A stretch of DNA of 64,000 nt, taken from positions 1 to 64,000 of the forward strand of contig LCFW01000005.1 of assembly GCA_000999315.1 (NCBI GenBank). Direction: 5' to 3'. A model generated the notes under the pieces. That model did not search any database and had not been told where the DNA came from. It saw only the letters and a list, made by a program, of their open reading frames with translations. Within the stretch, counting starts at the first letter, position 1, and each line of letters begins with the position of its first letter. The translations under genes and the position numbers were made by a program. Below, piece after piece: positions 1 to 64,000 of this stretch. This DNA is from Candidatus Peregrinibacteria bacterium GW2011_GWF2_43_17. Its GTDB lineage: Bacteria > Patescibacteriota > Gracilibacteria > UBA1369 > UBA12470.

Positions 1-406
1 TGATCGTCACCTCCTGTTCATCGGCCGTCCCGGGACGGCCGATCTTACAATCTCTTACATAAGTTATCAGCGTATGTTTGCTCATTACTTCGACTTTCTT
101 CGCCCACAACTTTGCCGTCTCCTTCGTCGCTATTGTCACAACAGGCCTGACGGCTCCAAGCCCTTTCTTCTCGGCAACCTCAAGCAACTCCGGCTTATCT
201 TCTATATGCTTCATGATACGCAAACATTCGTTGACTTTCTCGTGATTCATTCCCGCCAACTTAGCCGCGTACTCATAAATACTTGAGAATCGCTTCTTCT
301 TCCAAATCTCCTCCCTCGCTATCTCCGGCAGTAGCATTTCGCACCGTCTCAGCCAATATTTCGCATTCTTCCCATACTTCACAAATTCCGCATGTATGTT
401 TTTCAT
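1..406 (-). CDS. HNH endonuclease family protein, N-terminal part (C-terminus beyond window)
   Basis: Reverse-complement translation MKNIHAEFVKYGKNAKYWLRRCEMLLPEIAREEIWKKKRFSSIYEYAAKLAGMNHEKVNECLRIMKHIEDKPELLEVAEKKGLGAVRP... closely matches the ORF at 17801-18634; absent from the ORF track because it runs off the edge. Confidence 0.85.
   Translation of the reverse strand, partial: MKNIHAEFVKYGKNAKYWLRRCEMLLPEIAREEIWKKKRFSSIYEYAAKLAGMNHEKVNECLRIMKHIEDKPELLEVAEKKGLGAVRPVVTIATKETAKLWAKKVEVMSKHTLITYVRDCKIGRPGTADEQEVTI
20..43. repeat. 24-bp perfect palindrome containing GGCCGTCCCGGGACGGCC, copy 1
   Basis: ATCGGCCGTCCCGGGACGGCCGAT, in-frame in the HNH CDS. Confidence 0.95.
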
Positions 407-560
407 ATTTTCGTGATTATTTTCTGTCAACTATATACCACTTCAACAGGAGGAAATCCACCATCTCGACTGGACTTTTCGCGCAGTGATGGCGCGCTCA
501 CCTTTTTCGCGTTGCGGTATGCCGAATTTGTATCGGAATTTCGCAATATTTCACGAAACA
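407..560 (-). promoter_or_regulatory. conserved leader upstream of the HNH gene (copy 1)
   Basis: Shares aaggtgagcg-cCATCAC...AGTCCAGTCG...TGGTGGATTTyCTCCTGTTG...TGGTATAt with 17680-17785. Confidence 0.6.
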
Positions 561-744
561 ACCTTGTGCGTTGCGCGGTCAAGGTTTTGATGTAAAAATC
601 GCCTCCGCCACCACGTTGTAGCACGCCGAATTCGTGTCGGAATTTCGTACCACCTCGCAAAAAAAAACCACACGCCACAATTCTCGCCATTACGGCACGT
701 GAAATTTATGGCAGATTTGCATCGCAAACCCCGCGACACCAACA

Positions 745-1878
745 TTACAAGCTCCCCTTCAGTTCCTCCACCATATCCAACTTTTCCCAGGTGAACTCAG
801 GCAAATCTCTTCCAAAATGCCCATAAGATGCGGTTTTCTTGAAAATCGGTCTCCTCAATTGATATTTTTCAATGATTCCGCCCGGAGTTAGATCGAATTT
901 TTCACGAATAAGCTGGACGATTTTTTCATCCGGTAGTTTGCCGGTACCAAAAGTTTCCACAAATATGCTCAAAGGTTCACGAACGCCAATGGCATAAGAA
1001 ACTTGTACCTCGCATTTATCGGCAATATCGGCTCCAACGATATTTTTCGCAACGTGCCTGCAAGCATAAGCGGCGCTTCTGTCGACTTTTGTCGGATCTT
1101 TACCTGAGAAACATCCTCCGCCATGTCTGCCCATACCTCCGTAAGTATCAACGATGATTTTTCTGCCTGTAAGACCGCTGTCGCCCGGAGGCCCGCCGAT
1201 TATAAACATACCCGTTGGGTTGATATGAAAAACTGTTTTATCATCAACCAGATTGCCACAGACGGGCTTGATGATTTGTTCGATCATATCCATTTTAATG
1301 CGATCATGAGTTGCTTCCGGTCCATGTTGCGTAGAAATAACAACCGTATGAATTCTCTTTGGCTTGCCGTTTTCGTATTCGACTGTGACTTGGCTTTTGC
1401 CATCCGGTCTCAAATAAGTTAAACCTTTCGCTTTTCTGACTTCCGCTAACTTGAGCACCAATTTGTGCGCCATCATTATCGGCATTGGCATAAGTTCCGG
1501 AGTTTCATTAACTGCAAATCCAAACATCATGCCTTGGTCGCCCGCGCCTCCGGTGTTAACACCCATCGCAATGTCAGGACTTTGTTCGTCAATCGCCGTG
1601 ATGACACTGCAAGCTTTGTAATCAAAACCATAAGAAGCATCGTCGTATCCGATTTCCTTAATCGTTTGGCGAGCTATACCGGGGATATCGGCATAACCGT
1701 TTGTCGTGATTTCGCCGGCGAGCAGAACAAGCCCGGTCGTTACGAGCACCTCGCACGCGACGCGACTTTTTGGATCTTGCCTGATCAACGCGTCCAAAAC
1801 GGCATCCGAGATTTGATCCGCGATTTTATCGGGATGCCCTTCGGTGACCGATTCCGAAGTGAACAGATTTGTAGCCAT
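745..1878 (-). CDS. metK: S-adenosylmethionine synthetase
   Basis: Full-length; MetK motifs ([53 protein letters not shown]). Confidence 0.97.
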
Positions 1879-1924
1879 GTTATTTGAATTAAATTAAAAA
1901 AACTTATTCCTTCGAGAGATAAGA

Positions 1925-2030
1925 TTTGCAAACATCTTTCTCCCTTGGGAGGTCGGAATTAGCACCTTTCCCCGCGGGGCGGTTGCTGTGGTTTCATAGG
2001 GCCGAATCCCTCCACCACTCTTGATGCACA
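1925..2030 (-). ncRNA. SAM-I (S-box) riboswitch upstream of metK
   Basis: Reverse complement GCATCAAGAGTGGTGGAGGGATTCGGCCCTATGAAACCACAGCAACC...GGTGCTAATTCCGACC matches the S-box core (ATCAAGAG, GGTGGAGGGA, GGCCC, TGAAAC, CAGCAACC, GGTGCTAATTCC). Confidence 0.93.
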
Positions 2031-2121
2031 ACGCATTTTACATAACAGCGCGATGACGCGCAAGCATTCATTGCGCAATAAATTAAGTAAGCTAATATAT
2101 CAATGCATTTAATAATATCGG

Positions 2122-2844
2122 ATGGATTTATCAATAATACTGCCAACTTTTAACGAAGAGGGTCACATAACGGATTTTATAAACGAGATTAAAAAAAACA
2201 TCCCGGCAGGGACAAGTTATGAAATATTGGTAGTGGATGACAGCAAGGATAAGACGGGAGAAGTGCTTACCGCGAATTTTTCAAAAGATGAAAATGTTAA
2301 AATTTTCTTGCGCAAAAAAAGAGGTCTCGCGACAGCAATTTTGTACGGCATAAACAACGCGAAGGGGAACAGAATTTTATTACTCGATACCGACTTCAAC
2401 CACGATCCGAAACACATTCCGATGATTCTTGAACTCGGCAAATATTTCGATGTTGTAAACGGCTCAAGGTACATTTGGGGAGGCGGCATGGAAAACGCAG
2501 AGAACAGATGGATGGGGAGCAAATTGTTCAACAAATTCGTTGGAGTTTTGCTTGGCGTTAGTACGACCGATAACACCGGCGGATATATAATTTTCAAAAG
2601 AGATCTTCTCGAAAAGCTCGCCCTCGAAAAAATTTTTATCGGCTACGGCGAATTTTGCATAAGGCTTATTTATGGCTTTAAGCTGACAAAAGCTTCGTTA
2701 ATGGAGTTTCCGGTTGTTTATGGTCGAAGAAGAAGCGGAGAGAGCAAGACACATTTCTCGAAATACGTTTTCGTTTATACTTGGGCTGCGATAAAAACAC
2801 TTTTTAATGGTAAAAAACTCCTCAAAATTCATTCCGCAAATTGA
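2122..2844 (+). CDS. glycosyltransferase family 2 (polyprenol-phosphate mannosyltransferase-like)
   Basis: N-terminal LSIILPTFNEEGHI, LLLDTDFNHDP, VNGSRY. Confidence 0.85.
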   Translation: MDLSIILPTFNEEGHITDFINEIKKNIPAGTSYEILVVDDSKDKTGEVLTANFSKDENVKIFLRKKRGLATAILYGINNAKGNRILLLDTDFNHDPKHIPMILELGKYFDVVNGSRYIWGGGMENAENRWMGSKLFNKFVGVLLGVSTTDNTGGYIIFKRDLLEKLALEKIFIGYGEFCIRLIYGFKLTKASLMEFPVVYGRRRSGESKTHFSKYVFVYTWAAIKTLFNGKKLLKIHSAN

Positions 2845-3907
2845 ACCTTGGTTCGACGACGACGAAATAAAAGAACTTACGGAGGTGATGAAATCGACGT
2901 TCGTAACGGAAAGTTCCAAGACGCAAGAACTCGAAGCGATGATCGCGAAATATACGGGGTCGAAATACGTCGTATCTTACATGAACGGGACGATGGCGAT
3001 TTTTGCGGCGTTAAAAACGCTTGGAATTGGAGCCGGAGATGAAGTGATTGTGCCGGATATGACTTTTATAGCGACAGCAAATGCGGTGATCTTAACAGGT
3101 GCGAAACCGGTTTTTTGCGACATAGATCCGGAGACTCTGCAAATGACTCGCGAGCAGGCAGAGAAAAAAATCACATCGCATACAAAAGCAATTATTCCGG
3201 TTCATTTATATGGCGGAGCGGTCCAGATGGACGAAATATTGGAGTTGGCAAAAAAACATAATTTGCACGTTGTCGAAGATGCGGCTCAAGGCATAGGCGT
3301 TAAGCTCAACGGTCGGCACGTAGGTACATTTGGCGATGTCGGGATTCTCTCTTTTTATGGGAATAAAACTATCACAATGGGCGAAGGTGGCATGATTTTG
3401 ACGGCATCAAAAGAGTTGGCCGAAGAGTGTTATGCTTTTAAAAATCATGGACGAAAAATTAAAGGGATTTTTACTCATGAAAAAATCGGCTACAACTTCA
3501 GCACGACGGATTTAAATGCGGCGATCGGCATCGCCCAAATGCGCAAACTCGACAAAGTGATAAAAAGGAAAAAAGAGATCATGGATATGTATAAAAAACT
3601 TTTGAAAAACGTTTACTTGTACGACTATCCGAAAAATGTTGATTGCGTCCCGTGGTTTACGAGCATCAAAGTTGAAAATCCGGAAAAACTCGCTGCGTTC
3701 ATGAAAGAAAATAATATCGGGATGAGGAGGTTTTTCTATCCGTTACACCTGCAACCTTGTTATAAAAACGAAGTGTTTGGCGCGGATGAATTCCGCAACT
3801 CGACAGATGCTTACGAACATGGAATATCATTGCCTTCAAGCGCAACACTGGAAGACGAACAAGTAGAATTTGTAGCCTCGAAAATAAATGATTTCTATAA
3901 AGGGTAA
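2807..3907 (+). CDS. DegT/DnrJ/EryC1/StrS aminotransferase
   Basis: EVIVPDMTFIATANAV, VVEDAAQGIGV, SFYGNKTITMGEGGM (PLP lysine region). Confidence 0.92.
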   Translation: MVKNSSKFIPQIEPWFDDDEIKELTEVMKSTFVTESSKTQELEAMIAKYTGSKYVVSYMNGTMAIFAALKTLGIGAGDEVIVPDMTFIATANAVILTGAKPVFCDIDPETLQMTREQAEKKITSHTKAIIPVHLYGGAVQMDEILELAKKHNLHVVEDAAQGIGVKLNGRHVGTFGDVGILSFYGNKTITMGEGGMILTASKELAEECYAFKNHGRKIKGIFTHEKIGYNFSTTDLNAAIGIAQMRKLDKVIKRKKEIMDMYKKLLKNVYLYDYPKNVDCVPWFTSIKVENPEKLAAFMKENNIGMRRFFYPLHLQPCYKNEVFGADEFRNSTDAYEHGISLPSSATLEDEQVEFVASKINDFYKG

Positions 3908-5837
3908 AACAATTGACCGGATTGTCATTGTCGCAGGGTTGTCAACGTTGATCTGCGCAATTTTATCGAGATATTTTGATAACTACTTGTTGAATTTTGC
4001 GAGGACGGTGAGCGGAATAATTTTCATTCTGACTTCCGGCTGGCCATACATGAATTTGCTCGATAAGAATGGCAAGATTAGGACGTCGATTAGGGCGCTT
4101 TTCACCGTGGCGATTTCGTTGTTTTTGATATATCCGGCCGGACTCATAAACGTCATAATCGAAGGAAAGACCGATATATACGGGGAGCATCTCGCCGGAT
4201 TTATCGCGGTACTTTTTGCGATCTCCATCGTGGGATTTTTGGTGCAAAAAATTCTTAAAATAAAACTCTCCGATATCAAAATAGAAGAAGATAAAAAATA
4301 TCTTTTGATTCTCGCCGGAATATTTTTAACAGGGTTGGTTCTGCGAATTGTGAATCTCGGAGCGGCAAATCTCAACGGAGATGAGGTGGACATGGGAGCT
4401 GGGATTTACGATCTTGTGGACGGGATGGTGGCGGGGAGGAACGCATATTTCATTTCGCAAGTTGCACATTCGCCATTGGGCTTTTACATAGGACATGCTT
4501 TTTACAATTTGTTTGAGCCGAGAGGTTTTTACGAAATGGCAGATTGGATGATAAGAGCTCCGCAGGTGATTATGGGGATGTTGGTTATATTCGGGACGTA
4601 TGTTCTCGCGAAGATGTTGATAAAACCCGAAAACAAATGGGCGATACTGATACCGCCATCAATTATTGCCATAAGCAGTTATTCGAACTTCGCATCGAGA
4701 TTGGCGATTTTCCAAGATTTGAACTCTTTGGATTTCTTTTTGATAGCGACATTGTTGGCGATCCTGTTGTTTAGAAAAGAGAAAAGCAATTTGAATGCGC
4801 TGATGATTGGAATTATGTTCGGGATATTATTAATGGTTAAATTTACCGGGGTGGTTCTGCTTCCACTGCTTTTGATTTTCTATAAAGACTGGAAGAAAAT
4901 CTTGCCTGCGCTTCTCGTAATCCTGGTCATTTTTTCTCCAGTAATCGCTTACAACATTGGCGCATATTTTACGACCGGGTACATGGATGTGCCGTTCTCG
5001 AAAATAGCGAATTTGATCGGTATAGACGCGAAGTCATTGATGAATCCGGGTACGGGAGTGGATACGATGTATTCTGGTGAATTTAGGAACCCGCTTCTTA
5101 CGCTCGTCGAGCTGCCTTTCTCGTTAATAGACGAATGGGGCTATGCGTTTGCACTGTTGTTCGCGTGGAGTTTGTTCGCGAGTTTGAAAAACAAGGAATG
5201 TCGAATTTTGATCGCTGTGATATTGTTGGAAATACTGTTTTACGACTTAAACGGATTTAGGACTTATTATTTATCATTTCTTTCGGTACTTTGCGCGGTT
5301 TTGGTCGGCACAAATTTTGTTAAAAATAAAAAAACAAAAATCGGGATATTGTCAGCTGCGGCGATTTTCACGCTAATATTCAATATCAATACGAATATTC
5401 TTTTAAAGGAGGCGGATGTATTAAAAGAGCATGGCAGGTCGGGGGATGACGATGTTTTCCAAATAGAATGGCACAATCAATTCGAAGACACTTTTTCTTA
5501 TGGCGCATATTCGTTTTTAAACGACCGCGGCTGGGACGAATTGCAGGTTTTTCTCGATGCGAATACAGATGAAAACACCAAGTTGATTCTGGACGAAGAT
5601 TTGAATTATCCCGATATAAAATGGTACTTGTGCATTGATGACATCATTCGGGAGTATTATGGCGATCCTAATTACAAAGAAGCTTATACTTATGAATATT
5701 TCGCGACACCTCCGTCGGAGCTGGAACCGACGGAAATTTTAATTTCGAAAACGAAATACGACATTTCGGATGCGCGCGAAAACTTGGTATACGACATGCA
5801 TGGGAATATCGAATTTTATGTATACTTGCCGGACTGA
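3888..5837 (+). CDS. multi-pass membrane glycosyltransferase, GT39/PMT/ArnT-like
   Basis: Many TM segments; acidic loop LNGDEVDMGAGIYDL typical of the GT-C fold. Confidence 0.75.
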   Translation: MISIKGKTIDRIVIVAGLSTLICAILSRYFDNYLLNFARTVSGIIFILTSGWPYMNLLDKNGKIRTSIRALFTVAISLFLIYPAGLINVIIEGKTDIYGEHLAGFIAVLFAISIVGFLVQKILKIKLSDIKIEEDKKYLLILAGIFLTGLVLRIVNLGAANLNGDEVDMGAGIYDLVDGMVAGRNAYFISQVAHSPLGFYIGHAFYNLFEPRGFYEMADWMIRAPQVIMGMLVIFGTYVLAKMLIKPENKWAILIPPSIIAISSYSNFASRLAIFQDLNSLDFFLIATLLAILLFRKEKSNLNALMIGIMFGILLMVKFTGVVLLPLLLIFYKDWKKILPALLVILVIFSPVIAYNIGAYFTTGYMDVPFSKIANLIGIDAKSLMNPGTGVDTMYSGEFRNPLLTLVELPFSLIDEWGYAFALLFAWSLFASLKNKECRILIAVILLEILFYDLNGFRTYYLSFLSVLCAVLVGTNFVKNKKTKIGILSAAAIFTLIFNINTNILLKEADVLKEHGRSGDDDVFQIEWHNQFEDTFSYGAYSFLNDRGWDELQVFLDANTDENTKLILDEDLNYPDIKWYLCIDDIIREYYGDPNYKEAYTYEYFATPPSELEPTEILISKTKYDISDARENLVYDMHGNIEFYVYLPD

Positions 5838-5878
5838 AGCTGGTAAAATTTAACAGCTTTAAACTTCACTTTTTTAAT

Positions 5879-7189
5879 ATGAAAATCGCTGTAATCGGAA
5901 CTGGATATGTCGGGCTGGTGACAGGCACTTGTTTGGCCGAATTGGGCAACAGTGTAGTTTGCGTAGACATAGATGAGTCGAAAATCTCCAAGCTGAAAAA
6001 GGGAGACATCCCGATATACGAACCGGGCTTATCGGAACTTACCGTGAGAAACTTCAAAGAGGGGCGACTTAAATTCACAACAGATTCGAAAAAAGCGATA
6101 CAAGATAGCGAAGTGGTATTCAGCGCAGTTGGAACTCCGCCGGACAAAGATCACAAAGCCGATTTAACGGCCGTGAAAAAAGTTGCGGAAACATTTGGTA
6201 AAAACATTAACGGCTACAAGGTTTTTGTGAACAAATCAACGGTACCGGTTGGCACGAGCGAAATGGTTTACGAAATCATCGCGAAAGAGTCGAAAAACAA
6301 ATACAAATTCGACGTGGTAGACAACCCGGAATTTTTGCGCGAAGGCACCGCTGTAAAAGATTTCATGAACCCGGACAGAGTCGTAGTCGGAATTCGTAAA
6401 AACACAGAAAAGGCGAAAGAGGTTATGGAGAAAGTTTACTCCCCATTGGTAAGAGCGGGCAGGCCACTTATGTTTACGGATATTCACAGTGCGGAGATCA
6501 TTAAATACGCATCGAACTCATTTTTGGCCACGAAAATTTCTTTTATAAACGAAGTTGCGAATTTCTGCGAATTGGTCGGTGCGGACGTGAAAGAAGTAGC
6601 GAAAGGAATGGGTCTCGATGACAGAATCGGCCCGAGATTTCTTCATGCGGGTATAGGATACGGAGGCAGCTGTTTCCCAAAAGACGTACAAGCTTTTATT
6701 AAAACCGGCGAAGACAAGGGGTACGAGTTCCAAATATTAAACGCGGTTGAAAATGTTAACAGATCGCAAAAGACAAAAATTCTAAAAAATTTAACAAAGG
6801 AAATTCCGGACCTGAAAAACAAAGTAATCGCAATTTGGGGGTTGGCTTTTAAGCCGAAAACTGACGATATGCGCGAAGCTCCATCAATCAATATAATAAA
6901 CGGTATCTTGGATGCCGGAGGAGTTGTGAACGCCTTCGACCCGGTTGCCATGGAAAACGCAAAAAAACTTTTCAAAAAAGATACAGTCAATTTCTGTGAC
7001 ACGCCTCATAAAGCGGCAAAAGGAGCGGACGCACTATTGATTCTTACGGAATGGGATGAGTTCAGAGCTGTTGATTTGAAAAAAATAAAAGAGTTGATGA
7101 GAGGTAGTTTAATTTGTGACGGAAGAAATATTTACAATCCGGCGGAAGTTAAAAAGATAGGCTTCAAATATAAATCAATCGGAAGATGA
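5879..7189 (+). CDS. UDP-glucose 6-dehydrogenase
   Basis: IAVIGTGYVGLVTGTCLAELGN, GIGYGGSCFPKDVQA, WGLAFKPKTDDMREAPS. Confidence 0.95.
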   Translation: MKIAVIGTGYVGLVTGTCLAELGNSVVCVDIDESKISKLKKGDIPIYEPGLSELTVRNFKEGRLKFTTDSKKAIQDSEVVFSAVGTPPDKDHKADLTAVKKVAETFGKNINGYKVFVNKSTVPVGTSEMVYEIIAKESKNKYKFDVVDNPEFLREGTAVKDFMNPDRVVVGIRKNTEKAKEVMEKVYSPLVRAGRPLMFTDIHSAEIIKYASNSFLATKISFINEVANFCELVGADVKEVAKGMGLDDRIGPRFLHAGIGYGGSCFPKDVQAFIKTGEDKGYEFQILNAVENVNRSQKTKILKNLTKEIPDLKNKVIAIWGLAFKPKTDDMREAPSINIINGILDAGGVVNAFDPVAMENAKKLFKKDTVNFCDTPHKAAKGADALLILTEWDEFRAVDLKKIKELMRGSLICDGRNIYNPAEVKKIGFKYKSIGR

Positions 7190-8178
7190 GAGTATTGGTT
7201 ACAGGAGCGGCCGGTTTCATAGGCTCGCATACGGTGCGAGCTCTTTTGAAAGATGGCAACGAGGTCGTCGGAGTGGACGATTTTAACGACTATTATGATC
7301 CCGAGATAAAAAGAAAAAACATCGCTGAGTTCCTGGACGACGCTCGATTCAAAATTGAAAAAGCGGACATACGAAACGAGCAAGAAATGATGCGAATATT
7401 TAAAAAATATACTCCGGAAAGAGTGATACATTTGGCGGCCAGGGCTGGGGTCAGACCATCCATAAAAGATCCGATTTTATATCACGACGTGAACGTTAAT
7501 GGGACGTTGAATATTCTTGGTGCGGCTCAATCAATAGGTGTTAAAAATTTCGTATTTGCGTCAAGTTCGTCGGTTTATGGCGGGCTCGAAGCAACGCCTT
7601 TTTGCGAATCAGCATGGCCGTTAAATCCGATATCTCCTTACGCCGCGACAAAACTCGGAGGCGAAAATCTTTGCAGATATTTCCATGAGCAGTTTGGAAT
7701 GAGTACGACGTGTCTGAGATTTTTCACCGTTTACGGTCCATCCGGCAGGCCGGACATGGCGCCTTATATGTTTACAAAATCAATACTCGAAGGTACGCCG
7801 ATTAACAGGTTCGGAAAGGGCGATACGAAACGCGATTACACTTTTGTCGAAGACATCGTTAGCGGGGTTGTTTCGGCGATAAAAACGCCACTCGGATATG
7901 AAATAATCAACTTGGGTAACAACCAACCGATTGAGTTAAACGAGTTCATCGGAACTATCGAAAAAGTTCTTGGCAAAAAGGCGAAAATCAACGAATTGTC
8001 GGAAGCCGAAGGAGATGTGAAAATCACATACGCCGACATTGAAAAAGCGAAAAAACTGTTGCAGTACAATCCTAAAACGAAAATCGAAGAAGGAATGCGA
8101 AAATTCGCGGAATGGTACGTAGGGTCTGCGCACACTATTGGTTCCGAATTGGTTAAAGAAGAAATTGTCCAGATTTGA
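7186..8178 (+). CDS. NAD-dependent epimerase (UDP-glucuronate 4-epimerase-like)
   Basis: TGAAGFIGSH, ASSSSVYG, YAATKLGGE; last ~20 codons lie in an inverted-repeat element. Confidence 0.9.
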   Translation: MRVLVTGAAGFIGSHTVRALLKDGNEVVGVDDFNDYYDPEIKRKNIAEFLDDARFKIEKADIRNEQEMMRIFKKYTPERVIHLAARAGVRPSIKDPILYHDVNVNGTLNILGAAQSIGVKNFVFASSSSVYGGLEATPFCESAWPLNPISPYAATKLGGENLCRYFHEQFGMSTTCLRFFTVYGPSGRPDMAPYMFTKSILEGTPINRFGKGDTKRDYTFVEDIVSGVVSAIKTPLGYEIINLGNNQPIELNEFIGTIEKVLGKKAKINELSEAEGDVKITYADIEKAKKLLQYNPKTKIEEGMRKFAEWYVGSAHTIGSELVKEEIVQI

Positions 8179-8393
8179 GGCACGAGGAGCAACGTGTACC
8201 TGTTGGTACGCTAGCGACGAGTAACGAAAAAGATGAATAATTTCTTCTTTAACCCTCCGGGAATAAGCAGATTTTAAGCATTTCTGCGTCACTCCTCCTC
8301 GTAATACTTTCCAGTATCACTTCGTCGTCGTTCCTTGAACTGCTATAATATCTGCGATATTCCAATCGAAACCAATAGTGTGCACAGACCCTA
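8120..8393. mobile_element. ~274-bp element with ~32-bp terminal inverted repeats (copy A): MITE-like or invertible promoter
   Basis: Left 8120-8152 TAGGGTCTGCGCACACTATTGGTTCCGAATTGG; reverse complement of right 8362-8393 TAGGGTCTGTGCACACTATTGGTTTCGATTGG; right module shared with 38287-38371. Confidence 0.8.
8341..8349 (+). promoter_or_regulatory. extended -10 promoter-like site inside element A
   Basis: TGCTATAAT, conserved in element B at 38319-38327, pointing at the downstream gene. Confidence 0.5.
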
Positions 8394-8405
8394 AAAATAA
8401 ATAAA

Positions 8406-9323
8406 ATGGCAAAAATTTTAGTCACAGGCGGGGCGGGGTTCATAGGGTCGCATATTGCGGAAAAGATGGTTGGGCTTGGGCATGATGTTGTCATCCTCGA
8501 TGATTTCAGTACTGGTAAGGAAGAAAACCTCGCAGGTTTTAAAGACAAAATTAAATTAATAAAAGGAGACGTAAGGGATTTGGTGACGGTTAGGGATGCG
8601 ACGATTGGGATAGATTATATTTCGCACCATGCGGCTCAAATTTACGTCCCGGTCTCAATCGACAGCCCGCGCGATACTCTGGAAGTGAACACGAAAGGGA
8701 CTTTGAATTTGTTGATTGCAGCAAAAGAAAACAACGTGAAAAAAATAACATTTGCGAGTTCAAGCGCAGTATACGGGGATACTGAAAACATACCCGTAAA
8801 AGAAGACGAGCCGCTCCAGCCAATGTCGCCATACGCGGTTTCCAAGGCGATAAGCGAATACTACATAGAAGTTTTCAATAAGTTGTACGGGATGAATGCC
8901 GTGATATTCAGATATTTCAACGTTTTTGGCGAAAGACAAGATCCGCTGTCGCCATATTCCGGCGTCATATCGAGATTCATACAGTTGGCGAAAAAAAACG
9001 AAACAATGGCTATTTATGGAGACGGCAATCAGACGCGAGATTTTATAAACATAAATAGCCTGGTCGAAGCCAATGCGAAAGCGTTGCTCGATGACGGAAT
9101 TACCGGTTTGGAGATAATGAACCTCGGAAGCGGAGAAGAATTAACGATAAACGCCCTCGCCGAATTGATAATAAAAGCCAATAAAAGCGCATCCAAAATC
9201 GCATATTCGCCCGCAAGAGACGGGGATATTTACAGGTCGTGCGCGAACACGGAAAAGATTAAAACAAAGCTGCGCTGGAAAGTGGGAAAAACATTGCTCG
9301 AAAAAATAACAGAAATGTGTTAA
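8406..9323 (+). CDS. NAD-dependent epimerase (UDP-glucose 4-epimerase-like)
   Basis: VTGGAGFIGSHIAEKM, ASSSAVYGD, SPYAVSK. Confidence 0.92.
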   Translation: MAKILVTGGAGFIGSHIAEKMVGLGHDVVILDDFSTGKEENLAGFKDKIKLIKGDVRDLVTVRDATIGIDYISHHAAQIYVPVSIDSPRDTLEVNTKGTLNLLIAAKENNVKKITFASSSAVYGDTENIPVKEDEPLQPMSPYAVSKAISEYYIEVFNKLYGMNAVIFRYFNVFGERQDPLSPYSGVISRFIQLAKKNETMAIYGDGNQTRDFININSLVEANAKALLDDGITGLEIMNLGSGEELTINALAELIIKANKSASKIAYSPARDGDIYRSCANTEKIKTKLRWKVGKTLLEKITEMC

Positions 9324-10562
9324 ATGGAATTTTCAAAAAAAATAAGCGAAAAATTGGGACTGGATACGGGATACTTCGCAAATAACGGTTTCTGGGTATC
9401 GCTGAGATATCTGACGGCGACAATACTTGGGATAGCAACGGGTATGGTTTTCTCGAGGTTTGTCGAGAAAGAAGTTTACGGAAATTATCAATTAATATTG
9501 AGTTTTGTGGCCACGGTTGCTTTTACAAGCATGCCGGAATTGAACAAGGCTATTTGGTCGAGCACGACAGCGAATAAGGATGGAGACTTGGACACGGCAT
9601 TGAATAAAAAAATCAAATACAGTTTCATAGGTAGCTCAATATTGATTTTGCTGGCGATAAAATATTACATTGGGGGCGACACATTGATGTCTTTGGGGAT
9701 ACTTCTTGCGGCAGCGGCATATCCTTTATCGAGTGGCGGTGATATATGGAGCCATTTTTTGGATGGCAAAAAAGAGTACAAATTATCCACGAAATTGTCA
9801 GTACTGTTTAGTATTTTCAATAAAACAATTTTAATAATTGCCGCATTTTTTTATCCGGTAGCGGCTTATGTCTTGATAGCTGCTAATCTATTGCCGGTTG
9901 CGATAACCAATTTTTTAGGCCTGAAAACCGCTTATAAAAAGAAAAAAAATAACGACACGGACAAAGATTTTCCGAAATACGGATGGTTTCTGGTCAAAAT
10001 GGGCATCGTGAGAGATATTTTATTAAAAATAGATAACCTGATAATAGGTATTTTCGTCGGGCCTGCCGAGTTGGCCGTGTACTCATTTGCTTCAATTATC
10101 CCGGATCAAGTAACAAGTTTCATATCGAGTCTTGGGTCAACCACGGTGCCAAAAATAGGTGAGCAAAAAGATGCCGACGTGAAGAAAAAGATAAGAGAAA
10201 AAAGCGTATTGATATTGCTGATGGGGATAGCGTTAATCGGGGTGACGATAATATTGACGCCATTGGTCATACAAATATTATTTACGGATAAGTACGCAGA
10301 AAGTATCAGGTATTCGCAAATAATCACGGCGAGCTTAATATTTTACGCTTTCGAAGTCGTATATTCCAAACTGTTTCTTGTTAAAAAATATACAAACGCG
10401 CTCATTGTAACGAATACCGTTATACCGATTTTCAGAGTAGTAGCGATCGTCACGGGATTTCTCATGTTCGGTATTGTAGGAATAGTATGGTCGAATATCA
10501 TTACGAGGTTATTCAATTTCATTTGTTATATATATCTGTCAAAAACTTGCAAAACGCAGTAA
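9324..10562 (+). CDS. oligosaccharide flippase (Wzx/RfbX-like)
   Basis: Multi-TM ~410 aa protein in a glycan cluster; GMVFSRFVEKEVYGNYQLILS N-terminal pattern. Confidence 0.8.
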   Translation: MEFSKKISEKLGLDTGYFANNGFWVSLRYLTATILGIATGMVFSRFVEKEVYGNYQLILSFVATVAFTSMPELNKAIWSSTTANKDGDLDTALNKKIKYSFIGSSILILLAIKYYIGGDTLMSLGILLAAAAYPLSSGGDIWSHFLDGKKEYKLSTKLSVLFSIFNKTILIIAAFFYPVAAYVLIAANLLPVAITNFLGLKTAYKKKKNNDTDKDFPKYGWFLVKMGIVRDILLKIDNLIIGIFVGPAELAVYSFASIIPDQVTSFISSLGSTTVPKIGEQKDADVKKKIREKSVLILLMGIALIGVTIILTPLVIQILFTDKYAESIRYSQIITASLIFYAFEVVYSKLFLVKKYTNALIVTNTVIPIFRVVAIVTGFLMFGIVGIVWSNIITRLFNFICYIYLSKTCKTQ

Positions 10563-10610
10563 AAAAGGTACCCTTACAAAGCCCGCTTTACTTACATTAA
10601 TAATTTACTA

Positions 10611-11123
10611 ATGGAAAAAGAATTAAAAATAGATTTCGGTTGCGGAATAGACAAAAGACCCGGTTTCACAGGGGTAGACATAGACCCCAACAGTCATGCT
10701 GACATCATACACGACTTGGAAAAAGTCCCATATCCGTTTGAAGAAAGTTCGGTTAGCGAAATTAATTCGGATCACAACATAGAACACCTGGACGATCTCG
10801 GTCGTTTTTTTAACGAAATACACCGAATAGCAAAACCGGGCGCACTATTCACATTAAATTTCCCGCATTATTCGAGAGGTTGGTTCTCGGCTCAACACAA
10901 AAAGTGCTACGGCATTAGAATATTCAACGATTACAAAGACAAATTCGAAGTCCAATCGATCAAGTTCAATTACAAGCATCACACGTACAGGAGCTGGTAT
11001 TTCCCATTCGTGCTGGTTGTAAATTTTTTCGCCAATCTGAGCCCGGCTTTTTGTGAGAGGTTTTGGTGTTATTGGTTTGGAGGATTCGATTGTGTGATTA
11101 TCAAGGTCAAGATAAAAAAATAA
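10611..11123 (+). CDS. class I SAM-dependent methyltransferase-like protein
   Basis: DFGCGIDKRPGFTGVDIDP, HNIEHLDD, IAKPGA. Confidence 0.75.
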   Translation: MEKELKIDFGCGIDKRPGFTGVDIDPNSHADIIHDLEKVPYPFEESSVSEINSDHNIEHLDDLGRFFNEIHRIAKPGALFTLNFPHYSRGWFSAQHKKCYGIRIFNDYKDKFEVQSIKFNYKHHTYRSWYFPFVLVVNFFANLSPAFCERFWCYWFGGFDCVIIKVKIKK

Positions 11124-11127
11124 AACA

Positions 11128-12441
11128 ATGAAGATAACTATAATAAATCCTTTGGCGCCGAAAGGCGACGTTATAAAAGGCAGATTGAGACAGCCGTTAT
11201 GTTTGGCCGGCATTGCGTCTATTCTCAGAAACAAGGGGCATGAGATAAAATTGATAGATATGAACGCGATGGAGATGGAAACTTCTCCGGTCGTTCATGA
11301 AACTGAATATTTAATCATTACGAGTTCCCCGATGGATAGGTGGGAAACGCCATATTTGGATTTAACAAACGCATACAAGGTTATAAAAACTTATAAAGAC
11401 ATAGGAGCAAAAATTATTTTAACGGGCCCTCATGGCACGTTGACGCCGGATGAGATTTTCTCTAAATCGAAAGACATAGATATAATTCTTAGAGGCGAAA
11501 CGGAGGAGACGGTGTCGGAATTATTCGAGCATCTTGATGATTTGAAAACCGTAAAAGGGCTATCGTATAGAGACAAAGGCAAAATCGCACACAACGAAGA
11601 TAGAGAACTTATAAAAGATTTGGATGTGTTGCCATTGCCGGCATACGACCTGTTGCCGATGGATAAATACAACTACAATGTCAATGAAGATTTGTTGCCG
11701 TCGCCATTTACAATTGTTGAGACAAGCAGGGGATGCCCATACAACTGTATTTTTTGTCTGAAAGTCATGCACGGCGGAAGAAAATACAGAGTAAAATCAC
11801 CGGAAAAAGTCATAGAAGAGTTGAAATATCTGCAAGATAAATTTCAAATAAAATCCGTCTATTTTCAAGACCTGGAATTCACGATCGACAAAGACCGAGT
11901 AAGGAAAATATGCGATCTCATGGCGAAAAAAGGGATCAAATTAAATTGGGCTTGCGCGGCAAGAGTTAACGATATGGATGATTCATTGGTGGAGATAATG
12001 GCAAAAGCCGGATGCAAAAGCATTTCATTCGGGGTTGAATCTCTTTCAAGAAAAATTTTAAACAATATCCAAAAAGGGACAACGCCGGAAATGATAGCGA
12101 ACGCATATGAGATATGCAGAAAGCATGGTGTAAATCCGAACTCTTTTTACACGCAAGGACATTACGGAGAGACGAAAGCAACGATGACGGAATCGCTCAA
12201 GAACGCCTACAAATTCAACATACCTCATCCGTTAAACAGAGGAGCGGAAATCATCCCTTATCCGGGCACACAGTTGTTCGAGATGGGTAAAAAAGAAGGA
12301 GTGATAAAAGAAGGGACGTGGGATGAAATAAAACAATTGAGAGGGAAGATAGGCACGGAGCCGGATTATAAAAAAACAACACTGAAAGCGTTATCATATT
12401 TCATACTTGCTAAGATTAAACGATATGCGAAAAAGGCTTGA
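11128..12441 (+). CDS. B12-binding domain radical SAM protein
   Basis: TSRGCPYNCIFC (CxxxCxxC) after an N-terminal B12-binding-like domain. Confidence 0.92.
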   Translation: MKITIINPLAPKGDVIKGRLRQPLCLAGIASILRNKGHEIKLIDMNAMEMETSPVVHETEYLIITSSPMDRWETPYLDLTNAYKVIKTYKDIGAKIILTGPHGTLTPDEIFSKSKDIDIILRGETEETVSELFEHLDDLKTVKGLSYRDKGKIAHNEDRELIKDLDVLPLPAYDLLPMDKYNYNVNEDLLPSPFTIVETSRGCPYNCIFCLKVMHGGRKYRVKSPEKVIEELKYLQDKFQIKSVYFQDLEFTIDKDRVRKICDLMAKKGIKLNWACAARVNDMDDSLVEIMAKAGCKSISFGVESLSRKILNNIQKGTTPEMIANAYEICRKHGVNPNSFYTQGHYGETKATMTESLKNAYKFNIPHPLNRGAEIIPYPGTQLFEMGKKEGVIKEGTWDEIKQLRGKIGTEPDYKKTTLKALSYFILAKIKRYAKKA

Positions 12442-13081
12442 AAACTGGCTTACGAAAAAACTTACAACCAAAGATTTGGATGTTTTTTTAAAAGAGTATA
12501 AAACAGATAAGAAAACATTGGTTGCAAATTGCAACGATTCTCCGTACCAGGATTATTTCCCGAATAGGGTCAAAGTAGATAATAAACCGGGCAAAGGAGT
12601 TGAGCACGTCGTGGATTATAACAAGTTGCCATTCCCGGACGAGAGTTTCGACATAGTTTTAGCGACAGGTTTGATGGAGCATTTAAAAGACCCTTGGCAA
12701 GCGCTTCGAGAAATGAAAAGAGTTTTAAAACCCGGAGGGAAAGTGTTAATCGGGGCGAGCTGGGCATTTTCACTGCACGATATGCCGGACAATTATTACC
12801 ATTTCACTCCGGTTGGCATGGAGTACATGCTGAAAAAAGAAGGATGGAAAAATGTAATGTCCAGAGGTTCATGCGGACCGATGAAAACGATAGGTATTTT
12901 ATTGCAAAGAATCGGATATCAAACAAAAAGCAACGTACTTGTCAGAATCGCATTGTTCCTAGTAGCCAAAACACTGCCTTTTTTCGACAGATTCATAGGG
13001 CAAGAGTATGGCGATATAAAACAAGAAAACAAAGTTGCAAACATGCTTAGCTCGAACGTACACGCCGCGGCGGAGAAATAA
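12425..13081 (+). CDS. class I SAM-dependent methyltransferase
   Basis: FDIVLATGLMEHLKDPWQALREMKRVLKPGGKV; start taken at MRKRLENW. Confidence 0.85.
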   Translation: MRKRLENWLTKKLTTKDLDVFLKEYKTDKKTLVANCNDSPYQDYFPNRVKVDNKPGKGVEHVVDYNKLPFPDESFDIVLATGLMEHLKDPWQALREMKRVLKPGGKVLIGASWAFSLHDMPDNYYHFTPVGMEYMLKKEGWKNVMSRGSCGPMKTIGILLQRIGYQTKSNVLVRIALFLVAKTLPFFDRFIGQEYGDIKQENKVANMLSSNVHAAAEK

Positions 13082-13119
13082 AGATTGATAATAACAGAAG
13101 AAAACATTAAAATTTCAGT

Positions 13120-14082
13120 ATGCCAAAAGCTTTAATCACAGGTATCACGGGTCAGGACGGTTCGTATCTCGCAGAGTTTCTACTCGGCAAAGGGTACGAA
13201 GTATTCGGGCTTGCACGCAGATGCAGCACGCCGAATTACGGAAGAATAAGTCATCTCCTCGATAAAATCGAAATAGTTGACGGAGATCTTCTGGATACCG
13301 GATCGCTTATCAGGATATTGTCCGAAGTTAAGCCCGATGAAGTTTACAATCTCGCGGCGCAATCTTTCGTTGCCGTGTCTTTTCACGAGCCGGTTTTAAC
13401 CGGAGAAATAACCGGACTTGGAGCGTTGAGATTACTCGAATCAATCAGGATAGTTAATCCGAAAATTAAATTTTACCAAGCTTCTTCAAGCGAAATGTTT
13501 GGGAAAGTCAGAGAAACGCCACAGACCGAAATGACTCCGTTTCACCCGCGCAGCCCATACGGCGTTGCAAAAGTTTACGCACACTATTCGACAATGAATT
13601 ACAGAGAGAGCTACGGGATGTTCGCTTGCGGCGGAATACTTTTCAATCACGAATCGCCACGAAGAGGATTGGAATTCGTTACGAGAAAAATATCCGATGG
13701 AGTAGCAAGAATCCATCTTAGTTTGAAAGATAAACTTGTTCTGGGAAATATGGATGCGCAAAGAGACTGGGGTTTTGCAGGAGATTACGTGAAAGCGATG
13801 TGGATGATGCTTCAACAAGAGAAACCGCAGGATTACGTTGTCGCAACAGGAGAAACACATAGCATAAAAGAGTTCGCGAAAGAGGCTTTCAAAACGGTTG
13901 GGATTGATGATTGGGAGAAATACGTGTTGCAGGATGAAAGATATATGAGGCCGGCCGAAGTGGATCTTCTTATTGGCGATTGCACTAAGGCAAAAAAAGA
14001 ACTTGGTTGGAAGCCGGAAGTGGATTTCAAAAATCTTGTAAAAATGATGGTCGAGTCAGACATACAATTGCTTAAAAAATAA
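13120..14082 (+). CDS. gmd: GDP-mannose 4,6-dehydratase
   Basis: [59 protein letters not shown]. Confidence 0.95.
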
Positions 14083-14084
14083 CG

Positions 14085-15305
14085 ATGGTTCAAAAAAGAG
14101 CCACTCAAATCGGTGTTGGCGATACTTGCATAGATGAGAATGCCAAAAAATATGTTATGGACGCCTTGAATAACAACAGGCTTTCTTATGGCAAATATGT
14201 CCATGGATTCGAGAAGAAATTCGCAGAAGGGCACAACGTAAAATATGCGATCATGAGCAATTCGGGTACGAGTTCCCTTCAGGTTGCGATTCAAGCGCTT
14301 AAAGAAATTCATGGATGGAAGGATGGAGACGAAGTTTTGGTACCGGCTCTAACATTTGTCGCAACATCCAATGTCGTTATTCAGAGTAATTTGAAACCGG
14401 TATTTGTGGAAATAGACCCTCGCACTTACAACGTTGATCCTGCAAAAATAGAAGAAAAAATCACACCTCATACACGAGCGATAATGCCGGTAAACCTTTT
14501 CGGCCAATCTTGCGAAATAGATCAAGTTCTGGGAATAGCCAAAAAACACAACTTGAAATCAGTCGAAGATTCGTGCGAAACGATGTTCGTAAAATTTAAA
14601 GGTAAGCCGGTAGGCTCGCAATCGGACGTCGCATGTTTCTCAACATACGTCGCGCATCTTCTCGTAACAGGTGTCGGTGGCTTATCAACAACCAACAGCG
14701 ACGAATACGCAATTGCGATGAAAAGCATGGTGAATCACGGCAGAGATTCGGTTTATTTACATATAGACGATGACAAGGGCGCGGTTCGAGATGACAAAGA
14801 AAACTTTTTCAAACTGGTCGATCGACGATTTTCGTTCGTGAGAATGGGGTACAGCTACAGGGTGACGGAGCTCGAAGGAGCACTCGGTATGGCGCAAATC
14901 GAAAAATGGCCCGAGATACTAGCCGCACGTCAAAAAAACGCCGCATACCTCCTCAAAAACTTAAAACAATTCGAAGAACATTTGCAACTTCCATGGTGGC
15001 CCGATTACGCCGAGCATGCGTTTATGATGTTCCCGATAGTTGTGAAAAAAGGAGCGCCATTCAGCAGGAAAGATTTAATTATGTACCTGGAAGATCACAA
15101 CATTGAAACGAGATACATGGTCCCGCTTCTCAGCCAGCCTTACTATATAAAACTTTTCGGAGATTTATCGAAAGAGTATCCGATAGCGGCTCACGTCGAC
15201 GAGAACGGCTTCTATATCGGATGCCATCAAGGAATTGACCAAGAGGCGTTGGATTATGTGCTGGAAGTGTTTAAAGATTTCTTCAAAACTCGAAACTCAA
15301 AATAA
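14085..15305 (+). CDS. DegT/DnrJ/EryC1/StrS aminotransferase
   Basis: NSGTSSLQVAIQAL, EVLVPALTFVATSNVV, SVEDSCETM, GYSYRVTELEGALGMAQ. Confidence 0.92.
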   Translation: MVQKRATQIGVGDTCIDENAKKYVMDALNNNRLSYGKYVHGFEKKFAEGHNVKYAIMSNSGTSSLQVAIQALKEIHGWKDGDEVLVPALTFVATSNVVIQSNLKPVFVEIDPRTYNVDPAKIEEKITPHTRAIMPVNLFGQSCEIDQVLGIAKKHNLKSVEDSCETMFVKFKGKPVGSQSDVACFSTYVAHLLVTGVGGLSTTNSDEYAIAMKSMVNHGRDSVYLHIDDDKGAVRDDKENFFKLVDRRFSFVRMGYSYRVTELEGALGMAQIEKWPEILAARQKNAAYLLKNLKQFEEHLQLPWWPDYAEHAFMMFPIVVKKGAPFSRKDLIMYLEDHNIETRYMVPLLSQPYYIKLFGDLSKEYPIAAHVDENGFYIGCHQGIDQEALDYVLEVFKDFFKTRNSK

Positions 15306-15968
15306 ATGCACGGTGATAAACAAAAGTGGCTCGAAGCTTTTATAAAACATCATCGATGGGACGGGGATAAGGCTAAAAAAATACAAGAATTGGAGGCGCG
15401 CAATATCTGCAAATGGTTGTTGGATTTGGATTTGCAAAAATACGATGTGTTGGAAATAGGATGTGGAAATGGTTATCTCGGCAAGATGATAATCAAAGAG
15501 CTAGCAGACAAGAAAAAGGTGTTTACGTACCATTTCACCGATCTTTTGGAAGAGTGCATCGATACAACGAAAAAAACACTCGAGGGAGTCCCGAATGGCA
15601 ATATTAAATTCGACACCTTGGACGTCTATAAAATAAATGAAAAAATAAAACCACGAAGCCAAGGCATAATCATCTCGACCGGATTCGCGTCTGCGGCAAG
15701 CCATAAAGACGCGGTACCGCTTGTGTCCGAAACGTTACGAGAAGGCGGGATATTGATATGCGATTTTATCAATCATTTGTCTCCGATCTTGTTCATAATG
15801 CAGCTCCCGAAGTATATTTTGAACTGTACAAAACGTTCAAAATCTTACCATTTCGGCAAAATAGGCATAAAAAAGTTTTTCCGTTCAAGCAATTTGGAAT
15901 TATTGAAATCAAAAACGATTTCATTTAGACGCAATCCGATACTTTGTATGTTTAAAAAAACGGCGTAA
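15306..15968 (+). CDS. class I SAM-dependent methyltransferase
   Basis: VLEIGCGNGYLG motif. Confidence 0.8.
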   Translation: MHGDKQKWLEAFIKHHRWDGDKAKKIQELEARNICKWLLDLDLQKYDVLEIGCGNGYLGKMIIKELADKKKVFTYHFTDLLEECIDTTKKTLEGVPNGNIKFDTLDVYKINEKIKPRSQGIIISTGFASAASHKDAVPLVSETLREGGILICDFINHLSPILFIMQLPKYILNCTKRSKSYHFGKIGIKKFFRSSNLELLKSKTISFRRNPILCMFKKTA

Positions 15969-16879
15969 TGGCAACGAAAATTCTTATCACCGGCGGGTCG
16001 GGATTCATAGGTTCAAACCTTATAGTGGAGCTGATCAAGCAAGGTTACGACATTGTTGATTTGAGCAAACATGAATCGACCATACCGGGCGTTAAAACGT
16101 TAAAGATAGATCTTACAACGGATGATCTGAGCCTGCTCGACGATTATAAATTCGATTACGTGATTCATCTTGCCGCAATCAGCAGTATAAAAAACGCTCA
16201 AGGGAACGAAGAAGAGACGATAAAAATAAATCTCGATGGTACCAAAAAAATCCTCAAGTATTTTTCAAATAAAAATCTCAAAAAATTCATATTCTTATCC
16301 AGCGTCACGGTTTACCAAGAGGTGGACACGGAACTTACGGAAGACTCGAAATACATCGTCGATAAAAGCGCAAACATATACTCGTACTCGAAATTTCTTG
16401 CCGAAAACGAATGCAAAAAATACGACAACAAAATGCCTATAATAATTTTCAGACTCGCGAATGCCTACGGTCCGCTACAAAGAGTTGGAAAAACGCCGAA
16501 TTTGGTTCCGCAAATAATTTACCAGGCTTTAAAAGACAAAAAAATCGAAGTTTATAACGGCAAATTCGCGCGCGATTTTATATACGTTTCCGACATAGTC
16601 GACGCAATAATTTCAGGATTAAAATCACCATTCAAAGGCACGTTGAATCTCGGTACCGGAAGAGCGACGAAAGTCGAAGAGATCGCAAGGATCGTGCAAG
16701 ATGAACTCGGGGTGGAATTCAAAGACTTACAGCGTAAAATAAAAGCCCCATTGGAGCTGACTCCGAATATCGCACTTATAAAAGACATACTAAAATGGGA
16801 ACCTAGGATCAGTTTGAAAGAGGGTATTACGAAAACAATAAAATACTATAAAACCGAATTCGAAAATGGACGCTTATAG
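15968..16879 (+). CDS. NAD-dependent epimerase/dehydratase
   Basis: ITGGSGFIGSNLIVEL, LSSVTVYQ, YSYSKFLAE. Confidence 0.9.
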   Translation: MATKILITGGSGFIGSNLIVELIKQGYDIVDLSKHESTIPGVKTLKIDLTTDDLSLLDDYKFDYVIHLAAISSIKNAQGNEEETIKINLDGTKKILKYFSNKNLKKFIFLSSVTVYQEVDTELTEDSKYIVDKSANIYSYSKFLAENECKKYDNKMPIIIFRLANAYGPLQRVGKTPNLVPQIIYQALKDKKIEVYNGKFARDFIYVSDIVDAIISGLKSPFKGTLNLGTGRATKVEEIARIVQDELGVEFKDLQRKIKAPLELTPNIALIKDILKWEPRISLKEGITKTIKYYKTEFENGRL

Positions 16880-17594
16880 CAAAACCGCAATTGTGATTCC
16901 GACTTACAACGAAAAAGATAATATAAAAAAGCTTATCGAGGCGATTTTCGCAATTTCGTCAGACATGAAAATTATAATTGTTGACGACAATTCGCCGGAC
17001 GGTACAGGTGAAATCGTAGATGCTCTCAAGAAAAAATACAAAAATCTTCAAATTATCCACCGAACCAAAAAGAATGGCAGGGGAGGCGCCTGCATCGAAG
17101 GATTCAAATCGGCATTGGCGGAAGGTTTTGAATACATTTTCGAAATGGATGCCGACTTCTCGCATGATCCGGTCGACATTCCGCGTCTTCTAAACAAGGT
17201 TCGGGACGGTTACGACATGGTGATCGGCTCTCGATACGTAAAAGGTAGCAAAATCGTCAACTGGGGCATCAAAAGAACGATTTTTAGCAAATTCGCAAAC
17301 ATATATGCCAGGGCAATCTTATGGATCCCGATACACGATTACACGAACGGTTATCGTTGTTATACGAAAAAAGCCATGGAGGCGATGGATTTTGATAAAA
17401 TTGAAGCCGCCGGCTATATCGTCCTTTCTGAAATGTCTTACCAGCTTCACAAAAAAGGTCTGAAAATCGGTGAAATCCCGATAACTTTCGTCAATCGCAG
17501 AAGGGGTATTTCAAATCTGTCGCGTGGCGAAATCATCAGCGCCTTCACGAACGTTTTAAGGCTGAAATGGGATTATATGTGGGGGGAGAAGTGA
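16866..17594 (+). CDS. glycosyltransferase family 2 (polyprenol monophosphomannose synthase-like)
   Basis: IVIPTYNEKDNIKKLI, IIVDDNSPDGTGEI, EMDADFSHDP. Confidence 0.92.
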   Translation: MDAYSKTAIVIPTYNEKDNIKKLIEAIFAISSDMKIIIVDDNSPDGTGEIVDALKKKYKNLQIIHRTKKNGRGGACIEGFKSALAEGFEYIFEMDADFSHDPVDIPRLLNKVRDGYDMVIGSRYVKGSKIVNWGIKRTIFSKFANIYARAILWIPIHDYTNGYRCYTKKAMEAMDFDKIEAAGYIVLSEMSYQLHKKGLKIGEIPITFVNRRRGISNLSRGEIISAFTNVLRLKWDYMWGEK

Positions 17595-17639
17595 AGCAGC
17601 CTAATGTAAATCTCATTGCTTGCGTTATAATTGGCTATA

Positions 17640-17800
17640 TGAATTTTGCGTGTTGGGCAGGCGCGAATTTTGCATCAAATTTTCCGTGCCGCAACGCGAA
17701 TAAGGTGAGCGTACCATCACCCAATCGTTGAGTCCAGTCGGAGTGGTGGATTTTCTCCTGTTGGTTTGGTATATGATTGGCATGATTTAATTGCAAAAAT
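17640..17800 (+). promoter_or_regulatory. conserved leader upstream of the HNH gene (copy 2)
   Basis: Same block as upstream of the HNH gene at 1-406. Confidence 0.6.
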
Positions 17801-18634
17801 ATGAGAGATTTACATGCTGAGTTTGTGAAGTATGGCAAGAACGCGAAATATTGGATGAGACGGTGTGCGATGATGTTGCCGGAGATAAATCGACGGCGAA
17901 TTTGGCGTAAAAAAGGATTCGGAAGCATATATGAATATGCGGCTAAGTTGGCTGGGATGAATCACGAGAAGGTGAACGAGTGCCTTCGAATCATGAAGCA
18001 TATAGAAGATAAGCCGGAGTTGCTTGAGGTTGCTAGAGAAAAAGGACTCGGTGCCGTGAGACCTGTTGCGACAATAGCGACGAAAGAGACGGCGAAGTTG
18101 TGGGCTGGGAAGATCGAAGTGATGAGCAAGCATACGCTGACTACTTATGTAAGAGATTATAAGAATGGCCGTCCCGGGACGGCCGATGAACAGGAGGTGA
18201 CGGTCAAGCTCAGGGCAAAACTTGCCAAGAGATTCGAAGAATTCAAAAAGAGGGCTGATTTCGAGAAATTGCTTGAAAAGTTTATGGACGAAGTTGATGC
18301 AGAACCCAAGCCCGAACCCGTGAAAACAGAATCAAAACACATTCCCACCTCTATCAAGAAGTACGTCGCAATAAAAACGAACGGTCTCTGCGCCCATCCC
18401 GGTTGCAATAAACCAGCCACCGAGTTCCATCATACCGCCAGATTCTCCCTCCGCAACGAGCACAACCCCGACCAAATCACGCCTCTCTGCAAAGCCCATC
18501 ACGATCTTGCCCACCTCGGTCTCATTGCCAACGAAGAGAAACAACCATACGAGTGGCAACTGCGTACCTTCCCCGACACGACCAACCATAAATACCAGGT
18601 CGACCAGCTCGTGCAGGCGTACAGGACGGGCTAA
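17801..18634 (+). CDS. HNH endonuclease family protein
   Basis: C-terminal CAHPGCNKPATEFHH...NPDQITPLCKAHHDLAH zinc/HNH signature. Confidence 0.9.
   Translation: MRDLHAEFVKYGKNAKYWMRRCAMMLPEINRRRIWRKKGFGSIYEYAAKLAGMNHEKVNECLRIMKHIEDKPELLEVAREKGLGAVRPVATIATKETAKLWAGKIEVMSKHTLTTYVRDYKNGRPGTADEQEVTVKLRAKLAKRFEEFKKRADFEKLLEKFMDEVDAEPKPEPVKTESKHIPTSIKKYVAIKTNGLCAHPGCNKPATEFHHTARFSLRNEHNPDQITPLCKAHHDLAHLGLIANEEKQPYEWQLRTFPDTTNHKYQVDQLVQAYRTG
18167..18184. repeat. 18-bp perfect palindrome GGCCGTCCCGGGACGGCC, copy 2
   Basis: Exact match; encodes GRPGTA in-frame in the HNH CDS. Confidence 0.95.
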
Positions 18635-19161
18635 CCCTTCTGTATCTCCCAGAACCCCTCCCCGAAAACCGTGTAATCCAACCTGTTTTCATCGGGATTC
18701 TTGGGATCGAATTGTTGATTGACGAAATATATTAACGAGGCAGGTTTTCGCCATACATTGGCGGTCCCATGCAAAACACCTTTTGGGATAAACAGAAGCT
18801 GTGCTTTGCCATCACCCATGACAAATCGTTGTTTCGCTTCGTAAGTGGGCGAATCTTCTCTCAAGTCCATTAGCCCGATAAGCAATCTGCTTGAAGGCGG
18901 AACAAACCAAACATCATCTTGTTTTAAATGGTAATGGCCGGCCTTGATAGCCCCGGGCAAAACCTCGGAATAATTAGCCTGCTTGATTTCGAAACCGGGG
19001 AATTCGCTCATTTCGCCATCAACAACTCGAGAAATTTCAGAAAAACTCCCGCCGCAATCGGAAAACTTCTTAAGATCAATCAACTTAACACCTTCAATGA
19101 GCCGTTTCGTAAAATAGTTTTGAACCGAAGATTTTTTAGTATACTTACTCGAAATTTTCAT
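18631..19161 (-). CDS. dTDP-4-dehydrorhamnose 3,5-epimerase family / cupin sugar epimerase
   Basis: RmlC-like: GAIKAGHYHLKQDDVWFVP, LLFIPKGVLHGTANV. Confidence 0.75.
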   Translation of the reverse strand: MKISSKYTKKSSVQNYFTKRLIEGVKLIDLKKFSDCGGSFSEISRVVDGEMSEFPGFEIKQANYSEVLPGAIKAGHYHLKQDDVWFVPPSSRLLIGLMDLREDSPTYEAKQRFVMGDGKAQLLFIPKGVLHGTANVWRKPASLIYFVNQQFDPKNPDENRLDYTVFGEGFWEIQKG

Positions 19162-19172
19162 GATCTTGCAAA

Positions 19173-19820
19173 TTAACGTTCTCTGACAAGCTTAGCAGGG
19201 ACTCCCGCATAAACACAATGAGAGGCGGCATTTTTAGTGACAACGGCTCCTGCTCCTACAACAGTGCTATCTCCTATTTTGACGCCATCCAAAATAGTTA
19301 CATTTGCTCCTATCCATACATCATTTCCGATAGATATGCCTTTTGTTTTAATACCTTGCTTTGTGATGGGTGTATTTTTATCTTCAAAAATATGGTTCGC
19401 GGGAATTATTACGGCGCCTGTAGCAACCCGGACGTCGTTACCGACATGTAGCCCGCCATGTCCATAAATTACACAATACGGGTTGAACGAACAGTTCGAT
19501 CCGATTTCGATTTTTCCGCCGTAAGATTCAATCAATGTGCCTTTTTTGATAACGCAATGATCGCCCAGCACTATACAGTTGGAAGAAGGCGAATTTGCAT
19601 TGATCAAAACGTCGTCCTCTATCACAACATTGTTGCCGATAACAATCTTGCCTGCGCCAAATATTTTCGCCCGTCGCGATATCCGCACATTTTTTCCGAT
19701 CTTGGCAAAAATAATTTTTCGATAAGAATAAGCCAATAAATTGCGCAAAAAATCTGCAGTCATTATCAAAATATCTCTTTTGCAATATTTTTCGGCTTTT
19801 AAATTTTTAAATACGTTCAT
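19173..19820 (-). CDS. hexapeptide-repeat acyltransferase
   Basis: IGNDVWIGANVTILDGVKIGDSTVVGAGAVVTK left-handed beta-helix repeats. Confidence 0.92.
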   Translation of the reverse strand: MNVFKNLKAEKYCKRDILIMTADFLRNLLAYSYRKIIFAKIGKNVRISRRAKIFGAGKIVIGNNVVIEDDVLINANSPSSNCIVLGDHCVIKKGTLIESYGGKIEIGSNCSFNPYCVIYGHGGLHVGNDVRVATGAVIIPANHIFEDKNTPITKQGIKTKGISIGNDVWIGANVTILDGVKIGDSTVVGAGAVVTKNAASHCVYAGVPAKLVRER

Positions 19821-20934
19821 TTATAAACTTTAAAATTTTCTTACTTCTTGCATCCCAAGTGAAATTTAACCCATCTTTATAGGCATTATCAATAAGCTTT
19901 TCTTTATTTTTCAAATCCAGCGCTTTGCGCAAAATTTCTTCCAGGCTTTTAAGATCGCCGGCCTTGAATAACAAAGAGTTTTTTTCGTTCAAAATTTCGG
20001 TCAACGAAGGCAAGTCGGCAGCGATAATCAACCTTTTCGCGAGCATGTATTCAAATAATTTCAAAGGAGACGTATAAAGTTCGGAAATCTTCGAGCCCGG
20101 CATATTTGGCAACACCAAAAAGTCTGCAGTCTTCAAGTACAAAGGTGTTTTTTTGTACTCGACGTGCCCAACAAAAACGACATTTTTAATGTCCAAATCG
20201 GAAACGATATTTTTCAATCTCTCGGAATCTTTTTCGTCAAAACTTCCGCCAACGATATACAACAAAGCCTTATCGGAAACGGATTTGAAAGCTTTCAAAA
20301 GCAAATCAACGCCTTTCCACTCATACAAAGATCCACTGTAAAGAAAAACAGGCAAGTCGCTTGCTTGGGCTTTGTTTGTTTCTATGTCGAACAACTCTTT
20401 TTTAACGCCATCACGAGCCAAAATCACATTGCCGGGTACATTCTTTTTCAACCCCTCCGAAATAACAATTACGCCCGAGAACGTTTTAAGTAAAAACCAA
20501 TATACCGACTTCCCGATCCACGATTGCGGGAAGTTATGTAGTTCCAAAAACTTCCTTCGCTTAAAAAACAGAAACAATCCGAGAAAAGGATCTCTTGTGT
20601 AAATCACATCCGTCCTCTTAAACATCAAATGGAACGCAACGAATTTATAAAAGCTCAAAGACTGTATCGCAAAAGCGATTTCACTTAAAATTCGCCCCCC
20701 GGAAATCATTTTTGAAAAAAACAAATCCAAGCACCAAATTCTTTTAACAGGGAGGGTTTTATCGATATTATAAAAAGCAGAAATATCATCAGAGCCTTTA
20801 CACCCAAACCTGCGCGGCAATAATAATTCAACACCCGCTCCGGAATTCAAAAAGGATTCGCAGTTATATGCGACCTGTATGCCGTTAGCCTTCTCGCTCG
20901 GCATCAGCAAATTCGTTATATAATAAATTTTCAT
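19807..20934 (-). CDS. glycosyltransferase family 4
   Basis: FLYSGSLYEWKGVDLLLKA, SPLKLFEYMLAKR. Confidence 0.9.
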   Translation of the reverse strand: MKIYYITNLLMPSEKANGIQVAYNCESFLNSGAGVELLLPRRFGCKGSDDISAFYNIDKTLPVKRIWCLDLFFSKMISGGRILSEIAFAIQSLSFYKFVAFHLMFKRTDVIYTRDPFLGLFLFFKRRKFLELHNFPQSWIGKSVYWFLLKTFSGVIVISEGLKKNVPGNVILARDGVKKELFDIETNKAQASDLPVFLYSGSLYEWKGVDLLLKAFKSVSDKALLYIVGGSFDEKDSERLKNIVSDLDIKNVVFVGHVEYKKTPLYLKTADFLVLPNMPGSKISELYTSPLKLFEYMLAKRLIIAADLPSLTEILNEKNSLLFKAGDLKSLEEILRKALDLKNKEKLIDNAYKDGLNFTWDARSKKILKFINERI

Positions 20935-21548
20935 TTCTTTCTGATTACTACTATCCCGTGATCAACGCGAAATTTCAATTTATCGGCCAAGATATGCGCC
21001 AACCATTCCAGTCTTAAAACTCCGAACAAAGGTATGCCCGCCGAAAGTTCTTTTTGATACTCGACTTCGAATCCCGGCATCCCCCTTTTACATAAATTCG
21101 CGACCCATTTGTTCGAATAAGGCCTGACATGATCGATTTTATCCCAAAATTGTTGGCAATCTCTCCACGTCGTGAGAACGAACCTTCCGCCCGGCTTTAA
21201 CACCCGAAACACTTCTGCAAACATTTTGAAAACATCATTGAGTTCAAGATGCTCGATTAAATCTTTTGCAATAACCATATCGAAATGATCGTTGTCGAAT
21301 TTCAAATCAGTCGCGGAAGAAACGGAAATATTTTTCAAACCTTGTGATTTCAATTTTTCTATTTTCGCGGCGTCTATATCTATACCGCAAATCACATCCG
21401 CATATTTTTCCTCAAGATACCCATCTCCACAACCTATATCGAGCACTGATTTTGGAGAAAACTTTTTTATAAAACTCTCTATATACCTGGTTGTATCTAT
21501 TCTCGCCTGATCGTTTTTCGGAGTACAAGGTCTGATGATTCCACTCAT
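20931..21548 (-). CDS. class I SAM-dependent methyltransferase
   Basis: VLDIGCGDGYLEEKY, AKDLIEHLELND, RVLKPGGRFVLTT. Confidence 0.92.
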   Translation of the reverse strand: MSGIIRPCTPKNDQARIDTTRYIESFIKKFSPKSVLDIGCGDGYLEEKYADVICGIDIDAAKIEKLKSQGLKNISVSSATDLKFDNDHFDMVIAKDLIEHLELNDVFKMFAEVFRVLKPGGRFVLTTWRDCQQFWDKIDHVRPYSNKWVANLCKRGMPGFEVEYQKELSAGIPLFGVLRLEWLAHILADKLKFRVDHGIVVIRKK

Positions 21549-21552
21549 ATAA

Positions 21553-22110
21553 TTAGCAAATTTTATAATTTAAATTCTTCATTCTGTCCGCAATCGGTTT
21601 CGCCGGAGAGCCGACTGCTATTTTATAAGACGGAATATCTTTTGTTACGACAGAACCCGCTCCGATCACGGCACCGTCACCAATCGTTACCCCCGGGAGA
21701 ATAGTGCAATTCGTGCCTATCCAAACATAATCACCGATCTTAATAGGAGCATAAATCGATTTAAAATCCGAACTTCTAACATCATGAGATCCGGTTAGAA
21801 AAAAGCTATAACCGGATATGTTAACATGCTTGCCTATGATTATTTTGTCACGCGACTGGAAAAGATTGTTTCTACCTATAAAAACATCGTCCCCGATTTC
21901 GATATTGCCCGGTGCGACAAACAAATTTGACCTCCCTATTTGTGTATTAAAAGTCAACTTGGCGCCCGCCATTTTCATGAGCAAGATTTTGTTGAAATTA
22001 AAAAGACAATGATAGACAAGAAACCTGAAAAATTTATTTTTCAACGAAGGTAATTTATCGCGAAAGATAAAATTATATAAGCGACACGAAAATTTTTGCG
22101 ACTTCGACAT
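21553..22110 (-). CDS. hexapeptide-repeat acyltransferase
   Basis: IGDYVWIGTNCTILPGVTIGDGAVIGAGSVVTKDIPSY. Confidence 0.92.
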   Translation of the reverse strand: MSKSQKFSCRLYNFIFRDKLPSLKNKFFRFLVYHCLFNFNKILLMKMAGAKLTFNTQIGRSNLFVAPGNIEIGDDVFIGRNNLFQSRDKIIIGKHVNISGYSFFLTGSHDVRSSDFKSIYAPIKIGDYVWIGTNCTILPGVTIGDGAVIGAGSVVTKDIPSYKIAVGSPAKPIADRMKNLNYKIC

Positions 22111-23161
22111 GCGAAAATTCTTTTACTTTTTGCGAACTGGATTTTATCAAATTATCTCTCAAATTAGAATCGGAAATAACCTTTATCATCTCTTTAACAA
22201 AACCATCGACATCTCGAGGCTCAACCGGATTACAATCCGCAGGGACGATATCTCGAACACCACCGACATCGGTAGAAACAAAAGCGGTTCCAAGAGCCAT
22301 CGCCTCAAGAATAACGCGCGGGAATCCCTCCTGCCGCGACGGCATAATCAGAAGTTCGCTCTCGGCTATATGTTTTTGTACATCACGATTGGACAAGGCG
22401 CCTGTCATTTTCACATGAGGGTTGTCGCCAAGCTCGTTTTTCAAACTCCCGAACAAAGGGCCATCGCCGATAATTACAAAAGATAAATCTGCATTTGTTC
22501 GCAAGCATTGCGAAATTATTTCGGGAAGCAAATCCGCACCTTTTCTCGGAGCAAGCCAGTGTACGAACACAATCTGATTTCGCACCTTTTTGATGTTGCC
22601 GACATCGAAGCGATCCAAGTTTATGCTATTCGGCAAAATCTTAATTTTCCCCGGAGAAACGTGGAAAACTTTAGTATAAAAATCCGCCATGCTTTTCGTT
22701 CCGGTGACCAAAAAACTGCACAACATCAAGCAAAATTTTAACGGCAAATCGTCAAAAAACTTCCATCGAAAATCGAACCATCTTCTATCACTTCCATATG
22801 ATTGATAAGCCTCGCAATGCCAATAATAAAAACGCCCGCCGGTGCCTCTGTAAATAAGTCCACCGATAATCCCCGACCAATAAGAATAATGCACGTAGAA
22901 ATTTTTAAATCCACGAATCCTAAACCACAAAAAACACAAAAACCTCTCTGCAAAACTCAAAACCGGGAAAGTAAAACGTTGACGATATACGCGTTTTACG
23001 TTTTTCAAAACCGGCGAACCCTTCCCATACTCAATAAAAAGCAAAACATCTACATGCTTACCGATCTCGTCTATCAGATCGAGTGTATGCGAAAAATGAG
23101 TCGAACTATTCTCGTCATATTCCGGCAATACGAACACTAATTTTTTATTTGCAGATCCCAA
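22073..23161 (-). CDS. glycosyltransferase family 4
   Basis: FVHWLAPRKGADLLPEI, MPSRQEGFPRVILEAMALG. Confidence 0.92.
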   Translation of the reverse strand: MGSANKKLVFVLPEYDENSSTHFSHTLDLIDEIGKHVDVLLFIEYGKGSPVLKNVKRVYRQRFTFPVLSFAERFLCFLWFRIRGFKNFYVHYSYWSGIIGGLIYRGTGGRFYYWHCEAYQSYGSDRRWFDFRWKFFDDLPLKFCLMLCSFLVTGTKSMADFYTKVFHVSPGKIKILPNSINLDRFDVGNIKKVRNQIVFVHWLAPRKGADLLPEIISQCLRTNADLSFVIIGDGPLFGSLKNELGDNPHVKMTGALSNRDVQKHIAESELLIMPSRQEGFPRVILEAMALGTAFVSTDVGGVRDIVPADCNPVEPRDVDGFVKEMIKVISDSNLRDNLIKSSSQKVKEFSHVEVAKIFVSLI

Positions 23162-24347
23162 GGTATGTATCGGCGTAAAATTTTAAAGCCTTGCTATACT
23201 CAAATTTCTGGACTGATTTTCGTCCCTCTTCGGCGATTTTTTCGGCATCAGCGATATTTTTGCATACCCAAATCATCTTATCGGCGATATCGCGCGCCGA
23301 CCAATCGATAAAAAAAGCATTCTCAATGTGTTTTGCCCCGCTTAGCGGGACAAAACTTGAGCTTGAATGTATTGCGCTGAGAGCGCTTTGCTTCTCTGCG
23401 CTGACAACTTCATTCATAATCCCAACCTTGGTCGTAAGACACAAAGCACCGCAAGCCATAGCCTCAAGAGTAACACGCGGCCCGCCTTCGTTATAAGAAG
23501 TCATCACGATCGCGGCACTCTCTCTGTAAATTTGAGCGACATCCTCTCTCGTGGGCAACCAGCCGAGCAGCTCGATATTTTTCGATACCCTTTTTTGAAC
23601 AAAATCTTTCATGCTCCCGTCACCTATAATTTTTAAAAGAAAATCGGGGATCTCTTTCGCGACCATATCCGCGGCATCGAGAAGTAAATCAAGCCCCTTG
23701 TTTTTCTCCAGCCGCCCGCAAAAAACGAACTGCTTTGGATTTCTTACCGCGTCCGTAGTTTTAAAAACATCAAAATCCAAATAAAACGCAGGAATATCTA
23801 ATATTTTCTCCTGTGGGAACGCCAACTTTTCAACGACATATTTATAAGTATCGGACTTGTTTATCAGCCTTAAATGCGGGATTGCCGATCGCCTTTTTTT
23901 GAAAAATCCATCCAAGGTTGCCCGTTCAATCTTTTCCATCAAATTCTCGGCTTTCGGATACCCCGGTATATGCATGAGCTCGACAACGTAAGGCACATTC
24001 AACTCTTTCCCGAGCCTCATCGCCGCCTTCACATTTGCAAATAGGGGAGGAATCGCATGTGCGGAGACAATATCAAACGGATTTTCGCGATATATTTCGC
24101 GAGCTTTTTTAAGTATGAAATTCTTGTGAGTAAAAAAATCAAAATGCAAAAATTTACTTTTTCCCGACGGATACAAATAAACATTGTTGTGTATCTTTAT
24201 AACCTTCCCATCCCCGTTACTCGGCAATATTACCGAAACACGATCCCAGTGTTTCGAAAAACCTCGGAGCATTTCATGAAAAACATTCCGCTTGCCATAA
24301 GCAATCCCGCTATCTCCGCTCAGCATTAAGATATGTTTTTGAACCAT
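23145..24347 (-). CDS. glycosyltransferase family 4
   Basis: FCGRLEKNKGLDLLLDA, SYNEGGPRVTLEAMACG. Confidence 0.92.
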   Translation of the reverse strand: MVQKHILMLSGDSGIAYGKRNVFHEMLRGFSKHWDRVSVILPSNGDGKVIKIHNNVYLYPSGKSKFLHFDFFTHKNFILKKAREIYRENPFDIVSAHAIPPLFANVKAAMRLGKELNVPYVVELMHIPGYPKAENLMEKIERATLDGFFKKRRSAIPHLRLINKSDTYKYVVEKLAFPQEKILDIPAFYLDFDVFKTTDAVRNPKQFVFCGRLEKNKGLDLLLDAADMVAKEIPDFLLKIIGDGSMKDFVQKRVSKNIELLGWLPTREDVAQIYRESAAIVMTSYNEGGPRVTLEAMACGALCLTTKVGIMNEVVSAEKQSALSAIHSSSSFVPLSGAKHIENAFFIDWSARDIADKMIWVCKNIADAEKIAEEGRKSVQKFEYSKALKFYADTYLGICK

Positions 24348-25270
24348 TCAATAGTTTTTTTAAGCCCATGTTCGAATTTAATTTTTGGTTCAAATCCCAA
24401 TGTTTTTTTTGCGAGTGTTATGTCGGGCCTCCTCACTTTCGGATCATCCTGTGGAAGATTTTTATAAACTATTTTGCTTTTTGAATCTGTTAATTCGACG
24501 ATTTTTTCGGCCAAAGCCTTTATCGAATACTCTTCAGGATTACCGATATTAACCGGCCCTTTGAAATCTTTTGTCGCCATCAAAGCCAAAATCCCATCAA
24601 CCATATCGTCAACATAACAGAAAGATCTTGTCTGGTAACCGTCACCATAAATCGTAATCGATTTGCCGGACAATGCCTGTGTAATGAAGTTCGGAATAAC
24701 TCTTCCATCATGTGCTCTCATTTTCGGGCCATATGTATTAAAAATCCTGACAATCTTGGTGTCCAAACCATATTTGTGCGAATAATTCGTGATCAAACTT
24801 TCACCGAATCTTTTTCCTTCGTCGTAACAACTTCTGGGACCTAAACAGTTTACATTCCCGAAATAAGACTCCTTTTGCGGATGCTCAAGAGGATCTCCAT
24901 AGACCTCGGAAGTTGAAGCTTGCAAAAATCTCGCCTTAAGTTTAACCGCCAAATCCAACATATTTTTTGTTCCCGCCGCACTGACCCAAAGGGTTTCAAG
25001 AGGTATTTTTTGGTAATCTATAGGAGACGCGGGACAAGCAAGATTGAAAATCTCGGTTACGTCTTCGAGGTCCAACTCCTCGCCCAAAATTGGGTTGGTG
25101 ATATCATGCTCAATCAATCTGAAATTAGGATCTTTCATGAGATGATCGATATTTGAGTGATCGCCCGTGATGAAATTATCAACACAAATAACTTTATGTC
25201 CGGTCTTAAGTAACCTTTCGCACAGATGACTTCCGATGAAACCTGCTCCGCCTGTGATTAAGATAGACAC
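24326..25270 (-). CDS. NAD-dependent epimerase (UDP-glucuronate decarboxylase-like)
   Basis: ITGGAGFIGSHLCERLL, ACPASPIDYQ, ASTSEVYGDPLEHPQ, DDMVDGI. Confidence 0.93.
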   Translation of the reverse strand: MSILITGGAGFIGSHLCERLLKTGHKVICVDNFITGDHSNIDHLMKDPNFRLIEHDITNPILGEELDLEDVTEIFNLACPASPIDYQKIPLETLWVSAAGTKNMLDLAVKLKARFLQASTSEVYGDPLEHPQKESYFGNVNCLGPRSCYDEGKRFGESLITNYSHKYGLDTKIVRIFNTYGPKMRAHDGRVIPNFITQALSGKSITIYGDGYQTRSFCYVDDMVDGILALMATKDFKGPVNIGNPEEYSIKALAEKIVELTDSKSKIVYKNLPQDDPKVRRPDITLAKKTLGFEPKIKFEHGLKKTIEWFKNIS

Positions 25271-25281
25271 GATAGATTTAA

Positions 25282-25302
25282 GTTTAGAGTTCCGAGTTCA
25301 GA
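25282..25302. repeat. heptanucleotide tandem repeat
   Basis: GTTTAGA GTTCCGA GTTCAGA. Confidence 0.6.
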
Positions 25303-25359
25303 GCTCATTTTTACCATATATTGAGGTTTTTGGGAAGTTCCTCTAGAATATGCGGGCTT

Positions 25360-26835
25360 ATGAAGTTCATAAAAAAACATATTTGGTTGATCTTGGTCAT
25401 CGCGTTGAATTTCGCAGTGGTTTTATATCCCGTTGTTTTGACAAGCTTGCCAATTACGCAAACAGACGGCCTGACATACTTCATGACGTCGAAATATCTT
25501 GCCGAGACGGGAGATTTTTTCGCGGAATTGCCGGATTACATCCCTGCTAAAGGGGATGAGGCCACTCATATCAACGAGTTTTTACCTGTGCCGATAGTTT
25601 ATATGGCTTTGATGATTAAAATTACAGGAGAAAGGTTCGTATTAAACGGAGGAGCCCTAGGACTTCTATTCGTTCTTTCCAATATTTATCTATACCTTTT
25701 TGCTGAAAAACTGACGAACAATAAAGCGGCCGCCTTGGTCACGACTTTGTTAAGCGCAATAAGTTTCAGGTTCTATTATCTTTTTTGGGGCGGAAATTGG
25801 GCAAACGTTTGCGCGATGATTTTGAGTGTACCGGCTCTTTATTACGCGTTGGATTACCTTCGAGGAAACAAAATAAAAGATCTGATTTTAATGTCCGTTT
25901 TCTTGCTTCTTACGGCCGGAAGCCACACGGTTCATTTCTTGTTCACCGCACTACTGATTGCTGCTCTTTTTATAGGAGTAAAAGTTTTGAAAAACACGGA
26001 ACTGAAACTGCCTGAAATCAAGTTGAAAGTCGGCTCTTTGGCGGAAAAAACTTTAAAATCCGGAGTGGCGATTTTCTTGATTGTATCTGCGGCTTTTCTT
26101 GTTACTTTCATACCTTTTGCGTTGGCGGGGACGAGAACTTATTGGGTCTCAGAGTGGATTAATTACATGCTGGCATTGGATAAAGTGCCGAACTTTTGGC
26201 ACTACGGCGCAATTGCAGATTGTTCGATAATCATTATCCTCGGCATGCTCGGACTTATTTACGCGATATATAAGCAAAAATGGGAAATTGCAACTCTCGG
26301 GATTATGTCTTTCGTGATAGTGAATATTACGAATTTCTTGGTGCCGGATGATGTATGGCTAAGCCTTTTTATTTATCGGTATCAAGCGTTTCATTTCATT
26401 GTTTTGGCTTTGTTAAGCTCTTATTTCGCATTTGAAATTTCATCTAAAGAACCGAAATTAAGGAAGCTGATGATCGCACTTATGACACTCGCCGTACTGA
26501 GTCACGTCGCGAAAACCGGATACGTGATGTATAAAATCGAACCTGCGATCACTGAAGATGAATATTCCGCAGTGGAGTATATGCAGGAAACGGGCGAAGG
26601 TTTCTGGCTTATAAACAACATCGAAACAGACTCGTCTTTCAGGTCTTACGAATGGATTTTGGCATATGGTGACAGCGATAAGACGAAACGAAGCGAGGAA
26701 ATAAACACCTCGGCACTCGCAGAGCCATATATAATTGTTCAAGATACAGAAGCCCTTTCCAGCGACGAATTAACACTTATAAAAGATTACGAAGAGGTTG
26801 CCGAATTCGGTACCGTAACGATTTTTAAAAAATAA
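25360..26835 (+). CDS. multi-pass membrane protein, probable glycan-related
   Basis: ~10 hydrophobic segments; start taken at MKFIKKHIWL. Confidence 0.65.
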   Translation: MKFIKKHIWLILVIALNFAVVLYPVVLTSLPITQTDGLTYFMTSKYLAETGDFFAELPDYIPAKGDEATHINEFLPVPIVYMALMIKITGERFVLNGGALGLLFVLSNIYLYLFAEKLTNNKAAALVTTLLSAISFRFYYLFWGGNWANVCAMILSVPALYYALDYLRGNKIKDLILMSVFLLLTAGSHTVHFLFTALLIAALFIGVKVLKNTELKLPEIKLKVGSLAEKTLKSGVAIFLIVSAAFLVTFIPFALAGTRTYWVSEWINYMLALDKVPNFWHYGAIADCSIIIILGMLGLIYAIYKQKWEIATLGIMSFVIVNITNFLVPDDVWLSLFIYRYQAFHFIVLALLSSYFAFEISSKEPKLRKLMIALMTLAVLSHVAKTGYVMYKIEPAITEDEYSAVEYMQETGEGFWLINNIETDSSFRSYEWILAYGDSDKTKRSEEINTSALAEPYIIVQDTEALSSDELTLIKDYEEVAEFGTVTIFKK

Positions 26836-26837
26836 AC

Positions 26838-27287
26838 ATGCGTGCACTGATAAACAAAATCCCGCCTCATTTCAGGCAATTCATAAAGTTCTGTGTAGTC
26901 GGGACGATAAGCATGTTCGTAGACATCGGGCTCTATACGTTTTTCACAAGGATATTCCATTTCCATTACCTCTTGGCGAACCTGTTATCTTTCGTCGTGG
27001 CGCTTGCGAACAGTTACACTCTAAATAGGAAATTCACATTCGGCAGTACTCATAAAAAAGTCGGCGTACAGTTTACAAAATATCTTACGGTTTACGTGAT
27101 AGGGCTTGGGATTTCGGAAGCGTTTTTATATGTTTTCATAAACAAATTCGGGCTTTACGATTTGATCGCTAAACCACTGGTAATAGGCATTGTTCTTATC
27201 TGGAATTTTATCGGAAGTAAATTCTTTATTTTCGACAGAGACGCGAAAAAAGACTCTCGAGCAGATACAAATTCCTCTCCCAATTAA
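26838..27287 (+). CDS. GtrA-like family membrane protein
   Basis: QFIKFCVVGTISMFVDIGLYTFF, NSYTLNRKFTF, WNFIGSKFFIF. Confidence 0.92.
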   Translation: MRALINKIPPHFRQFIKFCVVGTISMFVDIGLYTFFTRIFHFHYLLANLLSFVVALANSYTLNRKFTFGSTHKKVGVQFTKYLTVYVIGLGISEAFLYVFINKFGLYDLIAKPLVIGIVLIWNFIGSKFFIFDRDAKKDSRADTNSSPN

Positions 27288-28353
27288 ATTTACCGGAAAC
27301 GAATTTATAAGCTTCTTCGGTTTTGTTGGTATCCGGATTACTAAGTGCGGCCTCGATTTTTTTTGCCAAATCTTCCGCGTTTTTGCTCTCCGCCAATGTC
27401 GCGGTTTTCTCATTTGCGACTTCGGTTGTACCGAGTATATCGCTTGCCACAACGGGAGTTTTTAAATACATCGCTTCGACAACAGTGTGGGGGAGTCCTT
27501 CGTAAATTGAGTTTAAGACAAACAAATCAGCATTTGCTACTTCGCGAAGAGTTTCTCGACGCGACAAAGCTCCCTTGAAAACGACCCTATCAGCCAAACC
27601 GAGTTGAGACGCCAAAGATTTTAAATTATTGAGTTCGGGTCCACTACCGACAACAACTAATTTTGGCGCATGATTTTGCAACAAGCTCATTGCCTCGATT
27701 ATTCCCGCAATATTTTTATGCTTCACCAATCTGCCAACGGTTACAACAGATTTATCTTCGCCAAGTTTTTTGTCCGGTTCCGGCACCGAGACGGCATTGT
27801 AAATTACATCGATTTTCGTAGTCGGCACGGAATAATAATTGCACAAAATATCTCTCAAGTATTCGCTTGGTACGACAATCGCATCGGCCCTGTGGAACGA
27901 TTTTAATTGCAATTTTCTTAAAAATCCACCACCTCCGCTTTCCAAGAATTCATCAAGGTTCTTATCTGTTTTTCCGTTCGAACTGGCGGTTTCCCAAGCA
28001 ATATCGCCTACGAATTTCATCACGATCGGCTTCTTCAATTTTTTTGCGGCTAAGCTGCCAAAATATCCGACAACGAGAGGTCCTTGCAGATAAATTAAAT
28101 CGCAATCACGTCCATGTTTTAGTATTGAAAAATAAAGATCCATTTGTCTTATAAAAGATCCAATCACGGGTATTTTTCTTGAAAACCCCTTCCGTACTTT
28201 TAATAAATGCGATCCGGCCAATTCGTCACTTTTATCCCCAAAAGCGACAACCGAAACGTCGTGATTTTTCAGTCTGTGCGTAAGCTCCCACGTATAAGTC
28301 GCGGGACCGCCGATTTCAGGAGGAAAAATTGGTGTAACTATTAATATTTTCAT
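27226..28353 (-). CDS. glycosyltransferase family 4
   Basis: MKILIVTPIFPPEIGGPATY, VVTVGRLVKHKNIAGII, NSIYEGLPHTVVEAM. Confidence 0.92.
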   Translation of the reverse strand: MKILIVTPIFPPEIGGPATYTWELTHRLKNHDVSVVAFGDKSDELAGSHLLKVRKGFSRKIPVIGSFIRQMDLYFSILKHGRDCDLIYLQGPLVVGYFGSLAAKKLKKPIVMKFVGDIAWETASSNGKTDKNLDEFLESGGGGFLRKLQLKSFHRADAIVVPSEYLRDILCNYYSVPTTKIDVIYNAVSVPEPDKKLGEDKSVVTVGRLVKHKNIAGIIEAMSLLQNHAPKLVVVGSGPELNNLKSLASQLGLADRVVFKGALSRRETLREVANADLFVLNSIYEGLPHTVVEAMYLKTPVVASDILGTTEVANEKTATLAESKNAEDLAKKIEAALSNPDTNKTEEAYKFVSGKFNWERNLYLLESLFSRLCRK

Positions 28354-28916
28354 TTCGTGCAATAAACGTAAAAACCGGATTGGCAATTGCCTATTTTTAT
28401 CAAACTGTCGAGTGGCTTAAACAGAAAGGATAATCTTCCAACTACCGGTAAAAACCCGAATAAAGTTTCAAAATACCCCTTCGACTGAACAATCTCTACA
28501 TGCGCGAAATCTCGAAAAAGATATCGCACGCCATCCTGTGAATATCTGTAATAATCTTTGTAGTTTTTATTCCCGTGATAAGGATAGAAAAAAGGTAACC
28601 ACACAAGAAGTTTCCCGCCCTTTTTTAATATTCTGAAAATTTCATCGGCAACTTTTATAGGGTTATAACAATGTTCCAAAACGGCTTTGCAAATTGCGGC
28701 ATCGGCATAATTATCTTCGAGAGGGAGATTGTGTACATCCCCAACTATTGACGGAGAATAAACCGCTTGGTCTACCGTTAAATATTTGGAATTCGCAAAC
28801 CAATCACGATACTGTGCCATATCTTTTTGAAACGGCGTACCGCCTCCGACATCAACGATCACTTTTTCTTTCGCAATCTCTTTTAAACAATTTTCGAAAA
28901 ATTTCTTTGGATTCAT
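28350..28916 (-). CDS. class I SAM-dependent methyltransferase
   Basis: VDVGGGTPFQ, AICKAVLEHCYNP, RILKKGGKLLVWLPF. Confidence 0.88.
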   Translation of the reverse strand: MNPKKFFENCLKEIAKEKVIVDVGGGTPFQKDMAQYRDWFANSKYLTVDQAVYSPSIVGDVHNLPLEDNYADAAICKAVLEHCYNPIKVADEIFRILKKGGKLLVWLPFFYPYHGNKNYKDYYRYSQDGVRYLFRDFAHVEIVQSKGYFETLFGFLPVVGRLSFLFKPLDSLIKIGNCQSGFYVYCTK

Positions 28917-29929
28917 GCGAAAAGATTTTTATTTTCTTTCACCCAATTAAACAATTTCTTAACCCCCTCTTCAACGGAAACCTTCGGTTCCCATCCGAAT
29001 TCTCGTTTTGCTTTCGCGATGTCGCAAACGAAAACCGGCTGATCTCCCGGCCTCCAATCGGAAAATTTATATTCAAGCTTTTTACCCGTAAAACTCTCTA
29101 TAAACGCTATTAATTCCAAAAGCGACATCTGGTTTTTCGACCCTCCGCCGATGTTGTAAACATTTCCACTAACCTTATCGATGTTTTTTATAATCGAATC
29201 GTAAGCCGCCACCAAATCTTCCACAAAAAGCACATCTCTGACCTGTTTCCCATCTCCGTAAATCGTCAAATTTTTATTCAAAACAGTTGCAATAATGAAC
29301 CACGCAACCCAACCCTGATCCTCTACTCCGAACTGCCTATATCCGTAAATGCAAGATTGCCTGCAAACCACAGTTTTCAATCCATAAATTCTCGAATAAT
29401 CGCGAACATACTGGTCTGCCGATCCCTTGCTACAGCCATAAGGGGAGTGGAAATCAAGCAGTCTGTTTTCCGGTACTCCGTCCGGCAAATCGGCATACTC
29501 GTATCTCCCATTTCTCTCAACGGTCTTGATATCCTCCATCCCGCCATAAACCTTATTTGTCGAAGAGTAGATGACAATAGGTTGCTTCGGAGCCAACCTG
29601 CATGCTTCAAGCATATTAAAAGTCCCCAAAGCATTGATTTCAAAATCCTCTCTCGGATTCACGACGGAAGTGGTGACAGCGACTTGTGCCGCCAAATGTA
29701 TAACAACATCATACCCTTCTGCTACCGCTTTTTTTATCTCTTCGAAATTCCTGGTATCACCCCTGATGACTTTCACGGTAGGATGATTTTTCTTGAGCCA
29801 TTCAAGGTTGCTTTCCGTCCCTTTTCTTGAAAAGTTATCAAAAATCGTTACTTCATGACCCAGTCCGAGGAAATAATTCGTAGCATTCGAACCTATAAAT
29901 CCGGCACCACCGGTTATTAAAATTTTCAT
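28913..29929 (-). CDS. NAD-dependent epimerase (CDP-paratose 2-epimerase-like)
   Basis: ITGGAGFIGSNATNYFL, YSSTNKVYGGMED, SPYGCSKGSADQYV. Confidence 0.92.
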   Translation of the reverse strand: MKILITGGAGFIGSNATNYFLGLGHEVTIFDNFSRKGTESNLEWLKKNHPTVKVIRGDTRNFEEIKKAVAEGYDVVIHLAAQVAVTTSVVNPREDFEINALGTFNMLEACRLAPKQPIVIYSSTNKVYGGMEDIKTVERNGRYEYADLPDGVPENRLLDFHSPYGCSKGSADQYVRDYSRIYGLKTVVCRQSCIYGYRQFGVEDQGWVAWFIIATVLNKNLTIYGDGKQVRDVLFVEDLVAAYDSIIKNIDKVSGNVYNIGGGSKNQMSLLELIAFIESFTGKKLEYKFSDWRPGDQPVFVCDIAKAKREFGWEPKVSVEEGVKKLFNWVKENKNLFA

Positions 29930-29974
29930 TGTTGGGGAATTAGGATGTTAGGACCTGCACCCGTATTATGTACC

Positions 29975-30002
29975 AGTCTACTATCTACAGTCTACGGTCT
30001 GC
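29975..30002. repeat. heptanucleotide tandem repeat
   Basis: AGTCTAC TATCTAC AGTCTAC GGTCTGC. Confidence 0.7.
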
Positions 30003-30095
30003 CCGATTATACACAAATTGACGTAACCGCTCCAGTTACTGTTGCGACACAACCCCAATCAAGCCGGCGTGTATATCCTTCATGATTGCGATTTT

Positions 30096-30127
30096 AAAAG
30101 CCCCTCATGAAATGAAGGGCTTTTTTT
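30096..30127. terminator. intrinsic terminator hairpin
   Basis: AAAAGCCCcTCATgaaATGAaGGGCTTTTTTT, just beyond the 3' end of the 30144-31349 gene. Confidence 0.75.
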
Positions 30128-30143
30128 GAAGAATAAAAATCAT

Positions 30144-31349
30144 TTAACCTCCGTAGATAAAAATATCAGAAATTGTCCCGTCAAAATCCTTTTCATCCTG
30201 GCCTGCATCCGCACATACATTATCTCTTCCAATGACTAATGGCTTTGTAGCATTGCTTGAACTTATTTTACCACTTACCGACTGTGAACCACATTTTTGC
30301 CAATCAACATACATAGCGATTTCACTTCCAGTATAAACAAAGACTACCAGTTGCAATGATCCATCAACAGAACAAGAACCTGATGTAACTGAGTACTTAG
30401 TATCATCGACAGAAATAACACCTTCATATTTCCCATCTTCAATTTTCAACATATATAACGGTTGACCACATTGATCAGTTTGTTTGGCAATAATAGCTTG
30501 CTGATCTCCTGTATTCAATGCGTCAACCTCCGTAGTTACATGAACTACCAACCAATTCTCTGGATTAAACTGAGACTCATCATTAAATCTGATGTAAGTA
30601 TCCGAGCCGCTAAAATCGAATAAACCTATCTCTGGACTTATAATAACATCAACTGAAACTCCTGAAATATCATCGGCTACGGCTTTATAAATAGAATCCT
30701 CTGTTAAAGATGAAAGCCTTCCACTACTGAGCTTGCTGTAATCATGTAAAGTGAAAATTGCTTCTAATGTATGATCATAATTATCATTATCATTATAATT
30801 ATAATTTGATAATATGGGCCAGCTCCCATCCGTTTGATTATCATAATTTCCACCAATTATAACCGGGACCGTACAAGTATTCGTACCACCGCTATTTGTT
30901 GTAACCGTAAGAGTTGCTTCATACTCTCCTGCATCCGAATAAGTATTATAATCAATAGTCCTGGATGAAGAACCCGTATTCCCATCACCAAAATTCCATG
31001 CATAAGTTGCAATATCGCCACTGGTTTCGGAAGCATCAAATTTTAATTGACTATCTTCAAAACCAACATAAACATCTTCTCCATTATTATCAAAATTACT
31101 ACCACAATCCACACTTAGACTTGTCTTTGTGGTTGAACTTGTAGCCGGAGAAGAAGTTTTCGTATTTTTGCTAGAAGTTGTGCTTGTAGTCGATCCGGTA
31201 ACCGATTTCAAAGCTCCAAAGAAATTCGAAGTCGTTCCAAATACAATTGCAACGATGAGCAAAGTCGCGGCAATCCCTCCCAATATCCATTTTCTTTTGG
31301 ACTTATTAGGGTGGTCAGATGAGATGTCCGGGATTTTTGTTTGCGCCAT
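30144..31349 (-). CDS. membrane-anchored surface protein with PKD domain and LamG/concanavalin-like region
   Basis: N-terminal TM (RKWILGGIAATLLIVAIVFG), Ser/Thr-rich linker, PKD motif TYAWNFGDG, LamG-like C-terminus. Confidence 0.75.
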   Translation of the reverse strand: MAQTKIPDISSDHPNKSKRKWILGGIAATLLIVAIVFGTTSNFFGALKSVTGSTTSTTSSKNTKTSSPATSSTTKTSLSVDCGSNFDNNGEDVYVGFEDSQLKFDASETSGDIATYAWNFGDGNTGSSSRTIDYNTYSDAGEYEATLTVTTNSGGTNTCTVPVIIGGNYDNQTDGSWPILSNYNYNDNDNYDHTLEAIFTLHDYSKLSSGRLSSLTEDSIYKAVADDISGVSVDVIISPEIGLFDFSGSDTYIRFNDESQFNPENWLVVHVTTEVDALNTGDQQAIIAKQTDQCGQPLYMLKIEDGKYEGVISVDDTKYSVTSGSCSVDGSLQLVVFVYTGSEIAMYVDWQKCGSQSVSGKISSSNATKPLVIGRDNVCADAGQDEKDFDGTISDIFIYGG

Positions 31350-31377
31350 TTTTGTTTTGGTTATGGATTATCGTATA

Positions 31378-31407
31378 ATTATAACATGAACGCCCCCCCC
31401 CGCGCAA
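31378..31407 (-). promoter_or_regulatory. promoter with a G9 homopolymer in the -35/-10 spacer (candidate phase-variable promoter)
   Basis: Minus strand TTGCGC-GGGGGGGGG-CGTTCATGT-TATAAT: 18-nt spacer, -10 at 31378-31383, C9 at 31393-31401. Confidence 0.55.
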
Positions 31408-31425
31408 GCCCCGGGCCTGACAATA

Positions 31426-31722
31426 TTATTTAACTCTGAACGTCTCTTTGTTTGCTTCTTGAAGAATTTTGATTGTTGCGCCAACCGAAAGATTGTCGCT
31501 CTTTAAAAGCACCAATCTGTTATTAAGCTGGCTAAGTAACGGCGTTAAAAATTCATCAGCCCATGATGGCGACAACGTTAATACTCCGGAAAAATCCATC
31601 TCCAACTCTTCATTTTTAGGAAAGTCGCGCAAGGTTGACTGAAAAGCCTTAAATGCCTCTCTCCCCAATTCGCGTGAAATCAATGTTTTGCCGAATTTTT
31701 CAAGTTGCAATTTCATATACAT
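31426..31722 (-). CDS. STAS-like (DUF4325-type) protein
   Basis: ELEMDFSGVLTLSPSWADEFLTPL pattern, ~98 aa. Confidence 0.7.
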   Translation of the reverse strand: MYMKLQLEKFGKTLISRELGREAFKAFQSTLRDFPKNEELEMDFSGVLTLSPSWADEFLTPLLSQLNNRLVLLKSDNLSVGATIKILQEANKETFRVK

Positions 31723-31740
31723 TTTTCTCTTTAAAAGATA

Positions 31741-32460
31741 TTAAAATTCTATTTTCGCCAGACATCCTCGTACAACACGTTGGCCACGTGTGACACGAAA
31801 TACTTTATCTTGCCCTTTCATGCGTACCTCGGCGTCACCGCTGGTAAAAAACAAATCAATTGGCCGATCGGCAACGACCTCGCGAACAAGCTTAAGTCCA
31901 TTACCACGCTTTTCCGGCGCACGTCCGGAAACAAATTCCGTAAATGCCACTTTTACCGCCTCCACGTGATTTGAAAGTTTCGGCCGAGCCTGCCTTAATG
32001 TTGCCAAAACACCCAACCCTCTATCGGCAAGGACAATGATTCGCTTTTCAAGATCATACCCGAAAAAGATTCCCGCAGTATCCGGCCATTTTCCCAAATT
32101 ATGGGCGAATGAATTATCGCCGATTTCTCCGGTAATTAAAACAATCAAAGAATATAATTCTTCAAACCCCGGTTTCCGTATTAGGATATCCTGCATTTTG
32201 GTCAGCCTTGCGTTAAAAATTGAACTTGTCGGGCAATAGAATGTACCCGGGAACTCAATTCCGTCTTGAATCCATTCCGAAGCGAACTTCATTAAATCGC
32301 TGGCAAATATTTCTAAATCATTTTCGCGGTAATAACGATGGGTCCCGCCTCCTTTTTTGATCGCAACCAATTTACCGTTTTCATCCCAGCGACGAAGCGT
32401 ATTCAAAGAAACGCCCAGATATTCTGCGGCTTGACCAATTGTAAGCAGTTTTTCTTCCAT
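31741..32460 (-). CDS. MerR-type HTH fused to a GHKL/HATPase domain
   Basis: N-terminal LTIGQAAEYLGVSLNTLRRWDENGKL; C-terminal EIGDNSFAHN (N box), LADRGLGV (G1), GNGLKLV (G2). Confidence 0.82.
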   Translation of the reverse strand: MEEKLLTIGQAAEYLGVSLNTLRRWDENGKLVAIKKGGGTHRYYRENDLEIFASDLMKFASEWIQDGIEFPGTFYCPTSSIFNARLTKMQDILIRKPGFEELYSLIVLITGEIGDNSFAHNLGKWPDTAGIFFGYDLEKRIIVLADRGLGVLATLRQARPKLSNHVEAVKVAFTEFVSGRAPEKRGNGLKLVREVVADRPIDLFFTSGDAEVRMKGQDKVFRVTRGQRVVRGCLAKIEF

Positions 32461-32582
32461 GCTTTCATGATATCATATCGTCCAAACCTACACAACTATC
32501 CATCAAATCTACCCAAAAATATGGCAATCTACTCGTTGACCGTCTGTAGCTCCTCACTTGAACGCTTTCAATATTAAAGAAA

Positions 32583-32759
32583 CTATTTGTTGAATATTGA
32601 AGCAAACCTTGCTTCGCTCATAACTTTCATTACTTCTTCGGGCGAAAAAACTTTCCCGTTAATAGCGACATAAACACCTGGTTCAAGTTCTTCAAGTTTA
32701 GCAATGGCGTAACCAAGATTAAAAGGCCCTAGACTACAATACTTTTCATCTCCCCCCAT
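32583..32759 (-). CDS. small conserved-looking hypothetical protein
   Basis: MGGDEKYCSLGPFNLGYAIAKLEELEPGVYVAINGKVF..., protein-like composition, overlaps the 3' end of the upstream GT4 gene. Confidence 0.45.
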   Translation of the reverse strand: MGGDEKYCSLGPFNLGYAIAKLEELEPGVYVAINGKVFSPEEVMKVMSEARFASIFNK

Positions 32760-33951
32760 ACCCCTCCTCAACCTTATCTACAATCTTCTCCCACCCATAC
32801 CGCTCTCGTACCATCGCCAGGGCATTCCTTTTCAAATTCAACAGTTTTCCTCTATCTGTGAAAACCGAAATTATCGCATTAGCCAGCGAATCCGGCTGAT
32901 CCGGTTCAACGAATATGCCGGTTTCTCCATCAACAACGAAATCCTTAATCCCACCACTTGGGCAAGTTATAACGGGTATACCGCACGCCATTGCCTCGAT
33001 AAACGAAACACCGAACCCTTCAAACCTCGAAGGTCTGACGAATAAATTCGACCCTCGCAGTAACCCGGGAATATCTTTGTGCGCCAAGGTTCCCAAAAAT
33101 TTCACACTGTTTGCAACTCCGAGCGTTTTCGCGAGGCTTCGCAATTCGTCCTCCATTGGCCCTTCTCCCGCTATTGCGAGCGTAGCCTCGGGGAATTCTG
33201 TCGCAACCTTTGAAAATGCGCGAATCAGCGTGTCTATACCGTTTCTGGGGATCAATGTTGACGTAGTCACTACCTTGTAACCATCCACAATTCCATAGGG
33301 AGTTTTGCTGTCGCAAAACGACTTATTAGATTGCGCAAGGAATACTCCGTGTCCTTGCGCCGCGGGATGAAAAATCTCAGTATCGACCCCGTTTGGCACA
33401 ATCATCGTCTTTTTAGCCCCGAGCATAATCGCTTTTCCCTCCGAATAAGTGCTTACACATCCGCAAATATCGGTGTTTTTCATTGCGAATTTCACCCATC
33501 TCTCGGCAAGCATCAGCCACAATCGCGAAAAAATCTTCATAAACCCTCCGCGTATAACCATCTCCTCCTTATAAGCCAAAGGATTTTGGATGGTTTGATA
33601 AAGAGGTATCTTGAACTCCCTCTTAAGTTTCGCCGCAACATAACCCTGCGGGAGGGTCTGTTTAGAATGTAAAATGTCGATCTTGTTTTTGCGCAAAAAT
33701 TTGCGAATCTCTTTCAAAGCCGCTCTCGCATAAAACAGACTGTAAAGATTTCTAACCTGCTTATATTGAACGGTATGAACCGAAATATTTTTATGATTAA
33801 AAATCTCCTTTATCGCATCACTTACTCCGACAAAAACATCGATTTTATACCCTCTCTCGGCAAGCCTTTTTATAACCTCGACGATATGAACTTCGGCCCC
33901 ACCAAGGTCGAGAGGATTCAGGTCGCCACAGATAAATAAAACTCGTTTCAT
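32746..33951 (-). CDS. glycosyltransferase family 4
   Basis: LGGAEVHIVEVIKRLAERGY, RPSRFEGFGVSFIEAMACGIPVI. Confidence 0.93.
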   Translation of the reverse strand: MKRVLFICGDLNPLDLGGAEVHIVEVIKRLAERGYKIDVFVGVSDAIKEIFNHKNISVHTVQYKQVRNLYSLFYARAALKEIRKFLRKNKIDILHSKQTLPQGYVAAKLKREFKIPLYQTIQNPLAYKEEMVIRGGFMKIFSRLWLMLAERWVKFAMKNTDICGCVSTYSEGKAIMLGAKKTMIVPNGVDTEIFHPAAQGHGVFLAQSNKSFCDSKTPYGIVDGYKVVTTSTLIPRNGIDTLIRAFSKVATEFPEATLAIAGEGPMEDELRSLAKTLGVANSVKFLGTLAHKDIPGLLRGSNLFVRPSRFEGFGVSFIEAMACGIPVITCPSGGIKDFVVDGETGIFVEPDQPDSLANAIISVFTDRGKLLNLKRNALAMVRERYGWEKIVDKVEEGYGGR

Positions 33952-34850
33952 TTAATTTTATGTAAAATTGCGGAAATAAAACTTACTCCCGGCCACGGCA
34001 CGATTTTCATCAACGAGACGACCATTTTCACCATAAATCCAGTATCCAAATTTCTAAAATCATCATCGCCCCTATAATAAATCGGCATCTCCTCGCCTCC
34101 AAATCTGCTTTTGAAAAACGCATGCGTACTCCCTTTCAAACTGCTTCCGAAATCAACTTCGTTTAACTTAGTCTCGCAAGCCCTCTTGATCGCGAACGCA
34201 TACAACGCGTTATTCACTCCGAAATTGGAAAACTTTTCATTCGAACAGTTTCCCCAAACATGCATCCGCCCGTTATAAACAAACGTCAGCAACCCTCCTA
34301 TAAATCGCCCGTCATACTCCGCCAAATACAGCTCCATCTTGTTGGCAAAAAGCTTCTTCAATTCGTGAAAAGCGCGCAAAGGTAACGGCACCCTTCCGAG
34401 CCTGAGTATTGTCCGCACATACAGACGATAATATCCATCCAAATGTTTGTAATCGTTCTCGAATTTGAAAACCTGAATCCCTTCTCTTTGCGCCCTATGA
34501 ATCATATTGCGGTGTTTCTGATGCACGGTGTTTTTTAAAATATCTTCATACGTGCTACCAGCAACCTTTAACGAAAAAGTACAAAATGGCGACACCTTAA
34601 ACCCGGGCAATTTTTTTACTGAAAAAACTTCAACACCATCGGGTATTTTAATTTTCCCAAGAGGCCCGCAATAATCCGCGAGCGGCAAAGATTTTTTATT
34701 GAAAATCGGCAAAAGTCCGTCTTTCGTCATGATCCCTTCGTCTTTTCCGCGAAAAATTTTTCCCAAAAAAATCATCCACTCGTATTTGTGGAAAATCGTG
34801 CCGTCGTGTTCTACCGAAAATTTATTCCAACCTTCAGATAACATTTGCAA
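33948..34850 (-). CDS. GNAT/FemAB-like acyltransferase
   Basis: KHRNMIHRAQREGIQVF, LYLAEYDGRFIGGLLTF, NEVDFGSSLKGSTHAFFKSRFGG. Confidence 0.75.
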   Translation of the reverse strand: MQMLSEGWNKFSVEHDGTIFHKYEWMIFLGKIFRGKDEGIMTKDGLLPIFNKKSLPLADYCGPLGKIKIPDGVEVFSVKKLPGFKVSPFCTFSLKVAGSTYEDILKNTVHQKHRNMIHRAQREGIQVFKFENDYKHLDGYYRLYVRTILRLGRVPLPLRAFHELKKLFANKMELYLAEYDGRFIGGLLTFVYNGRMHVWGNCSNEKFSNFGVNNALYAFAIKRACETKLNEVDFGSSLKGSTHAFFKSRFGGEEMPIYYRGDDDFRNLDTGFMVKMVVSLMKIVPWPGVSFISAILHKIK

Positions 34851-35841
34851 GCTTGTTTAAAACTCTCGGATGCAAAGGCAAATTTATCACCGTTCGTGTC
34901 AAAATAGAAGCGTGCGGACATCCGTGCGTCTCCGCATTATACCAAAGCCTGTCTGCAAAAACTCCGGCTCGTCGCAGATGCAATAAAATCAAATCCCTTG
35001 CGGCGAAATCATCTTTCCTTAATCTGATTGAAAAATTACACGGCACAGACCCCTCCGGCATCTCTTGCATATAAAAATATTCGCAAAAACCTTTTTTCAA
35101 AAATTGTTCCTTGAGTTGATAATAGATGCGCAAATTTCTATCGGGGTCGAGACGGTTCTTTGTCACTTCGTAAAGCCCGCTGATTATCCTCGGGGCTTTT
35201 GCCACATCCATTCTTTCCTCATCGTCAAAGTCGGAAATGGGAATGCTCTTCCTGGCTCTTACAAAATTCAAAACACCTCTTTCGGCACCGCGAAGTCGTA
35301 TTAAACAATCTCTAAAATCATTAAAAGAAAACTTCTCTTGTTTTATCGCGCCATAAGCCGAAAGCAGATCTTCGTTTTTCGAAACGACAAAACCTCCTCT
35401 CAAGTTAGGAAGCTGTTTATACATGCTGTACAAGCCGTAATCGCCCTCAAGATCCTTTGTTAAAAAGTGCGCGCAATCTTCGATAATCAAGACCTTGCCG
35501 TTCTTTATTTTAGGCAACGTTTTTCTCGCTCCGAAAGTATGACAAAGAAGAATGGCCCCGACGTCATCAAGATCGTCGGGCATTATTTTCAGATTGAAAG
35601 TTTCCATGTCGCAATCGGCGAATTTCACCGAAAACCCGTTCCGTTTCACCACTTCCGGCACCGTCGGACATATAAATGCCGGCACCAAAATCCTCCTCTT
35701 TTTAATTTCGGAAAGGCGGCTGTGTTTCAAAAGAAAATCCAGCCCCGATCGGAGCAGGTTGAAGTCATATCCATACCTTTTTCGAAAAAAAGCGCGAGGA
35801 AAGTCGGGGATCCTGAATGCAGGCAGATTGTCTATGTACAT
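34834..35841 (-). CDS. DegT-like PLP-dependent aminotransferase
   Basis: ILVPAFICPTVPEVV, VLIIEDCAHFL, SMYKQLPNLRGGFVV. Confidence 0.7.
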   Translation of the reverse strand: MYIDNLPAFRIPDFPRAFFRKRYGYDFNLLRSGLDFLLKHSRLSEIKKRRILVPAFICPTVPEVVKRNGFSVKFADCDMETFNLKIMPDDLDDVGAILLCHTFGARKTLPKIKNGKVLIIEDCAHFLTKDLEGDYGLYSMYKQLPNLRGGFVVSKNEDLLSAYGAIKQEKFSFNDFRDCLIRLRGAERGVLNFVRARKSIPISDFDDEERMDVAKAPRIISGLYEVTKNRLDPDRNLRIYYQLKEQFLKKGFCEYFYMQEMPEGSVPCNFSIRLRKDDFAARDLILLHLRRAGVFADRLWYNAETHGCPHASILTRTVINLPLHPRVLNKLANVI

Positions 35842-37979
35842 ATTATATTGGTGACCAACGATTCAAACGTAGTGAATTTCAACTTAAACTTCTCTCTCAG
35901 GTTGTAAAGTTTCATCGCGAGCTTGGTGTAATTTTCGCCACCGCAATAAGATGACAAATCAGAGCTTTCAAACTCCCAAGAGTGCATCAAAAATACAAGA
36001 TGAGGCTTAACATTATGCCTTTTTTGAACAAGCAAAATCCTCATAATGACATCTTCCAACTCCTCGTCTTTCAAGTTTACCAAATAATATAAATTCAAAA
36101 CCCAATAAAGCGAAACCGGCACAACCAATGCGCGTCTTTGGAAATGCGGGAGAGGATCGAAACTTACCGGAACTCCCTTTATACCGCAAACTTCGTAAGG
36201 CAACGGAGCCGTCATCCCGAAATCACGCCCTCTGTGCGAAGCGAAAGACGAATCGTATTTGAATCCGAATTCCGAAAGCATTTTTATCGTCTCGTGTGAA
36301 GCGGACATATTCGGCGCACGAAAGCTCAAAGGTTTTCGCAACCCCGCCTCCGAAAAATTCTTCAGAATCTGATCCAAAAACAAAGCTTTTTCCGACCTGG
36401 TCGTCGGTCTGTCGTCCAAGAACCATTTAACTCCGCTCCAAAGTTCATGGAACATCCCATGTACGCCTATTTCATGTCCGCTCGCCTCGAAACTTTTCAG
36501 GGTATCGGCGAGATGAGGAACGAGATCTCCTTGCACGAAAAGCGTGGATTTGAACTCTTGTTGTTCGGAAAAATTTTTAAAACTGTCGAAAAACTTACCG
36601 CAAGTATGAAGTGTCGGCCGAATATCGCCATCGTCGTTGTTTGATCCGAAATTGTTTTCGACATCAACGGTGATAGAGCAAAGAATCGGCTCATCGATCG
36701 TAATTTTCCGAATTGCCATTTTGGTCATGCTCAAATGTCTCATCGCTTGCCCCCAGAATCTGTGCGGCAGTCGCGGTTCGCGCAAAAGATCTCGCCATTT
36801 CGTGATTGCCGGTACGCCCTTAAGCCTCATATAAACTCTGGAATAAACATCGAAAGTTTTTTGCGCGCAATTGTCCCAAGTGAGTCCGGACTCGCTAAGT
36901 ATTATTCTGCTTGCCTCCCCCATTCTTTTGAGGTGCGGATTTTCAATCATCATCTCCAAATACTGTTTTATCTCGATATGGCTTCCCGGTTGCACCAAAA
37001 ACCCGTTTACGTTTTCCTTCACGAGCTTATCGTTATCGCCGACTTGAGTTGCCAAAATCGGCAACCCGCACGCACAAGCCTCCATCAACGTCAGAGATTG
37101 ACCTTCGGAATAAGAGGGGAGAACGAATACATCGCAAGATTTATACTCCTTTATCAGATCTTCACCTTCAAGCCTGCCCAAAAACTTCACAATCCTCGTT
37201 AAATGCAATTCCCTAACGATTTTTCTTAGTTTTTCTATCTCATACCCGTAACCGACCAAGTGCACTTCGATCTCTTTTTTGTACCCGTCTTTTGTAAGCG
37301 CATGTATTCCTTTCAGCAAAACCGGCACGCCTTTTATGGGATCAAAACGCCCGACATACAATATTCTCAAAATCCCGTCATTCGGTTTTTCAACCTCGAC
37401 TTTATCATAAACCGATACATCGACACCGTTCGGTATGACAACCACATGCTTGTTTACATTTTTTAATTTCAAAAAATTCTCGGCAACGGTGATTTCTTGA
37501 TCATATTTGATCTTTGTTAAAAGATCGCTCTCGACCTTGGCCGACAGTCCCGATTTTTTATGAAAAAGGCTGGTTCCATGTATCGAATAAATTACCGGCA
37601 ATCCGCAAAGAAACCTCGCGAATCTCGCGGGATAAGAACTCAAAAAAGCATGAGCGTGTATCAAATCGAAATGTTCTTTTATATGAAGCCTCCTTATGAA
37701 AAACCCGGCAAAAACACACCAAGAAAGTCTGGCGAAAATGTTCTTGAATCCACTCGGCACTCCGACTCGATGCACCGTAAATTTCCCATCCATAAATATC
37801 TCGTTCCTCGGCATCCAAGGTTTGCCCTTCAGGAGAATATTTCTTGTTACAAGATGCACTTCACATCCGTAATCCGTCACCAGTCTCCTTGAGAGTTCTT
37901 TGATATGTTGTTGCGCTCCGCCTATCAGCGGGTCCCAACTGTCTATCACCATACAAATTTTCTTTGGTTTGATTAACAT
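35832..37979 (-). CDS. GT4 glycosyltransferase fused to polysaccharide deacetylase (NodB-like)
   Basis: GT4: LYVGRFDPIKGVPVLLKG, LPSYSEGQSLTLMEACACG; C-terminal ITVDVENNFG, ASGHEIGVHGMFHELW, FRAPNMSAS. Confidence 0.85.
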   Translation of the reverse strand: MLIKPKKICMVIDSWDPLIGGAQQHIKELSRRLVTDYGCEVHLVTRNILLKGKPWMPRNEIFMDGKFTVHRVGVPSGFKNIFARLSWCVFAGFFIRRLHIKEHFDLIHAHAFLSSYPARFARFLCGLPVIYSIHGTSLFHKKSGLSAKVESDLLTKIKYDQEITVAENFLKLKNVNKHVVVIPNGVDVSVYDKVEVEKPNDGILRILYVGRFDPIKGVPVLLKGIHALTKDGYKKEIEVHLVGYGYEIEKLRKIVRELHLTRIVKFLGRLEGEDLIKEYKSCDVFVLPSYSEGQSLTLMEACACGLPILATQVGDNDKLVKENVNGFLVQPGSHIEIKQYLEMMIENPHLKRMGEASRIILSESGLTWDNCAQKTFDVYSRVYMRLKGVPAITKWRDLLREPRLPHRFWGQAMRHLSMTKMAIRKITIDEPILCSITVDVENNFGSNNDDGDIRPTLHTCGKFFDSFKNFSEQQEFKSTLFVQGDLVPHLADTLKSFEASGHEIGVHGMFHELWSGVKWFLDDRPTTRSEKALFLDQILKNFSEAGLRKPLSFRAPNMSASHETIKMLSEFGFKYDSSFASHRGRDFGMTAPLPYEVCGIKGVPVSFDPLPHFQRRALVVPVSLYWVLNLYYLVNLKDEELEDVIMRILLVQKRHNVKPHLVFLMHSWEFESSDLSSYCGGENYTKLAMKLYNLREKFKLKFTTFESLVTNIICT

Positions 37980-38099
37980 TATTTTTTCGAGAAATATCGA
38001 AGGACATTCTACAACACGCCGTCCGAAAATGGAATTTGAGGATGGCGCATCCGGATAAGCGCACGGCTATAAAGTTGACGTACGAAAGAACATTCGGTG

Positions 38100-38371
38100 T
38101 AGGAGCTGTGCACACTATTATAGCATTTCCGCGTCACTCCTCCTCCAGACCGTCCGACAATGAAATTGGAGGACGGTCCTAAACAAGCGAAGGATTGACG
38201 CGTAAAATGTTATTCTGTGCAACAGATAGCAAAAAGCATTGCAAACAATGCGTTTTCTTAAAAAAGTTCATTCTCGGACAGCCTGTTTCCAGTATCATTT
38301 CGTCGTCGTTCCTTGAACTGCTATAATATCTGCGATATTCCAATCGAAACCAATAGTGTGCACAGCTCCTA
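38100..38371. mobile_element. 272-bp element with 20-bp perfect terminal inverted repeats (copy B)
   Basis: TAGGAGCTGTGCACACTATT (38100-38119) and its reverse complement (38352-38371); right ~85 bp nearly identical to 8310-8393. Confidence 0.8.
38319..38327 (+). promoter_or_regulatory. extended -10 promoter-like site inside element B
   Basis: TGCTATAAT, same context as 8341-8349. Confidence 0.5.
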
Positions 38372-38379
38372 ATGAATAT

Positions 38380-39294
38380 ATGAAATCTTTTAGAAATAAA
38401 AACTCACTCCTCGCAGTCGTTCTGATAGGCTACAACAGCTTGAAATTTCTCGCGTCATGTATCGAATCCATTAAAAAACAGACTCTTTTTAAGAAAGACC
38501 TCCTCGACATAATTTTCATAGATAATCTCTCACACGACGATTCTGCGAAATTCGTACTGGAGAATTATCCGTTTGTCCGCGTATATCAAAATCACTTCAA
38601 TTTCGGATACGCCGGAGCCGCAAATCAAGGAATAGATCTGACAAGCGCGCCGTATGTAAACATAATTAACCCGGATATCATTCTCGAAAAAGATTTTTAT
38701 GAAAAAATCATTAAAGCGATTTCACAAAACAAAGCTATAAGTTCCGCCACGGGCAAACTTTTGAAATACGACTTTGAGGCGAACAAAAAAACAAACATCA
38801 TAGATTCGACGGGATTATTGTTTCATGCGACAACGATAATCACAGACAGGGGGCAGGGCGAAATAGATAAAAAACAGTACGACAAATCGCACGAAGTATG
38901 GGGTGTTTCGGGTGCCTGCCCGATTTATCGCAGAGACGCGCTTCTCAAGATAAAAAATGGCGACGACTTTTTCGATTCGCGATTTTTCATGTACAAGGAA
39001 GACACGGATCTCGCGTGGAGATTTAACAAGCAAGGACTTAGAGCGATATATGTGCCGTCCGCGGTTGCGTATCACGGAAGAGGAACAGGTGTGGAAACGG
39101 GATTTTTCAACAAGAGAAAAGCGCTTTCGCGATTTCAAAGAATTTATTCTTTCAGAAATCACCAATTGATGCTCAAGAAGAATCTTACTTTGAAAGATTT
39201 TGCAAAACATCCGCTTGCAATAACCGCATTTGAAACGGCAAGCGTGATTAACGCTATCCGCGAAGGCGTATTTTTTAAATCTTTTAAAATATAG
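38380..39294 (+). CDS. glycosyltransferase family 2
   Basis: LAVVLIGYNSLKFLASCIESI, DIIFIDNLSHD, FFMYKEDTDLAWRF; start taken at MKSFRNKN downstream of element B. Confidence 0.9.
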   Translation: MKSFRNKNSLLAVVLIGYNSLKFLASCIESIKKQTLFKKDLLDIIFIDNLSHDDSAKFVLENYPFVRVYQNHFNFGYAGAANQGIDLTSAPYVNIINPDIILEKDFYEKIIKAISQNKAISSATGKLLKYDFEANKKTNIIDSTGLLFHATTIITDRGQGEIDKKQYDKSHEVWGVSGACPIYRRDALLKIKNGDDFFDSRFFMYKEDTDLAWRFNKQGLRAIYVPSAVAYHGRGTGVETGFFNKRKALSRFQRIYSFRNHQLMLKKNLTLKDFAKHPLAITAFETASVINAIREGVFFKSFKI

Positions 39295-39300
39295 TCAACA

Positions 39301-39564
39301 ATGAGTTTTCTTAAAAAAGTTTATTCGGCGGCACTGTTAATCGTATTAACGGGTCTGTTTTATGTGTACGTGGTTAGGCACGGAGGATTTTCCGAAACGA
39401 AGTTGGTCAACATGTCGTACGTATGGGTTCCATGCGCCGTGTTCGGCATAACGGGATTTCTGACGATCAAAGGAAAACATTCTCTTGTGAAAGCGATTAC
39501 TTGCGCCGTTTTGAGCATCGTATTGCTGGGAGTTTTCTTTATCGAAATTTGGCCCCTGTTGTAA
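39301..39564 (+). CDS. small hydrophobic membrane protein
   Basis: 87 aa, three hydrophobic segments. Confidence 0.6.
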   Translation: MSFLKKVYSAALLIVLTGLFYVYVVRHGGFSETKLVNMSYVWVPCAVFGITGFLTIKGKHSLVKAITCAVLSIVLLGVFFIEIWPLL

Positions 39565-39566
39565 CT

Positions 39567-40496
39567 TCAAAACCTTTCCAGCTCCAAGCACCTCTTAAGC
39601 GAACACAGCGCAACTTCCAGCTGTTTCTCGTCCGGCTCTCTTGTCGTGATTTTCTGGAACCAAAGACCGGGCGCGATAATCGCTTTCATGAAAAAAGTAT
39701 CTTTGTGTTTGGCGCTTAACTTCAAAGCCTCATAAGAAACCCCCGCTATTAACGGGAGCAAAGCGACTCTGCTTGCAAATTTATCAATAAAATTATCGGC
39801 GGTCGGGACAACGGTATAAATCAAAATACTTATCAAAATCACTAGCAATATGAAACTCGTTCCGCACCTTGGGTGAAACCTTGTTTGCTTTGTTGCGGAA
39901 TCCGGAGTCAACGACTTGTCGAGCTCGTACGCCCAGATGGATTTATGCTCCGCACCGTGATACATGAAAACCCTTTTTATATCGGGCAAAAGTGAAATCA
40001 AAACGAGGTATGCCAAGAAAAACGAGGTCTTTATTACGCCGTCGACAATGTTGAAAATCAAATAATTTTCATCCAGAAACGGAAATCGAGAACTCAAAAA
40101 CTCGGTTATCCCGAGGGGCAAGAATTTGAATAAAAATATCGCGAAACCGAAAACCAAAATCATATAAATCGTATAGCCGACAACGGACAGGATTTCTTTC
40201 CACAACGGGCGATCGGTCGCCTCCACATGCTCCTTTTCTCCGGCAATATATTCCGCATTCGAAACATTTAAAGACTTGATGCCGATATACATTGATTCAA
40301 ATAAGTTCACGAGACCTCTCAAAACGGGGAGCCCTAAAATTTTATATTTTTTTGTTAAACTCTTGAACTCAAATTCGCGAGTCTTTATTTTACCATCCTC
40401 TTTTCTGACCGAAACCACGAAATGATTCGGAGACCTCATCATTACCCCTTCTATCACGGCTTGTCCGCCCACGGCGAAATCTATTTTTTTCTGCAT
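39567..40496 (-). CDS. DUF1385 family membrane protein
   Basis: AVGGQAVIEGVMMRSPNHFVVSVR, YHGAEHKSIWAYE, TRFHPRCGTSFIL; upstream part of the listed ORF overlaps a promoter. Confidence 0.92.
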   Translation of the reverse strand: MQKKIDFAVGGQAVIEGVMMRSPNHFVVSVRKEDGKIKTREFEFKSLTKKYKILGLPVLRGLVNLFESMYIGIKSLNVSNAEYIAGEKEHVEATDRPLWKEILSVVGYTIYMILVFGFAIFLFKFLPLGITEFLSSRFPFLDENYLIFNIVDGVIKTSFFLAYLVLISLLPDIKRVFMYHGAEHKSIWAYELDKSLTPDSATKQTRFHPRCGTSFILLVILISILIYTVVPTADNFIDKFASRVALLPLIAGVSYEALKLSAKHKDTFFMKAIIAPGLWFQKITTREPDEKQLEVALCSLKRCLELERF

Positions 40497-40522
40497 AAAA
40501 TTTGTTATTCGCTCCAACTGAT

Positions 40523-40551
40523 TTGCAGTCTTACAATAACTTCCATATAAT
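40523..40551 (+). promoter_or_regulatory. sigma70-type promoter
   Basis: TTGCAG-17 nt-TATAAT. Confidence 0.65.
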
Positions 40552-40581
40552 CGCAAGTAGATTTTGTCAAAACAAACAACA

Positions 40582-41589
40582 ATGAGTAAAAAAATAAAAT
40601 TCTTAAAAAAACCGATATTAAGCGTAGCATCGGTTGCCATAGTCGCGGTTTTGGCATTTTTCGCCATCACACCCGGTAATAATTTGAATTCTCTGAACGA
40701 CTCGGATTACAAAATCATAGACGTTCACGAAAATATAGATTCAATGGACCAAGCCGACAAACTGGTCTCCGTCATGGATGCGGTTAATATCTCGCAAACC
40801 GTTTTGGTGGGGAGTCCCGAGGAGCTTTTAAACTATACCGGAGAACAAGGCTTCTCAAGCATCGAAGAAAACAACGAAGAAATTTTGAGCATAGCGAATG
40901 AATATGATGAAAGATTTTACGCTTTTTGTGCAATAGACCCGGATGATGCCGATAAAGTCGCAACGGCAAAAAAATGTATAGCCGAAGGCGGGACGGGATT
41001 GAAGCTCTACAACGGGCACACATTTTTCTACGAATATCCGTTAGACGACGATCGCCTCCTTCCTCTTTATAGATACGCCGAAGAAGAAGGGGTCCCAATG
41101 ATGATACATGTGAATACGGCTTATTACTTGGATCAGTTTGAAGATGTGCTTACCCTTTATCCCGATTTACAAGTTGTTTGTCCGCATTTCTGTCTGTCTT
41201 CAAAAAATCCCGCACAGCTCGCATCGTTGTTTAACGATTTCCCGAATCTCTATGTTGATATAAGTTTCGGCTATCAAGATTATCTTAAAGACGGCTTAAC
41301 TCGAATTTCCGAAAACATCGACGTATTCAAAGATTTATTTAATAAATACGGTGATAGGTTCTTGTTTGGCACGGTGGCGGTAGTCACGAATGACGAAGAG
41401 AAAACCGAAGAATGGCTCGAAGAAACATATCGAACCTATAGAGATTTACTTGAAAAAGACATTTATACGACGGCTCGTGTTACAGACGAAGAAACGGGCG
41501 AGCTTGTTTTATTGAACGGGTTGGCCTTGAGTGCCGATGTTTTGGAAAAAATATATTCGGGGAACTGGGAGGGGATTATGACAAGATAG
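40582..41589 (+). CDS. amidohydrolase family protein (TIM-barrel) with N-terminal TM
   Basis: KIIDVHENID, GTGLKLYNGH, MMIHVNTAYY, LQVVCPHFCL, RFLFGT. Confidence 0.7.
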   Translation: MSKKIKFLKKPILSVASVAIVAVLAFFAITPGNNLNSLNDSDYKIIDVHENIDSMDQADKLVSVMDAVNISQTVLVGSPEELLNYTGEQGFSSIEENNEEILSIANEYDERFYAFCAIDPDDADKVATAKKCIAEGGTGLKLYNGHTFFYEYPLDDDRLLPLYRYAEEEGVPMMIHVNTAYYLDQFEDVLTLYPDLQVVCPHFCLSSKNPAQLASLFNDFPNLYVDISFGYQDYLKDGLTRISENIDVFKDLFNKYGDRFLFGTVAVVTNDEEKTEEWLEETYRTYRDLLEKDIYTTARVTDEETGELVLLNGLALSADVLEKIYSGNWEGIMTR

Positions 41590-41591
41590 AC

Positions 41592-42404
41592 TCATAATCT
41601 TCCGCTATCTCCCATCGTATACGGTATCTCCTCCGCCAAATCTTTCGCCGTGTAACAAAAATCTTTTCTCATCTTTAAATTATCTCCCGCTTTCCCCAGC
41701 AAAAACGCGCCCGATTGTGCGGCACTGAAAGGGCTTAACCCTTGAGCCATCAAGCCTCCGCATACTCCGGCCAAAACATCTCCGCTTCCTCCGACAGTCA
41801 TTCCCGCATTACCGGTTTTATTTAGAGAAATTTCACCGTTAGAAGAGGCGATAGTATCCGTCAAACCTTTTAATAAAATATTTATTGAATATTTTTTAGC
41901 GATTTTCGCAACATCTTCGGCATGAAAAAATCTTTCAAACTCGCCTTTATGAGGTGTTATTACAATATTCTCGTTTCCGCCTTCGCTAATCGCACCAATC
42001 GCATTCGAATCCAACACGAATTTATGATCGGATTTAATCAACTCTTTTACCGATTGTAAAAACTCTTTCCCGGGCTTGGATCCGGGCCCGATAATTACGC
42101 AGTCGGACTCTTTTATAAAATCTTCAATATTATTCAAAAATTCGGGTTTCAAGGAATCTCCTTCGTATCCTCGAACTATAAATTCCGGGCAATAACTTCT
42201 TGCGACGGCGACATTACACTTTGGAACAAACAATCTCACGATATCGCAACCGGCATACAAAGCGCCCATTGCGCAAAGAACATGTGCGCCGGAAAACTCA
42301 CTATCTCCTCCTATAACAAGTACTCGGCCGTTTTCGCCTTTATGCGAGTCGGGTTTTCTGCGTGGGAGGAGGGGTTTGATGTTGGCGAGTGCGAGAGTTT
42401 TCAT
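41592..42404 (-). CDS. ADP-dependent NAD(P)H-hydrate dehydratase
   Basis: HKGENGRVLVIGGDSEFSGAHVL, IITPHKGEF-type motif, GNAGMTVGGSGDVLAGVCGGL. Confidence 0.92.
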   Translation of the reverse strand: MKTLALANIKPLLPRRKPDSHKGENGRVLVIGGDSEFSGAHVLCAMGALYAGCDIVRLFVPKCNVAVARSYCPEFIVRGYEGDSLKPEFLNNIEDFIKESDCVIIGPGSKPGKEFLQSVKELIKSDHKFVLDSNAIGAISEGGNENIVITPHKGEFERFFHAEDVAKIAKKYSINILLKGLTDTIASSNGEISLNKTGNAGMTVGGSGDVLAGVCGGLMAQGLSPFSAAQSGAFLLGKAGDNLKMRKDFCYTAKDLAEEIPYTMGDSGRL

Positions 42405-43258
42405 GAAGATTTTTTTCTGAAAATAAATATATCATCAACCGTCCCTTTTTTCCTTGGTAGTTTTGTGGGAATGGGGTCGTTGCCAAACATAAGGATGTCA
42501 GAGTCACTTAACATCCATCCTGCCGCATCCGGATTCTTAGACACAAAAGCGGCATTTCTTTCTTGTTCTTGCTTTCTCGCAATTTCAATGATTTTTCTGT
42601 ATTCGGCGAGAACATTCTCCTCCTTGCCGGTAACAGCTCTGACAATAAGAGCAGCCATGAGATAATTGGCACCACCCCATGTAAAACGAGCACTCTTAAA
42701 CTCTTCTTCCGTCGCAACTTCTTGCCAGCACTCTTCAAGATTTTCTCTGTCGGCGACGTATTGGTGATCTCGTGTTGGGATGATAATACCAACAAATTCA
42801 AACTCCGTATCATCTCGAAACCCAGTCGCAGTCCCATGGTAATCATTACAAAGGACATACCCACCCGGTTTTAAGTTCCGAACCAAGTCGGCTCCTCGAA
42901 CAGAAGGATTAAGAATAATCGCAACATCTATAGGTTCATTTGGGCTAAATCTTATAGCGTCTTCGCAATGTGCTTCATAACCCGCTGTGCCCAGAGTAGC
43001 CATCGCTTTTTGGTCCAAGTCGACATAAACAACTCTGCTATTTGGGAAAGACATGCTTGGGCTCACGTTGTATGCGCAACAAGGGCTATAAACTACCCGG
43101 TAATCACCGGGGAACTCTTGTTGAAAAAGATTGTAACAAGCTACTAAATCTTTTGACGAAGTCGGTTTTGGCGCTTCCAAATCACGTCGAGTCGGGATTT
43201 CGCTTTCATCCACGGCTCCCCAGCTACCGGGTTCAATAGGTGTATTCGGCGTTGCCAT
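42401..43258 (-). CDS. hypothetical protein, possible Rossmann/methyltransferase-like fold
   Basis: VVYVDLDQKAMATL, VRNLKPGGYVLCNDYHG. Confidence 0.6.
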   Translation of the reverse strand: MATPNTPIEPGSWGAVDESEIPTRRDLEAPKPTSSKDLVACYNLFQQEFPGDYRVVYSPCCAYNVSPSMSFPNSRVVYVDLDQKAMATLGTAGYEAHCEDAIRFSPNEPIDVAIILNPSVRGADLVRNLKPGGYVLCNDYHGTATGFRDDTEFEFVGIIIPTRDHQYVADRENLEECWQEVATEEEFKSARFTWGGANYLMAALIVRAVTGKEENVLAEYRKIIEIARKQEQERNAAFVSKNPDAAGWMLSDSDILMFGNDPIPTKLPRKKGTVDDIFIFRKKSS

Positions 43259-43260
43259 AT

Positions 43261-44580
43261 TTATTGTCTTGCTAGAAAATCTGCACCGACCGGGTCAGCG
43301 GGCCCTCTTGGCAGGACGGGCTCGCTACTTACAGGTATTGGTGCTTGTTGCGGCGTCGTAGTTGGAGCAGAAACTTGTTGTATTGTGACGGTAGCATCGA
43401 CAGCAGGGGCTGGCGCAACGGTGGATTCTTGTGGCGCCACGACAACAGGTTGTTCTTGAGTAGGAGCGGTACCGGCTTCCGTAGCAGTCGCCGCCGCAGC
43501 CTTAGCCTGCTCTTCGGCTTTTTGTACTTGTTCTATGTATTCGAGATCTTCTTCATCCGTGTGAGAAGCATCACCTTCATGTTTATCTTTCACATCCGGG
43601 TTTTCGGAATCTTGTTTGGTTTGCGCTTCCTCGGCCTGGATCCTTTCCATTTGAAATTGTTTCATGTCTTCCGCAGTCATGTTTTTAATCGGGAGAACAG
43701 CTTGCTCGTTACTCGGATCAAGAACCAAATTCATTGTGTTATAAGGCATGCCTATACCGGCTTTAGAGAAGGCGTCATTTATTTGTTGTAAAACTTGCGA
43801 TTTCACATTTAACCAAGAGTCTTTTGAGCTGACCCAAAATCTAACCTTGAAATCCATCGAACTGTCACCGAAATCATCCATAATTACAGATGGGGCGGGT
43901 TTTTTAATAACTTTCGGATGAGCTTTCACTACTGCCAAAAGCACATTCATGGCTTTGGCGATATTGGTGCCATAATTAACACCGATCACAAGCTCGATTC
44001 TCCTGAATGGATTTGTTGTAAAACTTGTGACTTTATTGGTAAAAAGATCCGCATTCGGGACTATGATCCTTGTCCCGTCGATAGCTTGTAAAATTGTCGC
44101 TCTCGCCTGAATTTCTTTTACCTTTCCCATCGTCCCGTTCACTTCAATAAAATCTCCGATTGTGAACTGCCTGGATGCGAGTATCAAAACACCCGAAATA
44201 AAATTCATAATAATATCTTGCAAAGCAAAACCTACGCCGAAACCTACGGCGGCTATTACGGCGGTAAGGTCGATTCCTCCGACCTTTAAGCCCACGGTCA
44301 AACCTATAATAAGAACTATTGCGTAAGTAGCCCTGCCGACCAAGATAAGCACATCTTCGTGCTCATCACCCATTTTATCGGCGACTCTGTCAACCGCAAT
44401 TTTTTTTACCAGTTTTGCAAAATAAAAGGAAAAAAGCATCACAAGGATGGCCGCAATCCAGTTGTCCAGTCTGCTGAATATAAAAGACATCATCGAAGTT
44501 ATCGCGTTCGAGCTTTCGGATGTGGCATCGGTGGATGCCGCCGCATTCGCAATCGGGATCAACAGAGAGAGTAAATACAT
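43261..44580 (-). CDS. MscS-family mechanosensitive ion channel
   Basis: AAVGFGVGFALQDIIMNFISGVLILASRQFTIGDFIEV. Confidence 0.92.
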   Translation of the reverse strand: MYLLSLLIPIANAAASTDATSESSNAITSMMSFIFSRLDNWIAAILVMLFSFYFAKLVKKIAVDRVADKMGDEHEDVLILVGRATYAIVLIIGLTVGLKVGGIDLTAVIAAVGFGVGFALQDIIMNFISGVLILASRQFTIGDFIEVNGTMGKVKEIQARATILQAIDGTRIIVPNADLFTNKVTSFTTNPFRRIELVIGVNYGTNIAKAMNVLLAVVKAHPKVIKKPAPSVIMDDFGDSSMDFKVRFWVSSKDSWLNVKSQVLQQINDAFSKAGIGMPYNTMNLVLDPSNEQAVLPIKNMTAEDMKQFQMERIQAEEAQTKQDSENPDVKDKHEGDASHTDEEDLEYIEQVQKAEEQAKAAAATATEAGTAPTQEQPVVVAPQESTVAPAPAVDATVTIQQVSAPTTTPQQAPIPVSSEPVLPRGPADPVGADFLARQ

Positions 44581-44702
44581 ATAATTCGTTTTATTTTTAT
44601 CTCTGAATTATACCAGTTTCTCGCAAGGTTAGCAATATCTAATAATGGCGATTTAATAGGTTTGCTATAGTATAAAGACAACTATTCTTAACCCCCCAAA
44701 TC

Positions 44703-45467
44703 ATGGCAGGCGCATTCGTAGCGATGATAGTCACCTTGGGCATACCTTTGGTGATTTTGCTCGCAATATTGATAAAACAAATCAACGAATATGAAAGAGG
44801 CGTGATTTTCACACTTGGTAAATATTCGTCCACGAGACTTCCCGGTTGGAGCATCGTAATCCCGGTTTTTCAATCCATGAGGAAGGTTGATATTCGTATA
44901 AAAGCCGTAGACGTTCCAAACCAAGAAGCGATTACAAAAGACAACATCGCGGTCCAAATCAACGCAGTTATTTATTATAAAGTCGTAGATGCCGGCAAAG
45001 CCGTTATACAGGTTGAAAATTTTTATTATGCGACGAGCCAATTCGCTCAAACGACGATGAGAAATATCGTCGGCGAAGTTACGCTTGATCAATTATTGCA
45101 AAGCAGGGAGGAAATTTCAGAAAAAATTCAAAACTTGGTGGATAAAGTCACTTCTCAATGGGGTATCCAAATCGAAAACGTTGAACTGAAAGACATCGTT
45201 CTCCCGGACAACATGAAAAGAACGATCGCAAAACAAGCGGAGGCCGAAAGAGAAAGAAGAGCGGTAGTCATCCAATCCGAAGGAGAGGTCCAAGCCGCAG
45301 ACAATCTGTCAAAAGCCGCAAAAATACTTTCAGGGACGCCCGGCGCTTTACATCTAAGAACACTACATTCGATTAACGATCTGTCTTCCGATGAATCCAA
45401 TACGACAGTCTGGATGCTCCCGATAGAAGTACTCGAAGCATTCAAAAGCATAGCGACTAAAAAATGA
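44703..45467 (+). CDS. SPFH/band 7 protein (slipin-like)
   Basis: INEYERGVIFTLGKYSSTRLPGWSIVIPVFQ, AEAERERRAVVIQSEGE. Confidence 0.93.
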   Translation: MAGAFVAMIVTLGIPLVILLAILIKQINEYERGVIFTLGKYSSTRLPGWSIVIPVFQSMRKVDIRIKAVDVPNQEAITKDNIAVQINAVIYYKVVDAGKAVIQVENFYYATSQFAQTTMRNIVGEVTLDQLLQSREEISEKIQNLVDKVTSQWGIQIENVELKDIVLPDNMKRTIAKQAEAERERRAVVIQSEGEVQAADNLSKAAKILSGTPGALHLRTLHSINDLSSDESNTTVWMLPIEVLEAFKSIATKK

Positions 45468-46249
45468 TAAAAACATACGGCATAGTGGCGTACCCGGCAT
45501 CCCATTCTCTTTCTCCGGAGATGCACAACGCGGCATTCAAAGCGCTTAAAATCGGCGCCAAGTACCGCGTCTTCGACGTAAAACCCGAAAACTTTGGCGA
45601 CTTAATCAAAGATCTTCATAAGAATAAAATCGAAGGACTGAACGTCTCGATGCCTTACAAGGAGGAGGTTATACAATATTTGGATGGCATTGATCCAACT
45701 GCAAAAAAAATAGGAGCGGTTAATTGCATATATAAAAAAGGTAAAAAATATTACGGCGCAAATTACGACTGGAAAGGGATAGTGGAACCTCTCAAGAAAA
45801 TCACAAAACTGAAAGGTAAAAAAGTCCTTCTGCTCGGCGCCGGCGGCGCCGCCAAAGCGGCATGTTTCGGCTTGAAAAAAGAAGGCGCCAATGTATTTAT
45901 TCTCAATAGAACTTTCGCAACCGCAAAAGAACTTGCCAGAAAATACGGCTTCAAAGCCACCGAAACCGCCGACTCAATGCCCGATATCGTAATTAATTGC
46001 ACATCCGTCGGCTTCGAAAACCCCGAAGAGTCACCAATCAATCCGGAAGTGTTCAAAGACGCGGGTGTAGTCCTGGACATCATTTACGGGCACGAAACAA
46101 AGTTCGTTTCAGACGCAAAAGCCGCCGGGGTTAAGTTTATCATAACAGGAGAAGAGGTTCTCCTGCATCAAGGATACGCAACTTTTAAAAAATGGACCGG
46201 GTCAAAAGCACCAAGAGAAATCATGAAGAAATCCATAAGGAATTTTTGA
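45464..46249 (+). CDS. aroE: shikimate dehydrogenase
   Basis: AYPASHSLSPEMHNAAFKAL, LNVSMPYKEEV, VLLLGAGGAAKAACFGL. Confidence 0.93.
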   Translation: MIKTYGIVAYPASHSLSPEMHNAAFKALKIGAKYRVFDVKPENFGDLIKDLHKNKIEGLNVSMPYKEEVIQYLDGIDPTAKKIGAVNCIYKKGKKYYGANYDWKGIVEPLKKITKLKGKKVLLLGAGGAAKAACFGLKKEGANVFILNRTFATAKELARKYGFKATETADSMPDIVINCTSVGFENPEESPINPEVFKDAGVVLDIIYGHETKFVSDAKAAGVKFIITGEEVLLHQGYATFKKWTGSKAPREIMKKSIRNF

Positions 46250-46375
46250 AAAACATTTGCGAAAACACCTGCAACGATCATCGATTCTCGAGGTCGTACC
46301 TGGCTGCCGACAGGCAGGCATGCTAGATCGAGAGAATCAGGAAGTGAAGCCGTTTGAGCAAATGTTTTTCAAAAA
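46243..46375. repeat. ~133-bp long inverted-repeat (hairpin) element between convergent genes
   Basis: TTTTTGAAAAACATTTGC (46243-46260) with perfect inverted copy 46358-46375; inner GATTCTCGA/TCGAGAGAATC and CTGCCgacaGGCAG. Confidence 0.85.
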
Positions 46376-47154
46376 AACTCCCCACCCTTCACATCCTTTT
46401 TCACCGACAAAACATCTTTCCTCGTAATCTCCTCTTCTTGTCCGACCTCTTCGTCACGCCCGTATTTTATATATTTGCTCAAGAAATCTATCCCGTAAGC
46501 GTCATAAACGAATCTGTAACCCATTCCGACGAGTCCGTTCATAAGTCCGAGCATCATCCAAATAACCGGCAAAGCCGCAAATAAAAGAATCGAAGTATTT
46601 TGACCTGCCATAATATACAACGCGAAATTTATAGCACTCGCGAAAATCAACCCAAAGACCGTACTGTAAACGCCAAGCAAGGCATATTTCGCATCGGACA
46701 AAATTTCCAAAATCAGAGAGCTGGCGATTATGCTTACCAAAATTTGCAAAGCAGCGACATAAGCCATCATCTCAACGCTCACGCCCGAAACTATTATATA
46801 AACCGGTGCCATTAAGATTAAGATGGCAAGATTTATCGCGAAAACCTGATATAAAGTCGAAAACAAAGATTTGTATTTGCCTTTATCCGTGAGTCCGATC
46901 AAAAGACAACTTATCGTATTCGATAAACACGAACTCAAAAAAGTCACGGCCATAAACACGAAAACCACAAGAGGGTTCAACGTCCCACCTCCATCTTCAC
47001 TCGCGAATCCGGAAAAAATACTCGCTCCCAAAAGTACTGATATCAGAAGCACCATCGTGCCCATAACCCCACCTCCAAGTCCGCAAACAGCCCTAAGTCC
47101 CAACATCAAAAGAGTGACCTTTCGTGGTCCCAAAATTGTTTGTGTATCAGCCAT
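46369..47154 (-). CDS. multi-pass membrane protein (Yip1-like)
   Basis: ~6 TM segments, 261 aa. Confidence 0.55.
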   Translation of the reverse strand: MADTQTILGPRKVTLLMLGLRAVCGLGGGVMGTMVLLISVLLGASIFSGFASEDGGGTLNPLVVFVFMAVTFLSSCLSNTISCLLIGLTDKGKYKSLFSTLYQVFAINLAILILMAPVYIIVSGVSVEMMAYVAALQILVSIIASSLILEILSDAKYALLGVYSTVFGLIFASAINFALYIMAGQNTSILLFAALPVIWMMLGLMNGLVGMGYRFVYDAYGIDFLSKYIKYGRDEEVGQEEEITRKDVLSVKKDVKGGEFF

Positions 47155-47158
47155 AATG

Positions 47159-47620
47159 TTATTTTTTATTTTTACCGAGAACTATTTTATCAAAAAAAAT
47201 CAAAAGAGCTAATGCTCCGCAAAATATGGCGCTGTCCGCGATGTTAAAAGATGGCCACTTCCACACGGAAATAAAATCCCTCACGTATCCGTAAACAATC
47301 CTGTCGTACAGGTTGCCGAGCGCTCCTCCCAATATCAAACCGGCTACAACCAACCCGAAACTTTTATTCAAATCAAAATTTCTAAAAACGAAATACGTAA
47401 ATCCGACGATTAAGATCGAAGTCAGAAAAACAGACGCCAAAACGGGTACGGGTAAACTGAATGCGATCCCGACATTTTCGCCATAATAAAATCCGAAAAA
47501 ATTATTGATGAAAGCGACGTTTATTCCATAAGTGAATTTTTTTACAAAAAAATCCAAAACGAAAACACAGATCGATACGGCCAACATCAGATACAAGCTT
47601 TTTAAAATGGACTTTTGCAT
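47159..47620 (-). CDS. lspA: lipoprotein signal peptidase
   Basis: LILGGALGNLYDRIVYGYVRDFISVW, FNIADSAI. Confidence 0.95.
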   Translation of the reverse strand: MQKSILKSLYLMLAVSICVFVLDFFVKKFTYGINVAFINNFFGFYYGENVGIAFSLPVPVLASVFLTSILIVGFTYFVFRNFDLNKSFGLVVAGLILGGALGNLYDRIVYGYVRDFISVWKWPSFNIADSAIFCGALALLIFFDKIVLGKNKK

Positions 47621-47681
47621 ACAGCCATTCTACCCCTTCGGTGCAAAAACGAGTATGTTGTATAATTTAACAGATTAGAGG

Positions 47682-47699
47682 GGCCGTCCCGGGACGGCC
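47682..47699. repeat. 18-bp perfect palindrome GGCCGTCCCGGGACGGCC, copy 3 (intergenic)
   Basis: Exact match, flanked by direct repeats CAGATTAGAG at 47671-47680 and 47704-47713. Confidence 0.95.
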
Positions 47700-47753
47700 T
47701 AGTCAGATTAGAGTTGACCAGTCCGCCAAAAACGTTTTTATATGTCAAGCATG

Positions 47754-47782
47754 TTGCAAGACGTCCGCGAAAATGTTATAAT
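47754..47782 (+). promoter_or_regulatory. sigma70-type promoter
   Basis: TTGCAA-17 nt-TATAAT, 21 nt before the ATG at 47804. Confidence 0.75.
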
Positions 47783-47803
47783 ATAAAGATTAAAAAAACA
47801 AAA

Positions 47804-48487
47804 ATGTTCAAACCAAACAGATTAGTCTGGAAGGAAAAAGCCGCCTCGAAAGGTTTAAACAATCTTACATTAGCGCAAGAGGCGAGTGCGGAGTCGAGCA
47901 AACGATGGGCTAGGATCTTGGGCAGATTTACAAAAAAACTTAGCGATGGAGCGGATAGAGCGGCGATAGGGTCGGTAGAGGTTGCCGGCAGAACCGCATA
48001 CGAAATCATTAGGCATACAACCCAAACGGCAAGGGGACTTGTCAGAAACACGCTCGCCCCATTGACGGTTTTGGATAGCGATAAAACATTTTGGGCGAAA
48101 ACATGGGACGCCTTGAAAGAGGTCCCGTATTCCGTTGTTGGAAGAAATTTGGGGAATATTGGATACGGTCTCGCCGGCATAGGAGGATCGTTGCTCGGGG
48201 TCGGATTTGATAAAGAAAAGAAGCTCCCGACGATACGAAGAAGCGTTGGGCTTGCGGGCTTGGGATGGAAACTGCTTGGCGGCTCGAAAGATGTTGCCAC
48301 TTCTTTATATGGAGCTGATGCCATAAACGCACATACCGAAGCCGCCGAAGATGATGCCGATATGCATGAAACGATAGGAGCGAGAGTTATCATGTTCCCG
48401 GGACACTTCAGGGCAAAAGATGCGGAAGGCGCCAAAAAAACCGCCGCCACCACCCCGAAGAAAAAAGAAGAAAAAAAGGCAGCATAA
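47804..48487 (+). CDS. hypothetical protein, Lys/Ala-rich C-terminus
   Basis: ORF from MFKPNRLVWKEKAASKG directly downstream of a strong promoter. Confidence 0.7.
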   Translation: MFKPNRLVWKEKAASKGLNNLTLAQEASAESSKRWARILGRFTKKLSDGADRAAIGSVEVAGRTAYEIIRHTTQTARGLVRNTLAPLTVLDSDKTFWAKTWDALKEVPYSVVGRNLGNIGYGLAGIGGSLLGVGFDKEKKLPTIRRSVGLAGLGWKLLGGSKDVATSLYGADAINAHTEAAEDDADMHETIGARVIMFPGHFRAKDAEGAKKTAATTPKKKEEKKAA

Positions 48488-48512
48488 TTAAATCTTGCCC
48501 CATCCCTTCTCG

Positions 48513-48533
48513 CTGTGTACTGTGTACTCATCA
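48513..48533. repeat. heptanucleotide tandem repeat abutting the ftsW-like start codon
   Basis: CTGTGTA CTGTGTA CTCATCA(TG). Confidence 0.55.
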
Positions 48534-49762
48534 TGCGAAAAGGTTACGAACAAGTCGACCATCTTCTTCTTATAACGGTTTTCGCCTTGCTGGTTGTAGG
48601 GATAATAATGATCACGAGCATCGGGGTCCCGAAATCCATTCAATTATCGGCTCCGGACGTGCTTTACCCGAACTGCAGTGATTCCGCTGTTGACTGTTAT
48701 TTGGTTTTGAAAAAACATTTGATAAGAGTCGCGATAGGGGTGATTGCTTTTTTGGCGGCATTGAAAATCAATTACAGATTTTGGGACAAAGTGGCCACGG
48801 CGATATTCTTGGGATCGATAGGACTTCTCATAGCGGTATTCATCTTCGGATCCGCAAATAATACGATAGCTCAAAGTTGGATAAATGTCGGGATACCGTT
48901 TTTGAACTCGATTCAGCCATCCGAAGTGGCGAAATTCGGGCTGGTCGTATATCTGGCGGTTTGGATAACTCGGCGGATGGAAAAACGCGACGGGCTGGAT
49001 GACTGGAAGCAAGGATTTTTTTCTTTCGCGATAATTTCCGGGCTGATATTGCTACCTGTTATGGCGCAACCGGACCTGGGTTCAAGTTTGGTATTGGCGA
49101 CGATAGCGGGAGGGATGTATTTCGTGGGAGGAGCTCCGATAAAACAGATACTTGCGGGCATCGGCATAGCGGCATTTTTTTCATTGATAGCGATGATTAG
49201 CGTTGATTATATAAATGAAAGATTCATGGGATTTATCGCGCCCGGGGATCATTGCGAAGAAAGTTATTGTTGGCAGGCGGAACAATCGAGAATAGCTATC
49301 GGTAGCGGTGGATTGTGGGGCAAAGGATTGACGCAAGGAATACAAAAATCTTACTGGCTTCCGCAGGCATCCGATGATTTTATTTTCGCGGCTTCGGCGG
49401 AAGAATTGGGATTTTTTAGGATTATTTTTGTGCTTATCGGATACGCGATTATCGGATATAGAGGGTTCCAAATTTCGGCACACGCTCCGACAAAATTCGC
49501 TTCGCTTCTGGCGGCGGGCATGACAATATGGATAACGGCACAAGCGTTTTTAAATATCATGGTAAACACTTCACTCTTTCCGATTACCGGCATCACCCTC
49601 CCATTTATCAGTTATGGAGGCTCTTCGATGCTAACTTCGATGCTTGCAATCGGTGTACTTTTAAATATATCAAAATATACGACAAACCATGCGTATACTA
49701 CTAACGGGAGGCGGCACAGCGGGGCACATCATCCCCAATATCGCCGTTTCGGAAGAGCTTAA
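48533..49762 (+). CDS. FtsW/RodA/SpoVE cell-cycle protein
   Basis: FLNSIQPSEVAKFGLVVYLA, QPDLGSSLVLATI, ELGFFRIIFVLIGYA, PFISYGGSSM. Confidence 0.93.
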   Translation: MRKGYEQVDHLLLITVFALLVVGIIMITSIGVPKSIQLSAPDVLYPNCSDSAVDCYLVLKKHLIRVAIGVIAFLAALKINYRFWDKVATAIFLGSIGLLIAVFIFGSANNTIAQSWINVGIPFLNSIQPSEVAKFGLVVYLAVWITRRMEKRDGLDDWKQGFFSFAIISGLILLPVMAQPDLGSSLVLATIAGGMYFVGGAPIKQILAGIGIAAFFSLIAMISVDYINERFMGFIAPGDHCEESYCWQAEQSRIAIGSGGLWGKGLTQGIQKSYWLPQASDDFIFAASAEELGFFRIIFVLIGYAIIGYRGFQISAHAPTKFASLLAAGMTIWITAQAFLNIMVNTSLFPITGITLPFISYGGSSMLTSMLAIGVLLNISKYTTNHAYTTNGRRHSGAHHPQYRRFGRA

Positions 49763-50771
49763 AAAACATTCGCACGATCTCGAGCTTCTTTACATAGGTT
49801 CGAAAAACGAACTGGATAAAGAAATCGTCGAGAGTGCCGGCATAAAATTCAAATCCATACATGCCGGTAAATTAAGGCGTTACTTTTCGTTTGAAAATTT
49901 TGTCGATATGTTCAAGGTGCCGATGGGATTTTTTGAATCTTTTAAAATAATTAAAAAATTCAACCCGGATATAATCTTCTCAAAAGGCGGCTACGTCGCA
50001 GTCCCTGTTGTTTTAGCCGGCAAACTTTTAAAAAAGAAAATAATCATACACGAATCGGACGCCAACTTCGGCTTGGCATCAAGAATCACGGGCCTCTTCG
50101 CAAACAAAATCTTAACCTCTTACGAAGAAACCGGATGCAAAAACAAAAAAGTGCAATTCGTAGGTTGCCCGATCCGTCCGGAAGTTATCAAGGGCGCAAA
50201 AGAAGAAGGTTACAAGATAACAGGTTTCCATCACGGCAAGCCGACAATTTTGGTTATGGGCGGAAGCCTCGGGGCAATGAAAATCAACACGGTTGTTTGG
50301 TCCGCGCTATCTCAACTCATTCCTCATTACCAAATCGTTCACATATGCGGCAAAGGCAAAAGCGCAAAGGTTTTCTCGGACTTTCTCCTGGAGAAATTAA
50401 AAGACCACTACGTCGAATATGAATATGTTGATAAAGAATTAAAACACTTTTACGCAATCGCCGACATCATAATCAGCCGTGCCGGTGCAAACAGTTTGGC
50501 GGAAATAGAAACCACGGGCGCGCCGACAATAATCGTTCCGCTCCCGGGCAAATATTCTCGCGGCGACCAACTCGAAAACGCGAAAGCTTTCAGAAACAAG
50601 GACAAGCGCAGATACAAAATCATCAAAAACGAAAAACTCACATCAAGGCTTCTTGTCGAAACTATCAACGAACTTACAAAAGAAAAAAAACGACCGGTTT
50701 ATAAAGAGTTGTTCTTGGAACCGACAAGAAAAATAGCGACAACGATCAAATCGTTGGCGACTACTGCCTGA
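49689..50771 (+). CDS. murG: UDP-N-acetylglucosamine--N-acetylmuramyl-(pentapeptide) pyrophosphoryl-undecaprenol GlcNAc transferase
   Basis: LLTGGGTAGHIIPNIAV, SKGGYVAVPVVLAG, GGSLGAMKIN, ISRAGANSLAEI. Confidence 0.95.
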   Translation: MRILLTGGGTAGHIIPNIAVSEELKKHSHDLELLYIGSKNELDKEIVESAGIKFKSIHAGKLRRYFSFENFVDMFKVPMGFFESFKIIKKFNPDIIFSKGGYVAVPVVLAGKLLKKKIIIHESDANFGLASRITGLFANKILTSYEETGCKNKKVQFVGCPIRPEVIKGAKEEGYKITGFHHGKPTILVMGGSLGAMKINTVVWSALSQLIPHYQIVHICGKGKSAKVFSDFLLEKLKDHYVEYEYVDKELKHFYAIADIIISRAGANSLAEIETTGAPTIIVPLPGKYSRGDQLENAKAFRNKDKRRYKIIKNEKLTSRLLVETINELTKEKKRPVYKELFLEPTRKIATTIKSLATTA

Positions 50772-51411
50772 CCTCAATTTGTTTTAAAACATCACCGGAG
50801 AGCGTAATACCTTTATTGCGAAAGAAATCATTTATTACGGAATTTATCCTGTCTATAGTGGCACTGATTCTTTCTAGATTATCAGAATCGTTCTCAATGT
50901 TTCCAAGAGCCGCTCCTATCATTGCTTCGGTATATTTTTTAAATTCGGGATCGCCGATACCGTTAACAACGTCTTCGTTTACAAAAAACATTCTGGGTAT
51001 GTTATAAATACCGAGTATCCTTTCCGCCTGGCCCCATTCTGCCGAATGGGCATGAATCTGCGCATACTCGTCTTGGTTTATAAATTGGTTATTGGAAAGT
51101 TTTTCAAGAAGGGCGGGAGGCATTGTGTCTTTAACAAAAATTGTCGAAAGATCCTTCCCATAACCCCCCGGCCACTCGATATGCTGATTGCCCATATAAA
51201 AAAGTTTTTTTTCTTTTTTAGCCTGATCCCACATTAATAACTTTTTCATTAGTGCGTTCTTATACATTGGGAAGCTTACTGTCGGAGAACTTCTCGCTTG
51301 GTTCAGTAAATCTTTCAACTCAATTAATCTGGACTCAAAAGATCTCTCAGCTTGTTCGCCGGTTTTTTCCCGATCTGACTGAGGAGATTCGACTGACGCC
51401 GATTGAGACAT
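50761..51411 (-). CDS. hypothetical protein
   Basis: 216-aa ORF with coherent composition; no recognised family. Confidence 0.6.
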   Translation of the reverse strand: MSQSASVESPQSDREKTGEQAERSFESRLIELKDLLNQARSSPTVSFPMYKNALMKKLLMWDQAKKEKKLFYMGNQHIEWPGGYGKDLSTIFVKDTMPPALLEKLSNNQFINQDEYAQIHAHSAEWGQAERILGIYNIPRMFFVNEDVVNGIGDPEFKKYTEAMIGAALGNIENDSDNLERISATIDRINSVINDFFRNKGITLSGDVLKQIEVRQ

Positions 51412-51570
51412 GAAAAATATAATTAATTCATTTAATCATACCGCAATCCGGGCAATACGTCAACCTGGCTATAAGTAATTTCCGCAACAAAACATACCTT
51501 GCAAAATACCCCAAACCCTCCTAAACTTAATAAACCAAGGATCCACAAGCGCTCATTTAAAACCACTCCG

Positions 51571-51798
51571 ATGTATTGGCTCATAACAATTCATTCGATT
51601 TCTATCGCATTCATGGGTCTCTCGGCATGGCTCATGATACGGTATTTAAGAAAGTACAAGGTCCCCGAATCTCACTATCAAAGATTATGGGGATTTTTTA
51701 GAATAAAATACTTGCTGTGGATTTATGCGTTCTCGGTGGTCGGCTGGGGCGCCTTAAGCATAACTATTTTTTACGCACTCGAGTCAAAATGGCTATAG
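51571..51798 (+). CDS. small membrane protein
   Basis: MYWLITIHSISIAFMGLSAWLMIRYL..., two TM segments. Confidence 0.55.
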   Translation: MYWLITIHSISIAFMGLSAWLMIRYLRKYKVPESHYQRLWGFFRIKYLLWIYAFSVVGWGALSITIFYALESKWL

Positions 51799-52412
51799 AC
51801 AACACAAACAAGTGTTTTCACGGGCAACAAAGAGAAGAAATTCTCATCTATATGACGAGAAAACATTGGATGGTTTTGTTGCCGATATTTATGGAATTCC
51901 TGGTTGTGTTCGCGATTATAACGGGAGCGATATTAACGGCGATACCGTTTTTCGGTGCGGGGATCGGCAATTTTCTCGGGTTTCTGATAATTGGCGGGAT
52001 GGTGATCATTACGGTATGGATACATTACCTTTTTATCGAATTTCTAAATAACTTCCTCGATACGGCGATAGTTACGAATTACAGAGTGTTGAAAATCGAG
52101 AAAAGCTTATTTCTCAAAAACAACATGGACATGGTGGATTTGCATGAAATTCAAGATATAAAGAAAATGCAAGACGGGATAATGGAAAACCTTTTTAATT
52201 ATGGTAAACTCGTGATCGTAGTGCCCACGATGCTTGAACCGCTGGTGTTGAACTCCATCCCGGATCCGGAAAGATTTTTCAGAAAAGTGAATAACGCGAA
52301 AAGGGACTACATATACGAGCGACAACAACGAAAACTGACTGCGCTCACCCAAAACCAAAGATTACCATTAGACATCTTTACAAATGAAATTTCCGGGGCA
52401 ACAAGAGCATGA
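51789..52412 (+). CDS. membrane PH-domain (bPH2-like) protein
   Basis: ILIYMTRKHWMVLLP, two TMs, TAIVTNYRVLKIEKSLFLKNNMDMVDLHEIQDIKK. Confidence 0.75.
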   Translation: MAIDNTNKCFHGQQREEILIYMTRKHWMVLLPIFMEFLVVFAIITGAILTAIPFFGAGIGNFLGFLIIGGMVIITVWIHYLFIEFLNNFLDTAIVTNYRVLKIEKSLFLKNNMDMVDLHEIQDIKKMQDGIMENLFNYGKLVIVVPTMLEPLVLNSIPDPERFFRKVNNAKRDYIYERQQRKLTALTQNQRLPLDIFTNEISGATRA

Positions 52413-52911
52413 GAAGATAGAGTTTCTGGTGAGAAAACACTGGATAGTTGATGTTAAAATCATGCTACTTATTTTTACTTTATACTTGCTTCCGGCAATG
52501 TTCTTTTTAAGCGCGCTTATAATTTATTGGCCGGATTTTTTTGGCGCATGGAGCGGTCCGATAACGACAGCCTTTTTGATATATCTGTTATTTGCGGGAT
52601 TGGGACTTTATATAAAATGGTTGAGCGAAGAACTTGATCTCATGGTGGTCACAAATTTGAGGATTATAAATCTGGATCAAGTCGGATTTATGGAACGTAC
52701 GGTTTCCGAAGCGAGTTTGATGCAAATACAAGACGTGAAAGGAATAGAAAAAGGGTTGCTGAACAACATTTTGAATTATGGCAGTCTGCAAATCAGGACT
52801 GCGGCGGACAAAGTGGTATTTCACATAGACGACATCCCTTATCCTTTCAGAACGGCGAGAGATATACTTGCACTGATGGATAAAATGGGTGCTAACACGA
52901 ATCCTTCATGA
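52384..52911 (+). CDS. membrane PH-domain (bPH2-like) protein
   Basis: Same architecture as the preceding gene: FLVRKHWIVDVK, LMVVTNLRIINLDQVGF...LMQIQDVKGIEKGLLNNILNYGSLQI. Confidence 0.8.
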   Translation: MKFPGQQEHEKIEFLVRKHWIVDVKIMLLIFTLYLLPAMFFLSALIIYWPDFFGAWSGPITTAFLIYLLFAGLGLYIKWLSEELDLMVVTNLRIINLDQVGFMERTVSEASLMQIQDVKGIEKGLLNNILNYGSLQIRTAADKVVFHIDDIPYPFRTARDILALMDKMGANTNPS

Positions 52912-53381
52912 TGAAAATACTTGTAATATCAACGGTTATAACTCTTCTTCTGCTTTTCGGGCTGACCCTGCTCAATGTTTTATTACAGTATAAAAATAAA
53001 GCCAACGCCGCTTGGACCGAACTTGAAAACGCTTTTATTAAAAGAAGAGATATGGTACCGCTACTTCTTGAATCGGCACGCATCGAGGATCCGAGATGGA
53101 CCGTTTTGAAAGATAAACGTGGGGAGCTTTTAAACAACCAAATCGAAAAAAACAAAAGGCTCGAACTCGAAAAACAGTTCGGCAACGCAATATCCGCATT
53201 TATCGCAATAGCGGATGGGAATAAAGATTCGGTATTTCAAGAAGCAAAAAAAGATCTCATGAAAGACATCCACGATGAAATTAATCCTGCGATGCAAAAA
53301 TATTTGGATTATTCGGAGGAATTTAATGATAAATTGAGAAAGTTCCCATATATTATTGCGGCAAAAATTTTCAGACCCTAG
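52908..53381 (+). CDS. LemA-like protein
   Basis: N-terminal TM, KANAAWTELENAFIKRRDMVPLLLE. Confidence 0.7.
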   Translation: MMKILVISTVITLLLLFGLTLLNVLLQYKNKANAAWTELENAFIKRRDMVPLLLESARIEDPRWTVLKDKRGELLNNQIEKNKRLELEKQFGNAISAFIAIADGNKDSVFQEAKKDLMKDIHDEINPAMQKYLDYSEEFNDKLRKFPYIIAAKIFRP

Positions 53382-53382
53382 G

Positions 53383-54669
53383 ATGAAATATTATATCGAG
53401 ACTTACGGGTGCCAGATGAACTATTCGGACACGGAGCGATTAAAAACACTTCTTGAGTCTTATGGCTTCAAAGAATCGAAAAAAAGAGAGGCGGCGGATT
53501 TCATAATTTTCAATTCGTGTTCGGTGCGTCAGAAGGCGGCGGATCGCGTTTACGGCGAAATGGTGAACATGGCGGAGCTGAGAAAGAAGAAAAAAGATCT
53601 TTTGGTCGGCCTAACCGGTTGCATGGTGCACAAAGGCAAAGAGCAAAAAATGGAAAAAGCGACTTATGAGCTCGATATAGCGTTCAGACCGGAAGATATG
53701 TGCCACCTTGCGGGACGAATTCGCGAATTGCGCCCAAAATGGCGTCTCTGCGAAACCGACTTGGACGGGTATTTCGAAATCGCACCCAAAACGAGCAATA
53801 AATATCAGGTTTCGGTACCGATAATGACCGGTTGCGATAAATTTTGTACCTATTGCATCGTCCCTTATGCACGTGGACGCGAAAAAAGCAGACCTCTCAA
53901 CGGAATCGTCGCGGAGTGCAAAAAACTGGTGAAGGCAGGGGCCAAAGAGATCACGCTTTTGGGGCAAACGGTGAACTCTTACAGCACATTCGTAAAACTT
54001 TTGTGCGAAATAGACAAACTGCACTCAAAAGGGCTTAACCGTTTACGATTCATGTCCGCTCATCCAAAAGATTTTTCAGACGACCTTATAAAAACATTAT
54101 CAAGGCTGAAAACGATTTGCCCGTACATACATCTGCCTGTGCAATCCGGATCAAACTCGTGCTTGCGCAGAATGAACCGTCCTTACACGCGCGAAAAATA
54201 CATCGAAATTATTAAAAAAATCCGCAAAGCGATCCCAAATTGCGCAATTTCAACAGATATAATTGTCGGCTTCTGCGGTGAAACGGAAAAAGAGTTCAAG
54301 GACAGTTGCGCATTATACGAAGAGCTCCATTTCGACATGGCATATTTGTCACAATATTCGACCAGGAAAGGCACTTTCGCAGCAAAAAAACTCAAAGACG
54401 ATGTCCCCAAAAAAATAAAAGCCGAAAGGTGGCATTACCTAAACCAAGTTCTAAAAAAACACTCTCTAGCCTGCAATAAAAAGTACATCGGCCAGACAGT
54501 CGAAGTCTTAATCGAAAAACAAACGGCAAAAGAGTTGATAGGGAGGAGCAGGGAGTACAAAGAGGTGCACATACGCGAGTTCGACAAGAAGAAAAAGTGG
54601 ATAGGAGAAATCATTAAGGTGAAAGTGGAAAACGTAAGGGAATGGGAGCTTTATGGGGATAAACTTTGA
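53383..54669 (+). CDS. miaB: tRNA-2-methylthio-N6-dimethylallyladenosine synthase (MiaB-type MTTase)
   Basis: YYIETYGCQMNYSDTE, GCDKFCTYCIVPYARGREKSRPL, HLPVQSGSNSCLRRMNR, TRAM-like C-terminus. Confidence 0.93.
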   Translation: MKYYIETYGCQMNYSDTERLKTLLESYGFKESKKREAADFIIFNSCSVRQKAADRVYGEMVNMAELRKKKKDLLVGLTGCMVHKGKEQKMEKATYELDIAFRPEDMCHLAGRIRELRPKWRLCETDLDGYFEIAPKTSNKYQVSVPIMTGCDKFCTYCIVPYARGREKSRPLNGIVAECKKLVKAGAKEITLLGQTVNSYSTFVKLLCEIDKLHSKGLNRLRFMSAHPKDFSDDLIKTLSRLKTICPYIHLPVQSGSNSCLRRMNRPYTREKYIEIIKKIRKAIPNCAISTDIIVGFCGETEKEFKDSCALYEELHFDMAYLSQYSTRKGTFAAKKLKDDVPKKIKAERWHYLNQVLKKHSLACNKKYIGQTVEVLIEKQTAKELIGRSREYKEVHIREFDKKKKWIGEIIKVKVENVREWELYGDKL

Positions 54670-54809
54670 GCTCATGACATCCGCAATTGTGCGCTATCCC
54701 GTTCCGGGACGGGAACAGATTAGGAAAAGCAAGATTTGCCTCCAAAACTTATCGAATTTCGCACAATACGCAAAAATGCTTCTGGGAGAACATTTCTGCT
54801 TGAACCGAG

Positions 54810-55175
54810 CTATCCATAACACAACCTTCTCATCTCCTCCGCCACCTCTAGGACTTTTTGCCCAGTCAATTGCCCGGCACGATAGAGCGTATTCATTTCT
54901 TCTGCTATTGCATCAAACCTTGCCACAAGACCCGGGGGCTGAGCTTCTATGATACCGGGATATCTGTCAGGAGGGAATCCTTGCGTGAAACTATACATGA
55001 CGAACCCGCGACCACGATCAGCCCATTCTCGCAACCTTTGTTGAAACACTTCGTCGTCCATCGGATCGGGCATGCACACTAACAAGTTTTGGATTGCATT
55101 CCAATAATCGTATTTTGCTCGTTCAGGGGTTACTTTAGAGAGGTCGGCATCTAATTCTCTTAGTGATCTTGTCAT
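54810..55175 (-). CDS. hypothetical protein
   Basis: 121-aa ORF with coherent composition. Confidence 0.5.
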   Translation of the reverse strand: MTRSLRELDADLSKVTPERAKYDYWNAIQNLLVCMPDPMDDEVFQQRLREWADRGRGFVMYSFTQGFPPDRYPGIIEAQPPGLVARFDAIAEEMNTLYRAGQLTGQKVLEVAEEMRRLCYG

Positions 55176-55199
55176 AATAAAGTTTTTTAATCTAAACCC

Positions 55200-56843
55200 C
55201 TAATAAACCTCCCCCAAATAACACTTCTCGCAATAAACCGTCTCCGTTCTATCCGGCGAATAACTTGTCCAAATCTCATCACCGCATTTCGCACAAGTTC
55301 TGGGCCAGAGGGCGCGCGGATTTCTCGCCTTCATCCTCGCGGCATGCCTGTAATCGGGGCACTCGCGCGGAATCGGCAACCCCATTTTTTTATAGAAAGC
55401 GAGTTCATGCGGAATAATTTTGTAAAGCTTGCCGGTTTTTTCACAAGTTAGAATTTTATCGGTTATGTCGATCGGTATTTCGTCGATCAAATCCGGCAAA
55501 TCATATTTCGGACCTTGATAGGCGGCGGCTTTATCCTCTTCGTCGCGCCATATCCAGCCTCGTTCTAGAATTTGTTGTTTCGTCATCGGGAAATATTCTT
55601 GCGCGACAGTTTCGTTGTAGCCGAAGGCCGAAAATTTTACGGGAAAAAACTCACCGAATTCGCCGGTTTCCCCCATATGTTCGATTATGCGAGATTTCAA
55701 TTTTTCATATTCTTCAGGAGCATATTGCTTGTTGAGAATGCAATACTCATTCTTTTTTAATCCAACGCAACCGAAAAGATTTTGCGAATTATAACAGTAT
55801 TCCGAGTACATTACGTGGCTACACCAATAGATGTACATCGAATAAAGCACGTCGTAGAGCTTAAGAGTGCTTAAAGTTTCCAAACAAAGTTCCGGCTTAT
55901 AATAAATGAAACAACTGTCCATGCAGTTTATCGGCTCCAAAGCGTCGGTCAAATACCACGAATCTTGTCCTTTGGTCGTGTCGAAACAATTCAGGCAATT
56001 TTTGCTTTGTTCGATATAGTCTCCGGTACAATTTTCACATTTGTTTTGATGGACGTCGCGCACAATCATCCGGGCAAATTGTTCGGAAACGGTTTTCTTC
56101 ATATTTTCCGTTTGCCGAAAAGAGCCCCTGTCAAACTCGCGCATGATTTTTTTATACTCCTCTTCGGCGTACTGTTTATTGAAAATACAATGTTTTTTAT
56201 TCCTTAAATTAAAACACCCGAAACAATCGTTGCATCCGCGCAATTCTTTCGAAAAATAACAGTTGCTACAGTTGTGGCAATCATGAATCCAGGCGGAACA
56301 ATAGCAATTATAACAGGAGACACATTCGTAACAAAGTTCGCATTCGTAGATAAAATTACAATCCATACAATTTTTACAGCTTTGTACGAGCTTGCCATAC
56401 AAACAATCTTCGTTTTTTTCGCACGCAACGAGCATGTAGCAATTTTTATTGTCGGCGGCGTGATTCGTGAAAAGGCTGTTCACGCTGTTCATATTGGACA
56501 TATTCATACGCGGAACCGCCTGCCTTAACTCCTGAAATTGTTCGAAAAAGGATCGCGAGAAATCGAAATCTTTTCCATAAGAAAGCCCGCTCCATTGCTC
56601 GCTCCACCACGTGTCGTAATCATAAACAACATATGGCGATTTCGGGTCGTACAACGAGATAATCGTCTTACCCGAGAAGGCGCATTTTGAATGATACATG
56701 TACCTCTCATTGCGGAAAGCGAACCTGCGTTGCATACGACACGCGGGACAACATGTCGGTTCCGGGACTTTTAGCTGATCGTAAAAATTCTTTTCCGAGT
56801 CGTTTATTGTAAATTGAGCTTGGCAATTTACGCAGTTTTTCAT
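55200..56843 (-). CDS. large Cys-rich (CxxC-repeat) hypothetical protein
   Basis: N- and C-terminal CxxC zinc-ribbon-like motifs around many Cys repeats; internally repeated (K)NKKHCIFNKQYAEEEYKKI / KNEYCILNKQYAPEEYEKL. Confidence 0.85.
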   Translation of the reverse strand: MKNCVNCQAQFTINDSEKNFYDQLKVPEPTCCPACRMQRRFAFRNERYMYHSKCAFSGKTIISLYDPKSPYVVYDYDTWWSEQWSGLSYGKDFDFSRSFFEQFQELRQAVPRMNMSNMNSVNSLFTNHAADNKNCYMLVACEKNEDCLYGKLVQSCKNCMDCNFIYECELCYECVSCYNCYCSAWIHDCHNCSNCYFSKELRGCNDCFGCFNLRNKKHCIFNKQYAEEEYKKIMREFDRGSFRQTENMKKTVSEQFARMIVRDVHQNKCENCTGDYIEQSKNCLNCFDTTKGQDSWYLTDALEPINCMDSCFIYYKPELCLETLSTLKLYDVLYSMYIYWCSHVMYSEYCYNSQNLFGCVGLKKNEYCILNKQYAPEEYEKLKSRIIEHMGETGEFGEFFPVKFSAFGYNETVAQEYFPMTKQQILERGWIWRDEEDKAAAYQGPKYDLPDLIDEIPIDITDKILTCEKTGKLYKIIPHELAFYKKMGLPIPRECPDYRHAARMKARNPRALWPRTCAKCGDEIWTSYSPDRTETVYCEKCYLGEVY

Positions 56844-56847
56844 AATT

Positions 56848-57897
56848 TTAAATTATTAAAGGTGTTTTAACCCACTTGTTGATTCCGGTACTCACTATAA
56901 CGATTTTCTTGTCTTTCGGGATTTCTTTTTGCATCTGAAGAAGCAAGCCGAGTCCCGCAATACCGGAAGGCTCACATTTCACGCCAAGTTTTTTAGCGAG
57001 AATCATAGCTTCTTTCAAATATTTTTCCTGTAAGGAGTGAACCTGGGACTCTTTGCCGCAGTATCCCTTTGATCTAAAAACTTCCAACCAAGGACCGTCG
57101 AAATGTATAAAAGGCTGGTGCGGACAATACAATTTGTCGGCGAGAGAATTCGGATTATGAGTTGCGGCTCCCATAAAATGGCACTTTTCGAGTTTCTTGA
57201 CGTCGCCCTTAAAGCGGGGATCGCAAGAACCTCTTCCGACAGAAGCCATGATTTCGCGCTTACTGACATTTAGAAGATTTTCATACAAATGGCCACTTCC
57301 GTAAGGTATAAAACAGTAATCCGGCGAATTATTGAGGATTTCGTAACTTAACCAGTCATAAAATCTTGTATCGGGGTCGAGACTTTCATCCGATGTTATA
57401 TCTATACCATCGGGGTTGTTCGTAAGCCTCAAAATCTCCTCCGCGTTAAGCGGTTTTTTCGCAAGGTCGGTTTCGTAAATTTCGCAACCGATCTTTTTAA
57501 GATTTCGCTTGGTTTCTTTGTCAATATTATAGCCAACCAAGATTTTTAAATTCGGCAAGCGATATTTTCTCAGCGCGGTTTGAATTGCGTTTGCCGCTGA
57601 GCCGGAGCTTATGATTGAAAGGTGTGGGAGTTTTTTTATAATCCCCCTTTTTTTCGCGATAAGAAGATCGCGATAAGTTACAACCATTTCCCATGCCATA
57701 CGATCTTTATGAGTCCCGGTCGGATTGAAGCTTTCATCTTTAAGCCAAACGTATTTGAATCTCGGAACTTCTATCTTGTAAGTCGGAGTGGCGGGGAATT
57801 TGGGACCTTCATCCGGAAATTCGGGACGCAAAGGATCGTTGTCCGAAGGAACTTTTATCGAGTCCAAAATGAGTTGTTCGTCTTGTGCAAGAGGCAT
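56848..57897 (-). CDS. PLP-dependent enzyme, threonine synthase-like
   Basis: LKDESFNPTGTHKDRMA, ISSGSAANAI, PYGSGHLYENL. Confidence 0.82.
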   Translation of the reverse strand: MPLAQDEQLILDSIKVPSDNDPLRPEFPDEGPKFPATPTYKIEVPRFKYVWLKDESFNPTGTHKDRMAWEMVVTYRDLLIAKKRGIIKKLPHLSIISSGSAANAIQTALRKYRLPNLKILVGYNIDKETKRNLKKIGCEIYETDLAKKPLNAEEILRLTNNPDGIDITSDESLDPDTRFYDWLSYEILNNSPDYCFIPYGSGHLYENLLNVSKREIMASVGRGSCDPRFKGDVKKLEKCHFMGAATHNPNSLADKLYCPHQPFIHFDGPWLEVFRSKGYCGKESQVHSLQEKYLKEAMILAKKLGVKCEPSGIAGLGLLLQMQKEIPKDKKIVIVSTGINKWVKTPLII

Positions 57898-57998
57898 AAA
57901 TACGACAATTCGCGATGTTGTCAAAAATCTACCATCAAATTGTCGCTTCGTCTATACAGCAAGCCATTCCCGCGCACACGTCAAGCGCGAGTTACAGG

Positions 57999-58027
57999 TT
58001 GATTTTTACGTTTTCGACATATATAAT
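57999..58027 (+). promoter_or_regulatory. sigma70-type promoter
   Basis: TTGATT-17 nt-TATAAT upstream of the TrmB-like gene. Confidence 0.7.
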
Positions 58028-58056
58028 AAGTGTAGAATAGTTTTTACAACATCCGC

Positions 58057-58818
58057 ATGCATACGTCCGATTTGGAAGATTTGGGGCTTACCGAGGAGGA
58101 GTCGAAAGTTTATCTCGCTCTTCTCGAACTTGGAAGTTCTTACGTTAGCGTGATTGCCAAAAAAGCCGGTGTTCACCGCGTAAGTTGTTATCACACTTTG
58201 GGCAATTTGGTTGATAAAGGTTTGGTAAGCACTTTCACAAAGAATCGGATGAAATTTTTCGCAATCGAAAACCCAAAAATTTTAGTCAATAAGCTCGAAG
58301 AAAAATATGCCAAAGCCAAAAAACTGCTCCCGGAGCTTTTATCCATCACGAACACATTGGTATACAAACCCAAGATTCAATATTACGAAGGACTGGAAGG
58401 AGTAAAAAACATTTTCGAAGAAACATTAAATGCGGACAAAGAACTTCTCGGCTATACCAATCTCGCGATTTTACCGGACGTAGTAACGGGAGATTATCTG
58501 CGCGAGTACGCAATTCGGAAAATGAAAAAAGGCATTAAAACACGCATGTTGTCTCCGATTTCCGGCAAAGCGCTTTCTTATCTGGACAAATATTATCCGA
58601 AAGATTTTGATCGCAATTTGGTCGAGATTTTTTTCGTTAATCCCGAAGAGTTTATGTTCGAATATGAAATAAATATTTTCGGCAATCGCGTATCGATCGT
58701 ATCTTTGAAGCCGGATGAATTGATGGGAATGATTATTGAAAGTCCGATATATGCCAAAACACAGAAAGCGATTTTTAATCTGGCATGGTTGGGAGCGACA
58801 AGTTTCGTGACCCGTTAA
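58057..58818 (+). CDS. TrmB-family HTH transcriptional regulator
   Basis: LEDLGLTEEESKVYLALLELGSSYVSVIAKKAGVHRVSCYHTLGNLVDKGLV. Confidence 0.88.
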   Translation: MHTSDLEDLGLTEEESKVYLALLELGSSYVSVIAKKAGVHRVSCYHTLGNLVDKGLVSTFTKNRMKFFAIENPKILVNKLEEKYAKAKKLLPELLSITNTLVYKPKIQYYEGLEGVKNIFEETLNADKELLGYTNLAILPDVVTGDYLREYAIRKMKKGIKTRMLSPISGKALSYLDKYYPKDFDRNLVEIFFVNPEEFMFEYEINIFGNRVSIVSLKPDELMGMIIESPIYAKTQKAIFNLAWLGATSFVTR

Positions 58819-58895
58819 ACAGTGCAAGGAAGCTCTGCGCCAACCATCGTAAAAAATATATGTGAACACTGCCTAAAGCCCTAAACCCCTAGCTC

Positions 58896-60662
58896 CTACC
58901 CCACCACTCCCTTTATCCTCCTCACCCCTGCACTCGACGACTCCTCTTTGAGTATTTTGAATGAGCCCAGCTCGCCGGTCCTTTTTGCATGAGGGCCTCC
59001 GCAAATCTCTTTTGAAAATCCTGAGATTGTATAAACCTTAACCCTCTCTCCGTATTTTTCTCCGAAAATTCCCATCGCTCCGCTAGCGCGCGCCTCGTCC
59101 AACGAAATTTCTTCACACGAAATCGGCAAATCTTCTTTGATTTTTTCATTCACGATTCTTTCGACCTCTTTTTTCTGCTCGTCGGTCATTTTTTCGCCGT
59201 GAGAAAAGTCGAATCGCAACCTTTCCGCCGTAATATTGCTCCCTTTCTGGTAAACGTGATCGCCAAGAACTTTTCGCAAAGCGGCCAATAACATATGAGT
59301 CGCAGTATGCAATTTTGCAGTGGCTTCGCTCGAATCTTGAAGCCCACCTTTGAATTTTCCCTCGGCACCGCAACGGGATAATTGTTGATGTTTTTCAAAA
59401 GCTTCGCAGAAACCTTTTTCGTCCACGCTGAATCCGCTTTCTCGTGCTAGATCTTTGGTCATTTCGAGCGGGAATCCGTAAGTATCATACAATTTGAAAG
59501 CCATTCTGCCGCTTATCGCTCGCGAACTGCCTTTCATTAAATTAGGTAAAATCTTTTCAAACTCTTTTTCGCCCTGCACGAGCGTCTTCAAGAATTTCAC
59601 TTCCTCCTGTTTCAATGCGTTGATGATATGCTCGCGTTTTTCGACCAATTCTGGGTAAGATTCGCCATAAATTTTAATAAAATTCTCTGCGATATCGACA
59701 ATCATTCCCTCGCCAACGCCGATTTTTTTCATAAATCTAACCGCTCTTCGAATCAACCTTCGCAAAACATAACCTTGGTCTGTATTCGACGGCGTGACGC
59801 CTTTCGGGTCGCCCAAAATAAACACCGAAGCACGCATGTGATCCGCAATAATTCTTCGAGCGACGACATCATTATTTTCACCAAGCAGGTCCATTATCGG
59901 CTTGAAAAGCTCGGTTTCGTAATGCGAAGAAACGCCTTGTAGAAGCGCAGTAACCCTCTCGACCCCGAGCCCGGTATCCACATTTTTCTGCTTCAATTCT
60001 TCGAATCTTCCTTCTGGAGTCTTATTGTACTGCATGAAAACATCGTTCCAAATTTCGACATATTTCCCGCACTTGCAAGCCACGCCGACTTCGGCGCATT
60101 TCTCGCACGGTTCTTTGCCCGTATCGTAAAACATCTCCGTATCGGGTCCGCACGGACCGGTTTGTCCGGCCGGTCCCCACCAGTTATCTTTTTTGCCATA
60201 AAACCAAATTTTATCTATTCCGAGCTCCTTCCAAACAACTGCAGACTCTTCGTCGCGAGGAGCATCGTTATCTCCCGCAAAACAACTGACCGCTAAATTC
60301 TCTTTCGGTATCCCGAGCCCGACTTTTTTATCCGTTAAAAATTCATAACTCATCTTTATCGCCTCCGCTTTAAAATAGTCACCCAGACTCCAATTCCCCA
60401 TCATCTCGAAAAAGGTGCAATGCGTGGCATCGCCAACCTCATCTATGTCATCTGTCCTGACGCATTTTTGACAATTAACCAGCTTGCGCCCGAGCGGATG
60501 CGACTCGCCGAGCAAATAGGGGACGAGCGGATGCATGCCGGCCGTGGTGAACAAAACGGTCGGATCGTTTTCGGGTATAAGTGACGCCCCGGCAACCTCT
60601 TTATGCCCGTGGTTTTTGACGAAGAAATCTATGTATTTGAGTCGAAGTTCGTTGGCTTTCAT
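58896..60662 (-). CDS. alaS: alanyl-tRNA synthetase (short form)
   Basis: LRLKYIDFFVKNHGH, FTTAGMHPLVPYLLG, TATHMLLAALRKVLGDHV, CGGPHAKRTGELGSFKI; 588 aa. Confidence 0.95.
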   Translation of the reverse strand: MKANELRLKYIDFFVKNHGHKEVAGASLIPENDPTVLFTTAGMHPLVPYLLGESHPLGRKLVNCQKCVRTDDIDEVGDATHCTFFEMMGNWSLGDYFKAEAIKMSYEFLTDKKVGLGIPKENLAVSCFAGDNDAPRDEESAVVWKELGIDKIWFYGKKDNWWGPAGQTGPCGPDTEMFYDTGKEPCEKCAEVGVACKCGKYVEIWNDVFMQYNKTPEGRFEELKQKNVDTGLGVERVTALLQGVSSHYETELFKPIMDLLGENNDVVARRIIADHMRASVFILGDPKGVTPSNTDQGYVLRRLIRRAVRFMKKIGVGEGMIVDIAENFIKIYGESYPELVEKREHIINALKQEEVKFLKTLVQGEKEFEKILPNLMKGSSRAISGRMAFKLYDTYGFPLEMTKDLARESGFSVDEKGFCEAFEKHQQLSRCGAEGKFKGGLQDSSEATAKLHTATHMLLAALRKVLGDHVYQKGSNITAERLRFDFSHGEKMTDEQKKEVERIVNEKIKEDLPISCEEISLDEARASGAMGIFGEKYGERVKVYTISGFSKEICGGPHAKRTGELGSFKILKEESSSAGVRRIKGVVG

Positions 60663-60681
60663 GAAAGTAAAATTAACGTGA

Positions 60682-60703
60682 TTTTTCTCCCCGGGGAGAA
60701 AAA
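60682..60703. repeat. 22-bp perfect palindrome in the alaS leader
   Basis: TTTTTCTCCCCGGGGAGAAAAA. Confidence 0.9.
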
Positions 60704-60810
60704 CAAATATAATTTACCTGAAAACTTCTCAGAGGACAACGGGGCTTCTTTGCGCACTTGACTAATTATGTAAAATGTATTACCATAAAAACGCATTGAC
60801 GCTATTAAGC

Positions 60811-61614
60811 ATGAAACATTTACCGTTAATTTTGGCCTTAAATGCCGGCTCTGCAGCTGCTACACCCGCTACACCCGCTTGTGAAAGTCTCGCTGAACAT
60901 GAGGCTCCGTACATTGACCAATTATGTCAAGACCGAGAAGCATTGACAAGAAGAATTACCGAGATCTTCCCGGGCAGAGATATAAAAAGTTTGGAAATGC
61001 CCACGCCCCATACTGAGGGAACGGTTGATTTAGTCGGAGGTTCAGATCCTGATATCAAATTAATTTGGAATGCGGATGGAAAAGATTGTATTTATGGCCC
61101 GGGTAGGTTCCCCTATGGTTCTGGGGCGACGAGTTGGCCATACTACAGTACTCTTGAGGAGTTAGCATCCGGACAACAACATGAAGCTTGGTCGCCGAAT
61201 TCAATGGGTATTGATATAGATCGAATTGTGGGATTAGAGAATAGTTTGAAGGCGTCCAAAGCTGAGTTTTTTGGCAAAATCGCAGAGGATAGCGAAGCGA
61301 GAAAATATTACAACGATTTCTCTATATTTATTACACGGTTGAGTACTGTCGCGTTTGACGGAGGTCTGCGTTCAGGGTGGAGCGATCCCTTACTACATCA
61401 AATGTTTTTTGCGAATACAAGGTCTTTGATTTATACTCCTGGTCACGCAGTTAGTATTGATAGGATGAAGAAATTTGTGCGACATCCTGATTTCTCAAAG
61501 TTACCGCCGGATTTACAACAAGCAGTGCGTGATTATACTTCAGGGGATAGTTTTGTGTGGGATGTGCTTTGGCAGACCGAAGAGGCATTGAAACAATGTA
61601 ATCCACAACCGTAA
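60811..61614 (+). CDS. hypothetical secreted protein
   Basis: Signal-peptide-like MKHLPLILALNAGSAAATPATPA. Confidence 0.6.
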   Translation: MKHLPLILALNAGSAAATPATPACESLAEHEAPYIDQLCQDREALTRRITEIFPGRDIKSLEMPTPHTEGTVDLVGGSDPDIKLIWNADGKDCIYGPGRFPYGSGATSWPYYSTLEELASGQQHEAWSPNSMGIDIDRIVGLENSLKASKAEFFGKIAEDSEARKYYNDFSIFITRLSTVAFDGGLRSGWSDPLLHQMFFANTRSLIYTPGHAVSIDRMKKFVRHPDFSKLPPDLQQAVRDYTSGDSFVWDVLWQTEEALKQCNPQP

Positions 61615-61620
61615 TAATGC

Positions 61621-62091
61621 CTAGTACATCTTCACTCCCGGCAACCTCTTCCACTCTTTAAACAGCTTGCTTACATCGGGCGCCATAATCCCGCCCCGGG
61701 TTTTGAGATGCCGCGAATCCGGCGCACGAGAAATTTCTTGATAAATAAAATCATCATCGAACCCTATCCCGGCCGCATCTTTTCGATCGTTCCCGAAATA
61801 CAAACCTGACATTTTCGCCCAATAAATCGTAGCCAAGCACATCGGGCAAGGTTCGGTTGTCGAATAAATCTCGCATCCCGACAGATCGTAAGTCTTGAGT
61901 TTTTTACATGCTTTCCTGATCGCATTCACTTCGGCATGGCAAGTCGGATCGTTGTCCGTTGTGACGGTATTCCACCCCTCGCCAATGATCTTACCGTTTT
62001 TGACAACAACCGCTCCAAAAGGACCGCCCTCATATTTCATACAATGTTTTCTTGCGACCTCGATCGCCGCAGACATGAATTTTTTGTGCAT
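61621..62091 (-). CDS. CMP/dCMP-type nucleoside deaminase, guanine deaminase-like
   Basis: GPFGAVVVKNGKIIGEGWN, TCHAEVNAIRKAC, STTEPCPMCLATI. Confidence 0.92.
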   Translation of the reverse strand: MHKKFMSAAIEVARKHCMKYEGGPFGAVVVKNGKIIGEGWNTVTTDNDPTCHAEVNAIRKACKKLKTYDLSGCEIYSTTEPCPMCLATIYWAKMSGLYFGNDRKDAAGIGFDDDFIYQEISRAPDSRHLKTRGGIMAPDVSKLFKEWKRLPGVKMY

Positions 62092-62176
62092 AAAAGTTTT
62101 TATTTTCTTGATTATAGCAAAAATTCCTGCAAGTTATTGATTTTCATGGTATAATATAAAGATATAAATAAAAAAA

Positions 62177-62773
62177 ATGCCACCAGAAATACCAAGTCAT
62201 AATCCGCCATCACCCGAAACGCCTCGCGAAGAGCAACCAACCATCGAAGGTTTAACAGAAGAAGAACTCAACTTGATTGCGAAAGAAATTTTTGCGCCGA
62301 ACTCGGGATGGGTAAATAATGCCGCGGAATTTTATTCAAATAGAGACAAAGTTGGCGGGGCTGAAAGAATTTTATTGGCACCGGCAAACGCATTTGAAAA
62401 CTTGGTGCAATTGGGGATAAGCATCTTTAATAAAAAAACCTACCAAGATTTGGCAACACTTGCCTCCGCTGTACGGGACGAAGAGGCGAGAGCAACCCTT
62501 ATGGTTATATTGGGGAAAGGATGGCAAAATTGTACAACCGCCGAAAAAACGGCATTCGTGGTGGAAATGCTCTCGACGGGACTCGTCGCCGGTGGCGTCT
62601 TGTCGAAACTCAAAACACTTCTGCCGGCAACAAAATTGATAAAACTCTCTACGGCCGGAAATACCAGGAGGTTGTTGACCAGCATTGCGGCCGCAAATCC
62701 ACTCGACGACATAGCCATGGCCAGCACGACATCAATGGCTCAAACATTACCGAAAACAGTAGGCGGGAAATAA
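62177..62773 (+). CDS. hypothetical protein
   Basis: ORF directly downstream of TGGTATAATATAAAGAT leader. Confidence 0.7.
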   Translation: MPPEIPSHNPPSPETPREEQPTIEGLTEEELNLIAKEIFAPNSGWVNNAAEFYSNRDKVGGAERILLAPANAFENLVQLGISIFNKKTYQDLATLASAVRDEEARATLMVILGKGWQNCTTAEKTAFVVEMLSTGLVAGGVLSKLKTLLPATKLIKLSTAGNTRRLLTSIAAANPLDDIAMASTTSMAQTLPKTVGGK

Positions 62774-62791
62774 AACAAATACACACCACGC

Positions 62792-62826
62792 ACTATGGAC
62801 TACGCACTACGGACTATGTACTATTA
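62792..62826. repeat. heptanucleotide tandem repeat
   Basis: ACTATGG ACTACGC ACTACGG ACTATGT ACTATTA. Confidence 0.8.
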
Positions 62827-62833
62827 AACCGCC

Positions 62834-64000
62834 ATGGCAATTGATCTGATTCAAATTCGCATCCCCGTTGGAGAGAACAAAGCTGAAACTTTTGAAGAAC
62901 TTTTGGTGAATTTGCATGAGGTCTTGCATCACACGCCGATAGGGCTGGAAATCGCTTCGATAGATCAGCACATATACTTTTTTGTCAGAACGCCGTCGGA
63001 TACGATTGCGGCGGTCGAGGGACAGATCTATGCGCTTTATCCGCACGCGGAAATTTCACCGGCGAAAGAGTATATAAATGATCGCGGCGACGGGTTCGCG
63101 GCGGCGGAAATTTTCATGAAGAGATCCGACATTTACCCGATAAAAACTTTTAAAAAATTCGAAGAAGATTCCATTTCGGGTATTTTCTCGATACTCGCAA
63201 AAGCGGATGCCGAAGAAGAAATATGGATACAAGTTTTGGCGGAACCGATGGAGGAAGGTTTCTCGTTGAATTTCGGCAGAAGATGGAAAATGAAAACAAA
63301 CGCCCTTAAAAGAATGTTCCGCCTCGGCGACAGATTTAAACTGAAAGGCATAAAAAATCTTCGCGTTGAAGAAAATGACGCTTTCAAGCACAAAGCCGAA
63401 AAACACGCTTACAAAATCAGCATCAGGATCGCCGACATCGCCAAAAACCAGAAAAAAGCCGAAGATAAATTAATCTCGCTCGTTAAGGCTTACACCCAAT
63501 TTAACACAATCGAATTAAACCAGTTCAAATTCTCGAAAATATCGAAAGACGCCTTCACGAAACTTGGCAAAAATCTCAAGTACGGCGGTCATTCGATGAT
63601 AATGAGCGACGAAGAGGTGGCGAGCGTCTATCACTTCCCGAATCCGGATTCCGTTCCGCATATAGTCCACGTCACTTCCCGTAAAGCCGAACCGCCTCAA
63701 GATCTTCCGAAACAAGGGAAGTTGGGTCCTGGAGAAATGTCGGTTTTCGGCATAACCAACTATCACAATCAGAACATCAGATTCGGTATAAAAAGAGCCG
63801 ACAGGCGCAGACATTTATACGTTGTTGGTAAATCCGGTACCGGTAAAAGTAAAATGCTCGAACTTCTCATTATATCCGATATTTTGGCGGGGAAAGGCGT
63901 TGGAGTTCTCGATCCTCACGGCGACTTGGTCGATGCGATTTTGAAATATATTCCGGACGAGAGGAAGGACGACGTTGTGCTTTTTGACCCCGCGGACGCC
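62834..64000 (+). CDS. DUF87/VirB4-VirD4-like type IV secretory ATPase, 5' part (runs off window)
   Basis: Translation MAIDLIQIRIPVGENKAETFEELLVNLHEV...VVGKSGTGKSKMLELLI (Walker A)...GVGVLDPHGDLVDAIL; not in ORF track. Confidence 0.88.
   Translation, partial: MAIDLIQIRIPVGENKAETFEELLVNLHEVLHHTPIGLEIASIDQHIYFFVRTPSDTIAAVEGQIYALYPHAEISPAKEYINDRGDGFAAAEIFMKRSDIYPIKTFKKFEEDSISGIFSILAKADAEEEIWIQVLAEPMEEGFSLNFGRRWKMKTNALKRMFRLGDRFKLKGIKNLRVEENDAFKHKAEKHAYKISIRIADIAKNQKKAEDKLISLVKAYTQFNTIELNQFKFSKISKDAFTKLGKNLKYGGHSMIMSDEEVASVYHFPNPDSVPHIVHVTSRKAEPPQDLPKQGKLGPGEMSVFGITNYHNQNIRFGIKRADRRRHLYVVGKSGTGKSKMLELLIISDILAGKGVGVLDPHGDLVDAILKYIPDERKDDVVLFDPADA

Follow-up and report, generated by a model that had tools for sequence, protein, structure and literature searches.

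Based on sequence comparison and structure prediction, we propose a model for a two-gene cassette of Patescibacteria in which a kinase would double as the DNA-bound regulator of its own promoter. The genes, here called A and B, lie on the minus strand at 31741..32460 and 31426..31722 of the window, by which we mean the whole analysed stretch of 64,000 nucleotides, taken from the 1.2 Mb genome of Candidatus Peregrinibacteria bacterium GW2011_GWF2_43_17. We consider it probable, though well short of assured, that A is an anti-sigma-type serine kinase and a repressor bound at the A–B promoter, that B is its STAS substrate and antagonist, and that the pair works by a mechanism homologous to that of CapK/CapS. 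The BldC-like helix-turn-helix (HTH) of A would occupy three direct repeats over the -35 element and repress the promoter, and its GHKL domain would be bound by B. The phosphorylation state of Ser53 of B would decide whether B stays bound and, through this, how firmly A holds the operator; a signal altering the ATP or kinase state of A would relieve repression, and the levels of both proteins would rise. The sequences themselves support the pairing of the two genes, the completeness of the kinase site, the conservation of the acceptor serine and the match between HTH and operator; repression, phosphotransfer from A to B and any influence of B on DNA binding are what we infer beyond them.

Domain architecture of the kinase and its STAS-like partner

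The 239-residue product of gene A joins a BldC/MerR-type HTH (residues 1-53; 32302..32460, minus strand) through a linker to a GHKL ATPase/kinase domain (residues ~79-239; 31744..32226, minus strand), the former placed by Pfam match and BldC alignment, the latter by homologue alignment, an AlphaFold2 model and profile comparison with CapK. The reading frames agree in position with a preliminary description of this DNA, which had read A as a MerR-type HTH fused to a GHKL domain with N, G1 and G2 boxes and without an evident histidine phosphoacceptor domain. The HTH is MerR-type both by Pfam (HTH_17, E 2e-11, and MerR_1, E 3e-10, on residues 5-52) and by alignment with BldC. In the A protein of the window itself, no HATPase domain is recognised by Pfam. 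The GHKL domain is nonetheless real, because its motifs are invariant, divergent A homologues weakly match HATPase_c_2, and the predicted structure has the fold. The motifs comprise an N box (E112/N116/H120), a G1 box (D146xG148xG150) and a G2 box (R185-G186-N187-G188-L189), of which E112/N116, D146/G148/G150 and N187/G188/L189 are unchanged throughout an alignment of 30 A homologues. The model (pLDDT 85) resembles the ATPase folds of Hsp90/TRAP1 and gyrase, as well as BldC, so that both folds expected for A were recovered by structure prediction. Residues 54-78 are the sole stretch between HTH and GHKL and join the two directly; neither Pfam nor the model places a DHp/HisKA phosphoacceptor there, and we ruled out a sensor histidine kinase on this ground.

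Gene B follows after a gap of 18 bp and encodes 98 residues. Its DUF4325 match (PF14213; E 5e-4, 20.2 bits) falls under the Pfam gathering cut-off of 23. The predicted structure of B (pLDDT 96) is STAS-like, its best STAS match being a moderate one (4xs5; prob 0.97, TM 0.65, E 0.12), which upholds the earlier view of an adjacent STAS-like gene. By Pfam and the model B consists of the STAS domain only and carries no HTH. Ser53 (codon 31564-31566, minus strand), set in the motif P-S-W-x-D-E-F, is constant in 41/41 aligned B sequences.

Which residues would carry out phosphotransfer? Searched against PDB sequences, the B profile found VapS (E 0.06) and CapS (E 0.6) as its best relevant matches, each weak. 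Direct profile comparison with hhalign places S53 of B on S54 of CapS (E 5.8e-6) and N116 of A on N218 of CapK (E 4.5e-5); CapS numbering was checked against a 182-aa CapS recorded from a plasmid and against the V. cholerae S58A chain. The position of B that matches VapS Ser48 (by alignment) and SpoIIAA Ser58 (by eye) is Pro or Ser, and the phospho-acceptor in B could differ, since the conserved serine sits one residue past it.

An alternative that we think unlikely is that the pair does not signal by phosphorylation at all: ATP binding by the GHKL domain would set the oligomerisation of the HTH, and B would be structural. It draws on a single 342-aa chain elsewhere in the same genome (L088:3923-4951; G000:C12), in which an N-terminal winged-HTH-looking region is followed by GHKL and a STAS-like DUF4325 domain. 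This protein resembles A–B in layout; it differs in being one chain and in its N-terminal region, which is not MerR-like and has no significant Pfam HTH match. In its STAS-like domain the place of the conserved Ser of B is taken by Ala, and phosphorylation is therefore not general to the wider group. Against a purely ATP-gated regulator stand the invariance of Ser53 of B and its coincidence with Ser54 of CapS, together with the invariance of E112 and N116, which are needed for phosphotransfer. The genome also encodes two SpoIIE-type (PP2C) phosphatases (L086 and L087; G000:C11 and C2), unlinked to the cassette, which could be candidates for dephosphorylating, and thus resetting, B.

Predicted operator and promoter, and a one-residue recognition code

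Comparison with the DNA of relatives revealed an operator of three direct repeats before gene A (32485..32534, minus strand): GAGTAGATT (32526-32534), GGGTAGATT (32506-32514) and GTGTAGGTT (32485-32493). The repeats, of the form GNRTAGNTT, lie at -74, -54 and -33 from the ATG of A, at spacings of 20 and 21 bp. The third overlaps the -35 element of a predicted promoter (32467..32495, minus strand; TTGTGT - 17 bp - TATCAT, with a TG extension), which was assigned from consensus and conserved aligned positions only and was not flagged by a stricter promoter scan. Its -10 element ends 6 nt before the ATG, and the transcript would be leaderless or nearly so. DNA similarity between the window and its relatives begins about 75-95 bp upstream of A and, in most close relatives, stops at B.

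A link between the protein and this DNA lies in the recognition helix. Residue 20 of A (N20 in the window; codon 32401-32403, minus strand) foretells repeat bases 2-3 in 71/76 loci: Asn goes with NG (23/24 loci), Asp with CA (34/38), and Met or Gln with TA (14/14). A repeat pair is present at 78 loci, these 76 and two more with Ala or Ser at this residue; in the five exceptions the arrays are mixed or divergent. Over 73 unambiguous loci the normalised mutual information with bases 2-3 is 1.00 for residue 20 vs 0.51 for the runner-up column, and shared ancestry alone therefore does not explain the code. When the HTH is left out of tree building, the residue-20 class changes at least 16 times on the best tree, and in close pairs (77-93% identical) protein residue and repeats switch jointly; counted over strongly supported branches only, each class retains 3-4 independent contrasts, a number at which a sign test could not reach significance. 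A held-out set of seven new loci, too small for a proper check, contained two with repeat pairs (CA; CC/CA), both with Asp at residue 20 and neither contradicting the code. For repeat base 7 no protein column stands out as specifying it. N20 and R24 of A align with Lys26 and Arg30 of BldC, which touch bases in the BldC–DNA complex (PMC5859096).

The repeat array occurs only before A in its own genome. Scanning 36 genomes revealed no array of matching type away from A, and off-site matches were about as frequent as those of a reversed-pattern control; the strict pattern gave no array in about 22/36 of these genomes, so that the scan does not cover the operators of divergent members. Within that scope other genomic targets of A were rejected. 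Upstream conservation, the repeats, their agreement with residue 20 and the confinement of the array to this site together argue that A almost certainly binds its own promoter. From the overlap with the -35 it probably represses it. Activation is also possible for MerR-like regulators, which counts against the assignment of A as a repressor. The direct control of transcription suggested earlier is strongly indicated by sequence for the cassette's own promoter; the link to the neighbouring PKD/LamG gene is not supported.

In its predicted mode of binding A resembles BldC in part. BldC has a MerR-like winged HTH that recognises direct repeats, as predicted for A; it is a free-standing protein of 68 aa acting on contiguous 9-bp repeats, whereas A is fused to a kinase and its repeats lie 20-21 bp apart. 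Classical MerR regulators have a dimerisation coiled coil and bind a palindrome between -35 and -10 elements set apart by a long spacer, none of which is found for A, whose predicted promoter combines direct repeats, a 17-bp spacer and a last repeat on the -35.

Neighbouring genes

The next co-directional gene (30144-31349, minus strand) encodes a protein with PKD and Laminin_G_3 domains in Pfam, as had been described. We rejected its proposed link to the cassette: relatives have unrelated neighbours, and the gene is not conserved beside the pair, which makes it a chance neighbour. The genes after the cassette share no common family, and most are ordinary or housekeeping; restriction-modification accounts for 3/72 and RadC for 2/72. 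No PIN-domain family is found among the downstream gene families listed, the neighbour in the window being the PKD/LamG gene. The cassette has no fixed cargo.

Could the cargo instead differ from genome to genome, with A–B controlling whatever follows by read-through or de-repression in the manner of CapK/CapS? The varied immune operons that follow CapK/CapS (PMC13373217), the few restriction-modification and RadC genes above, and a co-directional next gene in 76/94 loci might be read in this way. That last proportion (81% vs a background of 73%, p = 0.13) is not above background, the downstream genes are of mostly ordinary kinds, shared downstream families are absent, and no second such operator exists elsewhere in the genome. 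We rejected cargo control on these grounds and regard it as very improbable.

A run of nine G residues (31393-31401, minus strand) lies inside the spacer, 18 bp long, of a candidate promoter before the PKD/LamG gene (TATAAT, 31378-31383, with a weak -35, TTGCGC, matching 3/6 positions, at 31402-31407); a tract of this kind could make expression of that gene phase-variable.

Conservation and spread of the cassette

Judged from its named relatives, the A family belongs to Patescibacteria, and full-length A occurs in 36/380 genomes of the phylum, its own included. In all of the first 30 loci A is followed by B, and among 104 distinct loci B is present at every one whose contig continues, one B being partly masked; apparent B-less loci were artefacts, due to the spelling of the motif, to masking of bases or to the end of a contig. 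Conservation of the gene order in relatives, on which the preliminary description had staked its reading, is therefore far beyond chance.

Different candidate phyla share proteins of the cassette at 82-88% identity amid unrelated flanks, which indicates horizontal spread. Two genomes hold two full cassettes each (L092 and L143; L099 and L141), with differing repeat types in both. A phage origin was rejected (a single match in 2.9 million viral contigs), as was membership of the MADS defence system, since the PADLOC mad1 match reflects only the HTH domain that the two have in common. One might see in this pattern a selfish, addiction- or toxin–antitoxin-like unit, autonomous, autoregulated and horizontally spread, whose operator types diverge so that copies can coexist. 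The 82-88% identity across candidate phyla, differing operator types in both two-copy genomes and patchy presence across the phylum would fit. A and B are unlike toxins, however, the near-absence from viral contigs speaks against it, and two such genomes are too few for a case of insulation; we judge this reading improbable.

Some A homologues have no HTH, one has a winged HTH and two have a different N-terminus, with the kinase kept throughout. The HTH-less forms, which branch mostly outside the MerR-HTH group, still keep A and B, and DNA binding is thus not the core job of the pair. The likely core is the kinase–STAS pair, to which the HTH would be an autoregulatory addition.

A serious competitor, which we give somewhat less than an even chance beside our preferred model, follows this line further: the HTH would merely steady the levels of A and B, and the output would be post-translational, with unphosphorylated or released B binding an unlinked target protein. 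SpoIIAA, which frees a sigma factor, offers one precedent. Another is VapS, which binds the VapC toxin, and the HTH of CapK is itself dispensable (PMC13373217). An operator confined to the cassette, the lack of conserved cargo and the retention of the pair by HTH-less homologues all accord with it. It would gain from a candidate target linked to the cassette, of which there is none, and B, at only ~95 aa, has little past the STAS fold, whereas VapS needs a C-terminal tail.

Relationship to known kinase–STAS systems

The preliminary description had announced a possible new switch module. This said too much, since GHKL kinases that carry an HTH and act on a STAS substrate were reported in 2026, in a paper on CapK/CapS and VapK/VapS (Chambers et al., EMBO J; PMC13373217). 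In the bacterial stress switch CapK/CapS, ssDNA activates the kinase CapK, which then phosphorylates CapS, a STAS-wHTH repressor, on Ser54; the two sit ahead of varied immune operons (PMC13373217). The likeness to A–B is threefold: the gene of an HTH-bearing GHKL kinase directly precedes that of a STAS protein; the catalytic Asn and acceptor Ser align and are invariant in A and B; and the promoter is self-regulating, for A–B as predicted from sequence. CapK, however, is HTH-STAS-GHKL with Trp68 for ssDNA, whereas A is HTH-GHKL and, having no STAS domain, also lacks the presumed ssDNA-binding place. CapS carries a C-terminal wHTH and represses at palindromes, B carries none, and the DNA-binding role thus falls on the substrate there and on the kinase, for direct repeats, here. 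Nor do A–B precede an immune operon. Since A is without STAS and B without a DNA-binding domain, the pair appears from its sequence to be a relative of CapK/CapS in mechanism but not a member.

With VapK/VapS/VapC the cassette shares a GHKL kinase and a small, HTH-less STAS protein; VapK lacks an HTH and includes a STAS domain, A the reverse, and the VapC toxin gene that follows VapK/VapS has no counterpart after A–B. The parallel to SpoIIAB/SpoIIAA drawn earlier was borne out, and extends to RsbW/RsbV, in the Ser-kinase GHKL N box (ExxxN..H), the STAS partner and the complementary gene pair. Those systems target a sigma factor, A instead bearing its own HTH, and SpoIIAA/RsbV read D-S-S/T-G where B reads P/S-S-W. 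What is new, as far as our searches reach, is the layout and the operator code.

What are the implications of such an arrangement? Few signalling systems are understood in Patescibacteria, and A–B is a compact regulatory pair with parts simple enough to be studied in E. coli. The shift of the DNA-binding role from substrate, as in CapS, to kinase may shed light on why CapK has an HTH, and the one-residue code is a natural data set on the joint change of HTH specificity and operators. We speculate, with no great confidence, that the cassette is portable: its kinase would be the DNA-bound regulator, its STAS substrate the switch ligand and its own operator the only one in the genome, and its HTH/operator types (N/NG, D/CA, M or Q/TA) would change fast, in the manner of immunity groups, insulating copies as they move between Patescibacteria.

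The same genome holds a second kinase–STAS pair (L089:4117-5360; G000:C6, about 50.1-51.4 kb), in which a 319-aa HATPase_c_2 protein, its N-terminal region of another kind, precedes a 95-aa DUF4325 protein; it is similar to VapK/VapS, and no VapC lies beside it. Two distant kinases (L077:11-889 and L078:9114-9920) that branch outside all others have A-type GHKL motifs but an N-terminal domain of a different type, possibly STAS-like; they may link the A family to VapK.
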